Of a stretch of 64,000 bases of DNA, positions 1-64,000 are shown one piece after another. The stretch's first letter is position 1; each line of letters begins with the position of its first letter. The notes beneath the pieces are model-generated. The model made no database searches, had not been told where the DNA came from, and saw only the letters and a program-made list of their open reading frames with translations. Origin of the DNA: Thermoplasmata archaeon (lineage in GTDB: Archaea; Thermoplasmatota; Thermoplasmata; Methanomassiliicoccales; Methanomethylophilaceae). The position numbers and the translations under genes were made by a program. Where the stretch lies: assembly GCA_015063245.1 (NCBI GenBank), contig SUSV01000002.1, forward strand, positions 124,001 through 188,000, read 5' to 3'.

Positions 1-2
1 GG

Positions 3-947
3 GCTAAGCGTAAAGCGTTGAAAGAATGGGTGGACGCTGTTAACTCCTTAGGTAAATATGGAGTATGGCATGAGGACATGTGTTTTCAAGAGGATGATCT
101 CAATGCCATTGTTGCTAAATATGTCCAATACGAGCGCGACGGTTCTAGTGTATTCTATGATGAGGATCCTGATGTGAAGCTTTCCGACGTACTCGGAACA
201 AGCGTTACAGGCCGCGTACATGCTTACCCGCAGACAGAGGAAGGTCTGATAAATCCAGCCATGATGGAGCGTACCAAATTCGATGATGGCAAGAGATTGG
301 GTCCGGAGAACATTCATCCGTCAACAGTTGGTCTTGCTGTAGATTATCTTACCAGATTCATGCTGGGTGATGATCCGAAAGATGCATTTAGGATTCCATT
401 GATGGGAGCAGACATCGCAGGAAAATTCGATGAAGTTTTAAATTTATTGTACAATGTTACTGATTTGAGCAATGAATCCATCATCAATATGTGCCGTGCG
501 GTTCCGTTCGATGTCTATTACAGAGCGGGGGTCGCACCATCATTCGATCCATTCAGTCTTGATGTAGATCAATCTACGATTGACAACATTCGCATCATGG
601 TGGAACGTACTCTCAAGTTCTTTGATGATAACGGTCCCATAACTGTTTTCGGACCGACTTTCCCAGGATCCTATACGGATAAGGTTCTCACGGGAGACGG
701 TGATTTAGTTACAACCGATGCCATATGGGATCTAAAAGTATCTAAAAATCAACCTACAAAAGAGAATACCTTGCAGCTTATGATATACTATTTGATGTGC
801 AAGCATTCTGTGGATAGGAAGCTCAAGAAGATAACATACATGGGGATATTTAATCCAAGATTGAATATTGCATATACACTCAATCCTGCTATTTTGGATA
901 AAGGCATCATAGAAAAAGTTGAAAAAGAGGTGATCGGTTATGAATGA
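3..947 (+). CDS. PD-(D/E)XK (RecB/Cas4-like) nuclease-domain protein, 5' partial
   Basis: The reading frame is open to the window edge, so the true start lies upstream; a TTG at 18 is only the first possible internal start. I do not recognise the N-terminal two thirds. Around residues 215-265 (counted from the TTG) the motif GDGDLVTTDAIWDLKVSK is followed by LQLMIYYLM. An acidic residue, then DLK, then a QL..Y helix is the signature of RecB/Cas4-type PD-(D/E)XK nucleases. The stop overlaps the next gene by 4 bp (ATGA), so the two are probably co-transcribed. Base composition is clearly AT-richer than the chromosome to the right, and the gene lies inside the tRNA-associated element. Probably a defence or mobile-element nuclease; the substrate is unknown. 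Confidence 0.6.
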   Translation, partial: AKRKALKEWVDAVNSLGKYGVWHEDMCFQEDDLNAIVAKYVQYERDGSSVFYDEDPDVKLSDVLGTSVTGRVHAYPQTEEGLINPAMMERTKFDDGKRLGPENIHPSTVGLAVDYLTRFMLGDDPKDAFRIPLMGADIAGKFDEVLNLLYNVTDLSNESIINMCRAVPFDVYYRAGVAPSFDPFSLDVDQSTIDNIRIMVERTLKFFDDNGPITVFGPTFPGSYTDKVLTGDGDLVTTDAIWDLKVSKNQPTKENTLQLMIYYLMCKHSVDRKLKKITYMGIFNPRLNIAYTLNPAILDKGIIEKVEKEVIGYE

Positions 948-2084
948 TGGCAAATACCGTTTCTTCTCTGCGCTCTGTTATGAGGAGGGATGTCGAGATG
1001 GCTGATGACTTGAAAGCGCTTTGCGAAGTCGCTTCGACTTCTGATGTCCTCAAAGATACTTCTCAGATTATTGTAAAGACCAGAGATTATACCTATCAGT
1101 CCGTCAACAAGGCCTTAATACTTCGTAACTGGTTACTTGGAAGGAGGATCTCCCAGGAAGTCCTGAGAGATGGAAGTTTTGAGGAGACATATGGAAAGAA
1201 GCTCATTGCAGATCTTTCCAAAGAGCTCACTTCTAACTTTGGAAAGGGCTTCAGCCCCAGTAATCTTTACAAGTATGTCAGGTTCTACAAGGCCTTTCCA
1301 GAGATATTGTCCACACTGTGGACACAATCTTTTTCGACCCTTTCTTGGAGTCATTATCGCATTCTTATACAGGTAGAGGATGACGATGCCAGATATTGGT
1401 ATGAGAAGGAAGCTTCTGATCAGACTTGGGCTGTCAGGACTCTTCAACGCAATATCGATTCTCAATACTACTACAGAATGCTGAAGACTCCCGATCCGCA
1501 GGCCGTAGAATCCGAGATGAGGGCACTCACAGTGGATTACGAGACTGAGAAACTATCGTTCATTAAGGATCCGGTTGTTGTAGAATTCCTTGGCTTATCT
1601 CCTGATGACAAGTACACGGAATCAGACCTGGAAACTAGGATAATAGATAATCTGCAGAAGTTCTTGTTGGAGCTTGGTAAAGGCTATGCGTTCATGGCCC
1701 GTCAGCAGCATATCCATACTGAAGCTAAAGACTACTATCGACCTGGTTTTCTACAACGTCTATCTGAAGTGTTACGTTCTCATCGATCTGAAGACCACAA
1801 GGGTGAATCATCAGGACGTAGGTCAAATGGACATGTACGTCAGGATGTATGATGAGCTCAAACGCGTAGAGGGCGACAATCCGACGTTAGGGATCATTCT
1901 ATGCTCTAATACCGATGAGGATGTGGCCCGTTATTCCATCCTTCACGATAACGATCGCCTCTTTGCTACGAAATATAAGTTGTATCTACCATCAGACGAG
2001 GTCCTTCGCAGAGAGATAGAGACTCAAAAGGAGCTGTATGAGATGAGGCAATTGGATTCAGAATTGGAGAAAAAGGGGCTTTGA
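944..2084 (+). pseudogene. YhcG/DUF1016 family nuclease, frameshifted
   Basis: The first frame (944-1852) gives the N-terminal DUF1016 helical domain and the start of the C-terminal PDDEXK domain (FLLELGKGYAFMARQQHIH, then TEAKDYY). The rest of that domain, IDLVFYNVYLKCYVLIDLK and then HQDVGQMDMYVRMYDELKR, continues in another frame up to 2084. The family normally reads KDYYIDLVFYN without a break. Restoring it needs two extra bases (AT) after the TAT at 1736-1738, so a 2-bp deletion fits. There is no slippery sequence that would suggest programmed shifting. Intact family members are about 340-380 aa and occur near restriction and other defence genes. Likely a recent inactivation, or a sequencing error, inside the island. 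Confidence 0.8.
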
Positions 2085-2101
2085 AGGGAGAGGCCCCCTT
2101 C
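2083..2101. terminator. Hairpin between convergent genes
   Basis: GAAGGG (2083-2088) pairs with CCCTTC (2096-2101), and an overlapping alternative pairs AAGGGG with CCCCTT. It lies exactly between the ends of the convergent YhcG and winged-helix genes, so it may stop transcription from both sides. Confidence 0.45.
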
Positions 2102-2516
2102 ATTCCCTTTTGTTGTCTAGATTATCATCGCGGAATTGAGCCAATATCTCTTTGGCATGAGGATTAGTGTAGCTTGTGAAATCCTCGTTGCAGCCGGCAA
2201 GATGATCTTTCATAATCTCATATATGGCATCCAAATGATCAGCCACTTCCTTACCCATGTCTGTAAGTTTGAAGTATTCTCCCTTACGCATACCTTCTTC
2301 TTCCCGGATATCCGAATCTATCAGGCCGGCGATGTATAATTGGTCTATGCGGCGATTCTTAGTGCTGAGAGCTCTGCCCTCAGTTGACATTATCTGGGAT
2401 TTGTTCAGTCCCGGATGGCGGTTCAGATATCTTACAATGTATATTGAGCAGCTTAGCTCCAGTATTTTCAGATCGTCCATCATTGGTTCGTCCATGTTCG
2501 TTGAGAAGATGTTCAT
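2100..2516 (-). CDS. Winged-helix DNA-binding transcriptional regulator
   Basis: 138 aa. Residues about 20-105 read as a winged helix of the MarR/PadR-like type: a first helix (LKILELSCSIYIVRYLNRHP), a helix-turn-helix (LNKSQIMSTE, then LSTKNRRIDQLYIAGLI), and a wing (EEGMRKGEYFKLTDMGKEV). It faces the island's nuclease genes and has an AT-rich, partly palindromic upstream region, as an autoregulated element repressor might. No ligand-binding or metal site can be seen. A regulator of the integrated element is inference from position. Confidence 0.6.
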   Translation of the reverse strand: MNIFSTNMDEPMMDDLKILELSCSIYIVRYLNRHPGLNKSQIMSTEGRALSTKNRRIDQLYIAGLIDSDIREEEGMRKGEYFKLTDMGKEVADHLDAIYEIMKDHLAGCNEDFTSYTNPHAKEILAQFRDDNLDNKRE

Positions 2517-2529
2517 AGCTATAAATTGA

Positions 2530-2569
2530 TTTGGTTTATTGAAATTAATTATTATTTTAATTTACCAAA
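2530..2569. promoter_or_regulatory. AT-rich imperfect inverted repeat upstream of the winged-helix gene
   Basis: Outer arms TTTGGT (2530-2535) and ACCAAA (2564-2569) enclose inner AAATTAA and TTAATTT arms. It sits 14-53 bp upstream of the regulator start and overlaps the only plausible TATA region. It could be the regulator's own operator; no experimental support. Confidence 0.35.
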
Positions 2570-2643
2570 ATGATAAGAATTAAATACATACCTGCCCTTG
2601 TGGTGATTGGGAAGTGCGAAGCGCGACCCTAAACCCTTTAATC

Positions 2644-2669
2644 GGGGGGCACACCAGATTGTGCCCCTC
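2644..2669 (+). promoter_or_regulatory. GC-rich hairpin in the leader of the integrase operon
   Basis: GGGGCAC (2646-2652) pairs with GTGCCCC (2661-2667) over an 8-nt loop; flanking bases extend the stem by two pairs. It lies just before the Shine-Dalgarno of the small ORF at 2682, so it could attenuate transcription or mask translation of that ORF and the integrase. It could equally be the end of an upstream transcript. Confidence 0.35.
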
Positions 2670-2681
2670 GTAGGAGGATTT

Positions 2682-2864
2682 ATGAAAGAAAGTATGAAAA
2701 ACGGAGCCGTAAACCACGGCATCGACACGGATAGAGGTGCGGGATACACTGAGATCCTTATCCGCATCGTCGATAGAATGTGCACCATGTATGGCGAAGT
2801 GAACATAGAGGTATTCGGGAACGGTAGGATATCGATCTCGGCAGGAAAGGAGGCAAGGTCATGA
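2682..2864 (+). CDS. Small protein encoded directly upstream of the integrase
   Basis: About 60 aa, beginning MKESMKNGAVNHGIDTDRG. The ATG at 2682 is chosen because TAGGAGG (2671-2677) sits 4 nt upstream; an in-frame TTG further up would run through the hairpin. The last bases overlap the integrase start (ATGA), implying translational coupling. The C-terminal half (YTEILIRIVDRMCTMYGEVN, then IEVFGNGRISIS) alternates helix and strand. I recognise no family. Small partners of this kind can be excisionases or regulators, but nothing in the sequence proves it. Confidence 0.5.
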   Translation: MKESMKNGAVNHGIDTDRGAGYTEILIRIVDRMCTMYGEVNIEVFGNGRISISAGKEARS

Positions 2865-3820
2865 GGTATCAGTTCAAAACAGATGTCAATGCATTTATCG
2901 CAGAGATGAGGCCTCATTACAGTCCTTCCACTATCAAGAATAAAGAGAGGAAGATGAGCTACATAGCTGGAATCTTCACCGATCTTTACAAAGACAAGAA
3001 GGTCTCGACCTGTAATCCCAGGAAGATAAAGCAGAAGGATCTGGAGGTTTACGTCACAAAGAGGCGCAACGATGGCATCGCCGATTCCACCTTGAGCAAG
3101 GAGCTGTGCTTCATCAATCAGCTCTGCAAATGGGTTGGAAACGATGTTGTCGAGAAATTCAGGTTCTTCGGCGGTATCTACAAGCCTCATGCGTACACGG
3201 GAAGGAAAGACGGGATGAGCGATGAGCTCATCAAGAAGGTCATAGAGCTCGGAAGGACCACAGAGGATTGGCGTGTTCTCCAGGGATGCGCTGCAGTCTT
3301 GTTGTGCTCTTCTTCCGGACTCCGTCCCCAGGAGGCCCGTCAGATGTATGCTTCGGATATCACCATGATGAACGGCGTAATGATGGTCCATATCGAGCAT
3401 GTCAAAGGCGAGGGCACTTGGGGGAAACCGCGCACCATTCTTCTGATGGACGGTGTCGAAGATATCATTCAGAGGTATCTCGATGTCAGGAAGCAGAAGC
3501 TTGAGGAGTGCGGAAAGACCTCAGACTCTCTCTTCCCACCCATACAGAATGAAAACGAATTCTACTGCCAGCAGAAGTTCTGCAATCTCAAGAAGTGTGT
3601 AGAGACGATCGTAGGCGAGAAGTTCGAACTCCGTGCCGGACGCAGATCCTACGGTCAAAGACTGTTGAACAAGGGCAACAGGCTGGAGGATGTCTCCGTG
3701 GCCATGGGCCATTGTTCGACCAGGACGACCGAGCTCTATTACGCCAGAGCTCAGGAGATGGCCGCAATGGGCAGGATCTATCAGAACAAGGACAATAAAG
3801 AGGCCTTCTGGATGCCCTGA
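2861..3820 (+). CDS. Tyrosine recombinase/integrase
   Basis: 319 aa. An N-terminal SAM-like core-binding domain (residues about 1-105) precedes the catalytic domain. Catalytic arginine I is in SSGLRPQEAR (about R155), box II is RAGRRSYGQ with arginine at the usual HxxR first position, then MGH, and the nucleophilic tyrosine is in TTELYYAR (293 or 294). It is encoded next to the 3' end of a tRNA gene, the classic attachment site, so it most likely inserted the element that runs leftward off the window. Intact and full-length. Integration or excision is inferred; the second attachment site is outside the window. Confidence 0.88.
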   Translation: MRYQFKTDVNAFIAEMRPHYSPSTIKNKERKMSYIAGIFTDLYKDKKVSTCNPRKIKQKDLEVYVTKRRNDGIADSTLSKELCFINQLCKWVGNDVVEKFRFFGGIYKPHAYTGRKDGMSDELIKKVIELGRTTEDWRVLQGCAAVLLCSSSGLRPQEARQMYASDITMMNGVMMVHIEHVKGEGTWGKPRTILLMDGVEDIIQRYLDVRKQKLEECGKTSDSLFPPIQNENEFYCQQKFCNLKKCVETIVGEKFELRAGRRSYGQRLLNKGNRLEDVSVAMGHCSTRTTELYYARAQEMAAMGRIYQNKDNKEAFWMP

Positions 3821-3833
3821 TCCCAAACGTGAG

Positions 3834-3864
3834 TGGTGGGTCCGACAAAATATTGGACCCACCA
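3834..3864. terminator. Perfect 10-bp inverted repeat after the integrase
   Basis: TGGTGGGTCC (3834-3843), an 11-nt AT-rich loop, then GGACCCACCA (3855-3864), starting 13 bp after the integrase stop. There is no strong T-tract. The arm differs by one base from TGGTGGGCCC, the complement of the tRNA 3' end at 3941-3950, so it may belong to the recombination site rather than be a terminator. Confidence 0.5.
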
Positions 3865-3940
3865 TGGTTTGGGTCGCGTGTTGAAAATCGGCCCAGAATC
3901 GAAAACCATAGAAATTTTTTACAGGATCTGGGTAGAGAAG

Positions 3941-4017
3941 TGGTGGGCCCTACCGGGTTCGAACCAGTGACCACTCGGTTATGAGCCGAGCGCTCTACCT
4001 GACTAAGCTAAGAGCCC
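3941..4017 (-). tRNA. tRNA with anticodon CAT (elongator Met or Ile2)
   Basis: Read on the minus strand: acceptor GGGCTCT pairs with AGGGCCC; D arm GCTT/GAGC; anticodon stem CTCGG/CCGAG around loop CTCATAA, anticodon CAT; T arm carries GGTTCGAA; the 3' CCA is encoded. The G1-C72 pair argues against an archaeal initiator tRNA (normally A1-U72). CAT is used by elongator tRNA-Met and by tRNA-Ile2 (C34 modified to agmatidine), and I cannot separate them here. Its 3' end faces the integrase, so it is the probable integration site. Confidence 0.9.
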
Positions 4018-4114
4018 ATCATCTGCGGTTAAAACGATTATACATAAGAATATATCGAGCGATGGACGGATCGGTGCCATTGTTGAGTCTTTCTTCAGAA
4101 ATGCCCATTTCCGC

Positions 4115-4121
4115 TATATAT
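4115..4121 (+). promoter_or_regulatory. TATA box of the AlbA-domain membrane protein
   Basis: TATATAT centred about 25 bp before the ATG at 4143, which would give a nearly leaderless transcript and supports that start. Confidence 0.5.
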
Positions 4122-4142
4122 CCGCAACCCGTTGACAGGAGC

Positions 4143-5333
4143 ATGGAAGAGCCCCTGGTGCAGAAACTGAAGGATAGGGCAGCGGAGAGGATACCAACCA
4201 GAACCCTCGCCCTGTACCTGGCATTCTTTGTCGTTTCGCTGATAATCGTCATCAGCGATTTCATCGCGGACAGGATTGACCAGCTGGTCATTTCCGTACC
4301 CATCATGGTCATGCTGGGGATATCAATCGTCACGGATCGCAAGGTCGCCCATGTGCCGCCGATGCTGATTTTCATGATGATGATGGCCCTCATCATGGTT
4401 CTCATAGCGAGCGAGCTCAGGGAGGAGCATGATCTCTTCAATGCCCTGGCCAGCTTGCTGACGGGAGTCTGCCTGATGCTGATGGGTCAGGTCGTCGTGT
4501 ACACGATGATACGCACCTCTCCTCAGAGACCAAGCAACTACAAGCTGTTCGTCTACTCCGCGGCTTTCTCCTTCGCGATGACCGTCCTTCTCCTGATGTT
4601 CATGGTGGAGATCGGATACTTCCATCACAAAGACAGGTTTTTCGACATCTGGAACATGACCGAATATGTGTTCGGGGCGATGGTCGGGGCGCTCATCACG
4701 GCATTGCTATGCGAACTCGGATTGGACAGGGTGATCATCGACAGCAGCATCAACAGGAGCCTCGAGGTCTACTCCGACAGCACATACTCCAACGAGATGG
4801 CGAGGGACGATGCGCTGAACATCATCAAGTCTGGGGAATCGGAGAAGCTGGAGTTCAAATCCACCATCGTCACCAACATCAGGACCGGGGAGAACGACAA
4901 GAGGATGGAGAAGGCCGTCCTCAAATCCATCGTCGCATTCATGAACACCTCCGGAGGCATCCTGATGGTAGGGGTCGCCGACGACGGTTCGATCTACGGC
5001 GTCGACGAGAACGCGTTCGACAGCAGGGACAAGATGAACCTCCACCTGACCCACATGATATCCTCGAAGATAGGCGATGAGTTCCTCCCGTACATCTCCT
5101 TCAGGGTGATAGACATGGAGGACGGCAAGGCGATCATCCGTGTCGACTGCGAGAGGTGCAAGAAGCCCGTGTTCCTGAAAGACGGCAAGGAGGAGGAGTT
5201 CTACGTCCGCTCCGGACCCTCGAGCGTCGCGCTCACGGGATCCAACCTCGTCAATTACATCACCAACAAGTCGACGAAGGATCGTCAGAACATCCTGAGC
5301 GGTCTGATGGTCCCCCTCCAGAACGACGACTGA
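4143..5333 (+). CDS. Multi-pass membrane protein with C-terminal Schlafen AlbA_2 domain
   Basis: About 396 aa from the ATG at 4143. The open frame runs back into the tRNA (4062 and 4101 are other ATGs), but the TATA box at 4115 favours 4143. The N-terminal half has about six hydrophobic segments (for example LALYLAFFVVSLIIVISDFI and MLIFMMMMALIMVLIASEL). The C-terminal half is an AlbA_2/Schlafen-type domain: GESEKLEFKST, then VAFMNTSGGILMVGVADDG and IYGVDE. This domain usually sits in cytoplasmic regulators or Schlafen nucleases; membrane anchoring is less common. It stands alone, next to the island boundary. A role in stress response or defence is conceivable but unproven. Confidence 0.7.
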   Translation: MEEPLVQKLKDRAAERIPTRTLALYLAFFVVSLIIVISDFIADRIDQLVISVPIMVMLGISIVTDRKVAHVPPMLIFMMMMALIMVLIASELREEHDLFNALASLLTGVCLMLMGQVVVYTMIRTSPQRPSNYKLFVYSAAFSFAMTVLLLMFMVEIGYFHHKDRFFDIWNMTEYVFGAMVGALITALLCELGLDRVIIDSSINRSLEVYSDSTYSNEMARDDALNIIKSGESEKLEFKSTIVTNIRTGENDKRMEKAVLKSIVAFMNTSGGILMVGVADDGSIYGVDENAFDSRDKMNLHLTHMISSKIGDEFLPYISFRVIDMEDGKAIIRVDCERCKKPVFLKDGKEEEFYVRSGPSSVALTGSNLVNYITNKSTKDRQNILSGLMVPLQNDD

Positions 5334-5349
5334 CCCCCGTACCCGCGCA

Positions 5350-5357
5350 TATATTAA
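5350..5357 (+). promoter_or_regulatory. TATA box of prs
   Basis: TATATTAA about 27 bp before the prs ATG, so the mRNA is probably leaderless; likely the promoter of prs-proS-trmI. Confidence 0.5.
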
Positions 5358-5380
5358 GGGGAAGGGGATATCTTGCGAGC

Positions 5381-6241
5381 ATGATAGTTATTGGCGGGTC
5401 TACATCCGAGGTTCTGGCGAAGCAGATCGCAGACAACCTCGGCTGCAGATACATTCAGGCAGGCACCAGGAAATTCCCCGACGGGGAAGTCTACACAAGG
5501 GTGGAGAGCGAGGATTTCAACGACGACGTCGTCATCGTACAGAACACGTTCCCCGATGACAAGCTCGTGGAGATGTTCCTTCTCCAGGACATCGTGGCAG
5601 GATTGAAGGCCAAGAAGGTCACCCTCGTCATCCCGTATTTCGGATATGCGAGGCAGGACAGGCTCTTCAACCCCGGCGAGCCCGCATCCGCCATCCTGAT
5701 GTGCAAGCTCCTGGATTCGCTGGCCTGCGACCATGTGATCACGATCGACATCCACAAGGAGGCCGTCCTCGATGCATTCACTTGCAAGCACACGGACCTC
5801 AAGGCAGCACCCGTCATCGCCGATTACTTCAAGGACAAGGGCATCGACCTCGTCCTCTCCCCGGATATCGGGGCCGCCAACCGCGCGAAGGATGTGGGAG
5901 AGAGGATGGGCAAGCCCTACGACCATCTCAACAAGACGCGTCTGTCCGGGACAGAGGTCAAGATCGCACCCGCCCACATGGACTGCACCGGGAAGAACAT
6001 CCTCATCGTCGATGATATGATCTCCACGGGAGGTACCATCATGACGGCCGCACAGGCACTTAGGGACGCTGGCGCCAAGAGCGTCTCCGTAGCCTGCACC
6101 CACGGCGTCTTCGTCAACAACGCGATAGACAAGCTCACACACAGCGCACTGGACAAAGTCCTCTGCTGCAACACGCTCGAGAGCTCCCAGTCGGACATCT
6201 CGGTCGCAGCGCTCGTCGCCGACGCCATCAGGAAGGGATGA
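5381..6241 (+). CDS. prs: Ribose-phosphate pyrophosphokinase
   Basis: 286 aa, the usual length for archaeal enzymes. It makes 5-phosphoribosyl 1-diphosphate from ribose 5-phosphate and ATP for nucleotide synthesis. Visible motifs: KFPDGEVYTRV near the N terminus, the ATP-loop region YFGYARQDRLF, the metal/ATP histidine in TIDIHKE, and the PRPP-binding loop VDDMISTGGT near residue 215. The ATG at 5381 is set by the upstream TATA box; the frame continues further upstream only as overlap with the preceding gene. The stop overlaps proS by 4 bp. PRPP also feeds pyrF and purD, both encoded in this window. Confidence 0.95.
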   Translation: MIVIGGSTSEVLAKQIADNLGCRYIQAGTRKFPDGEVYTRVESEDFNDDVVIVQNTFPDDKLVEMFLLQDIVAGLKAKKVTLVIPYFGYARQDRLFNPGEPASAILMCKLLDSLACDHVITIDIHKEAVLDAFTCKHTDLKAAPVIADYFKDKGIDLVLSPDIGAANRAKDVGERMGKPYDHLNKTRLSGTEVKIAPAHMDCTGKNILIVDDMISTGGTIMTAAQALRDAGAKSVSVACTHGVFVNNAIDKLTHSALDKVLCCNTLESSQSDISVAALVADAIRKG

Positions 6242-7647
6242 AGATGACCAACAAGGAGGAGAACTTCGCTGAGTGGTATCTCGATATCGTCGAGAAGGCA
6301 GGTCTTTCGGACAAGAGATACCCCATCAAGGGAATGAACGTATGGACCCCCTACGGCTGGAGGATCATGAGGCAGATCGACTCCTACATCCGCGAGGAGT
6401 TCGACGCCACCAACCACGACGAGGTATGCTTCCCTCTGCTCATCCCCGAGAGCCAGTTCGCCAAGGAGAAGGAGCACATCAAGGGATTCGACAGCGAGGT
6501 CTACTGGGTCACCCACGCGGGACTGGACGAGCTCGACGAGAGGCTCGTGGTAAGGCCCACGTCGGAGACGGCCATGTACCCCATGTTCGCCCTGTGGATC
6601 AGATCCCATCAGGACCTCCCCCTCAAAACCTATCAGATCGTCAACACGTTCCGTTACGAGACCAAGCAGACCAGGCCCTTCATTAGGGTCCGCGAGATCC
6701 ACTTCTTCGAGTCGCACACCTGCCACACCGATTACGACGACGCGCAGAAGCAGGTCGACGAGGACATCGAGATCCTCGCCAGGATCGCCAAGAAGATCTG
6801 TCTGCCCTACACGCTCCTCGTCCGTACCGAGTGGGACAAGTTCCCCGGTGCGTACTACACCGTGGGTATCGACACATCGATGCCCAACGGAAGGACCCTC
6901 CAGATGGGTTCCATCCACCATTACAAGACGAACTTCTCCGAGCCCTACGAGATCACATACGAGGACAAGGACGGAGAGCACAAGTTCGTCCATCAGACCA
7001 CATACGGCATGTCCGAGAGGCTCGTCGGAGCGCTCATCGGAGTCCACGGAGACGATCAGGGACTCATCATGCCTCCCGGAATCGCACCCTATCAGATCGT
7101 GCTCATCCCTATCTTCAAGAAGGATAACCAGCAGGTCGTCCTCGACGCTGTCAGGGAGATGGAGAAGGTACTGACCAAGGCCGGATTCAGGGTCAAGCTG
7201 GACGACCGCGACGACCGTCCCGGCGCCAAGTACTACGAGTGGGAGATGAAAGGGGTCCCGCTCAGGCTCGAGCTGGGCGGACGCGACATAGAGAACAAGG
7301 TCGTATCGTTCTTCAGGAGGGATTCCGCCGAGAAGGGAACCATCGCCATCGAGAACCTCGTTCCCGGCGTCCAGATGCTCCTCGACGACATCTCCGACTG
7401 CATGTTCAACAAGGCGAATGAGATCCAGAAGCAGCGCACGCAGGACATCGACTCCCTGGAGAACATCCCCGAGGACAAGATCCTCAGGTTCGGATGGTGC
7501 GGATGCGACGAGTGCGGTCACAAGTTCGAGGACACCACCGGGTTCAAGATCCTCGGAAGGCCCTACTTCAAAGAGGAGTTCAAGGGCAAGTGCATCATGT
7601 GCGGCAAGGATGTCGACACACCCGCCTACGCGGCACACACGATGTGA
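6238..7647 (+). CDS. proS: Prolyl-tRNA synthetase (archaeal/eukaryotic type)
   Basis: 469 aa class II synthetase that charges tRNA-Pro. Motif 2 is visible in TYQIVNTFRYETKQTRPFIR, with VVRPTSETAMYPMF before it and GMSERLVGALIGVHGDDQG as motif 3. The anticodon-binding domain follows (KVLTKAGFRVKLDDRDDRPG). The C-terminal zinc-binding extension has CGCDEC and CIMC. There is no bacterial editing domain, as expected for the archaeal type. It overlaps prs by 4 bp and is followed by trmI after 5 bp. Confidence 0.95.
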   Translation: MKMTNKEENFAEWYLDIVEKAGLSDKRYPIKGMNVWTPYGWRIMRQIDSYIREEFDATNHDEVCFPLLIPESQFAKEKEHIKGFDSEVYWVTHAGLDELDERLVVRPTSETAMYPMFALWIRSHQDLPLKTYQIVNTFRYETKQTRPFIRVREIHFFESHTCHTDYDDAQKQVDEDIEILARIAKKICLPYTLLVRTEWDKFPGAYYTVGIDTSMPNGRTLQMGSIHHYKTNFSEPYEITYEDKDGEHKFVHQTTYGMSERLVGALIGVHGDDQGLIMPPGIAPYQIVLIPIFKKDNQQVVLDAVREMEKVLTKAGFRVKLDDRDDRPGAKYYEWEMKGVPLRLELGGRDIENKVVSFFRRDSAEKGTIAIENLVPGVQMLLDDISDCMFNKANEIQKQRTQDIDSLENIPEDKILRFGWCGCDECGHKFEDTTGFKILGRPYFKEEFKGKCIMCGKDVDTPAYAAHTM

Positions 7648-7652
7648 TCCCC

Positions 7653-8423
7653 ATGGCCTTCGACGAGAACGAGCTGGTCTATCTAGAGGATGCCAACGGC
7701 AAGAGGAGCTGGATAAGGGTATCCTACGGCATGATCAAGGCCCAGTCGCTGGGGGCCATCGACGGATCCAGGTTCAAAGACCTGAACGAGGGTGACAAGG
7801 TCACCATAGTGGGACGCGACTACAGGGTGTTCAGGCCCGGTGTCCTGGAGCTCATGGAGTCCCTTGACAGGGGGGCGCAGATCATCTCGCCCAAGGATGC
7901 GGCCACCATACTCATGCACTGCGATATCAAGGCAGGCGACAGGGTGATCGAGGTAGGAGCTGGCTCCGGAGGGCTCACAACGGCCCTCCTGCACGCTGTG
8001 GCGCCCACAGGGAAGGTCCTCACCCTCGAGTACAAGGAGGAGAACGCACTGCGCGCCAAGAAGAACGTCTCCAGGGTCGGACTCGACCGCTATTGGGAGT
8101 ATCAGATCGGCGATGCGAGGGATATGGATGTCGATGCCGATTGGCAGGCGGATGCCCTCACGATGGACATGCCGGACCCATGGCTGGCACTGTCGAATCT
8201 GGAGAAGCATCTCCGCTCCGGGGGAAGGCTCTGCGCCTATGTTCCCAACATGAATCAGGCCGAGTCCATAGTGAACGCCCTCAGGGAGCATCAGTACTCC
8301 AACGTCTATGCCTTGGAGAACATGCAGCGCGGTCTCGAGGTCCATCCCGGAGGGGTGAGGCCGTCCTTCGAGATGCTCGGTCATACAGGGTACCTGATCT
8401 TCGCTAGGAAGACCTCGAATTGA
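7653..8423 (+). CDS. trmI: tRNA (adenine-N1)-methyltransferase, TrmI family
   Basis: About 256 aa; start ATG at 7653, 5 bp after proS. It makes N1-methyladenosine at positions 57/58 of the tRNA T-loop, with SAM as donor. The N-terminal beta-barrel (YLEDANGKRSWIRV) is followed by the linker GAQIISPKDAATILMHCDI, the SAM motif VIEVGAGSGGLTTALL (around residue 105) and the catalytic-region MDMPDPW. The tail HPGGVRPSFEMLGHTGYLIFARK is typical of the family. The last gene of the prs-proS-trmI unit. Confidence 0.92.
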   Translation: MAFDENELVYLEDANGKRSWIRVSYGMIKAQSLGAIDGSRFKDLNEGDKVTIVGRDYRVFRPGVLELMESLDRGAQIISPKDAATILMHCDIKAGDRVIEVGAGSGGLTTALLHAVAPTGKVLTLEYKEENALRAKKNVSRVGLDRYWEYQIGDARDMDVDADWQADALTMDMPDPWLALSNLEKHLRSGGRLCAYVPNMNQAESIVNALREHQYSNVYALENMQRGLEVHPGGVRPSFEMLGHTGYLIFARKTSN

Positions 8424-8455
8424 ATCGATTTCTTCCGATTTATCGGGTCCATCCA

Positions 8456-8463
8456 TTATATAG
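8456..8463 (+). promoter_or_regulatory. TATA box of the MFS exporter
   Basis: TTATATAG 31-38 bp upstream of the ATG at 8494, in the gap after trmI. Confidence 0.45.
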
Positions 8464-8493
8464 TAGTTCCAATTACCGACGCCTTAGATTTCA

Positions 8494-10116
8494 ATGGCAG
8501 TCGAGCAGGTTACTTACAAGAATATAGACCCGAGGGTCCGTAAATCGATCATGATCGGACTCTGTCTCGCTATGCTCTGCGCTTGTTTCGACGGTACAAT
8601 CATCGGTACCTGCGGAACCAAGATCGCCAACGAGCTGAACGGGAACGGGTTGTTCACCTGGATGGTCACAGCGTACCTTCTGTGCGAATGCGTGACCATT
8701 CCGGTCGCGGGAAAATTATCTGACCTTTACGGAAGGAAACCTCTGTTCCTCATAGGTCTGGCTCTTTTCGTAGGAGGTTCCATCGTGGCCGGAATGTCGC
8801 CCGATATGACGACCCTGGTAATCTGCCGTGGAGTGCAGGGGCTCGGAGGAGGAGTCCTGATCCCTGTCGCTACAGCTGCCATCGCCGACCTGTACGAGCC
8901 CGCAGTCAGGGCAAAGATGCAGGGAATGCTCGCAGCTATCTTCGGAGTAGGATCCGGAATCGGACCCATCATCGGAGGATTCATCACAGAGAACATCGAC
9001 TGGCGCTGGTGCTTCTACATCAACGTGCCTCTTGCAGCCGTATCATTCATCCTCACGATCAAGAAGTTCCCCACACCCGTCGTCCCCACGAAACCTGTGG
9101 TGGACTACGCGGGAATCGTCGTCCTGACCGCCATGCTGTCCGGACTCATCGTGCTGTTCGAGTGCGGAGGAAACGACTTCGCCTGGCTCAGTCCCATCTC
9201 ATACGGTCTCATCGCATTAGTCCTGGTCTGCGCCCTGCTCTTCATCTTCATCGAGAAGAGGGCGGTCGAACCTATCCTGTCGCCCAAGCTCCTGAAGAAC
9301 CGCACCATAATGGCGGGAGGGATCTACATGCTGATCTTCGGAATCGGTATGATGGGTTCCATGACATTCGGAGGATACTTCGGAACATTCATCCTCTTCG
9401 AGCTGGACACGCTCACTGCCAGTTACTACACCCTGTTCCTCATCATCGGAATGATGATCACCGCTATGCTGTCCGGAGCCCTCTGCGAGAGGACCGGATA
9501 CAGGCCTTGGCTCGTCGCCGGACCCGTCATCGTGTTCATCGGTCTGTACATCTTCTCGACCCTTGCGGTCGGAGGGGTCGTCTTCGATCCTGCCAAGGAG
9601 TACTACTACACGATTCTGGACAAGCCGATCATGATGTTCTGCGTCGCGCAGTTCGTCCTCGGACTCGGTCTCGGATGCATGATGACCCCTGTCATGGCAG
9701 CGGTCCAGAACAGCTCCGAGCTCAGCGAGATCGGAATGAACACATCCGCAGTCAACCTCCTCAGGTCCATCGGAACCGCACTGGGAACTGCAATCTTCAC
9801 CATGCTCATCAACGCGGTATACGTGGACAACCTCGGATCCGTTGCGGACATGCCCATGGTCACGGACAAGGCGACCGAGTTCATCCAGCCGATGATCGGA
9901 TACCTGTCGATGGGTCAGGGAGAGATCGCGAACCAGATCCTCACAGCCTTCATCGATTCCGTCGACTTTGGATTCATCGCAGGCGGAGTCATCATCCTCT
10001 GCGCTGCAGTGGTAGGGCTTCTCGTCAAGGCCAAGACCACTCTCCAGCTCGCTAAAGAGGGAGTCCGTCTCGACCTCGATGCCCAAGAGGCAGAGACCGA
10101 GTCCGGAGAGCAGTGA
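8494..10116 (+). CDS. MFS multidrug exporter, DHA2 (14-TM) family
   Basis: 540 aa with about 14 hydrophobic segments, the length of the EmrB/QacA (DHA2) proton-coupled exporters. After the first helix come the motif A region GKLSDLYGRKPLF and motif C-like GVGSGIGPIIGGFI with WRWCFYINVPL, both hallmarks of the family. The C terminus is acidic and soluble. It exports small lipophilic or cationic compounds in characterised homologues; the substrate here cannot be told. It stands alone with its own TATA box and a hairpin after the stop. Families like this move readily between gut bacteria and archaea, but composition here matches the neighbours. Confidence 0.9.
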   Translation: MAVEQVTYKNIDPRVRKSIMIGLCLAMLCACFDGTIIGTCGTKIANELNGNGLFTWMVTAYLLCECVTIPVAGKLSDLYGRKPLFLIGLALFVGGSIVAGMSPDMTTLVICRGVQGLGGGVLIPVATAAIADLYEPAVRAKMQGMLAAIFGVGSGIGPIIGGFITENIDWRWCFYINVPLAAVSFILTIKKFPTPVVPTKPVVDYAGIVVLTAMLSGLIVLFECGGNDFAWLSPISYGLIALVLVCALLFIFIEKRAVEPILSPKLLKNRTIMAGGIYMLIFGIGMMGSMTFGGYFGTFILFELDTLTASYYTLFLIIGMMITAMLSGALCERTGYRPWLVAGPVIVFIGLYIFSTLAVGGVVFDPAKEYYYTILDKPIMMFCVAQFVLGLGLGCMMTPVMAAVQNSSELSEIGMNTSAVNLLRSIGTALGTAIFTMLINAVYVDNLGSVADMPMVTDKATEFIQPMIGYLSMGQGEIANQILTAFIDSVDFGFIAGGVIILCAAVVGLLVKAKTTLQLAKEGVRLDLDAQEAETESGEQ

Positions 10117-10131
10117 AACCACAATCCAACC

Positions 10132-10147
10132 GCGGGGGGAACCCCGC
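10132..10147 (+). terminator. Hairpin after the MFS exporter
   Basis: GCGGGG, loop GGAA, CCCCGC, located 16 bp after the stop codon. No T-tract directly follows. Confidence 0.45.
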
Positions 10148-10242
10148 CTTCAAACAGAGGTTGAAAGTGGCCGATCCGGCCCGAAATCCCTCTTTTCCCT
10201 ATATTATACGCGTAAACGCGTGTAAAAAGGGTTAGTCACTTT

Positions 10243-10257
10243 TTTATAATAGTATAT
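10243..10257 (+). promoter_or_regulatory. TATA region of tRNA-Lys
   Basis: TTTATAATAGTATAT, 38-52 bp before the mature tRNA 5' end, leaving room for a short 5' leader removed by RNase P. Just upstream is a tandem ACGCGT repeat (about 10207-10220). Confidence 0.4.
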
Positions 10258-10294
10258 GATGCACCCGAATTACAAGCTTGAACGCTATCCATTA

Positions 10295-10371
10295 GGGCCT
10301 GTAGCTCAGCTAGGTAGAGTACCTGACTTTTAATCAGGCTGTCAAGGGTTCGAATCCCTTCAGGCCCGCCA
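10295..10371 (+). tRNA. tRNA-Lys (anticodon TTT)
   Basis: Acceptor GGGCCTG pairs with CAGGCCC, discriminator G, encoded CCA. Anticodon stem CCTGA/TCAGG around CTTTTAA (anticodon TTT); T arm AGGG-TTCGAAT-CCCT. It lies directly upstream of the RNA polymerase operon and may share a promoter with it. Confidence 0.95.
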
Positions 10372-10484
10372 ATGGACTTCATGAGAGATCGACGGCAGAT
10401 CAAGTATGAGGAAAGGCACACACTTTTTCTCAAAATCAAACGTCTTCGCCAGATGACCGGTCTGGAACAAAAGTAGGTGAAAAC

Positions 10485-10751
10485 TTGGCAACAGAAAACA
10501 TCTCGTTCAATGTACTCACGCACTGCCTAGTGCCTGAGCATCACCTCTTGTCCGAGGAAGAGGCACAAGCGGTTCTCGATAGGAAGGGAATCAAACTTGA
10601 GCAGCTTCCCAAGATAAGAAAAAGCGACCCCGGAGTCAAAGTCCTGGAGAGTATCCACGGACCCATTGAGGAGGGCCGCGTCATAAAGATCGTAAGGAAG
10701 AGCAAGACCGCCCAGGAGTTCGTGGCGTATAGGCTCGTAACGAGGGGATGA
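10485..10751 (+). CDS. rpoH: DNA-directed RNA polymerase subunit H (Rpo5)
   Basis: 88 aa, the archaeal equivalent of the C-terminal domain of eukaryotic RPB5. Typical stretches: HCLVPEHHLLSEEEAQAVL, LPKIRKSDPG and a C-terminal YRLVTRG. The start is TTG at 10485, supported by AGGTGA (10474-10479) 5 nt upstream; there is no in-frame ATG that keeps the conserved N terminus. The stop overlaps the rpoB start by 4 bp. First protein gene of the rpoH-rpoB-rpoA1-rpoA2-rpl30e-nusA operon. Confidence 0.95.
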   Translation: MATENISFNVLTHCLVPEHHLLSEEEAQAVLDRKGIKLEQLPKIRKSDPGVKVLESIHGPIEEGRVIKIVRKSKTAQEFVAYRLVTRG

Positions 10752-13700
10752 AGATGAGGGATCTAGTACAACTCTACTTCTCGGAACACAACATCGTGAA
10801 CCACCACCTCTCGTCCTTCAACGATTTCCTCGCGACCGAGGACAACCCCAACAGCAGGATGCAGAGGATCGTCGACGACATCAGGGTCCCCACAGACGAC
10901 GCTACCCGCGGAGTCATCAAGCTGGACCCCGAGAGGACCGGCGGAAGGAACCTCGAGATCCGTATCGGAAGGACCAGGGATGAGGACGGCCACATCGACG
11001 TCAACGCAAGGCCCACCATCCGTGTCGGCGAGCCCTACGTAAAAGAGGCAAACGGTTGCGAGCACTGGACTACCCCCATGGAGGCCAGGCTCAGAAAGTT
11101 CAACTACGCATCCCGTGTCGAAGTGTTCTTTGAGATCTTCGAGGACGGACAGGAGATCGACTCCCCCGAGGGATCCGGATGGCTTTGGGTCGGAGACCTG
11201 CCCATCATGGTCAAATCCAAGGGATGCAGCCTTTACAAAGAGAACCTGGAGCACCACCTTGAGCGCTCTCTCACCCCCGAGGAGTACGAGCAGGAGCTCG
11301 TCATGGAGAAAGAGGACCCCAGGGAGCCCGGAGGATACTTCATCGTAGGAGGTACCGAGAGGGTACTCATCACGCTGGAGGATCTCGCACCCAACAGAGT
11401 AATGGTCGAGTACAATGAGAAATACGGCGCGGCAGTCGAAGTTGCCAAGGTCTTCTCACAGAAGGACGGTTACCGCGCATTGACCCTCGTGGAGAAGAAG
11501 AAGGACGGAATGCTTTCCGTTTCCGTTCCCGCTGTCTCCGGTTCCATCCCCCTCATCGCACTGATGAAGGCGCTCGGAATGGAATCAGATCAGGAGATCT
11601 ACGAGACCATCGTCTCCGATGAGCTCATGGCAAACACCGTGTACGCCAACATCGAGACCGCTTATGATAAGAAGACATACGCGCCCAACGGATTCCACAC
11701 AACCGAGGACGCGATCCTGTTCCTTGAGAGGAACTTCGCTGCCGGTCAGGCGAAGGAATACAGGACCAAAAAGGTCGAGTCCATCCTCGACCGTTCACTG
11801 CTCCCCCACCTGGGAGACTCAATCGAAGACAGGAAGAAGAAAGCAATCTTCCTCGGCCGCGTAGCACGTTCCGTCCTCGAGCTTTCCCTCGAGAAGAGGA
11901 AGGAGGACGACAAGGACCACTACGCAAACAAGAGGCTCAAGCTCTCCGGAGACCTCATGGAGGATCTCTTCAGGACAAGCTTCAGCAGCCTCATGAAGGA
12001 CCTGAAATACCAGCTCGAGAGGAGCTGGGGAAGGAAGAGGAACGAGAAGTTCGACATCAACACCATCCGTTCCTCCATCAGGACCGAGCTGCTCACACAC
12101 AAGCTCATCCACGCCCTCGCCACAGGAAACTGGGTCGGCGGACGTGCAGGAGTATCGCAGCTTCTCGACAGGACATCCAACCTGTCCGCTATGTCTCACC
12201 TCAGGAGGGTGACATCGTCCCTGACCAGGAGTCAGCCTCACTTCGAGGCCCGTGACCTGCACCCCACACAGTGGGGAAGACTCTGCCCCTCGGAGACACC
12301 TGAAGGACAGAACTGCGGTCTGGTGAAGAACGCCGCCTTGATCATCGAGATCTCGGAGGGAATCCCCGAGATGGACATCAGGTGGATGCTCAGGGAGTTG
12401 GGAATCAAGACAGTCAAGACATCCGACGAGACCCGTGTATACGTCAACGGAGACCTTGTCGGAGTTCACGAGGATGCCAAGAAGCTGGTCAACGAGATCA
12501 GGGAGCGCAGGAGATGCGGTCTGATCTCCGGACAGATCAATGTCCGTTTCGATCAGGAGACCAACGAGGTCATCATCAACTGCGACGAGGGACGTCTCAG
12601 AAGGCCTCTCCTCATCGTCAAGAACGGAAGGCTGGCACTTACAAGGAAACACATCGAGGGAATCCGCGAGGAGAAGATCAGGTGGAACGACCTGTTCCGC
12701 GAGGGAATCATCGAGTGGATCGATGCAGAGGAAGAGGAGGACGCACTTGTCCTCGTCGACCCCTACGACGTGCCTTCCAGGTGCCCCTGCTGCGGTCATG
12801 CGCTCTCTGTCACCGACGCAGACTGGACCAACCCCGGAAAGGATGAGGATGCGGTCCTGAAGTGCAGATGGTGCGACAACGAGTTCACAGTGCCCAGCAA
12901 GCTCGACCCCAAGTACACCCACATGGAGGTCGACCCGATGATCATCATCGGAGTCGGATGCGGTATCGTTCCCTATCCCGAGCACAACTCCGCACCCCGT
13001 ATCACAATGGGTGCAGCAATGGGTAAGCAGGCTCTGGGAATCTCCTGCTCCAACTACAGGATCAGGCCCGACACCAGGGGACACCTGATGCATTACCCGC
13101 AGGTGCCCATGGTCCAGACGCAGACCATGAATTATATGCACTACGAGCACAGGCCCGCAGGACAGAACTTCTGTATCGCTGTTCTCTCCTATCACGGATA
13201 CAACATCGAGGATGCGCTCGTCATGAACAAGAGCTCCGTGCAGAGAGGTCTCGGAAGGTCCACCTTCCTCAGGTCCTATTCCGCTGAGGAGCATCGCTAC
13301 CCCGGAGGAACCGAGGATGCGTTCGAGATACCCCAGCCCGATGTCACCGGAGCCCGTGAGGAGGACAAGTACTCCATGCTCGGCGACGACGGTCTGATCC
13401 TTCCCGGATCCCAGGTCGGAAGCTCCGACGTACTCGTCGGAAAGACATCGCCTCCCAGGTTCAACGAGGAGGACACCGATTTCCTCACACCTCAGAAGAG
13501 GAGGGAGACATCCGTCACCGTCAGGCACGGAGAGAGCGGATACGTCGATTCAGTCATGATCACAGAGGACCTCGACGGACGCAAGCTCGTCCGCGTCAAG
13601 GTCAGGGACCAGAGGATCCCCGAACTCGGTGACAAGTTCTGTTCGAGGTTCGGACAGAAGGGAGTCGTCGGAAGGCTCGTTGACCAGTGCGACATGCCTT

Positions 13701-14368
13701 TCACCGCGGACGGAGTGACACCCGATCTGGTCGTCAACCCCCACGGTATCCCGTCCCGTATGACCATCGGACACGTCCTCGAGATGATCGCAGGTAAGGT
13801 CGGATCGATGGAGGGACGCACCATCGACGGTACAGCGTTCTCCGGAGAGAACGAGGAGTCCATCCGTGACGGTCTCGTTAGGAACGGATTCAAGAACACC
13901 GGAAAGGAGATCATGTACGACGGAAGGACCGGAAAGATGATTCAGGCAGAGGTATACACCGGAGTCATCTTCTACGAGAAGCTGCACCACATGGTCAGCG
14001 GAAAGATGCACGTCAGGTCCAGAGGGCCCGTCCAGATCCTTACCAGGCAGCCTACTGAGGGTCGTTCCAGGCAGGGAGGTCTCAGGTTCGGAGAGATGGA
14101 GCGTGACTGTCTGATCGGTCACGGAGTATCCATGGTCATCAAGGACCGTCTCCTCGACGAGTCGGACGGAACACAGCAGTGGATCTGCGGCAACCCTTCC
14201 TGCGGACACATCGCAATCATGGACAGGCACGGATCCCTTTACTGTCCTGTCTGTAAGAATAATACAAACATCTACCAGGTTCAGACATCCTACGCTTTCA
14301 AGCTGCTGATGGATGAGCTTCTGTCCCTTGGTGTAGCCATGAGGCTTCAGCTGGAGGATTTGAAATGA
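10748..14368 (+). CDS. rpoB: DNA-directed RNA polymerase subunit B (Rpo2), unsplit
   Basis: 1206 aa, one polypeptide. It is the second-largest RNA polymerase subunit and forms part of the active-site cleft. Visible: QWGRLCPSETPEGQNCGLVKN, the zinc-site cysteines CPCCGH and CRWC, the switch-region stretch RIPELGDKFCSRFGQKGVVG, the C-terminal RFGEMERDCLIGHG and the final zinc ribbon (CGNPSCGH, CPVC). In several methanogen orders this gene is split into B'' and B'; the fused form here agrees with Thermoplasmatota. Overlaps both neighbours by 4 bp. Confidence 0.97.
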   Translation: MKMRDLVQLYFSEHNIVNHHLSSFNDFLATEDNPNSRMQRIVDDIRVPTDDATRGVIKLDPERTGGRNLEIRIGRTRDEDGHIDVNARPTIRVGEPYVKEANGCEHWTTPMEARLRKFNYASRVEVFFEIFEDGQEIDSPEGSGWLWVGDLPIMVKSKGCSLYKENLEHHLERSLTPEEYEQELVMEKEDPREPGGYFIVGGTERVLITLEDLAPNRVMVEYNEKYGAAVEVAKVFSQKDGYRALTLVEKKKDGMLSVSVPAVSGSIPLIALMKALGMESDQEIYETIVSDELMANTVYANIETAYDKKTYAPNGFHTTEDAILFLERNFAAGQAKEYRTKKVESILDRSLLPHLGDSIEDRKKKAIFLGRVARSVLELSLEKRKEDDKDHYANKRLKLSGDLMEDLFRTSFSSLMKDLKYQLERSWGRKRNEKFDINTIRSSIRTELLTHKLIHALATGNWVGGRAGVSQLLDRTSNLSAMSHLRRVTSSLTRSQPHFEARDLHPTQWGRLCPSETPEGQNCGLVKNAALIIEISEGIPEMDIRWMLRELGIKTVKTSDETRVYVNGDLVGVHEDAKKLVNEIRERRRCGLISGQINVRFDQETNEVIINCDEGRLRRPLLIVKNGRLALTRKHIEGIREEKIRWNDLFREGIIEWIDAEEEEDALVLVDPYDVPSRCPCCGHALSVTDADWTNPGKDEDAVLKCRWCDNEFTVPSKLDPKYTHMEVDPMIIIGVGCGIVPYPEHNSAPRITMGAAMGKQALGISCSNYRIRPDTRGHLMHYPQVPMVQTQTMNYMHYEHRPAGQNFCIAVLSYHGYNIEDALVMNKSSVQRGLGRSTFLRSYSAEEHRYPGGTEDAFEIPQPDVTGAREEDKYSMLGDDGLILPGSQVGSSDVLVGKTSPPRFNEEDTDFLTPQKRRETSVTVRHGESGYVDSVMITEDLDGRKLVRVKVRDQRIPELGDKFCSRFGQKGVVGRLVDQCDMPFTADGVTPDLVVNPHGIPSRMTIGHVLEMIAGKVGSMEGRTIDGTAFSGENEESIRDGLVRNGFKNTGKEIMYDGRTGKMIQAEVYTGVIFYEKLHHMVSGKMHVRSRGPVQILTRQPTEGRSRQGGLRFGEMERDCLIGHGVSMVIKDRLLDESDGTQQWICGNPSCGHIAIMDRHGSLYCPVCKNNTNIYQVQTSYAFKLLMDELLSLGVAMRLQLEDLK

Positions 14369-17172
14369 CATACGGAATCACGAAGAGGATCGGATCGATC
14401 AAGTTCTCCTGTCTCTCCCCCGAGGAGATCAGGAAGATGTCCGCCATCAAGGTCATCACACCCGATACCTACAACGATGAGGGATACCCCTATCCCGGCG
14501 GACTGATGGACCCCCACATGGGAGTCATCGAGCCCGGAATCCGCTGTAAGACCTGCGGATGCAAGGTCGACGAGTGTCCCGGACACTTCGGACACATCGA
14601 GCTCGCACTGCCCGTCATCCACGTCGGATTCATCAAGGACATCAAGATGCTCCTGGAGTCGACCTGCTGCAAGTGCGGAAGGCTCATGCTCTCCCCCGAG
14701 CAGATCAAGGAGCGCATGGACAGCATGGAGAAGATGGAGGAACTCGGAGGAGGAACCATCGAGAAGAAGCTGTTCACGAAGGACACGGCCAAGGACGCAT
14801 CCGGAAAGGCCGTCTGCCCCTACTGCGGCGAGACCCAGATCAAGATCAAGCTGGACAAGCCCACCACTTTCAGGGAGGTCGAGGACAACCACAAGCTCAC
14901 CCCCAAGGAGGTCCGCGAGAGGCTCGAGAGGATCCCAGACGAGGACCTCAGGGCACTGGGAATCGACCCCGAGACCTGCAGGCCCGAGTGGATGGTCCTC
15001 ACGGTGCTCGCAGTTCCCCCCGTTTCAGTAAGGCCCTCGATCACCCTTGAGGCAGGGGACAAGTCCGAGGACGACCTGACCCACAAGCTCGTCGACGTCC
15101 TCAGGATCAACCAGAGGCTCAGAGAGAACCGTGATGCGGGAGCACCCCAGCTGATCGTCGAGGATCTCTGGGAGCTTCTCCAGTACCACGTCACCACATA
15201 CTTCGACAACCAGACATCCGGAATCCCGCCCGCGAGGCACAGGTCCGGACGTCCCCTGAAGACACTGGAGCAGAGGCTGAAGGGAAAGGAGGGACGTTTC
15301 AGATCCAACCTTTCAGGAAAGCGTGTCAACTTCTCGGCACGTACCGTCATCTCGCCCGATCCATTGCTCTCGATCAACGATGTCGGAGTGCCCACCTTCG
15401 CGGCAAGGGAGCTCACGGTCCCCCTCCGCGTCAACCAGTACAACATCGAGAAGGTCAGGGAGATCGTCAGGCGCGGTCCCATGGCCGACAAGCTGGACTT
15501 CCCCTACGTCCCCGGAGCGAACTACGTCATTCGTGCGGACGGAAGGAAGATCAGGGTCACCGAGAGGAACGCACAAGAGGTCGCCGAGGGTCTCGACATC
15601 GGTTATACCGTGGAGAGGCAGCTCATCGACGGAGACGTCGTCCTGTTCAACAGGCAGCCCTCTCTGCACAGGATGTCAATGATGGCGCACCGCGTCAAGG
15701 TCATGGAAGGAAAGACATTCAGGTTCAACCTCTGCGTCTGTCCCCCCTACAACGCCGACTTCGACGGAGACGAGATGAACCTGCACGTACTGCAGTCAGA
15801 TGAGGCCCGTGCCGAGGCACGCATCATCATGCAGGTCCAGGAGAACATCCTCTCCCCCAGGTACGGAGGGCCCATCATCGGAGCCATCCACGACCACATC
15901 ACAGGAGCGTACTTCCTCACCCACAACGACCCCCACTTCAACAAGGAGGAGGCTGCCAACATCATGTTCAAGCTCGCGGACATCGAGATGCCCGAGCCCC
16001 TGATCGATGACAAGGGAGAGGAGTACTGGACCGGAAAGCAGCTGTTCTCCACAGTGCTTCCCTCCGACTTCAACACAAGCTTCAAGGCAAACATCTGTCA
16101 GAACTGCAAGGGAGAGTGCAAGAAGGACAAGTGCGAGTACGATGCGTACGTCAAGATACGCGACGGAAAGCTCCTCTGCGGAACGATCGATGTCAAGGCC
16201 ATCGGAAACAGCAAGGGAAAGATCCTCGACCGTATCGCACGTGACTACGGTGCGACAAGGGCGGCTCAGTTCATCAACCAGGTCACCAGGCTCGCCCTCG
16301 GTGCGCTGATGAACCACGGATTCAGTACAGGAATCAGCGATGAGGACATCCCCAAGGAGGCATCCCTCCAGATCAACAACAACACGCAGGAATGCATCGA
16401 CAAGGTGACAGAGCTCGTGGATTCGTACCGCGCAGGAACGCTCCAGCAGATGCCCGGACGTTCCCTCAGGGAGACCCTCGAGGTCAGTGTCATGCAGGTC
16501 CTCGGACAGGCCCGTGACGATGCAGGAAAGATCGCAGGAAAGTACCTGGGAATGGACAACCCCGCGGTCATCATGGCCAAGGCCGGAGCCCGTGGATCCA
16601 TGCTCAACCTCTCGCAGATGGCAGGTTGTGTCGGACAGCAGGCTGTCCGTGGAGAGAGGCTCTCAAGAGGATACTGGGGAAGGACGCTCTCCCACTTCGA
16701 GAAGGGCGATCTCGGGGCATACGCCAAGGGATTCTGCTCCAACTCATACAAGTCGGGACTGACCCCCACCGAGTTCTTCTTCCACGCAATGGGAGGAAGA
16801 GAGGGACTGGTCGATACCGCTGTCCGTACATCCAGGTCAGGATACATGCAGAGGAGGCTCGTCTCCGCTCTGGAGGACCTGAAGCTGACATCCGACGGAA
16901 CCGTCAGGAACACCGTCGGAACCGTCGTCCAGTTCAAGTACGGAGAGGACGGAGTGGATCCCGCCAAGACCGTCAGGGGTAAGGCTATCGACCTCGACGA
17001 CCTGTTCTTCGAGGTATTCGGAGAGGCCGCGGAGGACTTCGTCCACGACAACGACAAGGATGTCGGAAGCGACTACGGCGCCCTCGAGAAGGACGAGATG
17101 GAATACGTCGAGGAAGAGGGAGACGGAGAGGACATGGACGACCTCGACATCGATTACGACGGAGGTGAGTGA
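14365..17172 (+). CDS. rpoA1: DNA-directed RNA polymerase subunit A' (Rpo1N)
   Basis: 935 aa; N-terminal part of the largest subunit. Zinc-binding [20 protein letters not shown] lies near residue 65, the rudder/lid region [19 protein letters not shown] near 312, and the catalytic metal motif [10 protein letters not shown] near 465. The bridge-helix region reads [23 protein letters not shown]. The C terminus is a strongly acidic tail ([20 protein letters not shown]), which I read as a lineage-specific extension. The remaining domain is in the next gene. Confidence 0.97.
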
Positions 17173-17174
17173 TA

Positions 17175-18617
17175 ATGGCAAAGAAAGACACCATGAACGC
17201 ACTGTCCAAGAGGGGCATCAGCGAGGAGACATCCACGCTCCTGCTCACCAAGTACAACACGCTCGGAGAGATCTCACACGCGGCAGAGGAGGATCTCGTC
17301 GCACTCGGAATGACAGAGGATGAGGCGAAATCCGTGCTCGAGAAGATCGGTCCCAAGAAGGCAACTTCATCCGCAAGGACCAAGAAGAAGGTCGAGGCCG
17401 AGGAGACCGTGGTCGTTCCCATGGAGGAGGTCACCAACTTCTACCAGTACAACGAGACCGAGCTGAAGCTGAAGGGATACATGGAGGAGGAGAAGATCGA
17501 GCTCCCCATGAAGGTCGTCGTCGACATCGCGGCCCGTATCGAGGGCCACGACGTGTCCGAGGAGCAGTGCAGGAAGCTCCTGAGAAGGGCATCCGAGATG
17601 TACCAGAACCACAAGATGGACCAGAACGAGTCCGCCGGAGTCATGGCAGCGCACTCGATCGGAGAGCCCGGTACCCAGATGAACATGCGTACCTTCCACT
17701 ACGCGGGAGTCGCCAACATCAACGTTACCCAGGGACTTCCCCGTCTCATCGAGATCGTGGATGCAAGGCGCATCCCCAGCACTCCTTCGATGGACATCCC
17801 TCTCGAGGGAATCGCAGCCCAGGATGAGAACGTCGCACGTCTGGTCGCATCCAACATCGAGATCACATCGATCCTCGATGTCGCGACCATCGAGACCGAC
17901 ATCACCAACATGACCCTCATCGTCAAGCCGATCATCCGCAAGATGGAGGAGAAGCACATCGAGCTCGATGAGCTCGTGGACAGGCTCAACAAAGTGAAAG
18001 CGGTACGCGGTCTGGTCAAGCTGTCGGGATACGACATCGTGATCCAGTCCGACGAACCATCATACAAGAAACTCCAGGCGATGTACGACGCCGTCAAGAC
18101 CGCGAAGATCAAGGGAATCGACGGCATCACCAGGGCAGTCCTGTCCCACACGGAGGGCTACTGGAAGATCGTCACAGAAGGAAGCAACCTCAAGGAGGTG
18201 CTCGGAGTCGAGGGAGTCGATGCTCCCAACGTCATGACGAACAGCATCCTGGAGGTCGCTGACGTCCTCGGAATCGAGGCGGCAAGGAACTCAATCATCC
18301 ATGAGGCGATGGGTACCTTGGGAGAAGCAGGTCTTGATGTCGACATACGTCACATCATGCTTGTAGCCGATCTCATGACCAACGACGGTTATGTGAAGGC
18401 AATCGGAAGGCACGGAGTATCCGGAAAGAAGTCCTCGGTATTGGCCAGGGCGGCTTTCGAGATCACCGCCGCGCACCTTCTGCACGCAGCTATGGTCGGA
18501 GAGGTTGACCACCTTGAGGGAGTAACCGAGAACATCATAGTTGGACAGCCGGTGACACTCGGAACCGGTGCAGTAAACCTTATTTACACACCCAAAACAA
18601 AGGGGGATAAGCAATGA
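17175..18617 (+). CDS. rpoA2: DNA-directed RNA polymerase subunit A'' (Rpo1C) with N-terminal helical extension
   Basis: 480 aa from the ATG at 17175, chosen because GGAGGTG (17161-17167) sits 7 nt upstream; a GTG at 17169 is also in frame. The core carries [21 protein letters not shown] (trigger-loop region) and [14 protein letters not shown], standard for A''. Residues about 1-65 form an extra helix-hairpin-helix-like domain ([39 protein letters not shown]), then a Lys/Glu linker. Many A'' subunits are nearer 380-400 aa, so this extension is notable. It may contact nucleic acid or another subunit, which is inference. Confidence 0.95.
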
Positions 18618-18892
18618 GCGAAGTAGACATTAGCAGAGCATTGAAGTCCGCTATCACCACAGGAAAGGTGCAGTTCGGACTGGATCAGACTATGAAAGCA
18701 GTGAAGAACGGAGAGGCACAGATGATTGTTCTCGCAAGGAACTGTCCCTGCCCCGACCTCAAGGACGCAGACGTAAAGGTCCACGTCTATGACGGAAACA
18801 ACATGGAGCTCGGTGCTCTGTGCGGAAAACCATTCTCCGTTTCTGCCCTTGCAATCATTGACAAAGGTAGCTCCAACATCTTAACGCTGTGA
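18614..18892 (+). CDS. rpl30e: Ribosomal protein L30e
   Basis: 92 aa of the L7Ae/L30e/S12e fold. Typical segments: [40 protein letters not shown] and the C-terminal [20 protein letters not shown]. It is the standard gene after rpoA2 in archaeal RNA polymerase operons, overlapping rpoA2 by 4 bp. Confidence 0.95.
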
Positions 18893-18897
18893 GGAAC

Positions 18898-19326
18898 ATG
18901 TCCGCAGATATCGTACTTACCGAGGATACGCTCAGGTATATCGCTCTCTTCGAGCAGATCACCAAGGCAAACGCCATCGACTGTATGGACACTGAGGACA
19001 AGCTCGTGTTCGTGGTTGAGAAAGGACAGGGAAACATCGCTGTCGGAAAGAAAGGGGAGCATGTGATCAAGCTCAAGGACAAGACCGGGAAGAACATCCA
19101 GGTCGTAGAGTACTCTGACGATCCGGAACAGTTCGTCAAGAACGTGTTCCACATATACGGTCCTCAGAAGGTCGTTATCGAGCAGCGCGGCAACATCACT
19201 CACGCGACGGTCACAGTGGATCCCAAGCTCAAGGGCCGCGCGATCGGCAAGGCCGGAAAGAATCTGCGCATCGCAAGGGACATCGTGAACAGGCATCACG
19301 AGATCCAGAGCATCAGCGTGGACTGA
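18898..19326 (+). CDS. nusA: NusA-like transcription termination/antitermination KH protein
   Basis: About 142 aa from the ATG at 18898; an in-frame GTG at 18889 overlaps rpl30e. It is the short archaeal NusA made of two KH domains only: GNIAVGKKGEHVIKLKDKTG and GRAIGKAGKNLRIARDIVN carry the GxxG loops. It binds RNA and is thought to act with RNA polymerase. In many archaea rps12, rps7 and elongation factor genes follow; here the strand changes right after it. Confidence 0.93.
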   Translation: MSADIVLTEDTLRYIALFEQITKANAIDCMDTEDKLVFVVEKGQGNIAVGKKGEHVIKLKDKTGKNIQVVEYSDDPEQFVKNVFHIYGPQKVVIEQRGNITHATVTVDPKLKGRAIGKAGKNLRIARDIVNRHHEIQSISVD

Positions 19327-19404
19327 CGGTCCCCCTACGATCTGCCGATCGTTCGGTTGGGAATCATTAAACCCTTTACTAAAAACCCCTTAATTCTTCA
19401 GAAT

Positions 19405-20472
19405 TCAGTTCAGCGGAGTCCTCTCGACCTCGAGACCGTCCGCAGTCGGGTACTGCTCCGAGACGTAGCACTTGAATCCGATGTCATCCGCGATGTCCTC
19501 GAGTATCCAGGGGGCGACCTCGACCTTGCTGTCGAGCCTGACGAACATGTCATCGGGGACCTCCAGCTCCTTCAGCTTCGAGATGACGGCGTCGAGGTCC
19601 TGCCCGTAGACGTACCCTCTCACAAGGGTCCCGTCGTCGGTGACCGCTTGATAGTCGGTGCAGATGTGCTCCGCACGGCGGATCAATCTTTTCCTGAGCT
19701 GGACTCCGTCCTTGAACGCGGAGGCACAGAAGTGGATGTTCGCCTTCTTGTTCTTCTTCATGACGGCCATCGCGGCCTCATCGGAACCGAGCACAGCGGA
19801 GGAGATGTCATCCTTGACCTGGAAGTCGTTGGACGCCATCATATCCCAGTTGCTCTCAGAGAATTCGAGCTCGTTGAGGTTGATGAACTTCACGCCTATT
19901 GAATTGGCATATTCCACCAACTTGCCTAGTTTTTCCTCCATTTTTGGTATTGCTGGCACCTCTATTCCCACATCCATATTGGATGATTCCGCTATCTCCT
20001 TTAGCTTGGTCTCCTCCATGCGGTCCCACATGCTCATCGGAGGGTGGAAGCGGATCTCGTCCAGTCCCGCGGCTTCCAGCCTGGCGACCTTCTCGGGGTC
20101 GATTGTCGCCGTGTAAAGGTGTATGTGATGCTCTTTGCCGAACCTTCCCTTGAGGAGCTCTATCATGTGGATCGTGCGGTCGATGACCAGAAGCGGGTCG
20201 CCTCCGGTGATGCCGGTCCCGGTGGCGTCGATGGATTCCGCCTCCGCTATGATCTCCTCATCGGTCGAGACCTTCGCCTCGTTCGCATAGATGACGTCGA
20301 GCCCCTTCTTCTCCAGCGATACCGGGCAGTAATAGCAGTTCCATTTGCATTGTCCGGTAACGAGAAGTACCATCTTGGACCCGTTCATGCAGTGCTCGCA
20401 TCCCACAGCCACATGGCCGTTGCATGCAGACCCGCATTCCATCTTCCTGAGCATGTATTCTCCATCGGTCAT
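19405..20472 (-). CDS. Radical SAM protein of unknown function
   Basis: 355 aa, start ATG at 20472 (MTDGEYMLRKMECGSA). The 4Fe-4S/SAM motif CKWNCYYC (CxxxCxxC) is near residue 47. Before it a further cysteine cluster, CGSACNG then GCEHC, could bind zinc or an auxiliary cluster. GTGITGGDPLLV is the SAM-binding GGE-like segment, and HIHLYTA follows. This pattern matches a conserved archaeal radical SAM group whose substrate I cannot name. It diverges from pyrF with only 34 bp between starts, so the promoters overlap. A T-rich stretch on the coding strand after the stop may terminate it. Confidence 0.8.
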   Translation of the reverse strand: MTDGEYMLRKMECGSACNGHVAVGCEHCMNGSKMVLLVTGQCKWNCYYCPVSLEKKGLDVIYANEAKVSTDEEIIAEAESIDATGTGITGGDPLLVIDRTIHMIELLKGRFGKEHHIHLYTATIDPEKVARLEAAGLDEIRFHPPMSMWDRMEETKLKEIAESSNMDVGIEVPAIPKMEEKLGKLVEYANSIGVKFINLNELEFSESNWDMMASNDFQVKDDISSAVLGSDEAAMAVMKKNKKANIHFCASAFKDGVQLRKRLIRRAEHICTDYQAVTDDGTLVRGYVYGQDLDAVISKLKELEVPDDMFVRLDSKVEVAPWILEDIADDIGFKCYVSEQYPTADGLEVERTPLN

Positions 20473-20476
20473 ATGG

Positions 20477-20484
20477 TTTATAAT
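20477..20484 (+). promoter_or_regulatory. TATA box of pyrF
   Basis: TTTATAAT about 26 bp before the pyrF ATG (leaderless spacing). It directly abuts the start codon of the divergent radical SAM gene. Confidence 0.5.
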
Positions 20485-20506
20485 CCCTGTCGAGGATAGA
20501 CCCTGC

Positions 20507-21151
20507 ATGAAAATGGACAGCAGACTGGTATTGGCACTGGACGAGACAGACGGGAAGAAGGCCTTGGCCATCGCGGAATCCGTGAGCGATGTGGTCGACG
20601 CCATCAAGATCAACTGGCCTCTGGTACTTTCGGAGGGGCCCCAGATGATCACTAAGCTGTCCGAGCTGTCGGATGTTATCTGCGACTTCAAGGTAGCGGA
20701 CATCCCTAACACAGTCAGGCTGATCGTGGAGAACGCCGTATCAAGGGGTGCTTCAGCTGTCATAGTCCATGCATTCACAGGGGACGATTCCCTGAAGGCC
20801 GCCGTCGAGGCGGCAGGGGATGCGGAGATCTACGCTGTCACAGAGATGAGCCATCCCGGAGGAAAGATGTTCACCGCCAAGCATGCGGAGGAGATGGCGA
20901 AGCTGGGAGTCGAGTGCGGGGTCAAGGGATTCATCGCTCCGGCCACGCGTCCCGAGAGGATCGCCGACATCCGCAGGGTCATCGGAGACCTGAAGATACT
21001 GTCGCCCGGGGTAGGCGCCCAGGGAGGAAAAGCATCGGATGCCATAAGGGCAGGAGCGACATACGCTATCGTCGGCCGTGCCATCTACGGCTCCGAGGAT
21101 CCACGTGCTTCGGCGATGTCGTTCGCAGAGGACATAAGGACCGTCCTCTGA
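20507..21151 (+). CDS. pyrF: Orotidine 5'-phosphate decarboxylase
   Basis: 214 aa; converts OMP to UMP in pyrimidine synthesis. Family motifs: LALDETDGKKAL at the N terminus, the substrate lysine in DAIKINWPLV, the catalytic DFKVADIPNT (Lys and Asp of the DxKxxD signature) and the phosphate-binding SPGVGAQGG. The start at 20507 is fixed by the TATA box; a longer frame upstream runs antisense to the radical SAM gene and is not real. Confidence 0.95.
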   Translation: MKMDSRLVLALDETDGKKALAIAESVSDVVDAIKINWPLVLSEGPQMITKLSELSDVICDFKVADIPNTVRLIVENAVSRGASAVIVHAFTGDDSLKAAVEAAGDAEIYAVTEMSHPGGKMFTAKHAEEMAKLGVECGVKGFIAPATRPERIADIRRVIGDLKILSPGVGAQGGKASDAIRAGATYAIVGRAIYGSEDPRASAMSFAEDIRTVL

Positions 21152-21189
21152 GACGGTTTCCAAACATCTTCCCATCACTAAAATTAGGC

Positions 21190-21217
21190 GCGCGTACAGA
21201 CCTTATAACTAACGCGC
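21190..21217 (+). promoter_or_regulatory. Inverted repeat around a TATA box, upstream of the STT3-like gene
   Basis: GCGCGT (21190-21195) and ACGCGC (21212-21217) flank TTATAAC (21203-21209), about 70 bp upstream of the start at 21278. It could be the promoter of the large membrane gene with an operator around it. A very similar GCGCGTAC then TTATAAC arrangement precedes gatD (30416-30438). Confidence 0.4.
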
Positions 21218-21277
21218 ATTAAAGTTTTAATACATAACCGATAATCCGACGCCATTCATAAGACGGAGACTTATAGA

Positions 21278-24200
21278 ATGCGCAAATTCGGAAAAGAGTC
21301 AACCGCCCCTAAGGAAGGGGTAAACCGCGAAAGCGGTGGGTGGTTACAGAACCACTGTGCTCTTGCCGTATGCTTCGTCATTATTCTCGCATTTGTGATG
21401 AGGGTAGTGTTCGCTTACGGCTTTTCCGCAGACAACGGATTCGCGTTGTCAGGCGGTTCAGAGGCACAATATCACCTGCACGTAGTCGAAAGCATACTTG
21501 ATGGAAGCTTCATCATCGGAAGCGATGCGGCTATCAATTACCCCGTCGGGGGACTCAATGTCAATGCCCCGCTGTACGATTTCGTCGCAGCAGGAGTGGG
21601 TTCATTCGCAGGAGCATCAACTGCACTGGCGATCCTGGCCCCCATCTTCGGAGCACTCACCTGCTTCCCTGTCTACCTCATCGGTAAGGAGCTTTACGGA
21701 TACAAGGCAGGTTTCGTCGCGGCATTGATCTACGGTCTGTTGGCGCTCCCCATCGTCTCGACTGTCATGTCGAACGGAACGGAGTACGCCTTTGTTGCAT
21801 TCCTGGTGTCATTCTTCATCCTGTCCCTCATCAAGGTCTCAAGGAAGATCAGCGAGGGAGCATTCGCGAAGAAGGAGACCATCATTGCAGGAGTCCTGTT
21901 CGCACTCGTAGTACTGTCCTGGAACGATTTCCGTGGACTCGTAGTCCTCATGGCCGTCCTCTTGGTCATCCAGATGGTCCTTGACCGTTTCAACTCGAAG
22001 GACTTCAGCACCACGCTCTACACCTATGCCGTTATCATGGTCATAGGACTGGCAGTCGGCGCAGCATACTACATTCCTGCAAAACTCTGGGATGCGGTTT
22101 TCTCCGGACCTGTTCTCATAGCAATCATCGTCCTCGCCTTGGGATTCATCTTCAAGGCACTCCAGAAGCAGCCTTGGATCTTCGTCATCCCCGGGCTCTT
22201 CGTCGCATTCATCGTCATCATGGTGGTGTTCTACTTCGCACTGCCCGATTACTTCAGCGCGATGGTGTTCGGAAACTCAGTCTACACCAACGACCTCATG
22301 GCCGACCTCGTGGACAACAGCATTTCGATCTCCCAGATGTCCTCATACTACGGATGGGTCCTCATGTGGATGCCTCCCATGCTCGGGCTCTGGGAACTCT
22401 ACAAGTACGTCAAGAAGGACCACGCTCACGCACAGCTCTTCATGGTCATGTGGCTGTTCGTCCTTTGGATCTTCACATGGATGTCCTACTCCGCGGCAGC
22501 AGTCCTCGGAATGACCATCGCGGTATCCTCCGGATACGTCCTGGTCGCAGTCTTCGAGAAGGCGGACCTCAAGAGCTACTGGTCAGCAATGAAGGCAGCC
22601 GGATTCCCCGGATGCTTCAAGAAGATGCTCAGGCCGGTTCCCTTCCTCGCCATCATCTGCACGCTGTTCCTGGTCGCAGTACCCGGAATCGCATTCGCGG
22701 TCGATGCGGGAATCCCCTCCAACGCGGATTCAGACTACAAGTACTACGGAAACACGGTCTACACGATCCAGACCGGAGACGACTACCCCACCACCTACAC
22801 CTACGACTATCTCGAGGATGAGGACAAGGCCGTCGTCACATGGATCAACTACGCAGCCCCCTACGGAGCGCAGGGATACAACACCGTCAACGACATGTAC
22901 GGCGAAGGTGCATCCGCAGCAGCCCAGATCTATCTGGCGAAGGGAGCCGCAGGTGCGACAGCAGCACAGATCGTCCGTGTCATGGAAGCATACGATGACA
23001 AGAACTTCTCATCCGCGTTCCCCGACACAGCGACATACGACAAGGTCAAGGCCTACATCGACGACCCCTGCAAGGCGAAGTCTGACGTCCTCGGCGACAC
23101 CGAGACATACGGACAGGTAGCCAGCGACATCGGCAAGAACAACGCGATGTACCTCGCAAGCATCAACGTCCTCACCGAGGCATACGGAACCGACGAGATC
23201 ATGAGCATCTACGACAAGGTCAAGGAGATCTCCGGAGCCAACATCGGATACTACGTCGTCGACGGATCCATGCTGCCCATCGTCTACGGAGACGGAAGCA
23301 ACCTCTCCACCATGGCATACTTCGCCGGATACAACACCGACGGATACGGAGCGGCACCCGAGTTCTACTCGTATATCACATACTATTCAAACTACTATCC
23401 CGCGTACGCGACCGAGTCCCTCTACGAGACATTCCTCTGGAAGGCACTCATCGGTCCCTCGCCCGCAGAGTCCGGAGAGTCATCATCGTTCTCCTATCTC
23501 TACGACCTCACCACCAGCAACGGCGATGTGAAGGCGATGCCCGGATACGGACTCGCAGGATACAACCTCGTCACATGGTTCATCAAGTACAACCCCAACC
23601 CCAAGGCCACCGGAGCCAGCGACGGATGGGAGTACATGCACTACCTCAAAGCGTTCGAGAAGCAGGCGAACGAGGGCGGAGTCGTCAACTACCTCTCGTC
23701 CGTCATCGTCTACGAGTACGTCGGAAACGACACCTCCGTACAGACCTCCGTCAGCGGACAGGTAACAGATGAGAACGGAGACCCCATCTCGGGAGTCACC
23801 GTGGACATCTACGCATACAACGCAACATACGGAGCGGACACGATCTTCTCGCAGACTAAGACCAACCAGAACGGAGAGTACTCCGTGCTCGTTCCCGAGA
23901 CATACACCATCCACTTCAAGAACGGAAGCACGAAGGTGGCATCCCTGCCCAGCGATGCAGGAACAGGAGACATTACCATCAGCTCCGCGACATTCAACGG
24001 AAAGATCGCAGTCGGAGAGAACGCGATCACGGATGACTCGCTCATCGTCACCTCTCCTAACTACATGTATGTCCTCACAAGCAAGGGAATCAAGTACACC
24101 TACACGGTAGGTGAAGATACCAAGACCGGAACCAAGTACTACATCCCGACATCTGATGGAAGGATCAACAGCAGCGATGCGACAAATGAGAACGGAGAAT

Positions 24201-26785
24201 CCGTGCTGATCCTCCCCGGATCCTACTCGTACGAGCTCCGCGACAGCTCATCCAACGCTATCGCGTCCGGTGATGTGACATTCTACTCCGGACTCAACGA
24301 GAACCTCGTGGTATCGCCTTCCAGCTACACCATCACAGCCACCGTCAACGACTTCTTCGGAAACAAGCTCGGAGCAGGCTCGGTCATCGCACGCAACGTC
24401 GATACAGGAGCAGAGTTCACAGCCGATGTCTCGGAAGGCAAGGCGATCATCTACGTCCCCAGCGGAACATATTCCCTGAGGATGGGAGACGGATACTACA
24501 CCAGCTACTCGAGCACACTGTCCGTCACAAGCAACAGGACAGCCACCATCACAGCATACGAGGCGATCACAGTCACAGCCACCGATGAGGTCCCCCTGAC
24601 TGCATACGCAGGCTCCTTCACCGCCTCCGCATACAACGGCAAGTTCAACTTCCCCGTGACCTTCGGATCCGACAAGGCATGCTACACAGTCTACGGATAC
24701 GACGGACAGAGGGTCTACATCGGAGTATACAAGACAGGTTCATCAGTTACTGTCTCACCTTCCGAGGCGATCACCGTCACCGGAAGCATGGGCGAGTCCG
24801 GAACGGTGTCCTTCATCAACGCCGACGGCGCAGTGATCAAGGCAACAGCCGATTCCGATGGAAAGTTCACAGCGAACCTCGCAGCAGGAACATACACGAT
24901 CTATGCAACCGACGGAAGCAGCGATGTCTACATCGGATCCCAGACCATCGACGCAAGTACAGCGGACATCTCCATCACACTCGTCGACGGAAAGAGGATC
25001 ATCGAGACATACAACTACGAGAGCGGAACCAGCAAGTCCAAGGTCGCACTGCCCTTCGCATATGTCGAGGCGCAGTTCAATTTAGATTCGACCGCATACA
25101 CCCTTGCATCCATGACGGATACATCCGGAAAGGCGACGTTTTACATCCCCGAGACGGCCACAGACGTCAAGGTCGAGATCAACGGCGGTTCCATCAGCAA
25201 CGCCGCATTCGAAGCCTCGGACATGTTCTCTGAGTTCGCAGCATCCGACTCATCCAAGACATACACCATCGTGAAGGATAATGTCAAGGATCAGACGGTC
25301 ACGATACCCAACGACATGAAGCTGAAGCCCTACGGCGGAGAAGAAGAGGAGGTCAGCGCCGGAACAAAGACACTCAAACCCGGCCAGTACACAGTGACCA
25401 TCGACGCGTCGACTGGATCCTACTTCAGCGGAACCGTGTACCTCTACCCCGGACAGACCGAGTTCACAGGACTCAACACAGTCCCGATGTACACTACCAA
25501 GATCACATACGCCGACACCGACAAGCTCACGGTGACCGGAGACAAGACCTACCGTACCAACAGCCAGACCACAAAGCCCTCTGAGGGAATTGAGTACTAC
25601 TTCGAGGACGGCTGCGAGTACCTCCTGACGTCCGTCAGCGCAGACGGAAAGAAGATCGCTTATGGAGAGGTCGCAAGCCCCGCCGTTACCGAGGTCGATA
25701 TGACGGCAACCGCCGAGATTATGAACATCAAGGGCTACGTAGGAGTCAGCGGGGACGGAACGGTGACTGCAAGCTTCAACGACTTCAACCTCGATGGAAC
25801 GGTCAAGAGCGGAGCATTCGAGTTCCAGATACCCAACACCGCAACAGCCATCAACTTCGCGGTGAAGGTCACTAACACCGTCTCATCTCAGAAGTACGAG
25901 TACGCCGGAGAGATGTACGTCAACGCGCCTGAGGACGGAATGATTGTCAACGTCCCCGTCTCATCTGTCGCGGATGACGATTCATCGATCTACACCGCGG
26001 ATCTCGACGGACGTATCAGGAACGCTTCCTTCAACGACGGAAACCTGGTTGTCACCGTAGAGGTCTTCAACAACAGCAAGACCGAGAAGGCCTATGTCAT
26101 CACCTCCGGTGCGGCATGGGACGCTAACATCAAGCAGATCGTCGTCGCGGCAGGTTCAAGCACCACAGAGGAGATCACAGGAACCTATGAGCCCAACGCG
26201 ACCGGAATCGGATCCAACGGAATGTCCGTCGTCATCAACGACTTCAACGGAACCGGATCCAAGACAATCCCGATTGTCGACGGAGATGTATCGTCATCCG
26301 CGACGGTCAGCTGGATCGAGGACCCTGCAGTCAAGGACACGATCTCCGGAAATGCCTACATGTACGCCATCGCTCTCAAGACCGACGGCGGAATGGGAAA
26401 GGTTGCCATCGAGGTCGAGGATTTCGACGAACCCGGATACACCATCAGGCTCATGAACGAGAACGGAACGGTCATCGGCGAGAACGGATCGGAGTTCGTC
26501 GTATCGGCACAGAAGACCACCGTCGTCTATGTCGTCGTCACGAAGGACATCGGACAGATGGAGACCGTACCTACGGTCACTGTGAAGGTCGGATCCGACA
26601 CGAAGACTCTCGAACCCGAGTCCGTCAAGGTGCACGCATCCTCATACAGCGTATCCGGAGACGACATCTTCAAGGAGAAGGCCGGAATCCCCAAGGGGGT
26701 CTGGTTCCTCTTCGGACTCAGCGTCATCCTGCTCATCCTCATTGTCTGGATGGGCTCCAAGAGGGGGGTGTTCTCACGCAGATGA
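21278..26785 (+). CDS. STT3/AglB-like (GT66) membrane protein fused to a long extracellular beta-domain stalk
   Basis: 1835 aa. Residues about 25-475 hold 11-13 transmembrane helices resembling the archaeal oligosaccharyltransferase AglB: SGGSEAQYHLHVVESIL in loop 1, NYPVGGLNVNAPLYDF, SWNDFRG, and later GYYVVDGSM and PGYGLAGYNLVTWF. Key motifs deviate: WINYA (522-526) stands where WWDYG is expected, TEY (168-170) at the DxD/E position and SISQ (about 350-353) at the TIxE position. From about residue 825 to 1800 come repeated Cna-B/carboxypeptidase-regulatory-like beta domains (SGQVTDENGDPISGVTVDIY and related). A single C-terminal helix (WFLFGLSVILLILIVWM) anchors the end. The gene overlaps the next by 4 bp. 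AglB proteins are normally 800-1000 aa, so the fusion roughly doubles it. Whether it transfers glycans is open. Confidence 0.75.
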   Translation: MRKFGKESTAPKEGVNRESGGWLQNHCALAVCFVIILAFVMRVVFAYGFSADNGFALSGGSEAQYHLHVVESILDGSFIIGSDAAINYPVGGLNVNAPLYDFVAAGVGSFAGASTALAILAPIFGALTCFPVYLIGKELYGYKAGFVAALIYGLLALPIVSTVMSNGTEYAFVAFLVSFFILSLIKVSRKISEGAFAKKETIIAGVLFALVVLSWNDFRGLVVLMAVLLVIQMVLDRFNSKDFSTTLYTYAVIMVIGLAVGAAYYIPAKLWDAVFSGPVLIAIIVLALGFIFKALQKQPWIFVIPGLFVAFIVIMVVFYFALPDYFSAMVFGNSVYTNDLMADLVDNSISISQMSSYYGWVLMWMPPMLGLWELYKYVKKDHAHAQLFMVMWLFVLWIFTWMSYSAAAVLGMTIAVSSGYVLVAVFEKADLKSYWSAMKAAGFPGCFKKMLRPVPFLAIICTLFLVAVPGIAFAVDAGIPSNADSDYKYYGNTVYTIQTGDDYPTTYTYDYLEDEDKAVVTWINYAAPYGAQGYNTVNDMYGEGASAAAQIYLAKGAAGATAAQIVRVMEAYDDKNFSSAFPDTATYDKVKAYIDDPCKAKSDVLGDTETYGQVASDIGKNNAMYLASINVLTEAYGTDEIMSIYDKVKEISGANIGYYVVDGSMLPIVYGDGSNLSTMAYFAGYNTDGYGAAPEFYSYITYYSNYYPAYATESLYETFLWKALIGPSPAESGESSSFSYLYDLTTSNGDVKAMPGYGLAGYNLVTWFIKYNPNPKATGASDGWEYMHYLKAFEKQANEGGVVNYLSSVIVYEYVGNDTSVQTSVSGQVTDENGDPISGVTVDIYAYNATYGADTIFSQTKTNQNGEYSVLVPETYTIHFKNGSTKVASLPSDAGTGDITISSATFNGKIAVGENAITDDSLIVTSPNYMYVLTSKGIKYTYTVGEDTKTGTKYYIPTSDGRINSSDATNENGESVLILPGSYSYELRDSSSNAIASGDVTFYSGLNENLVVSPSSYTITATVNDFFGNKLGAGSVIARNVDTGAEFTADVSEGKAIIYVPSGTYSLRMGDGYYTSYSSTLSVTSNRTATITAYEAITVTATDEVPLTAYAGSFTASAYNGKFNFPVTFGSDKACYTVYGYDGQRVYIGVYKTGSSVTVSPSEAITVTGSMGESGTVSFINADGAVIKATADSDGKFTANLAAGTYTIYATDGSSDVYIGSQTIDASTADISITLVDGKRIIETYNYESGTSKSKVALPFAYVEAQFNLDSTAYTLASMTDTSGKATFYIPETATDVKVEINGGSISNAAFEASDMFSEFAASDSSKTYTIVKDNVKDQTVTIPNDMKLKPYGGEEEEVSAGTKTLKPGQYTVTIDASTGSYFSGTVYLYPGQTEFTGLNTVPMYTTKITYADTDKLTVTGDKTYRTNSQTTKPSEGIEYYFEDGCEYLLTSVSADGKKIAYGEVASPAVTEVDMTATAEIMNIKGYVGVSGDGTVTASFNDFNLDGTVKSGAFEFQIPNTATAINFAVKVTNTVSSQKYEYAGEMYVNAPEDGMIVNVPVSSVADDDSSIYTADLDGRIRNASFNDGNLVVTVEVFNNSKTEKAYVITSGAAWDANIKQIVVAAGSSTTEEITGTYEPNATGIGSNGMSVVINDFNGTGSKTIPIVDGDVSSSATVSWIEDPAVKDTISGNAYMYAIALKTDGGMGKVAIEVEDFDEPGYTIRLMNENGTVIGENGSEFVVSAQKTTVVYVVVTKDIGQMETVPTVTVKVGSDTKTLEPESVKVHASSYSVSGDDIFKEKAGIPKGVWFLFGLSVILLILIVWMGSKRGVFSRR

Positions 26786-27561
26786 ATAAAGTAACTATGG
26801 GAATCCTCGCCTTCGTGGCCCTGGCAGCATTCTGCCTCGTGCCCCTGGGCGTCATGGACACAGATGCGGAGATCACCGCAGAGGACGGAACTATCATGAA
26901 GGTCTCCGGAAAGGCCACATTCGACATCGAGTACACGCTGTCCGGAACAGAGGAGGGAAAACTCACCTATGAGGCGAAGGTCGTCGACGGTGACGGGAAC
27001 ACCCAGTCCAACGCTGTTACCCCCTCATCGGGATCCCTCGAGAGCGGAGTGTCCAAGTCTTTGACCGTGACCGGTTCCAAGGACAGCGGATCCTACAGGC
27101 TGGTCGTCGAATACTTCGTCGGAGAGGACGATGACAAGAAGAGCGTCCACAAGGATACGATGAGGTTCAAGGTCGTTGATCCCATCGTCCTGAAGCTCAA
27201 CCTGAAGGCAGACAACACCGATGTGAGCCTTGACAAGTTCGAGGTCTACTTCGTCGTCGACGGAAAGAAGATGGAGGACAGCTATACATTCGTCTCCTTC
27301 TCCAGCGACGGAACCGGATCGGCATCCTACGAGTGGATCGCAGACCCCAGCGACGGAGAGCACACATTCTACGTCGAGGCGGTCAGCGGAAGCGACATGA
27401 TCAAGGGACTGAACGAGAAGCACACCTTCTACGTCGGAGAAACAAGCTACACCTGGCTCACCGTCGTGATCGTGATCATCCTGATCATCCTGATCATCCT
27501 CGCCATAAGGATCTACCGCAAGCCCATCAAGAACTACGGTAAGCCTAAGTCCAGGCGCTGA
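26782..27561 (+). CDS. Membrane-anchored secreted protein, partner of the STT3-like protein
   Basis: 259 aa. A signal peptide (MGILAFVALAAFCLVPLGV), an extracellular part of two beta-rich domains (residues about 30-215), then a C-terminal helix (TVVIVIILIILIILAIRIY) and a basic tail. This is a type I topology like the end of the preceding 1835-aa protein, with which it overlaps by 4 bp. No enzymatic motif is visible. Probably an accessory surface protein in the same envelope structure; the function is unknown. Confidence 0.7.
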   Translation: MNKVTMGILAFVALAAFCLVPLGVMDTDAEITAEDGTIMKVSGKATFDIEYTLSGTEEGKLTYEAKVVDGDGNTQSNAVTPSSGSLESGVSKSLTVTGSKDSGSYRLVVEYFVGEDDDKKSVHKDTMRFKVVDPIVLKLNLKADNTDVSLDKFEVYFVVDGKKMEDSYTFVSFSSDGTGSASYEWIADPSDGEHTFYVEAVSGSDMIKGLNEKHTFYVGETSYTWLTVVIVIILIILIILAIRIYRKPIKNYGKPKSRR

Positions 27562-27576
27562 AACCCTAAAAATCAA

Positions 27577-27594
27577 GGGAGGGGAAACCCTCCC
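27577..27594. terminator. Terminator hairpin between convergent operons
   Basis: GGGAGGG, loop GAAA, CCCTCCC, followed on the plus strand by a T-rich run. It sits between the end of the surface-protein operon and the end of truA. Confidence 0.7.
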
Positions 27595-27616
27595 GCTTTT
27601 CTATTATTTCCAAAAA

Positions 27617-28396
27617 TCAAAGAGAGTCGAAGAAGGATCTGCGAAGGTCCTGTCTGAACAGCTCCTCTCTAATCCTATCTTCGAACTGCGACGGATCGGC
27701 CGGTAAGAAGGTGAGCCAATCGTAATCCACATCCAGCAGCGTCAGAGCATCAGGCCTCGATACGCCGAAGTTAATCTCCTCAAGGCTGTCCAGCGCCCTT
27801 CTCACATCATCCATGGTGCGTAGGCCCTTGGAGACGCATTCTATGGCCGATACCATCCTGCGGATCTGGTTCCAGAGGAAGAAGCGTGCCTTGAACTCGA
27901 ATATCAGAACCTTTCCGCATTTATCGACGGTTATCTCGTCGACCTTGGCCACAGTGGGCTTGTTATCGGGCTTGCAGAATCTCGCGAAATCGTGCTCACC
28001 GAGAAATATCTTCGAGCATTCCCTCGCAAGGGCAACATCCAGGCCATCAGAAGGAAGGATGTACCTGTACCTGCGGCTGGATGCGTAGCGGACGTTGAAG
28101 TCCTGGTCCACCTCGCATATCGACCTGAAATAGATGTCCTTGCCTACGGCGTTGAGGGCCTTCAGCAGGAGCATGTCATCGTCGAAGTTCGAGTTGAATG
28201 CGATGGCGTTGCCTAACGCGTTCACACCCTTGTCGGTACGGCTCGAGAACCTGAGGTCGAGCTCCTCGGGGGAGAGCTTCGTGATGAGTGCCAGCTTGTC
28301 CAGAACCTCAGACTCCACCGTCCTTCCGGTGGGCTGTATCTGTGACCCGTTGAAACCCTCGCCGATATAGGCGATCTTGACTGAGACTCTCTTCAT
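27617..28396 (-). CDS. truA: tRNA pseudouridine synthase A
   Basis: 259 aa. Makes pseudouridine in the anticodon stem-loop (38-40) of tRNAs. The catalytic aspartate lies in SSRTDKGVNALGN (the XRTDxGVHA signature, about residue 56). FNVRYASSRRYRYIL and FLWNQIRRMVSAI are further family blocks. The start ATG at 28396 overlaps the purD stop (ATGA). Last gene of the hypB-purD-truA unit. Confidence 0.95.
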   Translation of the reverse strand: MKRVSVKIAYIGEGFNGSQIQPTGRTVESEVLDKLALITKLSPEELDLRFSSRTDKGVNALGNAIAFNSNFDDDMLLLKALNAVGKDIYFRSICEVDQDFNVRYASSRRYRYILPSDGLDVALARECSKIFLGEHDFARFCKPDNKPTVAKVDEITVDKCGKVLIFEFKARFFLWNQIRRMVSAIECVSKGLRTMDDVRRALDSLEEINFGVSRPDALTLLDVDYDWLTFLPADPSQFEDRIREELFRQDLRRSFFDSL

Positions 28397-29715
28397 GCGG
28401 AGCGGAGTTCCTTCATGTGGTCGACCCTCTTCTGGACGAGGGCGCGCGTGCCGATGTCGTGCCTGAGGAAGATGGCATCGCATTTGACGAACTGGAGTGC
28501 CTTCTCGCAGTTCTGCTCCGCCTCCTCCAGGTCCTTCCCGACACCGACGATACCGATGGATCTCGATGTGCCCGTGACGAGCTTCCCGTCCTTCTGGTCG
28601 ACATTCGCATAGTAGATGACGGCGCCGCTCTTGCGGATGCCATCCTCATCGACTGTTATCTCATGTCCTGATTCGGATTTGACCCCGTATCCCTTGGGCA
28701 CGATGTACTTGCAGACGGTGGCCTTGTCGAAGAACTTCACATCCTCTGTCAGCGTTCCAGTCGCCATCTGCCAGCAGATGTCCTGGAAGCTGGATTCCAG
28801 GGCTGTGAGGACGTTCATGGCCTCCGGGTCCCCGAACCTTGCGTTGAACTCGATGATCTTCGGTCCGTTGACCGTGAGCATGAACTGCCCGTAGATGGGT
28901 CCGCGGTAGGGGCAGCCCTCCTCGGCCATAGCATCTATGACAGATTGGATGATCGCGATGGCATCCTTCCTCTCCGATTCCGTGATGAACGGGAGGAGGT
29001 GGTCGGCATCGCTGTATGATCCCATTCCTCCGGTGTTGGGCCCTACATCGCCCTCGTATGCCCTTTTATGATCCTGGACCAGGGGCATGGGGACGACCTT
29101 CTTCCCGTCGACGAAGGCCATCTGGGTGAACTCCTCTCCGACTGCCTTCTCCTCGAGGATGACTCCGGCTCCGCCGATGTTGGCGTCGAAGATCTCGTTG
29201 ACGTAATCCATGGTCTCTTCGAAGTTATGGAGATGCTCTCCCTGGACCTTGACTCCTTTTCCGCCGGTCAGTCCGACGGGTTTGACCACGATCTCATGGT
29301 CGATGGTCTTCAGGTACGCCTCTGCATCCTTCGCGTTATCGAAATGGGCGAATCCGAGATTGCCTTTGATCTTGTACTTGTCCACGAGTTCCCTCATGAA
29401 CGTCTTGGAGGTCTCGATCCTGGCCGCGGCCTTGGTGGGTGCGGCACATTTCACTCCTACGGCTTCGAGAGCATCCACGATGCCGACCTCGAGGGGGGCC
29501 TCGGGCCCGATGTATGCCAGCTCGACCCCGTTCTCCTTGGCGAATGCACATACCTTGTCCAGGTCCTTCTCGCTGCAGAGCAGGGTCTTCTTCGACCTGG
29601 CCATGATCCCGGGGTTCGCGTTCTTCATAACCGAATAGATCTCTGCTCCGGACCTGTAGAGTGCCTCCACAGCCGCATGCTCTCTTCCGCCTCCGCCTAC
29701 TGCCAGTACCTTCAT
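28393..29715 (-). CDS. purD: Phosphoribosylamine-glycine ligase (GAR synthetase)
   Basis: 440 aa, ATP-grasp enzyme of purine synthesis that joins glycine to phosphoribosylamine. The N-terminal MKVLAVGGGGREHA, PEAPLEVG, the ATP-grasp stretch VVKPVGLTGGKGV and FNARFGDPE are characteristic. The ATG at 29715 is chosen because GAGGTG lies 6 nt upstream; the in-frame GTG at 29724 is part of that Shine-Dalgarno. It is 10 bp after hypB and overlaps truA by 4 bp. Confidence 0.95.
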   Translation of the reverse strand: MKVLAVGGGGREHAAVEALYRSGAEIYSVMKNANPGIMARSKKTLLCSEKDLDKVCAFAKENGVELAYIGPEAPLEVGIVDALEAVGVKCAAPTKAAARIETSKTFMRELVDKYKIKGNLGFAHFDNAKDAEAYLKTIDHEIVVKPVGLTGGKGVKVQGEHLHNFEETMDYVNEIFDANIGGAGVILEEKAVGEEFTQMAFVDGKKVVPMPLVQDHKRAYEGDVGPNTGGMGSYSDADHLLPFITESERKDAIAIIQSVIDAMAEEGCPYRGPIYGQFMLTVNGPKIIEFNARFGDPEAMNVLTALESSFQDICWQMATGTLTEDVKFFDKATVCKYIVPKGYGVKSESGHEITVDEDGIRKSGAVIYYANVDQKDGKLVTGTSRSIGIVGVGKDLEEAEQNCEKALQFVKCDAIFLRHDIGTRALVQKRVDHMKELRSA

Positions 29716-29725
29716 GATGAACACC

Positions 29726-30376
29726 TCAGAGTTTCAGAGCGGACATGATCTCATCGATGCCCTCATCCTTCCTCACGCTGCATTTGTAAATGCTCTTCAG
29801 TCCGCCTGTGAGCCTGTTGTAGTCCTGCACGATGACCTCGGGGTCCACGCCCACCGCATCCGCGATGTCCATCTTGTTGAGGATGGCGATGTCCGAGTGC
29901 AGGAATATGTCATGGTGCTTCCTGACCATGTCATCGCCCTCGGTAGTGGAGATCACGACGACCCTGTAATCGGTTCCCAGAGGGAAATCGGCGGGGCACA
30001 CAAGGTTGCCGACGTTCTCGATGAGGACGACATCGTAATCGTCCAGGTCAATCTCGTTCAGGGATTTCCTGACGAGGTTCGCATCGAGGTGGCACTCGTG
30101 CCCTGTATTGCAGTTGAATGCCTTCAGTCCGGACTTCTCGAACCTTGAATAGTCATCGACGCCTGTGACGTCCCCCGCTATGGCGCATACGCGCACTCCT
30201 TTCGCCCTCAGTTTCTCGGCGATCTTGATGATGAGCGCTGTCTTCCCCGCACCTATGGAGCCCATGAAATCGATGGATTTCACCTTGTGCTCCTTGAAAT
30301 TGCGGAAGTTCTGTTGGGCAACCTTGCTGTTCTCCTTGAGAACATCGATCTCCATTCCAGGCTGGACTATGTGCAT
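29726..30376 (-). CDS. hypB: Hydrogenase nickel incorporation GTPase HypB
   Basis: 216 aa. A SIMIBI-class GTPase that helps insert nickel into [NiFe]-hydrogenases. P-loop GSIGAGKTALI (about residue 40), metal-site and switch segments GDVTGVDDYSR and NTGHECHLD, ENVGNLVCPADF, and the G-specificity motif NKMD. It lacks the N-terminal His-rich nickel store seen in some bacteria. Start ATG at 30376 fits a TATA box 28 bp upstream. It implies a nickel hydrogenase elsewhere in the genome, as hydrogen-dependent methanogens need. First gene of hypB-purD-truA. Confidence 0.95.
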   Translation of the reverse strand: MHIVQPGMEIDVLKENSKVAQQNFRNFKEHKVKSIDFMGSIGAGKTALIIKIAEKLRAKGVRVCAIAGDVTGVDDYSRFEKSGLKAFNCNTGHECHLDANLVRKSLNEIDLDDYDVVLIENVGNLVCPADFPLGTDYRVVVISTTEGDDMVRKHHDIFLHSDIAILNKMDIADAVGVDPEVIVQDYNRLTGGLKSIYKCSVRKDEGIDEIMSALKL

Positions 30377-30398
30377 GTCCAATGGATAGTCAGGCTCG

Positions 30399-30438
30399 CA
30401 TAAAAATATACACGTGCGCGTACGCAATGATTTATAAC
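30399..30438. promoter_or_regulatory. Divergent promoters of hypB and gatD
   Basis: On the minus strand TATATTTTTATG (30399-30410) lies about 28 bp before the hypB ATG. On the plus strand TTTATAAC (30431-30438) lies about 32 bp before the gatD ATG. GCGCGTAC (30416-30423) between them recurs upstream of the STT3-like gene. Confidence 0.5.
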
Positions 30439-30466
30439 GTGCGGTTTCATCCCAACGCTGAACAGC

Positions 30467-31762
30467 ATGTACTCTGAATCGCTTTCAAAGCAGCTCGAAT
30501 CCCTCGGTGCGGTCGAGGGATCCAGGTTATCCGTCACGAAGGACGGCAGGAACTCGGTAGGTACATTGATGCCCCATCACGAGTTCAGTGCGCCCGATGT
30601 CCTCATCATCAAGGTGAAGAGCGGATACAACATCGGAATCAGGATCACGCCCGATACCAAGATCGAGGTCCTCGAGAAGCCCATAGAGAGGGTAAGGAAG
30701 GAGACGCCCGTCGAATTCCAGAAGGGGCTCCTCAAGCTGGTATTGATTGGAACCGGAGGAACGATCGCATCCTACGTGGACTACAGGACTGGTGCCGTGC
30801 ACCCTGCACTGAGCACATCCGATATGGTCAACGCGGTCCCCGAGATCAGGGAGATCGCGAATGTCGATGCGACGGTACTGTTCTCCATATTCTCCGAGAA
30901 CATGGACGTGGATCACTGGCAGGTGCTTGCTGACGAAGTGGTCAGGCAGATCAACGAAGGCGCGGACGGTATCATCATCCCCCACGGAACGGATACGATG
31001 GGATACACCGCTGCAGCCCTCTCATTCATGCTGGGGGACGTCCCGAAACCGGTCGTGCTCGTAGGGGCGCAGAGGTCATCGGACCGTCCGTCATCGGATG
31101 CATCGAGCAATCTGATGGCCTGTGCCAGATTCTGTGTGAAGGGTAAGAAGTCCGGGGTCTACGTCATCATGCACGACACCTCCGGTGACGATTCGTTCGC
31201 AGTACATATCGGTTCGAGGGTAAGGAAGATGCACACGTCCAGGCGCGATGCGTTCCACTCCATTAATGTCCTCCCCGTCGCGCATCTCGACAAGGACGGC
31301 AAGATCGAGATGAGCATCGAGGGACACGATGTCCGCAACGAGAAGGCAACCGCGAGGACGGGCATGGAGAAGTCATGCATTCTGCTCCAATACTATCCGG
31401 GAATGGACCCCGCGCTGTTCGAGGACGTCATAATGAAGTCCAAAGGGGTAGTCATCGCAGGTTCCGGATTGGGACACGTCAACTCCAATATGGTGCCTAT
31501 GCTGAAGAAGGCATGCGATAAGGGGATCATCGTGGTGATCACCTCCCAGTGCCTCAACGGAAGGACCAATCTCAACGTCTACAACACCGGAAGGGACATG
31601 CTGTCCGCCGGTGTCATCACAGTATGGGACATGCTCCCGGAGACAGCCTATGTCAAGCTGATGTGGGCGCTCGCGAACACATCCTCGGTCGAGGAGGCCA
31701 AGGAGGTCATGAAGACGCCTCTCGCAGGCGAGATGTCAGACAGGAGGACCATCGATGTCTGA
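30467..31762 (+). CDS. gatD: Glu-tRNA(Gln) amidotransferase subunit D
   Basis: 431 aa. The L-asparaginase-like subunit of the archaeal GatDE amidotransferase; it releases ammonia from glutamine or asparagine for amidation of Glu-tRNA(Gln). An N-terminal beta domain (1-80) precedes the asparaginase core. VLIGTGGTIASYVDY contains the first catalytic threonine, and GIIIPHGTDTMGYTAAAL the second (TD pair). The stop overlaps the gatE start. Its presence means Gln-tRNA is made by the indirect route. Confidence 0.96.
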   Translation: MYSESLSKQLESLGAVEGSRLSVTKDGRNSVGTLMPHHEFSAPDVLIIKVKSGYNIGIRITPDTKIEVLEKPIERVRKETPVEFQKGLLKLVLIGTGGTIASYVDYRTGAVHPALSTSDMVNAVPEIREIANVDATVLFSIFSENMDVDHWQVLADEVVRQINEGADGIIIPHGTDTMGYTAAALSFMLGDVPKPVVLVGAQRSSDRPSSDASSNLMACARFCVKGKKSGVYVIMHDTSGDDSFAVHIGSRVRKMHTSRRDAFHSINVLPVAHLDKDGKIEMSIEGHDVRNEKATARTGMEKSCILLQYYPGMDPALFEDVIMKSKGVVIAGSGLGHVNSNMVPMLKKACDKGIIVVITSQCLNGRTNLNVYNTGRDMLSAGVITVWDMLPETAYVKLMWALANTSSVEEAKEVMKTPLAGEMSDRRTIDV

Positions 31763-33626
31763 GGATTACGAGATGATGTGCGGTATCGAGATCCACCAGC
31801 AGCTCGATACCAAGAAGCTCTTCTGCTCATGCGACAGCGTCCTCCATGAGGAGGGTACCGGTGCTATCTACAGGAGGCAGAGGCCAACCACATCGGAGAT
31901 GGGTGAGATCGACAGGGCTGCCCTCATGCAGTTCCAGAAGCATCTGGGATACAGATACCAATGCTGCCAGGGCTCGTCATGTCTGGTCGAGCTCGACGAG
32001 GAGCCCCCTCACGAGTGCAACCCCGATGCCATGGACATTGCGCTAACGTTCTCCGAGATGCTCGGGGCCAACATCATAGATGAGATCCATTACATGAGGA
32101 AGATCGTCGTCGACGGTTCCGACACATCAGGATTCCAGAGGACGGCGCTCATCGCCACCGACGGGCACGTCGATGTGGGCGACAGGAAGATCTCCATCCT
32201 CTCCGTATGTCTCGAGGAGGATGCCAGCCGTAAGGTTGAGGCGAACACCAGCGAGGTCCTCTGGAGGACCGACCGTCTGGGAATCCCGCTCATCGAGGTC
32301 GCCACAGGGCCTGACATGAGGACGCCAGAGGAGGTGATGGAGGTCGCATTCAGGCTCGGTACCCTGCTCAGGGCCACAAGGAGGGTCAAGAGGGGGCTGG
32401 GAACGATCCGTCAGGATCTGAACATCTCCATCCCCGGCGGTGCGCGTATCGAGCTGAAAGGTGTTGGAGACCTCAAGCTCATTCCGGATTACGTCAGGAA
32501 CGAGGTCACCAGGCAGAAGATGCTCATCCGTGTCAAGGAGATCCTCGAATCCAGAGGCGTGAAGGCAGTGCCGTTCGAGCCCGTGGATGTCACCGATATC
32601 TTCAAGACATGCGAATCCAAGGTGATCAAGGGTGCGCTGGACGACAAGGGAAAGGTGATCGCTGTCAGGCTCCCCGGATTCGCAGGCGTCATGAACGGCG
32701 ACAACAAGACCCTCAGGCTCGGCTCCGAGATGGCCGGATACGCAAGGACCAAGGGAGTGAAGGGAATCTTCCATTCCGACGAGCTCCCCAACTACGGAAT
32801 CGAGCAGAAGTACGTCGACGATTTGAGGAACTTCCTCGGAATGACCGGCGAGTTCGATGCGTTCGTCATCTGCGCGGCCAAGGAGAAGAGGGCCACTGAG
32901 GCTCTGGAGGTCGCTGTCGGAAGGGCCAACCAGGGAATCCTCGGCGTCCCCGAGGAGACGAGGGACCCGCTCCCGGACGGTACCACGAAGTACTCCAGGC
33001 CGCTGCCCGGAGCCGCAAGGATGTATCCCGAGACCGATGTGCCTCCGATCACCATCCTCCAGGAGAGGCTGGACAGGATCAAGGCCAATATGCCTGAGTT
33101 CCCCGAGCAGATCCAGGAGAGGCTCGTGAAGGACTACGGCATCAACGCCCAGCAGGCGAGGCAGCTCGTCAGGGAGTCCCACGACGAGAGCTTCGAGAGG
33201 ATCGCTTCGAAGAACAGGGACCTGTCATCCGTGGCAGCCACTATGTTCTGCAACGTGTTCAGCGAGATGGAGCATGACGGCATCGACACGACCGCCCTCA
33301 CCGACGAGGACCTGATCCAGGTCTTCGATATGCTCGCCCAGAACCGCTTCGCCAAGGAGGCGCTGCCCAAGCTCCTCAGGGAGATGGCGGTCGGAACCGG
33401 TGCGGAGGAGGCGATCAAGAAGCTCGGTCTCGAGGCCGTCGACACGGACGAGGCCAAGAGGATCATCGAGCAGATCGTCAGCGAGCGCTCCGATTACGTC
33501 AAGGAGAAGGGAATGGCCGCGATCGGCGGTCTGATGGGCCCTGTCATGGGGGCGCTCAGAGGAAAGATCGACGGTAAGCAGGCCAACCAGCTTCTCACCG
33601 AAGCGATCAGGAAGATCGTCGGATAA
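31755..33626 (+). CDS. gatE: Glu-tRNA(Gln) amidotransferase subunit E
   Basis: 623 aa. The tRNA-binding kinase/amidase partner of GatD. EDYEMMCGIEIHQQLDTKKLFCSC is the start of the GatB/E fold, and DLNISIPGGARIELKGVGDL is diagnostic. An AspRS-like insertion (about residues 270-410) and a C-terminal YqeY/GatB tail domain (residues about 480-623, GAEEAIKKLG) complete it. It begins inside the last codons of gatD. One of only three genes here that end in TAA. Confidence 0.96.
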   Translation: MSEDYEMMCGIEIHQQLDTKKLFCSCDSVLHEEGTGAIYRRQRPTTSEMGEIDRAALMQFQKHLGYRYQCCQGSSCLVELDEEPPHECNPDAMDIALTFSEMLGANIIDEIHYMRKIVVDGSDTSGFQRTALIATDGHVDVGDRKISILSVCLEEDASRKVEANTSEVLWRTDRLGIPLIEVATGPDMRTPEEVMEVAFRLGTLLRATRRVKRGLGTIRQDLNISIPGGARIELKGVGDLKLIPDYVRNEVTRQKMLIRVKEILESRGVKAVPFEPVDVTDIFKTCESKVIKGALDDKGKVIAVRLPGFAGVMNGDNKTLRLGSEMAGYARTKGVKGIFHSDELPNYGIEQKYVDDLRNFLGMTGEFDAFVICAAKEKRATEALEVAVGRANQGILGVPEETRDPLPDGTTKYSRPLPGAARMYPETDVPPITILQERLDRIKANMPEFPEQIQERLVKDYGINAQQARQLVRESHDESFERIASKNRDLSSVAATMFCNVFSEMEHDGIDTTALTDEDLIQVFDMLAQNRFAKEALPKLLREMAVGTGAEEAIKKLGLEAVDTDEAKRIIEQIVSERSDYVKEKGMAAIGGLMGPVMGALRGKIDGKQANQLLTEAIRKIVG

Positions 33627-33632
33627 ACACGT

Positions 33633-34550
33633 TCATTCGGATCCGGCGGGGTCCTCCGACCCTTCCGGATCATCGATTCTGTTGATGATTATCAAGGCGA
33701 GCATTATCATCGCCATCCCGATCATCGCCTCGACCGTCAGAATCTCGCCGTATATCGAGAATCCGATGATGGATGCCACAAGGGGCTCTACGAAGGATAT
33801 GATCGAGGCCTTGCCGGCCTCTATCTTCTCCAGCGAATAGTTGAATAGCCAGAAGGGCGCAAGCGTGAGGAACAGTCCGAGCAGTACTATGAGCAGCAAG
33901 CTCTCGACCGACTCCGTCATTATGGACAGCGCATCCGGCGCATCGCACAGAGGGCCGAGACCGATGAAGCACATGATCGAGGTGTAGAACAGGATCGTCG
34001 TGGAGCTTATCCCGTTCTGAGCAAGTCTCTTCGAGCATAGCACATAGGTCCCGTAGCAGAAACCGGAGATCGCACCGAGGGTGATCCCCAGCGAATTCAT
34101 CTCGCCCGGCGATGATATCAGTCCCGTGCACAGGATGCATCCGATGAAGGCCATGGAGACCGCGATGACCTTGTTCCTGGTGAGATTCTCATGGAACAGC
34201 GGCACGGAGAAGGCCACAACGACGAACGGGGAAAGATACTGGAGAACGGTGGCCAGCGACAGGGAGACCAGCAGCATCGACTCGAAGTACAGGGTGGAGT
34301 TCAGCATCACGCCAACTACGGCCATGACGACCATCAGGAGCAGTTCGAAACGGTTCACCTTCAGGCATTCACGGCGGAAGATAAGGACATACGATGCCAT
34401 CACGATAACTACGGTAATGTATCTGAGCCAGGTCATCTGAACCGTCGAGAGCCCGATATCCGTGCATAAGCGCACCGCGGGACCGAGGAAGCTCCAGAGT
34501 ATCCCTGCGGCGAAAGCCGCGATCACTCCCAGATGATGGTCACGATTCAT
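33633..34550 (-). CDS. EamA/DMT family transporter
   Basis: About 305 aa with ten hydrophobic helices in two EamA repeats (ILWSFLGPAVRLCTDIGLS in the first; ISFVEPLVASIIGFSIYGE in the second). It is a drug/metabolite exporter of unknown substrate in the plasma membrane. The ATG at 34550 comes 10 bp after the upstream methyltransferase stop. The C terminus ends in an acidic tail. Confidence 0.88.
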   Translation of the reverse strand: MNRDHHLGVIAAFAAGILWSFLGPAVRLCTDIGLSTVQMTWLRYITVVIVMASYVLIFRRECLKVNRFELLLMVVMAVVGVMLNSTLYFESMLLVSLSLATVLQYLSPFVVVAFSVPLFHENLTRNKVIAVSMAFIGCILCTGLISSPGEMNSLGITLGAISGFCYGTYVLCSKRLAQNGISSTTILFYTSIMCFIGLGPLCDAPDALSIMTESVESLLLIVLLGLFLTLAPFWLFNYSLEKIEAGKASIISFVEPLVASIIGFSIYGEILTVEAMIGMAMIMLALIIINRIDDPEGSEDPAGSE

Positions 34551-34560
34551 ACAGATATCA

Positions 34561-35127
34561 TCACATCCTGATCTCAAGGACCGACAGTTTCTCGAAGAAC
34601 AGCTTCAGTTCGCCGATGGTCTTGATATCGTAGTTGTCCAGAAGGTCCCAGAGGGCCTGGGTGTCCATAAGCGAGGAGATCACGACGACGACCCTTCCGT
34701 TCTCATTCAGGTGCTCATGTGCACCCTCCAGCAGTTCCGGCAGAGGTCCGAGTCCGTCGGGCCCTCCGGACCATGATCTGGCCAGAAGGCCTTCCTCATC
34801 CACCGGGAGGTAAGGCAGGTTGAACAGGATGGTGTCGAATCTGCCCGATACGTTGCTGTAGACATCCGTCTCGACGACATCCAGCAGGACATCGTTGGCC
34901 TCGGCGTTCCTGCGTGTGAGTTCAACTGCCTTCGGATTGATGTCGCCGGAGGTGACTATGCATCCGTTCTTCGCGCAATGGATGGAGACGACACCCGATC
35001 CGCAGCCGATCTCCAAGACTCTCTCGCCCTCGCGGACATCCAGTGATTCTATGAACAGGATGCTGTCCTCGGACGGAGGGTAGACGTCGGGGTCCTTGCC
35101 GATGATCAGTTCCGGATCGTATTCCAT
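34561..35127 (-). CDS. HemK2/MTQ2-type class I methyltransferase
   Basis: 188 aa. The N-terminal DVYPPSEDSILFIESL is the hallmark of archaeal/eukaryotic HemK2 (Mtq2), which methylates glutamine of the GGQ loop of release factor 1. The SAM motif is LEIGCGSGVVSIHCA (around residue 38). The catalytic NPPY motif reads NLPYLP here, with Leu in place of the first Pro. No Trm112 partner is visible in the window. Function is inferred from the family. Confidence 0.82.
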   Translation of the reverse strand: MEYDPELIIGKDPDVYPPSEDSILFIESLDVREGERVLEIGCGSGVVSIHCAKNGCIVTSGDINPKAVELTRRNAEANDVLLDVVETDVYSNVSGRFDTILFNLPYLPVDEEGLLARSWSGGPDGLGPLPELLEGAHEHLNENGRVVVVISSLMDTQALWDLLDNYDIKTIGELKLFFEKLSVLEIRM

Positions 35128-35151
35128 GGGATAGGGGCAAAGCGTCCCTGT

Positions 35152-36984
35152 TTATTCATTTTGTGCGGGCATCCAAGAGGGATGGTCGCGTTTGGTCCTG
35201 CAGTGCTCGCATAGAGGGCGCGGTGCTTCGGGCTTCCAGGTGTTGGCCCATAGCAGGGAGGCTGCCAGAAGTATGACTATGAACGATCCCATGTTGTGGA
35301 TGATGGCTCCCTCGATAGGTCCTATGGTGCCGATCATGCCGAATATGACCCCTATGATATTGATGGTCATCGCCAGAGCGAGTCCGATGTATATCGTCTT
35401 CACGGAGCGTCTGCACAGCCTTACCAGGCCCGGGACCTTCCCGATGTCATCGTTCATGAACACGATGTCGGAGGATCCCACGGTCAGGTCGTTTCCGATC
35501 GAGCCCATGCTGATCCCTACAGTAGCTCTCTTGAGGGAGGGAGCATCATTCATCCCGTCGCCTATCATGCAGGCGTGCCCCTTCTCCTCGAAGTAGGTCA
35601 CGGTCTTGAGCTTGGTCTCAGGCAGGCATTCCCAAACGATGTTGTCCATCCCGAGGGTCTGAGCGACATGGCCTCCCACCTTCTGGTTGTCGCCGGTCAG
35701 CATGACCGTCCTCACTCCGAGATGGCAGAGGTCCTCGATGGCCGCCGGGGATTCCTCCTTGACGGTGTCCTCGAGCCCGATGTATCCGACGGTGGTCCCA
35801 TCGATGCCGACGAGCACGGTGGTGCATGAGCAGTCCTCGACCGCCTCTAGCACCGATTCGAGCCCTGCGGGGCATTCGGATTCCATCAGGAGCCGGTTGC
35901 CCGCTGCGATGGCGTATCCGTCGACGATCCCGGTCACTCCCTGTCCGGGGATGTTCCGGAAGTCCTTCACGTTGCCGATAGGGGTATGATTGGACGCGAT
36001 GGCCTTGCCGAGCGGGTGCTCCGAGCGGGTCTCGATGGCCGAGACCATCTGCTCGATCCTCTTCCCATCCAGTTCGGTGTTGACGGCGGTGAATCCCAAG
36101 GATGATATCTTCCCGGTTGTGAGGGTGCCGGTCTTGTCGAAAAGTACTGAATCGACTCTGGCCATACCCTCGATCGCCGATGTATCCCTGAGGAGTATCC
36201 CGTTCCTGGCCATGTTGCCTGCGGCTGCCATTATGCCGGTGGGGGTGGCCAGCACGAAGGCGCAGGGGCAGAAGACGACCATGATGGTCAGGGCGCGATA
36301 GATGTCCTCGGTCAGGAGATATGTGATAGCAGTGATGACAATCGCTCCCAGGAGGATCCATTTCGCCCATCTGTCGGCCGCGTTGACGATCCTGCTCTTT
36401 CCTACGTCCGCATTCTCCATGAGCCTGCTCATGCGGGCGATGGTGCTCTCGGAATCGACTTTGGCGACCTCCACATCGATGGAACCGTAGAGGTTGGTGG
36501 TCCCTGCGAACACGCCGTCTCCTATGGAGACATCCGCAGGCATGGATTCTCCGGTTATGATCGATTTGTCGACGGATGAATCGCCGAGGATAACGGTGCC
36601 GTCGAGGGGTATTGTCTCTCCGGGGAAGATGCGGATCCTGTCGCCCACCTTGATGTCGCCGACAGATGTCTGGACCACTTCGTTCCCGACTACAAGATTG
36701 GCTTTGTCCACCTTGAGTTTGCCCAGCGCATCCATTCCGGATCTAGCCTGATTGGTGACTATGACCTCGAGAAGCTCTCCTATGGACATGATTATAGCGA
36801 TCTCTGCCGCAGCAACATATTCCTCGAGGATGAGGCATCCTATGAGGGCCATGACCACGAGCGCTTCCGCCGCGATCTCCTTCTTCAGTGTGTCCTTGAT
36901 GACTTCCAGGAGAATCGGTGCACCGCATACCACCACAGGTATGACTGCAAGGAAACCGAGCCCGTCCACCAGGACCGAGATCAC
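35152..36984 (-). CDS. Heavy-metal (probably copper) P1B-type ATPase
   Basis: 610 aa from the GTG at 36984. The actuator loop has TGES (about 144), the metal-transporting helix CPC (FCPCA, 239-241), the phosphorylation site DKTGTLT (about 283), a HP motif (SEHPLGKAI), TGDN and GDGMNDAP. There is no N-terminal metal-binding domain; a separate HMA protein is encoded nearby. The C terminus (CEHCRTKRD) may bind metal. The frame upstream stays open and codes a hydrophobic helix (VAVIVVSIALTVISVLV) back to a stop at 37075-37077 but has no ATG, GTG or TTG. A good ATG at 37034 preceded by GGAG is out of frame. The start is therefore unclear (CTG start, or an indel). CsoR operators lie directly upstream. 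Confidence 0.88.
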   Translation of the reverse strand: MISVLVDGLGFLAVIPVVVCGAPILLEVIKDTLKKEIAAEALVVMALIGCLILEEYVAAAEIAIIMSIGELLEVIVTNQARSGMDALGKLKVDKANLVVGNEVVQTSVGDIKVGDRIRIFPGETIPLDGTVILGDSSVDKSIITGESMPADVSIGDGVFAGTTNLYGSIDVEVAKVDSESTIARMSRLMENADVGKSRIVNAADRWAKWILLGAIVITAITYLLTEDIYRALTIMVVFCPCAFVLATPTGIMAAAGNMARNGILLRDTSAIEGMARVDSVLFDKTGTLTTGKISSLGFTAVNTELDGKRIEQMVSAIETRSEHPLGKAIASNHTPIGNVKDFRNIPGQGVTGIVDGYAIAAGNRLLMESECPAGLESVLEAVEDCSCTTVLVGIDGTTVGYIGLEDTVKEESPAAIEDLCHLGVRTVMLTGDNQKVGGHVAQTLGMDNIVWECLPETKLKTVTYFEEKGHACMIGDGMNDAPSLKRATVGISMGSIGNDLTVGSSDIVFMNDDIGKVPGLVRLCRRSVKTIYIGLALAMTINIIGVIFGMIGTIGPIEGAIIHNMGSFIVILLAASLLWANTWKPEAPRPLCEHCRTKRDHPSWMPAQNE

Positions 36985-37067
36985 GGTAAGCGCGATGGAG
37001 ACGACGATTACCGCAACCGGTATCCGCTCTTCATACAGAGTCTCCGCTAAAGTCAGATGATCACCTA

Positions 37068-37113
37068 ATACCCCCTAGGGGTATCAAGTATATAATATAC
37101 CCTATGGGGGTAT
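37068..37113 (-). promoter_or_regulatory. Twin CsoR-type operators flanking the TATA box of the P1B-ATPase
   Basis: ATACCCCCTAGGGGTAT (37068-37084) and ATACCCTATGGGGGTAT (37097-37113) are near-palindromes of the G-tract type bound by copper-sensing CsoR repressors. They flank an AT-rich TATA region (about 37085-37096), centres 29 bp apart. The second overlaps the csoR stop codon. Repressor bound to both would cover the ATPase promoter and release it when Cu(I) binds; this is inference from known CsoR systems. Confidence 0.75.
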
Positions 37114-37373
37114 CAAATCTTCGAGAACTGCCTGATGACCTCGGTGAACTCCTCGATGGTGGCATCCGCATCACCGTGCTCGATGCCTTCTCTTACGCAG
37201 TGGTGGATGTGACCCTCGAGAACGATCTGTCCGACCTTGTGTATGGCGCTCTTGATGGCATTGATCTGGACCATGATCTCCTCGCACGGCACGTCCTCAT
37301 CGATCATACGGTCGACTGCAGCTACTTGCCCGCTGATCTTCTTCAAGCGCTTGTGAAGGTTCTCCGAGTCCAT
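37113..37373 (-). CDS. csoR: CsoR-type copper-sensing transcriptional repressor
   Basis: 86 aa, all-helical DUF156 (CsoR/RcnR/FrmR) family. The Cu(I) ligand fingerprint Cys-His-Cys is present at C30, H55 and C59 with the spacing of known CsoR proteins (25 and 4 residues). The ATG at 37373 is preferred over 37385 since a TATA-like ATTATA at about 37402-37407 would place transcription start near 37380. It controls the ATPase just downstream, and perhaps the chaperone gene upstream, through G-tract operators. Confidence 0.88.
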   Translation of the reverse strand: MDSENLHKRLKKISGQVAAVDRMIDEDVPCEEIMVQINAIKSAIHKVGQIVLEGHIHHCVREGIEHGDADATIEEFTEVIRQFSKI

Positions 37374-37451
37374 ACACTCAATCATAATATCAGGTTGGAG
37401 GTATAATCTGACTATTATTTTAGAGTTTATAATAGCTCTAAAAAACTGATA

Positions 37452-37712
37452 TCAGCTGATGCGTTTGACTTTAACATCGCCCTGTGCCTTGGGAGCGGAT
37501 ACCATGACCTCGTTGGCGATCGCCTCTGCCTTGTCCTCGTCGCAGTCGATGATGAACCTCCCGTTTACCATGAGCGCAGCCCCGTTGACCCCGGGCTGCT
37601 TCTGGATATGGAGTTCCAGCTTGTCCGCGCATTCCTGACAGGTCAATCCGGTGACGAAGAAGAGCATCCTCATGCGGTCCGGATGGATGCCATGCGATAA
37701 AAGATGATTCAT
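37452..37712 (-). CDS. HMA-domain heavy-metal chaperone-like protein
   Basis: 86 aa from the ATG at 37712; shorter starts at 37673 and 37667 would remove the unusual MNHLLSHGIHPDR leader and leave a standard domain of about 70 aa. FFVTGLTCQECADKLELHI matches the HMA fold (GMxCxxC) with both metal-binding cysteines, although Met is Leu. It resembles CopZ/Atx1-like carriers that hand Cu(I) to P1B-ATPases. It lies upstream of csoR on the same strand, completing a copper module. Confidence 0.8.
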   Translation of the reverse strand: MNHLLSHGIHPDRMRMLFFVTGLTCQECADKLELHIQKQPGVNGAALMVNGRFIIDCDEDKAEAIANEVMVSAPKAQGDVKVKRIS

Positions 37713-37730
37713 TCGGCGGGAGGGAGCCTG

Positions 37731-37738
37731 TTATATCC
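37731..37738. promoter_or_regulatory. TATA element between the HMA gene and the MBL gene
   Basis: TTATATCC is about 25 bp before the ATG at 37760. Read on the other strand it lies about 20 bp before the HMA start at 37712, so it may serve one or both. The surrounding GCCTGTTATATC recurs before the TraB-like gene (41914-41925). Confidence 0.45.
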
Positions 37739-37759
37739 TAGTAACAGATATTTCGGAAT

Positions 37760-38338
37760 ATGATTCAGTTGGACATCCTGGCTGTCGGGAATCTCGAACG
37801 CGATGAGGACGGAAACATCCTGAAAGCGGATTCCACCAGCGTGCTCATCCGCACACCCAAGCACTGTATCGTGGTGGATCCCAGCACGAAGTACATGAGG
37901 CCGTTCCTGAAGACCTCGTTCAAGCAGATCGGGGTGTTCGTGAAGGATGTCGACACGGTAGTCCTGACCCATACCCATAGCGATCACATCGAGAACCTGG
38001 ACATGTTCCCCAAGGCCAAGGTGTACGTCCACAGCGGGGCTTCGCAGGAGATAAAGGGTGCGACGGTGGTCGAGGATGAGGAATTCGAGCTGTGCGAAGG
38101 GGTGAGGCTCGTCCATACCCCCGGCCATTGCGACGAGGAGATGTCCGTGTTCGTGGAGGCCGATAGGAGGTATGTGATCGCAGGGGACACCATCCCGCTC
38201 GAGGACAACTTCTTCAAGAACATCCCTCCGAGGCTCAGTAACGATCCCGAGCTCGCATTGAAAAGTATTAAGAAGATTAGGGACTACGCTGATGTGATAG
38301 TACCGGGACACGGATTCCCGTTCATGACGGAACAGTGA
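37760..38338 (+). CDS. Metallo-beta-lactamase fold hydrolase
   Basis: 192 aa. The metal-binding motif THTHSDHIEN (HxHxDH) is near residue 72, with later ligands in HTPGHCDE, AGDTI and PGHGFP. This set gives a dinuclear metal site. The size and HTPGHCDEEMSVF segment resemble the small MBLAC1-like hydrolases; substrate unknown. The start is set by the TATA box 25 bp upstream, giving a leaderless mRNA. It overlaps or abuts the next gene and is probably co-transcribed with it. Confidence 0.85.
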   Translation: MIQLDILAVGNLERDEDGNILKADSTSVLIRTPKHCIVVDPSTKYMRPFLKTSFKQIGVFVKDVDTVVLTHTHSDHIENLDMFPKAKVYVHSGASQEIKGATVVEDEEFELCEGVRLVHTPGHCDEEMSVFVEADRRYVIAGDTIPLEDNFFKNIPPRLSNDPELALKSIKKIRDYADVIVPGHGFPFMTEQ

Positions 38339-38343
38339 TTGAG

Positions 38344-39024
38344 ATGTTGAAGAGAGAGATGCCGGCGACGATCTATTTCGATTGTCCTGACTGCGATGAC
38401 GAGACCGAGCACGAGATCCTCAAGGGAAGGATGGGCAAGGCCAGCATCGAGGGTACATTCAGGTGCACCGTGTGCAACCGCATCTCATCGGAGACCATCA
38501 AGATCCCGGAGCTCATCGAGGTGCCAGTCGTGTTCAGCGACGGGGAGGTCTCGGAGACCACCAGGACCACCATAGAGAGTAACGACATCATCCAGGAGGA
38601 GGATGAGTTCTTCCTCGATGACGGAAGGAGGGTGTGCGTCACGCACATCGACACATTGGACGGCAAGCTCAGGAAGAAGACCATCGCCACAAATGTCAGG
38701 AAGCTCTGGGTCAAGCAGTTCGACATCCTCTCGATCAAGGTCTCGGTCAACGACGACGATCATACATATTCCCTCAGAGTGGAGGCAGAGCCAGACGACG
38801 AATTCGTGGTGGGGACTCAGCTCTCATTCGAGGATTTCGACTGCCTCATCCATGCCATCAAGACCAAGCACAGTTTAGTTAAGAAGGGTGCGGCAGAGGC
38901 GAGGGACATCACCAGGATCTACGGCAAGTACAGGAAGAAGAGGTACGAGGTCCTGGATTTCGATGATGACGACGACCTCGGGGAATTCGACGAGGACGAT
39001 TACATCATCGACGATGACGAATGA
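38344..39024 (+). CDS. HVO_0476-family zinc-finger protein
   Basis: About 226 aa; the ATG at 38344 is preferred, with GTG 38335 and ATG 38359 possible. The N-terminal zinc ribbon has CPDC and CTVC (residues about 14-46) with TEHEIL between, a pattern of an archaeal family named after the Haloferax protein HVO_0476. A beta-rich middle (residues 55-145) follows, and the C terminus is very acidic (DFDDDDDLGEFDEDDYI). The role is unknown; nucleic-acid or protein binding is likely from the ribbon. Confidence 0.7.
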   Translation: MLKREMPATIYFDCPDCDDETEHEILKGRMGKASIEGTFRCTVCNRISSETIKIPELIEVPVVFSDGEVSETTRTTIESNDIIQEEDEFFLDDGRRVCVTHIDTLDGKLRKKTIATNVRKLWVKQFDILSIKVSVNDDDHTYSLRVEAEPDDEFVVGTQLSFEDFDCLIHAIKTKHSLVKKGAAEARDITRIYGKYRKKRYEVLDFDDDDDLGEFDEDDYIIDDDE

Positions 39025-39068
39025 TGCCAGAAATCATTCGTTGGGTATAGTCGTGCTGACCGTCAGCT

Positions 39069-39078
39069 TTTATATAAA
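39069..39078 (+). promoter_or_regulatory. TATA box of the acyl-CoA synthetase
   Basis: TTTATATAAA about 28 bp before the ATG at 39103; leaderless spacing. Confidence 0.55.
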
Positions 39079-39102
39079 GAGCCTTTACGGTTGTCCGAGA
39101 GT

Positions 39103-40824
39103 ATGATAGCTAGCGCTGGTATTGAGATACCTGACCTCTCGTTGTACGATGTTCTCAGGAAAACGGCATCAGAATACCCCAACAACGTTGCTTACGATTA
39201 TTTGGGTCACCAGGACACCTACACGCAGTTCCTGCAGCAGGTAGACGATATGTCGCTCCGCTTCAGGAAGATGGGAATCCTCAGAGGCGACAAGGTCGCG
39301 ATCTGTCTGCCCAACTGCCCTCAGGCCATGGTCTCCATCTATGCCCTGAACAGGCTCGGAGCAATATCAGTCATGGTCCACCCGCTCTCATCCAGCAATG
39401 AGATCGAGTACTACATCAAGGACTCGAAATGCAAGATGGCTATCACGCTCGGAAAGTTCGTCGATAACTTCCCGAAGATCGGTTCGATAGAGGGATTCCA
39501 GACTCTCATTGTCACATCCCCCGTCGATATGATGCCCAGTCTCAGCGGCGCTATCGCTCAGATGTTCTACAAGGATGCCAGGATGCCCAAGGGAAAGCTC
39601 GGCTTCGGTATGGTCCGCTGGAAGAAGATCATGTGGGAGAACACCACGCACGTCTCCAAGGAGATGCCCTATGTCTCCGCCGACGAGCCTGCGGTCATCC
39701 TCTACACAGGCGGTACCACGGGAAAGAACAAGGGTGCCGTCCACACCAGCAGGTCGTTCAACGTCACAGCATACGGAATGATCGAGCTCTCAGGAATCTA
39801 CGGAACAGGAATCAGCATGCTCGCGGAGATGCCCATGTTCCATGGTTTCGGACTCTGTACATGCGTTCACCTCCCGATCTGCATCGGTCTGAAGGTCATC
39901 CTCATACCTACGTTCACACTCGACTCTCTCTGTAAGACCATCGTCAAGGAGAAAGTCAACTTCATGGCAGGAGTGCCGACCCTCTATGAGAAGATGGTCG
40001 ACAACAAGTACCTCGCCAAAGCGGATCTCTCGTTCCTCAAGGGAATCTTCTGCGGAGGAGACACGATGCCCGTCGAGAGCAAGGAGAGGATCGATTCGTT
40101 CCTCGCAGCGCACGGATGCCAGGTGAAGGTCAGGGTCGGATTCGGATGTACCGAATGCCTCACCGCGACCGCCATCACCCCCAGGGACGAGGAGCGCCCC
40201 GGAAGCGTCGGAGTCCCCATCCCGGGAATCAAGTACATGATCACCGACCTCGGAACAGTCAAGGAGCTTCCCGACGGAGAGGTCGGAGAGATCTGCATCA
40301 ACGGTCCCGCTCTCATGGAATGCTATTACAACCACCCGGATGAGACCGCGGATGTCCTCAGGGTCCACGAGGACGGAGAGGTATGGCTGCACACCGGCGA
40401 TGTCGGAATGATCGTCGACGGTTTCATCTACTTCAAGAACAGGGTGAAGAGGATCATCATCACCTCGGGATACAACGTCTTCCCGTCGCAGATCGAGGAG
40501 ATCCTCAGCAGGCACCCCTTGGTCGATTCATCATGCGTCATCGGGGTCCCCGATGCGCTCAGGGGTTCCAAGGTCAAGGCCATCATCGTTCTCAGGAAAG
40601 GGGTCGAGAGGTCGCAGGAGACCGTCAGCTCCATCCACAACTTCGTCAAGGAGAACATCAGCGCGTACGCCAAGCCTAGGGAGTACGAGTTCGTCGACAC
40701 GCTTCCCAAGACCAAACTGGGAAAGGTCGATTACAGGAAGCTCGAGGACGAGGAAGAGGAGAAGATCCACGAGAAGGAGGAAGCTGCGGCTTCCGAGCAT
40801 GCCCAGGCCGAGACTCAGTCCTGA
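39103..40824 (+). CDS. AMP-forming acyl-CoA synthetase (ANL superfamily)
   Basis: 573 aa. Activates a carboxylic acid with ATP and CoA. The P-loop-like YTGGTTGKNKGAV (about residue 205), GFGCTECLTAT, the hinge-region HTGDVG, and the C-terminal catalytic lysine in PKTKLGKVDYRK are all present. The acyl chain cannot be told from sequence, though the layout is closest to medium/long-chain enzymes. The last 30 residues are a charged Glu/Lys/Ala tail. The gene end overlaps the convergent phosphatase gene by 10 bp. Such enzymes are unusual in energy-limited methanogens and may have come from gut bacteria; base composition is typical of the window. Confidence 0.88.
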   Translation: MIASAGIEIPDLSLYDVLRKTASEYPNNVAYDYLGHQDTYTQFLQQVDDMSLRFRKMGILRGDKVAICLPNCPQAMVSIYALNRLGAISVMVHPLSSSNEIEYYIKDSKCKMAITLGKFVDNFPKIGSIEGFQTLIVTSPVDMMPSLSGAIAQMFYKDARMPKGKLGFGMVRWKKIMWENTTHVSKEMPYVSADEPAVILYTGGTTGKNKGAVHTSRSFNVTAYGMIELSGIYGTGISMLAEMPMFHGFGLCTCVHLPICIGLKVILIPTFTLDSLCKTIVKEKVNFMAGVPTLYEKMVDNKYLAKADLSFLKGIFCGGDTMPVESKERIDSFLAAHGCQVKVRVGFGCTECLTATAITPRDEERPGSVGVPIPGIKYMITDLGTVKELPDGEVGEICINGPALMECYYNHPDETADVLRVHEDGEVWLHTGDVGMIVDGFIYFKNRVKRIIITSGYNVFPSQIEEILSRHPLVDSSCVIGVPDALRGSKVKAIIVLRKGVERSQETVSSIHNFVKENISAYAKPREYEFVDTLPKTKLGKVDYRKLEDEEEEKIHEKEEAAASEHAQAETQS

Positions 40825-41465
40825 AGGATGTAATCCAGCACGTCTGCGATATTATCGGATACCACAGTATACGTGGCGGCATCGCTTGTATAGGGGTCTG
40901 TCGGATTGAATGCGATGGACATCCCCGAATTCTTGAACATCGGGATGTCTGTGAACGAGTTGCCGATCGATACCGTCCTCTCGGGCACCGTCTTGTATTT
41001 CTCTATGAACTGACGGACATTGATACCCTTGTCCCTGAGGTCCACCACGAGCTTCCCCTCGCCGGTCAGCGTGCCGTCGGGGTGGGTGCAGATCTCATCA
41101 GCCGCGAAATCGTCGAATCCGAACTCGTTCTTGATGAGCTGGGCGGCCTTATCGATCCCTCCGCTGACGATAACACACCGGATGCCGTTGTCCTGCAGGC
41201 AGGCCACGGTCTCCTGGATGCCTCCGATCAGGGGCATGTCCTGGAAAAGCTTGGCGATCTCATCGATGGTCACATCCGGCTTCTTGGCGGTCCAGAGGGC
41301 GATGTCCCTTCTCATGAACTCCGACTCATCGATCTCCCCGTTGCAGTATGCCTGGTAAGCAGGCTCGTTGTCCACCTCGAAGCACTGGTGAACCCAGCAC
41401 CACGAGCTTCTGAGCTTGGTGAGAACGCCATCCATATCAAAGCAGACGAGATCGTATTTTCCCAT
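40815..41465 (-). CDS. HAD-family phosphatase, phosphoserine phosphatase-like
   Basis: 216 aa. Motif I CFDMDGVLT (nucleophile and acid Asp), motif II VIVSGGIDKAAQL, and motif III-IV in GNSFTDIPMF. The helical cap (residues about 20-80) is of the C1 type as in SerB. It may hydrolyse phosphoserine, but the substrate is not settled by the motifs, and the WCWVHQCF cap differs from typical SerB. Ends overlap the convergent acyl-CoA synthetase. Confidence 0.8.
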   Translation of the reverse strand: MGKYDLVCFDMDGVLTKLRSSWCWVHQCFEVDNEPAYQAYCNGEIDESEFMRRDIALWTAKKPDVTIDEIAKLFQDMPLIGGIQETVACLQDNGIRCVIVSGGIDKAAQLIKNEFGFDDFAADEICTHPDGTLTGEGKLVVDLRDKGINVRQFIEKYKTVPERTVSIGNSFTDIPMFKNSGMSIAFNPTDPYTSDAATYTVVSDNIADVLDYILQD

Positions 41466-41514
41466 CGGAGATCACATCACGGGGTGGAGATAATACAGGA
41501 CAGATAAAAATGAT

Positions 41515-41796
41515 TCAAGGCTTCCTGTGCTTCTCCTCGAATTCCTTCTTGTGCTGTTCCTGGAGGAAGGTCTTGTAACGTTCGGCCTTGGACATCGATC
41601 TCTCGACTATGACCGCATAGATTATGACGACGATGAACAGACTGCTTGACATCACCGAGCTTAGGATGATCATGCTGTCCTCGCTGATGTCGCCGTTACT
41701 GAATGACCAGACGATCCAAACGATCGATATCATGAGCGCTGCCACTAGGATTATCACGATGGCGGTAACTGCCCTGTCCTTCTCCTCAGCGTTCAT
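41515..41796 (-). CDS. Small two-helix membrane protein
   Basis: 93 aa from the ATG at 41796 (GTG at 41805 also in frame). Two transmembrane segments, AVTAIVIILVAALMISIVWIV and MIILSSVMSSSLFIVVIIYAVIV, then a charged C-terminal helix rich in Lys, Glu and Gln. A TATA-like TATAAT (reverse strand, near 41814-41820) precedes it. I recognise no family. Confidence 0.6.
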   Translation of the reverse strand: MNAEEKDRAVTAIVIILVAALMISIVWIVWSFSNGDISEDSMIILSSVMSSSLFIVVIIYAVIVERSMSKAERYKTFLQEQHKKEFEEKHRKP

Positions 41797-41917
41797 GAAT
41801 GTCACTTGGATTATAGTTCCAACTCATAACGTCTATGGTAAATATAGTTGAGCATCGGGGCAGGATAGGCAAATAGCCAGGTGGCAAGAACACACTTGCG
41901 GCATTACTCCCAAGCCT

Positions 41918-41925
41918 GTTATATC
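41918..41925 (+). promoter_or_regulatory. TATA box of the TraB-like gene
   Basis: GTTATATC about 25 bp before the ATG at 41946, preceded by the same GCCT as the element at 37727-37738. Confidence 0.5.
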
Positions 41926-41945
41926 TGGTAGCCGTTGTACTGAAC

Positions 41946-42659
41946 ATGATCACCATCGTCGGTACGGGTCACGTTTTCAATCTGGCCGAACCAGTGTCCT
42001 TCATAGTGAAGAATACCTGGCCAGATGCCGTACTGATCGAGCTGGACAAGGGCCGTTACGAGGCCATGATGAACGACTACAACGGCGTGAAGCCCAAGCA
42101 GGAACAGCAGATGTCCACTATCTACCAGAACACCGCCAGATACCAGCAGAAGATGTCGGAGCAGAACGGCAGCAGGCTGGGCGGGGAGTTCCTTGCAGCG
42201 GTCAACACCGGAAAGCTCCTCAATGCCGCGATCATCCCCATCGACACCGATGCGATGCGCGTTATGAATGAGATGTGGGATGAGATGTCGTTCTCGGAGA
42301 GGACAAGGTACAGGCTGTCCAGCTTCCGCGATTCCTTCGGCGGGATCAGGAAGGTCGAGTCAACCCACAAGAAGTTCGCCGCCAACGAGGGCGATTACAT
42401 CGAGGACATGAGGAGGCGCTATCCTACATTGGTCAGGAAGCTGATCGACGAGAGGAACGTCTACATGGCCGAGCAGATAAACGCTTTATCGGAAACATAC
42501 CATAACATGGTGGTAGTCGTCGGGGATGCCCATGTCGAGGGCATCTGCGCGCTTCTCAAGGACGAGCATGTCAGGAAGATCAGGCTCAGCGACATCATGG
42601 ACCATGATAAGATGACGAAGATCCGCCAGATGATATGGGACGGGAGGGAGACACTATGA
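41946..42659 (+). CDS. TraB/PrgY-domain protein
   Basis: 237 aa. The N-terminal ITIVGTGHVFNLAEP with later VLIELDKGRYEAM and the C-terminal VVVVGDAHVEGI are the paired GxxH motifs of the TraB/PrgY/GumN family, a fold suggested to be hydrolytic but poorly characterised. Unlike many archaeal members it has no C-terminal membrane helices. It overlaps thyX by 4 bp and begins a three-gene unit, TraB-like, thyX, msrA. Confidence 0.75.
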   Translation: MITIVGTGHVFNLAEPVSFIVKNTWPDAVLIELDKGRYEAMMNDYNGVKPKQEQQMSTIYQNTARYQQKMSEQNGSRLGGEFLAAVNTGKLLNAAIIPIDTDAMRVMNEMWDEMSFSERTRYRLSSFRDSFGGIRKVESTHKKFAANEGDYIEDMRRRYPTLVRKLIDERNVYMAEQINALSETYHNMVVVVGDAHVEGICALLKDEHVRKIRLSDIMDHDKMTKIRQMIWDGRETL

Positions 42660-43315
42660 AGGTCAAGTTATTGGCACACACACCGGACGCAGATAGGATA
42701 TGCGCCGCAGCAGGCAACTCCTGCTATTCCGAAAGGCCGTCGTTCGAGATCGTCGAGGACATCGATCCCGAGAAGACCCTGTCGAGGATAGTCGGCATGG
42801 GGCACCATTCGGTCATCGAGCATGCGGTCTTCACCTTCTCCGTCGAGGGTGTCTCCAGAGCCTTGACCCATCAGCTCGTCAGGCATAGGATCGCATCATT
42901 CTCGCAGCAGAGCCAGAGGTACGTTTCCATGGATAAGGCGGACTATGTCACCCCGCATACCGTAGAGGACAACAAGGACGCCTTGGAGCTCTTCGATTCG
43001 GTCATGGACAGCATCTGGGATGCATACAAGAAACTGGAGGAGATGGGAATCCCCGCGGAGGATGCGAGATACCTTCTTCCCAACGGTTGCACCACCAACA
43101 TAACCATCACCATGAATGCCCGCGAGCTGCTCCATTTCTTCTCGTTGCGCAGCTGCAACAGGGCCCAGTGGGAGATCAGGGAGATGTCCGATCAGATGCT
43201 CAGGATCTGCAAGGAGGTGTCTCCGATCATCTTCAAGAACGCAGGACCGCCCTGCCTCAGGGGACCTTGTCCCGAAGGCAAGAAGACCTGCGGGAAGCCC
43301 CGCAAGGACCTATGA
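42656..43315 (+). CDS. thyX: Flavin-dependent thymidylate synthase
   Basis: 219 aa. Makes dTMP from dUMP with methylene-tetrahydrofolate or a related one-carbon carrier, and FAD. The ThyX signature RHRIASFSQQSQRY (RHRxxSxxxxSxR) is near residue 78, and GHHSVIEHAVFTF and the C-terminal LRSCNRAQWEIREM are typical. The tail is Cys-rich (CLRGPCPEGKKTC), possibly metal-binding. GGGAGGGAG just upstream of the ATG at 42656 is a strong Shine-Dalgarno. It overlaps both neighbours by 4 bp. Confidence 0.95.
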   Translation: MKVKLLAHTPDADRICAAAGNSCYSERPSFEIVEDIDPEKTLSRIVGMGHHSVIEHAVFTFSVEGVSRALTHQLVRHRIASFSQQSQRYVSMDKADYVTPHTVEDNKDALELFDSVMDSIWDAYKKLEEMGIPAEDARYLLPNGCTTNITITMNARELLHFFSLRSCNRAQWEIREMSDQMLRICKEVSPIIFKNAGPPCLRGPCPEGKKTCGKPRKDL

Positions 43316-43815
43316 GCGAGATCTATCTCGCAGGAGGGTGCTTCTGGGGCACCCAGAAGGCGATGTCCCTGCTGAAGGGGGTTCTGTCGACCGAATGCGG
43401 TTACGCCAACGGCGACCCGCACTTCATCCCGGATTATATGCTGGTCTGCTCGGGCAGGTTCGGCTATGCGGAAGCAGTCAAGGTCGTCTACGATGAGAAC
43501 GTCATAGGGTTGGACAGACTGCTCTCGGCATTCTTCATGACGATCGATCCGACACAATCCGACGGACAGGGGAACGATAAGGGCATACAGTATCGCACAG
43601 GGATCTATTGGACGGATGAGGTCACGGGGATGAAGGCCACCGCCATCGTGTCGGTCCTGTCTCAGCAGTATCCCGAGTTCCATACCGAACTGCTGCCGCT
43701 CTCCAACTTCACTCCCGCAGAGGAGCACCATCAGGATTATCTCGACAAGAATCCGAACGGGTATTGCCATATCTCCTCAGCGGTGCTGAACGAGATAAAG
43801 GATAGATTTAATTGA
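43312..43815 (+). CDS. msrA: Peptide methionine-S-sulfoxide reductase
   Basis: 167 aa. Repairs oxidised methionine. The catalytic cysteine is in AGGCFWGTQ (about residue 10), and the family stretches QYRTGIYW, PAEEHHQDYL and NPNGYCHI are present. The start overlaps the thyX stop by 4 bp. Protection against oxygen or bile stress fits a gut anaerobe, which is inference. Confidence 0.95.
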   Translation: MSEIYLAGGCFWGTQKAMSLLKGVLSTECGYANGDPHFIPDYMLVCSGRFGYAEAVKVVYDENVIGLDRLLSAFFMTIDPTQSDGQGNDKGIQYRTGIYWTDEVTGMKATAIVSVLSQQYPEFHTELLPLSNFTPAEEHHQDYLDKNPNGYCHISSAVLNEIKDRFN

Positions 43816-43819
43816 AAAG

Positions 43820-43852
43820 AGGGGTGCGAACCCCTGGTTTGAGGCGGGGTTC
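43820..43852. terminator. Overlapping alternative hairpins after msrA
   Basis: AGGGGT, loop GCGA, ACCCCT (43820-43835), and, exclusive with it, GAACCCC (43828-43834) with GGGGTTC (43846-43852). The pair lies between convergent genes, so each strand may use a different hairpin to terminate. Confidence 0.5.
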
Positions 43853-44066
43853 AGACGCGCTTGTTATCCTCGATGCTCTCTATAAGGTCATCGGGGATGA
43901 TCGGTTTGCCTTCTGCCTTCCTCTTCATGTGTCCGCCGGGACCGCCGCGTGCGATCCTGGCCTTCTCTATGCATTCCGGATTATCGCACACGAAGGCTGC
44001 ATAGATCACATTCTTGCAGGGTCCACCGCAGAATTCGCATGTGTAGTCTTCCAGATTGAGTGACAT
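43851..44066 (-). CDS. Small zinc-binding protein
   Basis: 71 aa. Two cysteine pairs, CEFCGGPC and CDNPEC (residues about 10-32), suggest a treble-clef or zinc-ribbon fold; then a basic, Gly-rich stretch and an acidic end. TATA-like TTTATACC on the minus strand (about 27 bp upstream) gives it its own leaderless promoter. No named family recognised. Confidence 0.65.
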   Translation of the reverse strand: MSLNLEDYTCEFCGGPCKNVIYAAFVCDNPECIEKARIARGGPGGHMKRKAEGKPIIPDDLIESIEDNKRV

Positions 44067-44106
44067 GATTCCAGGTATCGGGCAATCGGTATAAAAAATA
44101 AGGATT

Positions 44107-44133
44107 CCGGCCGTCCGTTCTCACGGAGGCCGG
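44107..44133 (-). terminator. Terminator of the beta-CASP nuclease gene
   Basis: CCGGCC plus TCCGT pair with ACGGA plus GGCCGG across a TCTC loop with one bulged base; on the minus strand a T-rich run follows, which also includes the TATA of the next gene. Confidence 0.6.
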
Positions 44134-44142
44134 TTTCAGGTT

Positions 44143-45381
44143 TCACATGTCGAGGTAGAATTCCTCGCCCGTGTTGGGCAGGATGACCTTGAAGTCTCCT
44201 TCGAGATCGGGCAGGAATGCCTCGCGTGCCTCGGAGTGCATGATGATCACGTTGTCGGGATCGCATGCCCTGATGAAGTCGACGATCTGCGAGTGGTCCG
44301 CGTGTGCGGAGAAGTCGTACTTCTGGAGCTCGCATGAGATCTTGGTGATCTCTCCGTCGATCTTGACGCATCCCTCCTCCATGAGCATCCTTCCGTTGGT
44401 GTCCTCCGCCTGGTATCCTACCAGGAGGATGGCGCTCTTGGGGTCGTCCTTGATGGCGTTGAGGTATCCGAGGACCGGTCCTCCGTCCAGCATTCCGCCG
44501 GTGGTGACGATGATCTCTCCTTTGATGGCCGAAAGCCTGGAGTTGGCGTTCCTTACCTCGTTGAACTTCCTCTTGGCCGCCTTGAGGTGCTTGACATCCC
44601 TGATGTACTCCGGATAGTCGAGGAACAGGCGTGTGACCGATCTTCCCATACCGTCGACCCACATCTCGTAGCCGAGGTTCCTGAGCAGGAGCATGATCTC
44701 CTGAGTCCTTCCCACTGCGAAGCAGGGGATGAGGACCTTTCCGCCGCGGTCGAGGACTTCCTCGATCTTGGCGATGAATGCCTCTTCGGTGTCCTTCCTG
44801 TTGGGGTGGTTGCGTCCTCCGTACGTTCCCTCGATGAAGAGGTTGGTACAGTCCGCAGGCCTTGCTCCGTTGACGAGCCTCTGGGCCTCCGTGTGGATGT
44901 CACCGGAGTAGATGGTCGTGACGTCCTTGTCGAATTGGAACATCGCTGCTCCGGGGATGTGTCCTGCGTCGAGCATGGTGACGTCGACGTGGTTGATGCT
45001 GATCTGGTCCTTGTAGGTCATCGGGACGACGGCCTTCATGGTCCTCTCGATATCTCCGGTCGTGTAGGGCTGAGGGTAATCCTCTGCTTTGGCTATCTTG
45101 AGCGTGTCGTACATCATGAGTTCCGCGATCTCTGCCGACAGGGGTGTCGTGAACAGGTCACATTCGTTCTTACCGCAGATCTGCGGGATCATCCCGCAGT
45201 GGTCCAGGTGAGAATGCGTGAGGAACGCATAGTCGATGCGGGGTGCGGGTAGGGGGTACTCCGGAGGTTTGGTAGGGCTCAGACCGTACTCGATGAGAGT
45301 GGTCATGCCGTCTCCCTCCATCGTCATTCCCATACGTCCGACCATGTCGGCACCGCCCAGGAATTTACATTTCATTTTCAT
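44143..45381 (-). CDS. Beta-CASP metallo-beta-lactamase ribonuclease (aCPSF2-like)
   Basis: 412 aa. The metallo-beta-lactamase motif THSHLDHCG (motif 2) is near residue 57, GDIHTEA gives motif 4, and the beta-CASP insertion ends with the RNA-specificity motifs AGHIPGA and SAHADHSQ. There are no N-terminal KH domains, so it is of the aCPSF2/RNase J-like class rather than aCPSF1. Such enzymes carry out 5'-3' exonucleolytic or endonucleolytic RNA processing. ATG starts at 45381 and 45375 are both possible. Its 5' region has several stem-loops. Confidence 0.88.
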   Translation of the reverse strand: MKMKCKFLGGADMVGRMGMTMEGDGMTTLIEYGLSPTKPPEYPLPAPRIDYAFLTHSHLDHCGMIPQICGKNECDLFTTPLSAEIAELMMYDTLKIAKAEDYPQPYTTGDIERTMKAVVPMTYKDQISINHVDVTMLDAGHIPGAAMFQFDKDVTTIYSGDIHTEAQRLVNGARPADCTNLFIEGTYGGRNHPNRKDTEEAFIAKIEEVLDRGGKVLIPCFAVGRTQEIMLLLRNLGYEMWVDGMGRSVTRLFLDYPEYIRDVKHLKAAKRKFNEVRNANSRLSAIKGEIIVTTGGMLDGGPVLGYLNAIKDDPKSAILLVGYQAEDTNGRMLMEEGCVKIDGEITKISCELQKYDFSAHADHSQIVDFIRACDPDNVIIMHSEAREAFLPDLEGDFKVILPNTGEEFYLDM

Positions 45382-45598
45382 GTGTTAGGCTCCTTTTCGT
45401 ATATTGCCTCCCGTCCGGGAGGACTTTGTGAAAGAAGGTCAGACCTTCCTTGACTGTGATGATGATACAGGGCTCCTCTGAACCCCATATTATAAGAGTG
45501 CTTTCTCCCTATCTAAGGATAGTATATAAAACCTTATAACGGAAAAACTGTCCAGCAATATAATCTCAAAAATGTCTGGCACATCCGATTGCACATGC

Positions 45599-45662
45599 TG
45601 GCTCATTGGTCAGATACGGTTTGCACATAATGAGCCACACATCCAAAAACGTCGCAAACCGT
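45599..45662. repeat. Two interleaved 9-bp inverted repeats (A-B-A'-B')
   Basis: A TGGCTCATT (45599-45607), B ACGGTTTGC (45616-45624), A' AATGAGCCA (45629-45637), B' GCAAACCGT (45654-45662). Both pairs are perfect. The order is that of a pseudoknot if transcribed; as DNA they are two overlapping palindromic sites. B' touches the TATA box of the next gene. TTGCACAT is also directly repeated (45589 and 45621). Confidence 0.75.
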
Positions 45663-45668
45663 TATATT
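45661..45668 (+). promoter_or_regulatory. TATA box of the acidic-linker membrane protein
   Basis: GTTATATT, about 26 bp before the ATG at 45691, next to the interleaved repeats. Confidence 0.5.
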
Positions 45669-45690
45669 CTTTAAAAACCTTCGATAACTC

Positions 45691-47166
45691 ATGGGAACAT
45701 CTGCTAGCAAAATTGGAAACTACATAGGACTGCTTTCAGCAGTGCTATTCATCGTAGTGGCGTTCATGATGATCCTCTCCAGGGATGATGATCTGGCAGC
45801 GGGAGAACTCACGGACAACGCCCAGTACGTCCTGATGGGAGCAGGAGCACTGGCAATCATTGCCGGAATCCTGTTGGTCCTGAAGGGCGAGAAGATTATC
45901 GAAAAGATCGCTGCATTGCTCGTAGCAGTGCTGGGAGTCGTAGCTGTCGCAACATACTACATGGCGGACAGCATGGACGAGGAGCCCGTATTCATCATCG
46001 AGGTCCTCGCCATCACCGCGCTCGTTGCAATCCTCTTCACGGTCTTCGCCGAGAAGGTCAGGGGATTCAGGGGACTCATGGACATCGACATCGTCTTTTT
46101 CCTCATCGAGGGAGTCTTCATCGTGCTCATGTTCATGGATCAGAACGTCCGTGTCTGCACAGCAGCATCGGTTCTTGTCATCGGATTCTGGCTCGCAGCA
46201 TCGATCGGTCTTGGAATGACAGCGGTCGCAACCACCAGCACAGTCGAGAACGCTGATTCCGACCGTAAGGATGAGGAGCTCGCCGAGGGATCCGAGGAAG
46301 AAGCATCTGCCGACGAGGCATCCGCAGAGGAGGCCGGAGAGGAGATTGCTGAGGAAGCACCCGTCGAGGAGTCCGCTGAAGAAGAGGCTCCTGTTGAGGA
46401 GGCAGCCGAAGAAGAGACATCCGAAGAAGAGACATCCGAAGACCAGGCAGCCGAGGAAGCACCCGTCGAGGAGGCTCCTGCAGAGGAGAAGCCCGAGGAG
46501 AAGAAGCCCAACAACGACTTCATGTCCAAACTCGTATCTTCGAAGGATGCCAACAACGCAGCCGCAGCCGCCGCAGCCGCCGCAGCTGAAGAAGAGGCTC
46601 CTGTTGAGGAGGCAGCCGAGGAAGCACCCGCTGAGGAACCCGTCGAGGGAGAGATCTCCTTAGATGAGGCCGGTGATGAGACCTTCGAGGAGGCACCTGC
46701 CGCCGGAGAGGACATCGCAGGCGATTCCGCCAACGATGATGCCGTCGCAGCCGTCGCAGCAGGAGCTGCCGCAGGCGTTGTGGTCGGAGCAGCAGTCGCC
46801 GGAGACGACGAGGATGAGGAGGAAGAGGACGAGTACCTCGAGGACACATTCACCGACTACTCACCGGAAGCACTGGTCAGGAGGGCCGCTTGGAACAAGG
46901 GCCTCAGGTGCAGGAGGGACTACGGAGACGACCACATCCCGGTCGCATTCGTCAAGGGTAAGGTCGCGGTCTTCGTCGAGGATCCCGCCACTGCGGACAC
47001 GAGCATCGACTCCAAGCTGGAGGCCGACGGTTGGGTCGTCATCAGGTACGATGAGAATCAGATCACCGATGGACTCGACCAGGGAGCGGAGATCGCCGCA
47101 GCAGTCAAGGCGAACATCCGCGCCATGAAGGCAGCCAAAAAGAAGAAGAAGCCTGCCAAGAAGTGA
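45691..47166 (+). CDS. Six-helix membrane protein with acidic/Ala linker and C-terminal Vsr/DUF559-like domain
   Basis: 491 aa. Residues 1-190 carry about six transmembrane helices. Residues 195-390 are low complexity, dominated by Glu, Ala and Pro with a poly-Ala run. Residues about 393-475 fold differently: EALVRRAAWNKGLRCRRDYG, VAFVKGKVAVFVEDP, then SKLEADGWVVIRYDENQITD. This spacing resembles the Vsr/DUF559 restriction-endonuclease-like fold (R..LG...R, VEvDG, L...GW.VlR). The first catalytic Asp appears lost, so it may bind rather than cut. The protein ends in a Lys-rich tail. Function unknown; the domain call is by eye only. Confidence 0.6.
   Translation: MGTSASKIGNYIGLLSAVLFIVVAFMMILSRDDDLAAGELTDNAQYVLMGAGALAIIAGILLVLKGEKIIEKIAALLVAVLGVVAVATYYMADSMDEEPVFIIEVLAITALVAILFTVFAEKVRGFRGLMDIDIVFFLIEGVFIVLMFMDQNVRVCTAASVLVIGFWLAASIGLGMTAVATTSTVENADSDRKDEELAEGSEEEASADEASAEEAGEEIAEEAPVEESAEEEAPVEEAAEEETSEEETSEDQAAEEAPVEEAPAEEKPEEKKPNNDFMSKLVSSKDANNAAAAAAAAAAEEEAPVEEAAEEAPAEEPVEGEISLDEAGDETFEEAPAAGEDIAGDSANDDAVAAVAAGAAAGVVVGAAVAGDDEDEEEEDEYLEDTFTDYSPEALVRRAAWNKGLRCRRDYGDDHIPVAFVKGKVAVFVEDPATADTSIDSKLEADGWVVIRYDENQITDGLDQGAEIAAAVKANIRAMKAAKKKKKPAKK
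46375..46619 (+). repeat. 35-bp direct repeat within the acidic linker
   Basis: Positions 46375-46409 and 46585-46619 are identical (start GCTGAAGAAGAGGCTCC). A 15-bp unit (GAAGAAGAGACATCC) is also present in tandem near 46415-46444. Copies 210 bp (70 codons) apart stay in frame, so recombination would change linker length without a frameshift. Confidence 0.8.
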
Positions 47167-47176
47167 ACCTTTTAAC

Positions 47177-47198
47177 GACAGGGGCTCAGGCCCCTGTC
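47177..47198 (+). terminator. Terminator hairpin after the membrane protein
   Basis: GACAGGGGC, loop TCAG, GCCCCTGTC: a perfect 9-bp stem 11 bp after the stop. Confidence 0.65.
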
Positions 47199-47291
47199 CA
47201 CAACCCTTTACCCGTCGCATTTCTTCTGTTAATATAAGCAAGCGTGCATCTTAAAATACAAGCAGTCAATGCAGTTGCAGAGGCTGATTAA

Positions 47292-47588
47292 GTGTTCTGT
47301 TCATGCGGCTCGATGATGTTCCCGAAAGACGGAAAGTATGTTTGCAATTCATGCGGCGCCACCAAGGATATCGGTGGCAAGGCCGAGGTTATCAAGACAG
47401 ATTCGAAGGACAAGGAGACCACTGTCATCACTGAGAACGTGGCGACCCTTCCCAAGACCCGTATCCCCTGTCCGGAGTGCGGTCATACCGAGGCATTCTT
47501 CGTCATTAGGCAGACTCGTTCAGCAGATGAACCTGAGACCAGGATCTACCGTTGCTGCAAGTGCAACCACTCCTGGAGAGAGTACTGA
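47292..47588 (+). CDS. tfs: Transcription factor S (TFS)
   Basis: 98 aa; GTG start. The archaeal TFIIS-like factor that makes paused RNA polymerase cleave its RNA. N-terminal zinc ribbon CSCG and CNSC, then the C-terminal ribbon CPEC and CCKC. The acidic cleavage residues are present in TRSADEPETR, so it should be active. It starts the plus-strand run that continues into pcn. Confidence 0.94.
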   Translation: MFCSCGSMMFPKDGKYVCNSCGATKDIGGKAEVIKTDSKDKETTVITENVATLPKTRIPCPECGHTEAFFVIRQTRSADEPETRIYRCCKCNHSWREY

Positions 47589-47597
47589 GGCGGTACC

Positions 47598-48332
47598 GTG
47601 TTCAGCGCAGAGTTGAAATCGGATACCCTGAAGGGACTCGTCAATATCATTTCGACACTCATTGACGAGGTCAAGTTCACAATCACCCCCGAGTGTATGA
47701 CACTCAAAGCTGTAGACGCAGCGCACGTTGCCATGATCGAGATGGAGATCTCGAAAGGAGCATTCGAATCCTATTCAGCCGAGGATACGGAGCTCGGTCT
47801 CGACCTCGATAAGGTCAAAGGGGTCCTCAAGCTCGCCGGAGCCGGCGAGACCATAAAGATGGAGCAGGACGACTCCACCGGTAAGCTCGTGTTCAAAGTA
47901 GGGAACATCACAAGACGCATGAGCCTCATCGATACAACCGGAATGAACGATCCCAAGGTGCCCCAGCTCAACCTCCTGGCGAACATCAAGGTCCCCATCG
48001 AGGAGCTCCAGAAGGGTATCCGTGCGGTCGAGTCCATCTCCGACCACATCACGCTCAAGGCAGGACCGGAGTTCTTCGAGCTGTCATGCGAAGGCGACAC
48101 GGATTCCGTCAGTCTCAAGCTGGATGCCAGCACCGCGAAGATCTCTACAGACACCGACGTGTGCAGCATGTTCCCCCCGGAGTACCTTGCCAACATCATC
48201 AAAGCTATCCCCTCGGGAACACAGGTCAACATCGAGCTCGACAACGACTATCCAGTGAAACTCGTGTTCGCACTGGCAGAGGGTGAGGCGAAGGTCAGCT
48301 ATCTCCTTGCACCCAGGATTGAGAGCGAGTGA
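47598..48332 (+). CDS. pcn: DNA polymerase sliding clamp PCNA
   Basis: 244 aa, GTG start, 9 bp after tfs. A trimeric ring that tethers replication proteins. MFSAELKSDTLKGLVNIISTLIDEVKFTI, VDAAHVAMIEMEI and the C-terminal PVKLVFALAEGEAKVSYLLAPRIE are typical. One copy in this window. Confidence 0.96.
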   Translation: MFSAELKSDTLKGLVNIISTLIDEVKFTITPECMTLKAVDAAHVAMIEMEISKGAFESYSAEDTELGLDLDKVKGVLKLAGAGETIKMEQDDSTGKLVFKVGNITRRMSLIDTTGMNDPKVPQLNLLANIKVPIEELQKGIRAVESISDHITLKAGPEFFELSCEGDTDSVSLKLDASTAKISTDTDVCSMFPPEYLANIIKAIPSGTQVNIELDNDYPVKLVFALAEGEAKVSYLLAPRIESE

Positions 48333-48336
48333 GACG

Positions 48337-49161
48337 ATGGCAACCGCAGCCGAGTTGGAGAACATCGCGAACAAGCTCAGGCTCCACGTCGTCGATATGA
48401 CGTACGAGGCCCGTTCCGGACACCCCGGAGGGTCGTTATCCGCCGCCGACATGATGGCGGCACTTTACTTCGAGGTCATGAAGCACGATCCCAAGAACCC
48501 CGCATGGGCGGACAGGGACAGGTTCGTGCTCTCCAAGGGACATGTTGCGCCCGTCCTCTATGCCGCACTGGCCGAGGCAGGCTACTTCCCGGTCGAGGAT
48601 CTCAAGACACTCAGAAAGATCGATTCCAAGCTCCAGGGGCACCCCGTCCGCGGGAAGGTCCCCGGAGTAGAGATGTCCACCGGTTCGCTCGGGCAGGGCC
48701 TGAGCATGGCATGCGGTATCGCGCTGGCCGGGAAGATGGACGGCAAGGACTACAAGACCATCTGCATGCTCGGCGACGGAGAGCTTCAGGAAGGTCAGAA
48801 CTGGGAGGCCGCGATGTTCGCGCGCCAGAACAAGCTGACCAACCTCATCGCCATCGTAGATCGCAACAGGCTTCAGATCACAGGAGATACCGAGAACGCG
48901 GTCGGGCTGGAGCCCCTCCCGGAGAAATGGAGCGCATTCGGATGGCAGGTCATCATCATCGACGGCCACAACATGCGTCAGATCCTCGAGGCTCTCGACA
49001 AGGCCTACAAGGCCAAGACGAAGCCCACCGTCATCATCATGAAGACCGTCAAGGGCAAGGGCGTATCGTTCATGGAGAACAACCCCGGATTCCACGGAAA
49101 GGCCTGCAACTCAGAGGAGTATGCTCAGGCCGTCTCCGAGCTCAGGGAGGCCATCCAATGA
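48337..49161 (+). CDS. Transketolase, N-terminal subunit
   Basis: 274 aa, ATG 48337. It binds thiamine diphosphate: ARSGHPGGSLSAADMM, SKGHVAPVLYA, STGSLGQGLSMACG and the metal/TPP motif GDGELQEGQNWEA. With the next gene it forms the split transketolase common in archaea and some bacteria, moving two-carbon units between sugar phosphates. Overlaps its partner by 4 bp. Confidence 0.95.
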   Translation: MATAAELENIANKLRLHVVDMTYEARSGHPGGSLSAADMMAALYFEVMKHDPKNPAWADRDRFVLSKGHVAPVLYAALAEAGYFPVEDLKTLRKIDSKLQGHPVRGKVPGVEMSTGSLGQGLSMACGIALAGKMDGKDYKTICMLGDGELQEGQNWEAAMFARQNKLTNLIAIVDRNRLQITGDTENAVGLEPLPEKWSAFGWQVIIIDGHNMRQILEALDKAYKAKTKPTVIIMKTVKGKGVSFMENNPGFHGKACNSEEYAQAVSELREAIQ

Positions 49162-50102
49162 CCGGCGAGAAGCTCGCACAGCGCAACTATTACGGAAAGG
49201 CCCTCGCGGACCTTGCCAGGGAGGATCCCAAGGTAGTCGTCATCGACGCCGACCTCGCCGGATCCACGAAGACATCGGATTTCCAGAAGGTATGTCCCGA
49301 GAGGTTCGTGGAGGTCGGGATCGCCGAACAGAACATGATCGGCATCGCATCCGGGCTGGCGGCATCAGGCAAGACAGTTTTCGCCTCCACCTTCGGGGTC
49401 TTCGCTTCCGGAAGGTGCTGGGAGCAGATAAGGCTCGGAGTGGCATATCCCAAACTCAATGTCAAGGTCGTCGCCACCCACTGCGGTATCAGCGTGGGTG
49501 AGGACGGCGCATCGCATCAGGCGCTAGAGGACATAGCGATAATGCGCGCACTGCCCAACATGGTGGTAGTGGCTCCCGCCGATGCCTACGAGGCATATGC
49601 GGCCACCAAGGCCCTCGCGGAATACGAGGGTCCCGCATACATGAGGATGGGGCGCGCGGACTTCCCGACGATCCTGCCCGAGGATGTGGAGTTCAGGATC
49701 GGCAAAGCGACCGTGCTCTCGGAGGGGACTGATGTGACGATCATCGGCTGCGGACAGATGGTGTCGTTCTGTCTGGATGCGGCCGAGAAGCTCAAGGCCG
49801 AGGGCATCAGCGCCGAGGTCATCAACATGTCCACGATCAAACCAATCGATTCGGAGGCAATCATCGAATCGGTGAAGAAGACCGGATGCTGCGTGACCGC
49901 AGAGGAGCACAGCATCATCGGAGGACTCGGATCGGCAGTCGCGGAGGTGCTCTGCGACAGCGTCTGCGTACCGCTCGAGAGGGTAGGTACGAAGGATACG
50001 TTCGGGGAATCGGGGAAGCCCGACAACCTGATGGTGAAGTACGGACTCACCGCGGCAGACATCTACGATGCTGCCAAGAAATCGATTTCAAGGAAGGGTT
50101 GA
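49158..50102 (+). CDS. Transketolase, C-terminal subunit
   Basis: 314 aa. Pyrimidine-binding and C-terminal domains: the catalytic Glu region in [40 protein letters not shown], and the TPP-helping [17 protein letters not shown]. The start overlaps the N-subunit stop, and transaldolase follows after 2 bp, giving a compact non-oxidative pentose phosphate unit. Confidence 0.95.
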
Positions 50103-50104
50103 AC

Positions 50105-50752
50105 ATGAAAATCTTCATTGACACAGCGAATCTCGACATGATCAAGGAAATCAACAGCTGGGGAATCCTCGACGGAGTCACCACGAACCCCAGTCTCATC
50201 GCGAAGGAAGGCGTGGACGTCAGGACACGCGTCAGGGAGATCGCAGAGGTCGTCGACGGCCCCATCTCGGCAGAGGCGATGTCCATGACCTGCGACGAGA
50301 TGGTCAAGGAGGGCCGCGAGCTCGCGAAGATCCACCCCAACATCAACGTCAAGCTCCCCATGTGCGTGGAGACCCTCAAGGCCACGAAGATCCTCTCATC
50401 CGAGGGAATCAAGGTCAACGTCACACTCATCTTCTCGCCTCTCCAGGCACTTCTGGCGGCGAAGGCGGGAGCGGCATTCGTATCCCCGTTCATCGGACGT
50501 CTCGACGACATCGGACAGTTCGGAGGGGACCTCGTCTCCCAGATCATGACGATCTTCGAGAACTACGGGTACGAGACCGAGGTCATCGCAGCATCCATCC
50601 GCGGACCCAACCATGTCCTGGAGGCCGCTCTCGATGCATGCGACATCGCAACGATCCCCTACGACACCCTCAAGAAGATGGTCAGCCACCCCAAGACCGA
50701 CGAGGGTATCCAGAAGTTCATCGCGGATTACGAGAAATCCAAGAAGAACTGA
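50105..50752 (+). CDS. tal: Transaldolase (small, fructose-6-phosphate aldolase-like type)
   Basis: 215 aa, start ATG 50105. Of the short TalC/MipB class. The Schiff-base lysine is in NINVKLPMC (about residue 83). [26 protein letters not shown] at the start and [11 protein letters not shown] and [11 protein letters not shown] later are typical. With the transketolase pair it converts pentose to hexose phosphates. Short members can act as transaldolase or as fructose-6-phosphate aldolase; context favours the first. Confidence 0.92.
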
Positions 50753-50757
50753 AGTCC

Positions 50758-51903
50758 ATGCATGACGTAATCGTGGTAGGCGCAGGTCCTGCGGGATCGC
50801 TGGCGGCAAGGTCGCTGGCTGAGAAGGGGTACGACGTGCTCGTCCTCGAGAACCATTCGGTCCCCGGACTGCCCCAGCACTGCACAGGCCTGATCTCGGA
50901 GGAGACCATCGCGATGTCCGGCGTCAAGCCGAACATCATCAACACGCTCTACGGTGCCGAGTTCGTCTTCCCCAACGGGAAATCCTTCACGGTCCGTTCG
51001 GAGAAGCCGAAGGGCTACATAGTCGACCGTGCGGACCTGGACAGGAAGATGGCCGACGCCGCCAAGCAGGCGGGCGCGGTATTCTCGTTCTCGGACAGGT
51101 ACGTCTCCCATACGATCAAGGATGCGGTCTTCGTCGATACCGAGAACGCCACCTACAAATCCAAGGCGATAATCGGCGCCGACGGTGTCAATTCGGTCGT
51201 CTCCATGACGATGGGCGAGAACAGGCCCAAGGAGTACGTCCGTGGCATCCAGGCGGATGTCGATATGAGGATGGATAACCAGGACGTGTTCAAGGTGTTC
51301 GTTGGCAACACCGTCGCACCCGGCTTCTTCGCTTGGCAGATCCCCTGCGGAGACTTCACACGCATAGGGCTGTGCATCTCCGGAGCAACGGAATCCCCCT
51401 CGGAGTACCTCTCGCAGAGGCTCATCGAAATGGGGGTCCACGACAAGGTGCTGAAGGTCTATTCCGGGAAGATCCCTCTGGGAGGCCGCCCGTTCGTCTG
51501 CGGGGACAGATGCATGCTCATCGGAGATGCGGCGGGACATGTCAAACCGCTGTCCGGCGGAGGCCTGTACCCTGCATTCAGGGCGAACAGCCATCTCGTG
51601 AAGGTGCTGTCATCGTGTCTCGACGCAAACACCCTCACATCCAAGGATCTCACGGAATACTCCAAGCTCTGCAACGCCGATTTCGGCAAGGAGCTGGATC
51701 TGGCATACATGGCCAGGAAGAAGTTCAAGAGGATGACGGACAACGATCTCAACAAGGGTTACGACTATGTCATGAAGAACAACCTCGTGCCCGTCCTCAA
51801 CGATATGGAGATCGACCATCCGACAGAGGTCGTCAAGAAGGTGCTGAAGCGCCCCAAGGCGCTTATCAAGGCAGTGCCGCTGTATCTGAGGACCCTCAGA
51901 TGA
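50758..51903 (+). CDS. Geranylgeranyl reductase-family FAD oxidoreductase
   Basis: 381 aa. The dinucleotide fold VIVVGAGPAGSLAARSLAEKG at the N terminus, IVDRADLDRKMADAA, the second FAD motif CMLIGDAAGHVKPLSGGGL. It resembles archaeal geranylgeranyl reductases that saturate the isoprenoid chains of membrane lipids. Archaea often have several paralogues with other substrates, so the exact role is uncertain. It follows transaldolase by 5 bp and overlaps the next gene by 4 bp. Confidence 0.85.
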   Translation: MHDVIVVGAGPAGSLAARSLAEKGYDVLVLENHSVPGLPQHCTGLISEETIAMSGVKPNIINTLYGAEFVFPNGKSFTVRSEKPKGYIVDRADLDRKMADAAKQAGAVFSFSDRYVSHTIKDAVFVDTENATYKSKAIIGADGVNSVVSMTMGENRPKEYVRGIQADVDMRMDNQDVFKVFVGNTVAPGFFAWQIPCGDFTRIGLCISGATESPSEYLSQRLIEMGVHDKVLKVYSGKIPLGGRPFVCGDRCMLIGDAAGHVKPLSGGGLYPAFRANSHLVKVLSSCLDANTLTSKDLTEYSKLCNADFGKELDLAYMARKKFKRMTDNDLNKGYDYVMKNNLVPVLNDMEIDHPTEVVKKVLKRPKALIKAVPLYLRTLR

Positions 51904-52946
51904 AGAGAGTGACCTTCGCAAGGATCCCCTCCGAGGAGGCGGGACCTGCGATAAGGGACCTGATGTCCAGGGATTTCGTGGACCTGCATGCCAAGATCGG
52001 CAAGGATGATGTTTTCCGTTACGTTCCTATCCTGCCGGAGCATGTGGACGATGTCCGCGCTATGGGGCTCGAGACCATGGAGGGCGACGCCCATACACTG
52101 GACCGCCGCAGCCCTCAGGAGAAGATACACGATATCCTGTCATCATACCCGGAGCTCGACGGCATTGTGCCCGAGAAATGGGAGTATGTGGGCGACATCG
52201 TGATCGTCAGGATGGATCCCGGGTGCCAGCCGTACAAGGAACTGATAGGCAGGACATATGCGGAGGTGCTGGGAGCAAAGACCGTCTGCGCGGACGTCAG
52301 AGGCGTCTCAGGCGAGTTCAGGCAGCCGAGTATGGAGATCATCTACGGGACGGAGACGGAGTCGGTACGTCTGGAGAACGGCATCAGGTACGGGTTCGAT
52401 GTGACCAAGGTCATGTTCGCGTCGGGCAACACCGATGAGAGGATGCGCATGAGGCAGCTGGACTGCACGGGCGAGACCGTGGTCGACATGTTCGCAGGTA
52501 TAGGCTACTTCACTCTCCCTATTGCGAAATATTCAGGTGCCAGACGTGTCTTCGCCTGCGAGAAGAATCCTGAATCCTACGAGTTCCTGTGCCGCAACGT
52601 CATCGATAACGAGCTGTCGGATGTGGTGATCCCTATACTGTCCGATAACAGGAACCTTCTGGGGAAGCACTTCGCCGACCGCATACTCATGGGCTACGTC
52701 CAGACGACATCGGAATTCGTCCCGAAGGCCCTGTCGATGATACGCCCCGGCGGGATAATCCACTATCATGATACGTTCTACGTCCATGAGTACATGGACA
52801 GAATCAGATCGGTCTTCGACGCGAACTGCGGAGAGGACGGTTATGAGATCCTCAGGGTGCACGAGGTGAAGTCATACGCGCCTTCGGTGTCCCACTATGT
52901 CGCCGATATCCGTATCAGACCTTCTCCCCTGAACCCGATGCAGTGA
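51900..52946 (+). CDS. taw2: Trm5/Tyw2-family enzyme, probably Taw2 (wyosine pathway)
   Basis: 348 aa. An N-terminal D1-D2 region (residues 1-165) and a Rossmann domain with VVDMFAGIGYFTLPIAKYSG and ACEKNPESYEFLCRN. Where Trm5 methyltransferases have NLP, this protein reads MGYVQTTSEF, then GGIIHYHDTF, which matches the Tyw2/Taw2 aminocarboxypropyl transferases that modify G37 of tRNA-Phe. Trm5 activity cannot be excluded. The 3' end overlaps the convergent 501-aa gene by 32 bp. Confidence 0.82.
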   Translation: MKRVTFARIPSEEAGPAIRDLMSRDFVDLHAKIGKDDVFRYVPILPEHVDDVRAMGLETMEGDAHTLDRRSPQEKIHDILSSYPELDGIVPEKWEYVGDIVIVRMDPGCQPYKELIGRTYAEVLGAKTVCADVRGVSGEFRQPSMEIIYGTETESVRLENGIRYGFDVTKVMFASGNTDERMRMRQLDCTGETVVDMFAGIGYFTLPIAKYSGARRVFACEKNPESYEFLCRNVIDNELSDVVIPILSDNRNLLGKHFADRILMGYVQTTSEFVPKALSMIRPGGIIHYHDTFYVHEYMDRIRSVFDANCGEDGYEILRVHEVKSYAPSVSHYVADIRIRPSPLNPMQ

Positions 52947-54420
52947 GCAGCGTGTTCATGGTCTCGCGGTACCTGTCGCCGTTGGCAGACACAACCGCTT
53001 TTGCAAAAGGTGCCAGATAGTCTGCGAGATCCTTCTCCTCCTTGCTGAGCTTGATGGGTATCTCGGTGCATCCGAGCCCGATGAAGAAAGACGATGCGAG
53101 GCTGCGCGATCTGTTGTTCTTGAGGCTCGTGTTCTGAACGGTCTTGGTCAGCATCTCAATTCCGCCCACTTTGGCCGCTTTGGCGAGGGTATCAGCTATG
53201 ACGGTGATGGGGCCGGGCTTGCTGAACACAGGCAGCGAATCAACCACGGATGCCGATATGAAAATCGTGTGGGCTGCTTCAAGCGCCTGAAGGGGCTGTG
53301 CTTTGGACTGGTCCCCGACCTTGTTCGATGTGATCTCGTCGGTGTATGCGGCGATGATGCCTTTCCAGTCATCCTCCCAGATTGCCGAGAGGATATCAGT
53401 GTCCTTGCCGTTCTTGATGATGATCGTCCTGGGGTTGGCCGAGAGGAAGTCCTTCAGGAGGGCCTTGATCTTCTCATCACCGCTGACGTCCGCTATGAAC
53501 GCATCCAGAGAAGAACCGTAGTTCTTGGTCCCGATGATGTATGTCGCGGTCGCATTTCCCCTGAGGTCGCCGAGCTTGGAGCGCTTGACCTCCCCTATGA
53601 GAGTGGAGTCGGTGACCTTTCCGATCATGTATTCCTTCAGCTTGGTGTCGGTGATCTCCACGGTATCGCTCTCGCCCTCTGCGTGGTACTTGTGCCTCAC
53701 ACGGACAGAGAAATCGCCGAGGGGGTCGTTGCAGCATATCCTGGACACCAGGAACTGGAGCGTCGATACGGGTTTGGCGCACTGCTCGCATATCCTGACG
53801 GTCTCACCGAGCGATTTGACCTCGATCTCCAGCACGGCGGAGGCGTCATGTCCGCATTCGACGGCATCCTCGGGGAACTCGTACGGGGTCTCCCAGAATG
53901 CATCGTAGAGGTAGTCCTCAGGCATGTTGAACTTGTCCGAGCAGACCAGCGTGTCCTCGAAGGAGTACAGGTAGAGCCCGTTCTTCTTGATGAACTGGTT
54001 GTAGAGGAGCAGCCTGATCCTGGGGTCGGTGTAGTACTGGCAGCCGATCAGCTTGTCGGCGCCGACGCTTCCCCTGACCGCATAGGAGACCACCTCTCCG
54101 CCCAGATTGGCGCTCGCAAGGAGAGGCACGGATCCAGCCGCAGCCAATGAGATGGTGCCGGCGTAGGCCTTGGTGATGTCGTCGTTGAACATCTTCCCTG
54201 CTTCCTTCACCAATGCATCGGGGTTGTTGCGGATCTTCTGCAGGGAGTCGATGCTCTTGAACACCTTGTCGAAGGCGCATTTCCTGCAGTTTCCGGCGCA
54301 TTGTGGTCTCAGAAGGCCCGGGTTGTCGGCGAGATTCCTGGAGCGCTCCAGAAGATCGTCTTCCAATTTCTTGGAGGTGTGTTTCACTCCTCTCATTCTC
54401 ACGCGCTTCTTGCCGGGCAT
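52915..54420 (-). CDS. Uncharacterised 501-aa protein with cysteine clusters
   Basis: I do not recognise a family. The N terminus is basic (MPGKKRVRMRGVKHTSKK) and followed by CAGNCRKCAF; further cysteines occur in CGHD, CEQCAK and RICCNDP, suggesting up to two zinc or Fe-S sites. A hydrophobic Ala/Gly stretch (ITKAYAGTISLAAAGSVPLLAS) may be buried rather than a membrane segment. Predicted soluble. A strong TATA lies 25-35 bp upstream and the gene is monocistronic. Its 3' end overlaps the Taw2-like gene. It looks like a conserved lineage-specific protein, possibly nucleic-acid binding. Confidence 0.55.
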   Translation of the reverse strand: MPGKKRVRMRGVKHTSKKLEDDLLERSRNLADNPGLLRPQCAGNCRKCAFDKVFKSIDSLQKIRNNPDALVKEAGKMFNDDITKAYAGTISLAAAGSVPLLASANLGGEVVSYAVRGSVGADKLIGCQYYTDPRIRLLLYNQFIKKNGLYLYSFEDTLVCSDKFNMPEDYLYDAFWETPYEFPEDAVECGHDASAVLEIEVKSLGETVRICEQCAKPVSTLQFLVSRICCNDPLGDFSVRVRHKYHAEGESDTVEITDTKLKEYMIGKVTDSTLIGEVKRSKLGDLRGNATATYIIGTKNYGSSLDAFIADVSGDEKIKALLKDFLSANPRTIIIKNGKDTDILSAIWEDDWKGIIAAYTDEITSNKVGDQSKAQPLQALEAAHTIFISASVVDSLPVFSKPGPITVIADTLAKAAKVGGIEMLTKTVQNTSLKNNRSRSLASSFFIGLGCTEIPIKLSKEEKDLADYLAPFAKAVVSANGDRYRETMNTLLTASGSGEKV

Positions 54421-54442
54421 AGTCCAACGATTGCACTCGTTT

Positions 54443-54457
54443 TACTTATACTTATAA
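54443..54457 (-). promoter_or_regulatory. TATA box of the 501-aa gene
   Basis: Minus-strand TTATAAGTATAAG-like element 23-37 bp before the ATG at 54420; leaderless spacing. Confidence 0.5.
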
Positions 54458-54482
54458 TGGGGAAGGTCAGGCAAGTAGTGCT

Positions 54483-55028
54483 TCATTCGTCCGACAGAAC
54501 CGCATAGAGCTTGAGGTCGGAATAGGTCCCGTCCCTGTTCCTCTGGGCATCGCGCATGATCCCCTCGAACTGCATCCCTATCTTCTTCAGGATGTTCTCG
54601 GAGGCGCTGTTCTCCGGGTGGCATGTGCCTTGGATGCGGTGGATACCTATCTGCTTGAATGCGAAATCCCTTACGGCCAGTGCTGCTTCGGTCCCGTATC
54701 CCTTGCCCCACCATCTGCTTCCCAGGCTGTATCCAATCTCGCAAGAGCGGGCATCGAAATCGATCTCGAACAGGCCGATGGCTCCGATGACCATGCCGTC
54801 CACGGTTATCGCCCATCCGTAGAAATCCGAGTTGTTCTAGTAGCACTGGATGTGCGTCTCGATGAACTTCTCGCATCCTTCCTTGGTGGTGCAGGGCGCG
54901 AAGCTCACATACCTGTATACAAGGGGATCGGAGCCGTAGTTCCTGTAGAGGTCCTCCAGGTCGGACTGCATGAAACGGCGGAGTGCAAGCCTCTCAGTAT
55001 CTATCCGGACGGTACCGATGCTCCTCAT
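54483..55028 (-). CDS. GNAT (RimJ/RimL-type) acetyltransferase with in-frame TAG
   Basis: 182 codons from ATG 55028 to TGA, continuous except for one TAG at codon 64 (54839-54837). Before it: TERLALRRFMQSDLEDLYRN and VYRYVSF. After it, in the same frame: FYGWAITVDGMVIGAIGLFE, then the acetyl-CoA loop RWWGKGYGTEAALAV and NSASENILKKIGMQFEG. Together they make a complete RimJ/RimL-like N-acetyltransferase of normal length. Because no other gene in the window ends in TAG, and related methanogens decode TAG as pyrrolysine, read-through is plausible. Otherwise it is a nonsense-mutated pseudogene. No second lesion is visible. Confidence 0.75.
54837..54839 (-). other. In-frame amber (TAG) codon, candidate pyrrolysine site
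   Basis: Flanked by Gln-Cys-Tyr and Asn-Asn-Ser-Asp, in a surface-exposed linker before the YGWAI strand of the GNAT fold. Methylamine methyltransferase genes show the same feature in Pyl-using archaea. Confidence 0.6.
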
Positions 55029-55162
55029 GCCCAGATGTATCTTTTACAGGTATTTACTCAGTTCTGAGGCCATGGTAACAGTTAATAACCGTGACAGGAG
55101 ATTGTATTATAGGTGATCCGCACGGATGACAATACGAAAAGAAGATAGGGGTATGGATCACA

Positions 55163-55348
55163 GTGTCCTTATTCACAATCTATCTGGTCAGCATAATCGT
55201 GGCGATAGCCTTCACCGAGCTGTCCCTCTTCGTAGTGGCCGTCTATGCCGTCGCCATGCTTCTGTTCCTCTCTGTGCTTGCATTCGAGGGCTGGCAGAGG
55301 ATCAAGGAGATAGATGGAGGTCTTGAGGATGCTGTTGACAACTACTGA
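55163..55348 (+). CDS. Small two-helix membrane protein
   Basis: 61 aa from the GTG at 55163: FTIYLVSIIVAIAFTELSLF and VVAVYAVAMLLFLSVLAFEG are the hydrophobic helices, then a short charged tail. No in-frame ATG exists, while an ATG at 55126 behind a TATA-like TATTATAG is in another frame and yields an unconvincing Arg/His-rich peptide. The start is therefore weakly supported. Its end overlaps the YbjQ-like gene by 20 bp. Confidence 0.5.
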   Translation: MSLFTIYLVSIIVAIAFTELSLFVVAVYAVAMLLFLSVLAFEGWQRIKEIDGGLEDAVDNY

Positions 55349-55640
55349 GAACATACCCAGAAAGAGCTACGAGATCATAGGCATCGCCAAGGGGAACATG
55401 ATCCAGACGAAGAACATCGGCCGTGACATATCCCAGGCAGCGAAGTCGATCGTGGGAGGGGAGCTCAAGAACTACGTCAAGATGATGAACGAATCACGTG
55501 CGATCGCTACCCAGAGGATGGTCGAGGATGCGGAGGCCCAGGGTGCGGATGCGGTCGTCTGCATGAGGTATGTGACATCCATGATATCAGCGGGCGCCGC
55601 GGAGATCACCGTATATGGTACCGCCGTCAGATATATCTGA
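55329..55640 (+). CDS. YbjQ/UPF0145 family protein
   Basis: 103 aa. The ATG at 55329 is preferred because GGAGGT (55317-55322) lies 6 nt upstream; 55314 is also ATG. TTENIPRKSYEIIGIAKGNMIQ, AIATQRMVEDAEAQGADAVVCMRY and the C-terminal EITVYGTAVRY match the YbjQ family, which forms pentamers and has been linked to metal or envelope stress. Function unknown. Confidence 0.82.
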   Translation: MLLTTTENIPRKSYEIIGIAKGNMIQTKNIGRDISQAAKSIVGGELKNYVKMMNESRAIATQRMVEDAEAQGADAVVCMRYVTSMISAGAAEITVYGTAVRYI

Positions 55641-55673
55641 CAGTCAGTGCAATCAAGGTCGTCGAGGGGTACA

Positions 55674-56162
55674 GTGGAGTCGGATTTCGAGAAGAGCGTC
55701 AGGGAGTTCCTTGCCAGGCCGCCATTCGGTCTCAGAGGCCTCAAGGCTGAACAGCTGGCACTGTTCTGCGAAGCCCTTACCCACGACAGCTTCACGAACG
55801 AGGCGGCGGATATGGATCCGCCCAGGAACGTCCCCTCATATGAACGGCTGGAGTTCCTCGGCGATGCCGTTCTTGAGTTCCTGGTCTGCGAGCACGTCTA
55901 CAAGGAGACTGATATCGTGGAGGGTCCGATGACCGATTACAAGCAGGATAAGGTGGCGAACCATATGCTCTCCCAAAGGATAGTGGAGAGGGGCGTGGAC
56001 ATCGATTCGGTCATGAGGGTCGGGAACGGGCACAGGAAAGGGAACATGAAGGTCATCGAGGAGAACATGCGTGCGGACTGCTTCGAGGCCCTGGTCGCAG
56101 CAACATACCTCTGTTTCGGTCTGGATGAGGCCCGCAGATTAGTCCATTCGGTAGTCTTGTAA
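55674..56162 (+). CDS. Ribonuclease III domain protein without dsRBD
   Basis: 162 aa from the GTG at 55674 (an earlier GTG lies at 55647); ends in TAA. The RNase III signature ERLEFLGDAVLEFLV (residues about 60-75) and the second acidic pair in RADCFEALVAATYL are present, so the catalytic Mg site looks intact. ALTHDSFTNE is the first helix of the fold. No double-stranded RNA-binding domain follows. RNase III is uncommon in archaea; it may process structured RNA or be of bacterial origin. AGGGGT just upstream is the likely ribosome site. Confidence 0.85.
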   Translation: MESDFEKSVREFLARPPFGLRGLKAEQLALFCEALTHDSFTNEAADMDPPRNVPSYERLEFLGDAVLEFLVCEHVYKETDIVEGPMTDYKQDKVANHMLSQRIVERGVDIDSVMRVGNGHRKGNMKVIEENMRADCFEALVAATYLCFGLDEARRLVHSVVL

Positions 56163-56206
56163 AGCGTGCACGTAATGTTATTAACAACGGTCCCCGATAC
56201 ACCTGC

Positions 56207-57133
56207 ATGGACCAGAATGTCGTCACAACAGCTCAGGAAATCCGTGATATGAGCATCCGCGGTGCCGGAAGGATAGCAAGGGCGGGAGCAGGAGCTATCG
56301 GGAAGTTCGCAGAGTCGTACAGCGGCAACGACATGGCCCAATTCAGGAAGGATCTGGATGAAGCCGTGAAGATTCTGCTGGATTCCAGACCTACCGCAGT
56401 ATCCCTCTGGAACGGGGTGCACGCCTCCATCAAAGGAGTCGAGGATATCGATAAGGTAGACGATGCCAGGGAGCTTCTGACGAGGAACTCCAATGAGTTC
56501 ATCGCGGAGTCCAACGAGGCGGTCAAGACGATCGCACGCATCGGGGCCAAGAGGATAGAGGACGGCGACACCATAATGACGCACTGCAACAGCAGCGTGG
56601 CGATCAGCGTGATCGCGCAGGCTCACAGGCAGGGCAAGGACATCAAGGTGTACGCCACGGAATCCCGCCCATGGAGACAGGGTATCCTCACTGTGAACGA
56701 TCTTGCGAAGGAAGGCATCGACACCACCCTCATCATCGACAGTGCTGTGCGCCTGATGATGAAGAAGATGGACAAGGTATTCGTCGGCGCGGACACCATC
56801 ACATCGCACGGTGCGCTGATCAACAAGATCGGAACCTCCCAGCTGGCATTGGCTGCACACGAGGCGAGGGTCCAGTTCTATGTTTGCAGCGAGACCTATA
56901 AGTTCTCGCCGCTGACGCTTTCAGGGGATATGGTCAAGATAGAGGAGCGTGACATGTCCGAGGTCGTGAGGCCCGGGGAGATACCGGATTCGGTCAAGGT
57001 ATGCAATCCGGTGTTCGATGTCACGCCGGCAGAGTACATAAGCGGGATAATCTCGGAGGTCGGGCTGATCTCCCCGGGTTCCGTTTACGACGTCATGCAG
57101 AGAAAATTTGGAACGGAGTTATTGAAGGAGTGA
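56207..57133 (+). CDS. Ribose-1,5-bisphosphate isomerase
   Basis: 308 aa, eIF2B-alpha-like fold. Converts ribose 1,5-bisphosphate to ribulose 1,5-bisphosphate. Family blocks: the N-terminal IRDMSIRGAGRIARAGAGAIG, DGDTIMTHCNSSVA (catalytic Cys), ATESRPWRQG and KVFVGADTITSHGALINKIGT (catalytic Asp). It directly precedes RubisCO (4 bp gap) and AMP phosphorylase, so this is the isomerase of the archaeal AMP pathway, not a translation factor. Confidence 0.93.
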   Translation: MDQNVVTTAQEIRDMSIRGAGRIARAGAGAIGKFAESYSGNDMAQFRKDLDEAVKILLDSRPTAVSLWNGVHASIKGVEDIDKVDDARELLTRNSNEFIAESNEAVKTIARIGAKRIEDGDTIMTHCNSSVAISVIAQAHRQGKDIKVYATESRPWRQGILTVNDLAKEGIDTTLIIDSAVRLMMKKMDKVFVGADTITSHGALINKIGTSQLALAAHEARVQFYVCSETYKFSPLTLSGDMVKIEERDMSEVVRPGEIPDSVKVCNPVFDVTPAEYISGIISEVGLISPGSVYDVMQRKFGTELLKE

Positions 57134-57137
57134 GAGT

Positions 57138-58367
57138 ATGGATTCGTATCTTCATCTTGGAGAGCCTGTCGATCAGGACAACTATGTGGTATGCAAGTAC
57201 CGTGTGACAACGGACCTTCCAATCGAGAAGGCCGCTGAGGCCATAGCTGCGGAGCAGTCCACCGGGACATGGACCGGAATCTCGACACTCAACACCGAGA
57301 TATTCAACAATCTCGGGGCCAGGGTCGTGGACATCTCGGGGGACGAGATTATAGTGGAGTTCCCGACCGACGATTTCAGCATCGAGGTCGGAGCGGTTCC
57401 CCAGATCCTCAGTGTCATAGCAGGGAATCTATTCGGTCTCGGAGCATTGAAGGGAGTGAGGTTGGAGGACGTGACATTCCCCAAATCGATCCTTTCGCAG
57501 TTCAAAGGCCCGAAGTTCGGTGCCGACGGTATCAGGAAGGCACTGGACCGTCCCGAGAAGCCCCTCGTGGGGACCATAGTCAAGCCCAAGATCGGTCTCG
57601 ACCCAAAGAACACAGCGAAATACGTGTACGAGGCGGGAGCCGGAGGGCTCACCAACTCCAAGGACGACGAGACCCTCGTCGACCAGGCGTTCTGCCCCAT
57701 AGAGGACAGGACCGTCGCGGTCGCGGAGGCATTGGATAGGCTGGAGAGCGAGGGCCACAAGATGATGCACGCCATCAACGTCAGCACCCGTGGCGACAAG
57801 ATCGTCGAGCTCGCAGAGAAGGTCCAGTCGTGGGGCGCCAGGGAGATCATGGTCGATGTCATTACATGCGGTTTCGGAGCGGTGCAGGCATTGGCGGAGG
57901 ACCCGTCCATCAAGGTGCCGATCCATGTCCACAGGACTATGCACGGCGCGTTCACGAAGGACCCGCTCCACGGAATCGCCATGCTCCCGCTGACTAAGCT
58001 GGTCAGGATGTGCGGAGGGGATGCCCTCCACATCGGAACCCTGGGGGTCGGGAAGATGTCCGGAAGCACCAAGGAGGACAGCAACCTGACCGCATGCCTC
58101 GGAAACGACGTCCCGTACAAGACGGTCATGCCCGTATGCTCCGGAGGTGTCTACCCCGGAATCGTCGAGGCCATCGTGAAGAAGGCGGGATTCAACGTGC
58201 AGATCCAGGCCGGAGGAGGCGTCGCAGGGCACCCCGGCGGGGTCAAGGCAGGAGCCATGGGAATTAGCCAGGCGGTCGACGCGGCCTATCTGGGAATCCC
58301 TAAGGAGGAATATGCCAAGGACCATAAGGAATTGGCAATCGCATTGGAAACGTGGGGATCTAAATGA
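57138..58367 (+). CDS. rbcL: Ribulose-bisphosphate carboxylase, form III
   Basis: 409 aa, a single large subunit. Catalytic residues visible: the lysine in IVKPKIGL, the carbamylated lysine and metal acids in SKDDE (about 175), the histidine pair in HVHRTMHGAF, and loop-6 lysine in GVGKMSGSTKED. The segment before the KDDE motif reads GGLTNSKDDE instead of the usual GGxDFxKDDE, so two normally conserved positions differ. It carboxylates RuBP made from AMP to give two 3-phosphoglycerate. Overlaps AMP phosphorylase by 4 bp. Confidence 0.93.
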   Translation: MDSYLHLGEPVDQDNYVVCKYRVTTDLPIEKAAEAIAAEQSTGTWTGISTLNTEIFNNLGARVVDISGDEIIVEFPTDDFSIEVGAVPQILSVIAGNLFGLGALKGVRLEDVTFPKSILSQFKGPKFGADGIRKALDRPEKPLVGTIVKPKIGLDPKNTAKYVYEAGAGGLTNSKDDETLVDQAFCPIEDRTVAVAEALDRLESEGHKMMHAINVSTRGDKIVELAEKVQSWGAREIMVDVITCGFGAVQALAEDPSIKVPIHVHRTMHGAFTKDPLHGIAMLPLTKLVRMCGGDALHIGTLGVGKMSGSTKEDSNLTACLGNDVPYKTVMPVCSGGVYPGIVEAIVKKAGFNVQIQAGGGVAGHPGGVKAGAMGISQAVDAAYLGIPKEEYAKDHKELAIALETWGSK

Positions 58368-59875
58368 GATTCAACGTCAAGACATTCAACATCAGCACCC
58401 CTGAGCCGCAGGTCCTTCTCGAGAGCGAGGACTGCAAGGTCCTCGGAGTGAAGGTGAACGACCGTGTGATGATCAGCGGGGAGAAGTCCACTATCGCATT
58501 GGTGTCCTACGCTGACGGTGTCGTTGACCGCGGTACAGCGTATATGTCCACATCGCTCTTCGAGAAGGTCGGGACCAACAAGGACGGTACGGTGGACATC
58601 ATGTTCGCACATGCGCCGGATTCCGTCCGCTACATCCGCAAGAAGATGGACGGGGAGAGACTCAACAAGGAGCAGATCGAGGCGATAGTCGAGGATATCC
58701 TGGATAACCGGCTCTCCAACATCGAGATATCGGCATGGCTGACGGCTCTCTACATCAACGGCATGGACATCGACGAGATAGCCGATTTCACCATGGCCAT
58801 GGCCAACACAGGGGATATCATCAAATTCTCAAGGAAGCCTGTGTTCGACTTCCACAGCCTCGGAGGCGTCCCCGGTAACAAGATCACGCCCATCGTGGTA
58901 TCCATCGTCGCCGCAGCCGGGCTGATGATCCCCAAGACGTCATCCCGTGCGATCAGCAGTGCATGCGGAACCTCCGATTTCGTCGAGACGTTCTGCGACA
59001 TCGAGCTGGAGGCATCCAAGCTCATGAGCATCTCGGAGAATGTCGGAGGAGTGTTCGCATGGGGCGGATCCATGAATCTGGCACCTGTGGATGATATGGT
59101 CATCAGGATCGAGCATCCCCTCGGTATCAACCCAAGGGCGCAGATGCTCGCATCCATCATGAGCAAGAAGGTCGCCATGGGTTCGACCCATCTCCTGGTG
59201 GACATCCCCACCGGGCAGGGGACCAAGGTCCCCACCCTCGAGGCTGCCAAGGCATATGCCCGTGACCTTATGGACCTGGGAGAGAGGATCGGAATGCACG
59301 TGGAGTGCGCCATCACCTATGCGGACCAGCCTATCGGAAGCGCCATCGGGCCGAACCTCGAGGCGAGGGAGTGCATCAGCATCCTGGAAGGCAACAAGCA
59401 CCCTGCCAGCGTGGTGGAGAAGGCGCTGGAGTGCGCAGGCATAATCTTCGAGATGGCAGGCATATCTAACGGTGTCGCAAGGGCCAAGTCGCTCCTGGAG
59501 TCGGGTGCCGCGCATGAGAAGTTCTTGGAGATCGTGCAGGCACAGGGCGGAAGGGCCGACCTCAAGTCCTCGGACCTCCAGCCGGGTAAGTACTCCTACG
59601 ATGTGGTCGCCACGCATTCAGGATATGTCCACACGATCTTCAACAAGGAGATCGTCAACGTTGCCAAGATCGCAGGGTCGCCCAGCGACAAAGGTGCCGG
59701 GCTGCTGATCTTCAAGAAGAAGGGCCAGAGGGTCGAGGAGGGTGATGTCCTCATGACCATCTACGCCGAGAGCGAGGCCAAGCTGAAGAGGGCCAAGGAG
59801 GCCGCTCTGAGCAACAACCCGTTCGACATCGAGGGAATGCTCATCAAGAGGGTCGCCGACATCAAGCCGAGATGA
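58364..59875 (+). CDS. deoA: AMP phosphorylase
   Basis: 503 aa. The archaeal enzyme of the thymidine-phosphorylase superfamily that splits AMP with phosphate to adenine and ribose 1,5-bisphosphate. An N-terminal extra domain (1-85, oligomerisation) precedes the helical/beta core with FDFHSLGGVPGNKITPIVVS, SSRAISSACGTSDFVE and the C-terminal barrel (GYVHTIFNKEIVNVAKIAGSP). Completes the operon with R15P isomerase and RubisCO. The next gene overlaps by 4 bp. Confidence 0.94.
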   Translation: MRFNVKTFNISTPEPQVLLESEDCKVLGVKVNDRVMISGEKSTIALVSYADGVVDRGTAYMSTSLFEKVGTNKDGTVDIMFAHAPDSVRYIRKKMDGERLNKEQIEAIVEDILDNRLSNIEISAWLTALYINGMDIDEIADFTMAMANTGDIIKFSRKPVFDFHSLGGVPGNKITPIVVSIVAAAGLMIPKTSSRAISSACGTSDFVETFCDIELEASKLMSISENVGGVFAWGGSMNLAPVDDMVIRIEHPLGINPRAQMLASIMSKKVAMGSTHLLVDIPTGQGTKVPTLEAAKAYARDLMDLGERIGMHVECAITYADQPIGSAIGPNLEARECISILEGNKHPASVVEKALECAGIIFEMAGISNGVARAKSLLESGAAHEKFLEIVQAQGGRADLKSSDLQPGKYSYDVVATHSGYVHTIFNKEIVNVAKIAGSPSDKGAGLLIFKKKGQRVEEGDVLMTIYAESEAKLKRAKEAALSNNPFDIEGMLIKRVADIKPR

Positions 59876-60630
59876 CCTGCAGACTGGTGTTCACAGTCGA
59901 CGTCGACCGCGACGTCAATATCCATATCGACGGCACGGATGCCGCAGGCTCCATAGACCGCGGTTCAGGGACAGGTCCGAGGTTCTCATCCTCCGAGAGG
60001 GGGCTGGGCATAATATTGGACATCCTGGACGAGCTGGGCATCAGGGCCACATTCTTCGTCGAGGGCAGGACGGCCGAGACATTCGACTGCTCGGTCATAT
60101 CGGGGCATTGCGTGGGATTCCACGGGTACGACCATGAGGACCTGACCTTGGTGAAGGATCTCAGCGATGTCATGGATAGAGGATATCTGGCTGTGAAAGA
60201 CAGGATCTCAGCACCGACCTGTTTCCGCGCACCGTTCATGTCGGAGGACGACCGCGTCCTCGCGGAGCTGGAGAGGCTGGGCATAAGGCATGATTCGTCG
60301 GTTTATGCGGATCCAGGAACGCTCCCTTACTGCATCGGAGGCATCACACAGCACCCGGTAGCCAAGGGCAGGGATGCTGACGGCAGGACCATAGCCGCAT
60401 ATCTGTGGCCTATGCACGAGGGCAAGAGGAAACCGTCGGATTATATCGATCTCGCAGCTTCCATGGATGACGGGGAATTGGTGCTGTCTACACACAGCTG
60501 GCACATGGTCGAGAGGAGAGACGACGGTGTCATGGCGGACGATTGGGTCTCCGGCAATGCGAGGGATGTCAAACATGTCATAGAAGGGATCCTCGACGCG
60601 GGATTCGTACCCTCGATCATAACCGGGTGA
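59872..60630 (+). CDS. NodB-type polysaccharide deacetylase
   Basis: 252 aa, carbohydrate esterase 4 fold without signal peptide. TVDVDRD provides the catalytic and metal Asp pair; FHGYDHEDL the two metal histidines; FRAPFMSEDD and LSTHSWHM further motifs. It should remove N-acetyl groups from a sugar substrate or act on a related amide. It overlaps AMP phosphorylase, but a shared pathway is not obvious. Confidence 0.85.
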   Translation: MTCRLVFTVDVDRDVNIHIDGTDAAGSIDRGSGTGPRFSSSERGLGIILDILDELGIRATFFVEGRTAETFDCSVISGHCVGFHGYDHEDLTLVKDLSDVMDRGYLAVKDRISAPTCFRAPFMSEDDRVLAELERLGIRHDSSVYADPGTLPYCIGGITQHPVAKGRDADGRTIAAYLWPMHEGKRKPSDYIDLAASMDDGELVLSTHSWHMVERRDDGVMADDWVSGNARDVKHVIEGILDAGFVPSIITG

Positions 60631-60634
60631 TAAC

Positions 60635-61237
60635 ATGGACATCGGATTCAGGGACACGGTGCCGGAGGACTTCGGTGACCTTTCGCGGATAATCGACGAT
60701 GAATGGGAGTTTGGGCTATATTCAGAGGAGAACGGCCGCAGGATGGCCGAGTTCTATCTCCTTAGCTGTATCGACGGTTCGGACAGGGCTGTGACGCTTC
60801 TGGCGGATGGAAAGGCCAAGGGTGTGCTCATCCTGAAGGAGATGGGCGGGCCGGCCATCGATATGTCCGAGGAGCTGTCCCTGCTGCAAGGCGAATTATC
60901 ATCCGATCCCGGGTTCAGGCAGCTGCTGGAGGACATGGACAGCCTCTACGGATGCTATACCGGGTTCGCGAATGATGCCAAGAGGGACGAATGGGCGGAG
61001 CTCAGGCTCCTGATCGTCGCTGATGAATGCAAGGGGCATGGATTCGGAAGGATGATGATGGATGAGGCCGAGAGGATCGCCGAATCGTCCAGGAAGACGG
61101 GATTCTTCTTCTACACCGACACAGACTGCAACTTCGGATTCTACGACCATATAGGCTCTTCGAGGGTGGCCGAGAGGGAGATCATGTGCATGGGGACGCC
61201 GTTGACAGTCTACGGATACAGTCTGGTCTTCCGTTGA
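60635..61237 (+). CDS. GNAT family N-acetyltransferase
   Basis: 200 aa. FRDTVPEDFGDLSRIIDDEW at the start; the acetyl-CoA-binding stretch is LLIVADECKGHGFGRMMMDEAERIA (residues about 125-150); FFFYTDTDCNFGFYDHIG follows. An insertion of about 45 residues (PAIDMSEELSLLQGELSSDP) separates the first strands from the core. Substrate unknown. The ATG lies 4 bp after the deacetylase stop. Confidence 0.8.
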   Translation: MDIGFRDTVPEDFGDLSRIIDDEWEFGLYSEENGRRMAEFYLLSCIDGSDRAVTLLADGKAKGVLILKEMGGPAIDMSEELSLLQGELSSDPGFRQLLEDMDSLYGCYTGFANDAKRDEWAELRLLIVADECKGHGFGRMMMDEAERIAESSRKTGFFFYTDTDCNFGFYDHIGSSRVAEREIMCMGTPLTVYGYSLVFR

Positions 61238-61259
61238 ACTCCTGATTTTGTGCGCGCTA

Positions 61260-61267
61260 TTATATAG
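61260..61267 (+). promoter_or_regulatory. TATA box of folD
   Basis: TTATATAG, 33-40 bp before the ATG at 61301; leader of about 10 nt. Confidence 0.5.
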
Positions 61268-61300
61268 GGCACAGGTTATCGAACGCCCACTGTGAGAGCC

Positions 61301-62188
61301 ATGACAAAGCTCATTTTAGGTAAGGATGTGGCAGCAGAGATCTATGAGGAGCTCAGGGAGAGGATCGAATTCCTGAAATCCAAGGGCATCACCCCCGGAC
61401 TCGCTGTCGTGCTCGTCGGAGATGACCCCGCTTCCCAGGTCTACGTCAGGAAGAAGGGCGAGATGTGTGAGGAACTCGGAATGAAGTCGCTCACTGTACG
61501 CATGCCCGCGGAGACCACACAGGAGCAGCTCATGGCAAAGGTGGATGAACTGAACAAGGACTCCTCCATTCACGGATTCCTTGTTCAGCTCCCTCTGCCC
61601 AAGCACCTCGACGAGGAGGCCGTCATCAATGCCATCGACCCGTCCAAGGATGTGGATTGCTTCCACCCCAGCAACGTAGGGCGCGTCCTCATAGGCAATC
61701 CGGATTTCCTCCCGGCTACGCCCGCCGGTGTCCAGCAGATGCTGATCAGGTCAGGCGTCGAGACGTCGGGGAAGCATGTCGTCGTCATCGGACGCAGCAA
61801 CATCGTCGGGAAGCCCATGGCCGCGATGATGGTCCAGAAGGGCGCAGGCGCGGATTCCACAGTATCGATCGTACATTCACGCACAAAGAACCTGCCCGAG
61901 ATCACGAGGCAGGCCGACATACTCATCGTCGCGATAGGGAAACCGCGCTTCGTCACGCCGGACATGGTGAAGGAGGGGGCCGTCGTCATCGACGTCGGGA
62001 CCAACAGGATCGAGGATCCCACCCATCCCAAGGGAAGCAGGCTCGTCGGCGATGTGGATTTCGACAATGTTAAGGACAAGACGTCCGCAATCACACCCGT
62101 CCCCGGCGGGGTCGGACCCATGACAATCTGCATGCTCATGGCCAACGCGGTCAAGGCAGCGGAGACAGCCTCAGGAGTGAGACTATGA
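61301..62188 (+). CDS. folD: Methylene-tetrahydrofolate dehydrogenase/cyclohydrolase
   Basis: 295 aa. A bifunctional one-carbon enzyme of tetrahydrofolate metabolism. VLVGDDPASQVYVRKKGEMC contains the catalytic Tyr and Lys; GFLVQLPLPKHLDE, the NADP-loop VVIGRSNIVGKPMAAMM and the C-terminal TPVPGGVGPMTICML are diagnostic. Its presence implies folate use beside any methanopterin system; many methanogens lack it. An in-frame GTG at 61292 could be an alternative start. Overlaps kptA by 4 bp. Confidence 0.96.
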   Translation: MTKLILGKDVAAEIYEELRERIEFLKSKGITPGLAVVLVGDDPASQVYVRKKGEMCEELGMKSLTVRMPAETTQEQLMAKVDELNKDSSIHGFLVQLPLPKHLDEEAVINAIDPSKDVDCFHPSNVGRVLIGNPDFLPATPAGVQQMLIRSGVETSGKHVVVIGRSNIVGKPMAAMMVQKGAGADSTVSIVHSRTKNLPEITRQADILIVAIGKPRFVTPDMVKEGAVVIDVGTNRIEDPTHPKGSRLVGDVDFDNVKDKTSAITPVPGGVGPMTICMLMANAVKAAETASGVRL

Positions 62189-62847
62189 TAAGAGAATGCG
62201 AAGATCACGGATACTACCGCAGCGAGCGCTGCCCAGTCTGCGGCGAGGAAGGCAAGTTCATAATGTCCGACTTCGAGGTCGAGAAGATCGGAAGGAGCCT
62301 CGCAGGAATGCTCAGGCACGGAAAGTACGGCCTCAAGATGGACAGCCAGGGATATGTCTCCACACGTGACGTCCTGGACAAGATCAAGGAGCTCAACCCC
62401 CGCATGAAATGGCTGAGGATCAGGCACCTGGAGGCTCTCGTCGACACCGATCCCAAAGGAAGGTACTGCATCTCCGGCGGAAAGATCAGAGCGACTTACG
62501 GGCACACAATCCAGCTCGATATCAGGCTGGACTGCGAGAACATCCCTGAGGAGCTCTTCTACCCTACCAACGAGGAGGAGGTCGAGGGTCTTTTGGAGAA
62601 CGGTATCGTTCCCGTCGACCGTTCGATGGTCCACCTCTCAAGGACGTTCGGCGACGCGATGCGCGCCGGGCTCGTGCACACCGAGGACCCCATAATCCTC
62701 GGAATCGACACGGACATGTGCATGGACATGGGCTGCGACATAGGAAAGGCAGCACGTACGGTCTATCTCTGCCACTCAGTGCCCGCAGAGGCAATATTCG
62801 TGGCAGACCCCGACGAGTACGGAACCGATGAGGGTTCCGACGAATGA
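62185..62847 (+). CDS. kptA: RNA 2'-phosphotransferase (Tpt1/KptA)
   Basis: 220 aa. Transfers the 2'-phosphate of ligated tRNA to NAD. The N-terminal zinc-binding extension CPVC with CEDH (residues 1-25) is typical of archaeal forms. The core has LRHGKYGLKMDSQGYV, KIRATYGHTIQ and LFYPTN, giving the R-H-R-R catalytic set. A terminal acidic tail. It overlaps folD by 4 bp, so folD-kptA-marker 11 may be an operon. Confidence 0.92.
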   Translation: MIRECEDHGYYRSERCPVCGEEGKFIMSDFEVEKIGRSLAGMLRHGKYGLKMDSQGYVSTRDVLDKIKELNPRMKWLRIRHLEALVDTDPKGRYCISGGKIRATYGHTIQLDIRLDCENIPEELFYPTNEEEVEGLLENGIVPVDRSMVHLSRTFGDAMRAGLVHTEDPIILGIDTDMCMDMGCDIGKAARTVYLCHSVPAEAIFVADPDEYGTDEGSDE

Positions 62848-62860
62848 TCCAGGTGATCGA

Positions 62861-63814
62861 TTGGTACAGATACTGACACCAGAAGAGGTACAGGCGAAGT
62901 CCGGAAGGATGTTCTGCAAGCGTTTCATAACCATGGTGGACGAGAAGAACGGCAAGGTCCAGTTCGTGGAGAACTGCTCTTCAGTCGGACCCGCGGAGTG
63001 GGATGCGGTCAACAGACGCCGCAGCGGAGGGGTCATCAGGTCGGTCAAGCTCAAGTCGACCATGCTCATCACCGATGCCGTGATCGGGGAGGAGGAGCTG
63101 AAGTTCGGCCCGGTCTCCCAGCAGCTCGGCTCTATGGGGATCAAATCGATCAAGATCGAGGGCGACGAGGTCCGTTCCAGCTGGTACGGCATGGCAGGTG
63201 CCAGCGTAGGCATAGGGGCATGCATGCCCGCATGTCCGGACGTCATCCGCACAGAGTACCCGGACGATTTCAAGATGGGCGGCGCGCACATCGCGCACGT
63301 CGATATCATCACCCCTAAGATGGTCCGCGTGATCATCGGAATCGACGATACCGACACCAAGGAGAAGGGGGCCACATGGGTTACAGGTCTGAAGCTCGGA
63401 ACACAGTGCCCCATAGGCAAGTTCATCGAGCATAAGATCGTCCAGCTCAACCCCGATGCGCCCAACAAGACCACCAATTGCTGCGGTACCGCGATATCGT
63501 TCGCCGTCAAGGAATCGGACATCCCCGCACTCATCGAGTACGCGGTTGACTTCATCAAGAAGGAGTCGTACTCGGAGGATGCGATGATGACGGTCTTCCA
63601 GGGGCTCCAGATACCCAAGGCGCTCGAGGACTTCGGATGGAGCTGCAAGTCCGTCCTGTACAAGCCCGAGGACGCCATCAAGGTGGCCGAGGAGAACGGT
63701 GTGCAGATCATATCGCTCTTCGGGAACAACAAGGGGGTCATCGGCGCGGTCGCGGCGATCGGCTGTTTCGACCTCGGTGAGAAAGCGGCAGGCGTGCCGT
63801 CAGATTTCGAGTGA
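62861..63814 (+). CDS. Methanogenesis marker protein 11 (DUF1743-like)
   Basis: 317 aa from a TTG at 62861, chosen because AGGTGA (62851-62856) lies 4 nt upstream; the frame continues back into kptA. RVIIGIDDTDTKEKGATWV is the GIDDTD motif shared with TiaS-type ATPases, and GIGACMPACPDV and NKTTNCCGTAISF are cysteine-rich segments. The pattern fits the methanogenesis-marker-11 group found in methanogens. The function is unknown. Confidence 0.78.
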   Translation: MVQILTPEEVQAKSGRMFCKRFITMVDEKNGKVQFVENCSSVGPAEWDAVNRRRSGGVIRSVKLKSTMLITDAVIGEEELKFGPVSQQLGSMGIKSIKIEGDEVRSSWYGMAGASVGIGACMPACPDVIRTEYPDDFKMGGAHIAHVDIITPKMVRVIIGIDDTDTKEKGATWVTGLKLGTQCPIGKFIEHKIVQLNPDAPNKTTNCCGTAISFAVKESDIPALIEYAVDFIKKESYSEDAMMTVFQGLQIPKALEDFGWSCKSVLYKPEDAIKVAEENGVQIISLFGNNKGVIGAVAAIGCFDLGEKAAGVPSDFE

Positions 63815-63818
63815 TATC

Positions 63819-64000
63819 ATGGAACTGCCCCGTATCGTATCCGATAAAGCGTATTCGGTTTACGAGGCGGAGCTTGAGAAGCAGGTCAGGGAGGGCGATA
63901 TGCCCAAGCATCTGGCCATCATCATGGACGGCAACCGCCGGTACGCCAGGGAGGTCCTGAACACCGATCCCATCGAGGGGCACAAGCTCGGAAGGGACAA
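63819..64000 (+). CDS. uppS: Cis-prenyltransferase (UppS-like), 3' partial
   Basis: The first 60 residues only. HLAIIMDGNRRYA is the diphosphate-binding motif of undecaprenyl/polyprenyl diphosphate synthases (HxAxIMDGNRRWA), preceded by an N-terminal helix (YEAELEKQVREGDMPK). It makes the long-chain dolichol-type carrier used in N-glycosylation, which would also serve an AglB-like enzyme. The rest lies beyond the window. Starts 4 bp after marker 11. Confidence 0.9.
   Translation, partial: MELPRIVSDKAYSVYEAELEKQVREGDMPKHLAIIMDGNRRYAREVLNTDPIEGHKLGRD

Follow-up and report, generated by a model that had tools for sequence, protein, structure and literature searches.

Described members of the CsoR/RcnR family include CsoR of S. 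lividans, InrS of Synechocystis and RcnR of E. coli. Excerpts of work on S. lividans report that CsoR was titrated with the duplex copZA1-GTA-up, which contains the same 17-mer as one of the two sites described below, operator A (PMC3902906). Excerpts of PMC7055735 give a Cys-His-Cys ligand triad to Cu(I) sensors and also to InrS, which senses Ni(II), and the accessible passages of Foster et al., 2014 (PMC4235346) hold second-shell residues to be better predictors of the metal than the Cys/His pattern, with a Tyr in the ‘A’ position of Cu(I) sensors. In the pumps, the Cu sites of A. fulgidus CopA include Tyr682 in TM7 and Met711 in TM8. No report of a CsoR-regulated archaeal promoter was found in the literature searched, most subscription journals lying outside its scope, and it is in general an open question how a transferred gene comes under regulation in a host that transcribes by quite different machinery.

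Here we set beside these systems a locus in the window, a 64,000-nucleotide stretch of DNA from a Thermoplasmata archaeon of the Methanomethylophilaceae, a methanogen of gut type. The reading that we favor, at a probability of roughly three in four, is that a metal-released CsoR-family repressor acts on two operators that cage the promoter of an ATPase gene, in a unit of bacterial origin.

Results

Three genes follow one another on the minus strand: a small HMA-like gene (37452..37712; CopZ-like, with a CxxC motif, and at 21.3 bits just below the PF00403 gathering threshold of 24.8), csoR (37113..37385, minus; a CsoR/RcnR-family repressor of 90 aa, PF02583 E 1.3e-26) and a gene for a P1B-type heavy-metal ATPase (35152..37056, minus; TIGR01525, 476.5 bits). 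The small gene adjoins csoR in near relatives too. Between csoR and the ATPase gene lie two near-perfect palindromes, each with the TAC-N9-GTA form and the two G/C tracts of a type-2 CsoR operator. Operator A (37068..37084, ATACCCCCTAGGGGTAT) is promoter-proximal, between a TATA-like element and the predicted transcript start; operator B (37097..37113, ATACCCTATGGGGGTAT) is upstream of the TATA-like element, where it covers the BRE position and takes in the final base of the csoR stop. Start to start they are 29 bp apart, with 12 bp between them that read ATTATATACTTG on the minus strand and contain the TATA-box-like element TTATATAC (37088..37095, minus). An earlier note on this DNA had described two 17-bp near-palindromes 29 bp apart around a TATA box, which is correct to the base, with the TATA-like element read between them. 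It had also placed the second operator across the csoR stop codon; this holds for one base of the 17-bp operator B (stop TGA at 37115-37113), and the 15-bp TAC-N9-GTA core (37098-37112) lies clear of the stop.

The TATA box and the transcript start should be treated as predictions by eye, with the putative start bordering on operator A, near 37064-37067. A promoter consensus sought from the window's own upstream regions did not become clear, as there were too few clean ones. In 16 of 17 related loci, the TATA-like element closes with an ATAC or GTAC motif that stands 2-4 bp short of the downstream operator. Just 3' of operator A there is a Shine-Dalgarno-like GGTGAT (37060..37065, minus), and several relatives have GGTGAT or GGCGAT in the same place. 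No ATG, GTG or TTG occurs between the in-frame TAG and 36984 (window 37056-36984, minus), and CTG at 37056, which follows GGTGAT and aligns with the TTG or GTG starts of relatives, is the probable ATPase start. At this position locus L021 also has CTG and L039 has ATA; a weak start codon may be a conserved trait of the ATPase gene.

Judged by counts in related genomes, the operator pair is not a product of chance. Searched for as TACCCN5GGGTA-N6-20-TACCCN5GGGTA, the pair is present in 16 of the family's 102 genomes, once per genome and always within the window's genus, and a backwards control gave none in all 102. A csoR match (E 0.001 or better) is present in 39 of these genomes; they include all 16 with the pair, which lies 4-63 bp behind the csoR match, and none of the 63 genomes lacking csoR carries it (Fisher p 2e-8, not corrected for relatedness). 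One carrier, G053, is a single-contig genome, which makes contamination an unlikely cause of the pair. In the window's own 1.49-Mb assembly, exact TACCCNNNNGGGGTA gave three matches at two sites, operators A and B only. With one mismatch there were 18 matches, against 24 and 20 for the backwards control, so single imperfect operator sites carry no meaning.

A wider comparison used 98 csoR rows, 30 of them labelled archaeal, with repeats left out (11 archaeal, L044-L054; the bacterial L073; and L002, L014 and L127). A locus counts here as ‘linked’ if tblastn matches the window's ATPase no more than 700 bases behind csoR, a definition that is silent on other csoR targets. One row without an in-frame csoR stop (L042) was counted as unlinked. 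Two archaeal-titled rows, L083 and L112, both unlinked, were counted with the bacteria for linkage and for residues 18 and 22, and are absent from the operator-length, -35/-10 and shuffle counts, which cover linked loci only. The 65 csoR-ATPase loci hold 98 operators 3' of csoR, compared with 0.64 on average, and four at the most, in 200 dinucleotide shuffles. An ATPase is linked in 22 of the 30 archaeal rows, of which 17 have a strict pair, five have one strict operator and none lacks an operator; two of those five (L040 and L041) show a second copy that has a single defect. The eight unlinked archaeal rows were searched as well and have none. Centre-to-centre distances in the archaeal loci are 25 (eight loci), 26 (five), 27 (one), 29 (two) and 21 (one). 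The five loci with a single strict operator count against the favored reading, and so do the closest csoR genes (88% identical; in G054, G055 and G064), which have neither a linked ATPase nor the pair. Among named loci, the nearest come from Methanomethylophilaceae and other gut and rumen Thermoplasmata archaea. The earlier reading of the sites as CsoR-type operators that bracket an archaeal promoter gains from their match to known type-2 operators and from this conservation, and the pairing of operator and CsoR-family repressor is well supported.

Single operators elsewhere tell less. Exact ones occur, one or more each, in seven of nine csoR genomes, no more commonly than in backwards controls, which suggests that most are there by chance; we rejected a regulon beyond the ATPase promoter because single operators are no more frequent than the control. 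Two of their contexts stand out. A second intergenic site with an operator and a TATA-like element was seen at G000:C4:191-205 (L003), and also in L161, L165, L185 and L187. A short membrane-protein gene follows it in four relatives, one of which (G058) has no csoR match, and no open frame for such a protein was found after the site in the window's genome. L164:1501-1515 is a single operator in G063, a genome whose csoR is unlinked; it sits directly 5' of the gene for a ZntA-like ATPase that is rich in Cys at its N-terminus. L163 and L170 (G059 and G064) have a similar operator 5' of orthologous genes, GNAT acetyltransferase-like by eye, which may be chance.

The csoR product scores 93.3 bits against PF02583 (gathering 22.8), as expected of the CsoR/RcnR family, and its best solved relative is the CsoR 4m1p (E 2.5e-19), which we take to be a Geobacillus-type CsoR. 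Which signal it senses is less clear-cut. A Cu(I)-sensing CsoR that controls a copper exporter by the same repression mechanism is the rival that survives best, and the earlier note had indeed read the ligands as those of copper. The X-Y-Z triad is real (C34, H59 and C63, kept in 98 of 98 rows), and the ‘B’ position is Glu79 (ungapped alignment to InrS Glu98), the second-shell Glu of Cu(I)-sensing CsoR, with E in 36 and D in 34 of the 98 rows; the closeness to a solved CsoR, the adjoining HMA/CopZ-like gene and the occurrence of operator A's 17-mer in a bound variant of the S. lividans copper operator, as given in excerpts of that work, point the same way. Yet Ni(II)-sensing InrS has this triad too, and the ‘A’ position, where Cu(I) sensors have Tyr, is Pro33 in the window, Pro in 96 rows, Ala in two and Tyr in none; it is such second-shell residues that are the better predictors in the accessible passages of Foster et al., 2014. 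Of the 98 rows, 92 have an extra Cys, Cys4 in the window, close to the W position.

The pump also fits copper poorly. The linked ATPase scores 398.9 against TIGR01512 (Cd; cut-off 313.5) and 356.2 against TIGR01511 (Cu), below a cut-off of 397 that is not a clean substrate test, since L174, an ATPase of the same genome with HNxGS, passes it at 441.8. It has CPC in TM6; in TM7 an Ile aligns with Tyr682 of A. fulgidus CopA, and TM8 reads, by eye, AIIHNMGS, so that HNMGS stands in place of the CopA Met/Ser and the TM7 Tyr plus TM8 Met of a P1B-1 CopA are missing. HNxGS recurs in the bacterial rows for which the C-terminus was fetched, except L105. Four full-length ATPases in the genome exceed the heavy-metal cut-off. 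L173 is a canonical CopA (574 bits against the Cu cut-off) on a different contig, where no operator with up to one mismatch was found; L175 is ZntA-like, and L174 is a second HNxGS pump. The description of the linked pump as a copper ATPase is therefore not supported: it is below the Cu and above the Cd cut-off, lacks the TM7/TM8 Cu+ ligands and shares the genome with a separate, true CopA. A P1B-6/ferrosome pump (FezB) was considered as well; passages on such pumps offered no sequence motif for comparison, and the TM8-subclass literature did not point to one substrate. Copper as the settled effector is thus rejected on the ‘A’ position, the ATPase cut-offs, TM8 and the separate CopA. A Cu(I) sensor is less likely than not, though far from improbable; a metal other than copper is somewhat more likely than not, with a non-copper divalent ion somewhat more likely than Cu(I).

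The nearest relatives of the repressor outside the archaea are bacterial, mainly from Clostridia, with 60-71% identity among the matches listed. The bacterial set comprises at least 80 loci from one scan of genome contigs. Among the matches listed, the same finder gave 43 bacterial linked loci, 22 with a strict pair, 15 with one operator and six with none. Allowing no more than one mismatch, TTGACA-N16-18-TATAAT was found in 27 of 37 operator-bearing bacterial loci among the matches listed, and in none of the 20 main-clade archaeal loci or the two other archaeal ones. The best archaeal match, in the window and in L040, has two mismatches and is probably accidental. In the bacterial sequences examined, the first operator falls between the -35 and -10 boxes and the second comes after the -10. 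The earlier note had contrasted the archaeal site with bacterial ones, a contrast that is correct by half: the predicted promoter between the operators is TATA-like, but bacterial, mostly clostridial, relatives bracket their -10 box likewise. Thus, the arrangement was probably inherited, rather than made new for TATA/BRE.

A 14-bp operator core is the rule in bacteria (58 of 59 among the matches listed) and a 15-bp one in the main archaeal clade (36 of 37); the two archaeal loci from another genus share the 14 bp of bacteria. The spacers of archaeal and bacterial loci are more alike than in any of 1000 shuffled sets, a result that used 16 of 22 bacterial spacers (six of the eight long ones were left out) and that a shared AT-rich function could explain in part. 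One clostridial spacer with TATAAT (GTATAATATACATATAC, in L094 and L123) is two base changes from the archaeal spacer GTATTATATACACATAC (L038). Bacterial operator spacings fall into two groups among the matches listed, 14 loci near 25 bp (23-27) and eight near 35 bp (34-37), which are one helical turn apart; archaeal loci show no such split. In the repressor, residues 18 and 22 (window numbering) are S/A/Q/N and A/S/N in the main archaeal clade and mostly I/M and K/Q/R/N elsewhere, a split that coincides with the change from 14 to 15 bp. We rejected these two positions as a specificity switch, as a single event on the tree is no proof of altered specificity.

A CsoR tree was made from 98 rows and 91 columns, with a bootstrap that had not settled. 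In it the main archaeal clade, 27 rows, is a single group (98/96) nested among bacteria (99/88), L040 and L041 group with clostridial rows (98/95), and the starred branches demand that the archaeal label changed three times or more. A quick ATPase tree also places L040 and L041 inside a bacterial group; the main clade is not resolved in it, so that tree by itself shows no transfer for this clade. A search of 389 genomes of the phylum at E 1e-12 gave 17 matches, 15 in the window's family and two distant ones elsewhere. The csoR-operator-ATPase unit thus likely came from bacteria, in more than one transfer, the donor and the direction being inferred.

Discussion

On the reading that we favor, the repressor made from the upstream csoR would bind both type-2 operators. 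Operator B would fill the BRE/upstream face of the ATPase promoter, and operator A would take up the DNA between TATA and start; with repressor bound, TBP, TFB and RNA polymerase would have no room. Metal at C34-H59-C63, perhaps with Cys4, would then free the DNA, and the pump would be made. The sequences themselves show the operators, their pairing, linkage and conservation, the counterparts in bacteria and the missing -35 box; binding, repression, metal release and the position of the transcript start are proposed here by analogy with the family and from the geometry of the sites. The unit would have arrived from bacteria, mostly clostridial relatives, with its cage of two operators already in place. 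The AT-rich stretch that once held a bacterial -10 box would now be a TATA box, the -35 box having been lost. If clostridial and archaeal spacers can differ by two changes, one stretch could be read by sigma factor or by TBP with both repressor sites kept, and this is part of a fuller account that we hold tentatively, at slightly under even odds: the whole unit, operators included, crossed to archaea with its promoter converted rather than replaced, more than once in one archaeal family; one lineage then went from 14 to 15 bp; and the metal is not copper.

An inherited architecture might also be a relic of a bacterial promoter that no longer regulates anything in the archaeon, and some relatives have lost the ATPase or one operator. 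However, both operators are preserved through changes of spacer and spacing, the pair tracks csoR, and operator length is uniform in the archaeal clade although different from that in bacteria, which is not expected of unused relics; we consider a relic improbable. Still less probable is a CsoR homologue that senses persulfide or another small molecule, as excerpts on the family members CstR and TTHA1953 place them in sulfur chemistry, since the metal-site His59 is kept in every row and the controlled gene is a metal ATPase.

The locus is then a conserved repressor-operator system, ordinary in kind and unusual in its history. It lets promoters of the donor and of the recipient type, alike in their operators, be compared directly in vitro with one small repressor. 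It also carries a caution: the C-H-C triad alone is insufficient for the naming of CsoR-family genes and their adjoining pumps as ‘copper’ ones.

Comparison with known systems

The likeness to S. lividans CsoR/copZA1 is in the TAC-N9-GTA type-2 operator, down to the 17-mer of operator A within copZA1-GTA-up. S. lividans differs, as far as excerpts of that work go, in having a single site per promoter and a bacterial promoter (PMC3902906), and, by alignment, in the Tyr before the X Cys. Clostridial csoR-ATPase units (for example, L060, L061, L081, L094 and L123) share the order of csoR followed by an HNxGS ATPase, with two operators that bracket a core promoter element, and differ in their 14-bp cores and TTGACA/TATAAT promoters. 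An operator 5' of csoR is also present in 28 of 68 bacterial rows among the matches listed; none was found there in the window, so self-repression seems to have been lost. Synechocystis InrS resembles the window's repressor, by alignment, in the C-H-C triad, the Pro before the X Cys and the Glu in the ‘B’ position, and differs in the ‘C’ position, Glu in InrS and Thr here. Excerpts on InrS give His21 in the W position, where the window's clade has a nearby Cys instead, and nrsD rather than an ATPase as the regulated gene (PMC4235346, PMC7055735). E. coli RcnR, according to excerpts of PMC3902906, likewise has two operator sites in tandem at one promoter; unlike those here, they are type-1 sites with one long G tract, and in RcnR a His replaces the second Cys (PMC7055735).

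Follow-up and report, generated by a model that had tools for sequence, protein, structure and literature searches.

Probable pyrrolysine beyond the methyltransferases

In the methyltransferases MtmB, MtbB and MttB, pyrrolysine is catalytic and conserved across lineages. Methanomassiliicoccales have a PylS that lacks the N-terminal domain and pyl genes in the order T-S-B-C-D, and in 2025 an archaeal genetic code was reportedly described that reads every TAG as pyrrolysine. Pyrrolysine has also been predicted in other kinds of protein. In Ca. Methanomethylophilus alvus, 16 non-methyltransferase proteins are predicted to contain it (Table 7 of Borrel et al., PMC4153887), among them AGI85596.1, annotated as 'putative acetyltransferase'. 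TAG ends only 1.6% of the genes of this species, and constitutive pyrrolysine decoding has been proposed for it (PMC4153887). In strain ISO4-H5, 46 genes have in-frame amber codons (PMC5011839). In an earlier prediction study, a few high-ranking candidates showed UAG in one or few genomes, without conservation among species (PMC3639795). Thg1 (tRNA-His guanylyltransferase) of some Methanosarcinales contains pyrrolysine according to Heinemann et al. (2009), as cited in PMC4153887 and PMC8211752; the case is attributed to neutral evolution.

Here we consider a GNAT acetyltransferase gene of the same order as M. alvus, found in a stretch of 64,000 nucleotides (the window) from the genome, designated G000, of a methane-producing archaeon. 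An earlier note on this DNA had proposed that the gene, interrupted by one TAG, encodes a pyrrolysine-containing protein, and that reading gains support from the pyl genes of the genome, from a TAG shared with the sister species G013 and from purifying selection downstream of the TAG. To judge from the sequence comparisons, the gene very likely specifies one full-length RimJ/RimL-type GNAT, codon 64 of which, UAG, would be decoded as pyrrolysine by tRNA-Pyl(CUA) and PylS. We infer that the cell makes the protein, with pyrrolysine as residue 64.

The acetyltransferase frame

The gene (54483..55028, minus strand) has 181 codons including the TAG and ends in TGA. Translated, it runs from an ATG through 63 sense codons to the TAG at 54837-54839, then through 117 sense codons to the TGA at 54483-54485, in agreement with the earlier description of a frame with one TAG and no other lesion; the TAG is codon 64, as described, while the length given then, 182, is corrected to 181 residues plus the stop. 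Read through the TAG, the protein scores 123.3 bits against PF13302 (Acetyltransf_3; cut-off 25.4) and covers the profile completely (1-138 of 138). It falls far below the equivalog cut-offs for RimJ (43 bits against 190) and RimL (34 against 184), and is therefore called RimJ/RimL-like. An AlphaFold model, built with lysine replacing pyrrolysine, has a mean pLDDT of 92, and its best fold matches in the PDB are 2z0z and 3fbu. The 117 codons 3' of the TAG (54486..54836, minus strand) encode the core of the GNAT fold, including the acetyl-CoA loop WWGKGYGTEA. In a codon-model gene call, no other frame of the window looks coding both before and after a TAG.

TAG as a stop codon and the pyrrolysine genes

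In-frame TAG codons were sampled in the window and in other stretches of this genome. Of the 57 genes called in the window, 54 end in TGA and 3 in TAA; TAG ends none of them, which bears out the earlier observation on some 60 gene ends, and this in a window with 686 TAG against 497 TAA trinucleotides. In the other stretches, the sole apparent TAG end is the internal pyrrolysine codon of mtmB.

The genome (1.49 Mb, 94% complete) encodes what the reading of UAG as pyrrolysine calls for, namely tRNA-Pyl(CUA), PylS and PylBCD, genes for which the earlier note had advised a search. The tRNA-Pyl has the anticodon CTA. The C-terminal domain of PylS (TIGR02367) is found above cut-off with 264 bits; the N-terminal family TIGR03912 has no match in the genome, which is not read as absence of pylS. 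PylB, PylC and PylD exceed their equivalog cut-offs and lie in a single cluster (L035 8105-12051). Directly upstream of the cluster is mtmB, with its internal TAG at L035:7083-7085; read through this TAG, it scores 702 bits against PF05369. The PylS without N-terminal domain and the T-S-B-C-D order of G000 match those of Methanomassiliicoccales (PMC5011839).

Conservation of the TAG and the history of the locus

A family-wide search put orthologues of the GNAT (E < 1e-30) in no more than six genomes, all of the genus, G000 included, and a wider scan of contigs returned distant bacterial relatives only. Aligned at codon 64, G000 and G013 have TAG, G009 has CAA, G042 has ATG and both G003 and G012 have GAC. 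The UAG is thus kept at the same codon in one related species and absent in the other four. The GNAT proteins of G000 and G013 are 62% identical, and the gene of G013, with its TAG at exactly the same codon, is a positional orthologue, an outcome on the side of the earlier proposal that orthologues be compared for a conserved TAG. Further disabling mutations in close relatives, which would have spoken for decay, are lacking in the downstream part of both G000 and G013.

Directly downstream of the GNAT gene lies a gene for a 501-aa protein (52915..54420, minus strand), which served as a marker of the locus in relatives, and the other border is an RNase III-like gene, named by eye (55674..56162, plus strand). 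Among 31 genomes of the genus, G013 alone shares this position of the gene; in the 29 genomes with the marker, the GNAT gene stands beside it in G000 and G013 only. In G013, the 501-aa protein is 82% identical to the G000 copy, the GNAT gene adjoins it and the RNase III-like gene is near. Most of the remaining relatives in the genus have the RNase III-like gene next to the 501-aa gene, and no GNAT gene lies between the border genes where both were seen. Elsewhere in the genus, the GNAT gene sits at another place or is absent: G042 has a copy and the near-identical G019 does not. In the window, the interval between the borders (54483-55640) holds the GNAT gene and two small frames (55163 and 55314), neither of which has a match in the G013 stretch.

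A tree from two flanking proteins makes G000 and G013 sisters (support 100/99). In the tree of the GNAT gene itself they stay apart, which leaves a small probability of an independent gain of the TAG or replacement of one of the copies; a joint clade is nevertheless unrejected at 0.05 by the AU test (p 0.058 for protein, 0.21 for DNA). Most likely, to go by position and flanking tree, the common ancestor of G000 and G013 already had the GNAT gene with its TAG. Independent insertion of a GNAT gene at the same place in both is unlikely, even with a gene tree weakly against sisterhood.

Selection downstream of the TAG

The 117 codons after the TAG are under purifying selection in G000 and G013. 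Differences between the two at codon positions 1, 2 and 3 are 0.25, 0.21 and 0.54, respectively, and 74 of the 117 residues are identical, with no stops and no indels. In neutral simulations at equal third-position divergence, about 22 residues of 117 (31 at most) remained identical and about four stops arose. The dN/dS ratio is ~0.08 (0.083) after the TAG against ~0.35 before it, values that are rough because dS is saturated. Homology and coding constraint are found on both sides of the in-frame UAG.

Codons +4 to +11 (DFYGWAIT) specify identical residues in the two species and differ by two silent changes, while the first possible in-frame start is a GTG at +12 in G000 and at +15 in G013. 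Conservation of this block ahead of any in-frame start speaks against reinitiation.

Readings of the TAG

The TAG could be a nonsense mutation, the GNAT gene being a pseudogene or recently inactivated. One TAG as the sole lesion would fit a very recent mutation if G000 were taken alone, and the gene belongs to the accessory set and is frequently lost, as the pair G042 and G019 illustrates. The sister species shares the TAG even though its protein is only 62% identical, and in neither genome has the sequence after the TAG acquired a stop or lost its constraint. This makes inactivation very improbable, and a recent mutation private to G000 was rejected on this comparison. Downstream constraint by itself would also be seen if translation stopped at the TAG by design, yielding a 63-residue peptide, with the C-terminal part made separately by reinitiation, and a GTG-started frame of 106 aa does lie downstream. 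Against such a split stand the DFYGWAIT block, which precedes the first in-frame start and shows silent changes only; the fold, part of which would be missing from a GNAT without strand 1 and helices 1-2; and the orthologues without TAG, which are single chains. We hold the split to be highly improbable.

A full-length product might also arise if another tRNA or leaky termination let translation pass the TAG, with a standard residue at codon 64. Near-cognate read-through of amber codons is generally known, and relatives carry Q (CAA) or other standard residues at this position. A dedicated tRNA-Pyl(CTA) with its PylS is expected to outcompete near-cognate tRNAs, and to this reading, too, we give hardly any weight.

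Decoding of the UAG as pyrrolysine would proceed by tRNA-Pyl(CUA), charged by PylS, pairing at codon 64, and such decoding is probably routine where UAG has all but ceased to end genes. With UAG hardly serving as a terminator in this genome, decoding would need no special signal. The TAG would have been present in the ancestor of G000 and G013 and kept since UAG functions there as a sense codon.

The site of the TAG and its surroundings

In the AlphaFold model, codon 64 falls at the C-terminal end of a helix (residues 49-65). The position is variable, being Q, M or D in the other relatives, and lies beside a gap in more distant ones, as expected for a residue that is tolerated. Pyrrolysine is thus probably tolerated rather than needed at codon 64, and probably has no catalytic role in the GNAT; we infer that the site is neutral. 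That pyrrolysine is kept there by selection for a role in the enzyme we consider very unlikely. Were it so, how much full-length enzyme there is, or how active it is, could, for example, be coupled to the supply of pyrrolysine and hence to methylamine metabolism.

No Rfam PYLIS match, the mark of a PYLIS-dependent gene, follows the TAG of the GNAT gene, and no stable RNA fold was found after it (fold z -0.84 in G000 and +1.21 in G013). In mtmB, which served as control, a PYLIS_1-like element starts exactly at the TAG (29.8 bits, E 6e-4, below the gathering score). PYLIS is held to be non-essential (PMC3639795).

Other TAG-interrupted genes

PF13302 and PF00583 searches of the 31 genomes of the genus found GNAT frames with an internal TAG in five distinct genes (two in G013 and one each in G000, G014 and G023), and no internal TAA or TGA in GNAT frames among the matches listed. 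A different GNAT with an in-frame TAG is present in the complete, single-contig genome G014 (G014:C1:681558-682082; L017/L081), where the TAG replaces a Trp of the sister species (IIGS-TAG-VRQY against IIGSWVRQY); by this alignment, it is likely a second pyrrolysine acetyltransferase. In G023, a GNAT domain is joined to a part that was named, by eye, pyridoxal kinase-like (L082, G023:C89, ~969-2319), and the one in-frame TAG of the frame is within the GNAT part (LTV-TAG-RDNHRAVNLY). A further GNAT frame of G013 (PF00583; G013:C25:7060-7323) also contains a TAG.

Frames of other kinds with TAG as the sole interruption were also seen. In G009, a Na/phosphate cotransporter-like frame (L077:8080-9171 onwards) runs ~160 codons past its TAG and has 524 aa when read through, and in G012 a glycosyltransferase-like membrane protein (L080:8937-9362 onwards, minus strand) has 396 aa when likewise read through; both were named by eye.

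An order-wide search turned up one more GNAT interrupted in this way, in another family (EKSRE-TAG-IRHTL; L075:1289-1961, G039:C34). No PylS above cut-off was found in G039, and its TAG is probably a true nonsense mutation, or else the pyl genes are missing from the assembly. TAG nonsense mutations thus probably do occur in the order, and a single TAG alone is no proof of pyrrolysine.

Comparison with known systems

The RimJ/RimL-type GNATs of PDB entries 3fbu, 2z0z and 1s7k share fold, length and the PF13302 domain with the GNAT of the window; to our knowledge, they are ordinary proteins whose genes have no in-frame TAG. MtmB, MtbB and MttB are alike in having an in-frame TAG to be decoded by the same pyl genes, and unlike in the conservation and catalytic use of the residue, codon 64 of the GNAT gene being variable. 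The mtmB of the same genome differs also in its PYLIS_1-like element. Thg1, as described in the sources cited above, resembles the GNAT as a non-methyltransferase enzyme with pyrrolysine and in the neutral evolution invoked for it, and belongs to a different protein family and order.

The closest likeness is to the M. alvus set, which shares with our case an in-frame TAG in non-methyltransferase genes, the order and the rarity of TAG terminators. Its acetyltransferase has 162 aa against 181 aa here. The earlier note had placed a pyrrolysine GNAT outside the well-known set, which needs tempering, as a putative acetyltransferase was already among the predictions for M. alvus (PMC4153887). The picture already drawn for Methanomassiliicoccales is unchanged. 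The gene is a reminder that gene callers truncate TAG-containing genes, and the shared TAG, the selection after it and the Q, M or D found at the site elsewhere make it a good target for proteomics. It also offers a clean comparative case for sense reading of UAG in an archaeon that decodes pyrrolysine, and in an enzyme that is ordinary and accessory. The M. alvus predictions were based on BLASTP matches on both sides of the TAG; to these the GNAT of the window adds a TAG conserved between two species and a measurement of selection after it, making it a new, well-supported example, at the level of sequence, of a phenomenon already predicted for the order.
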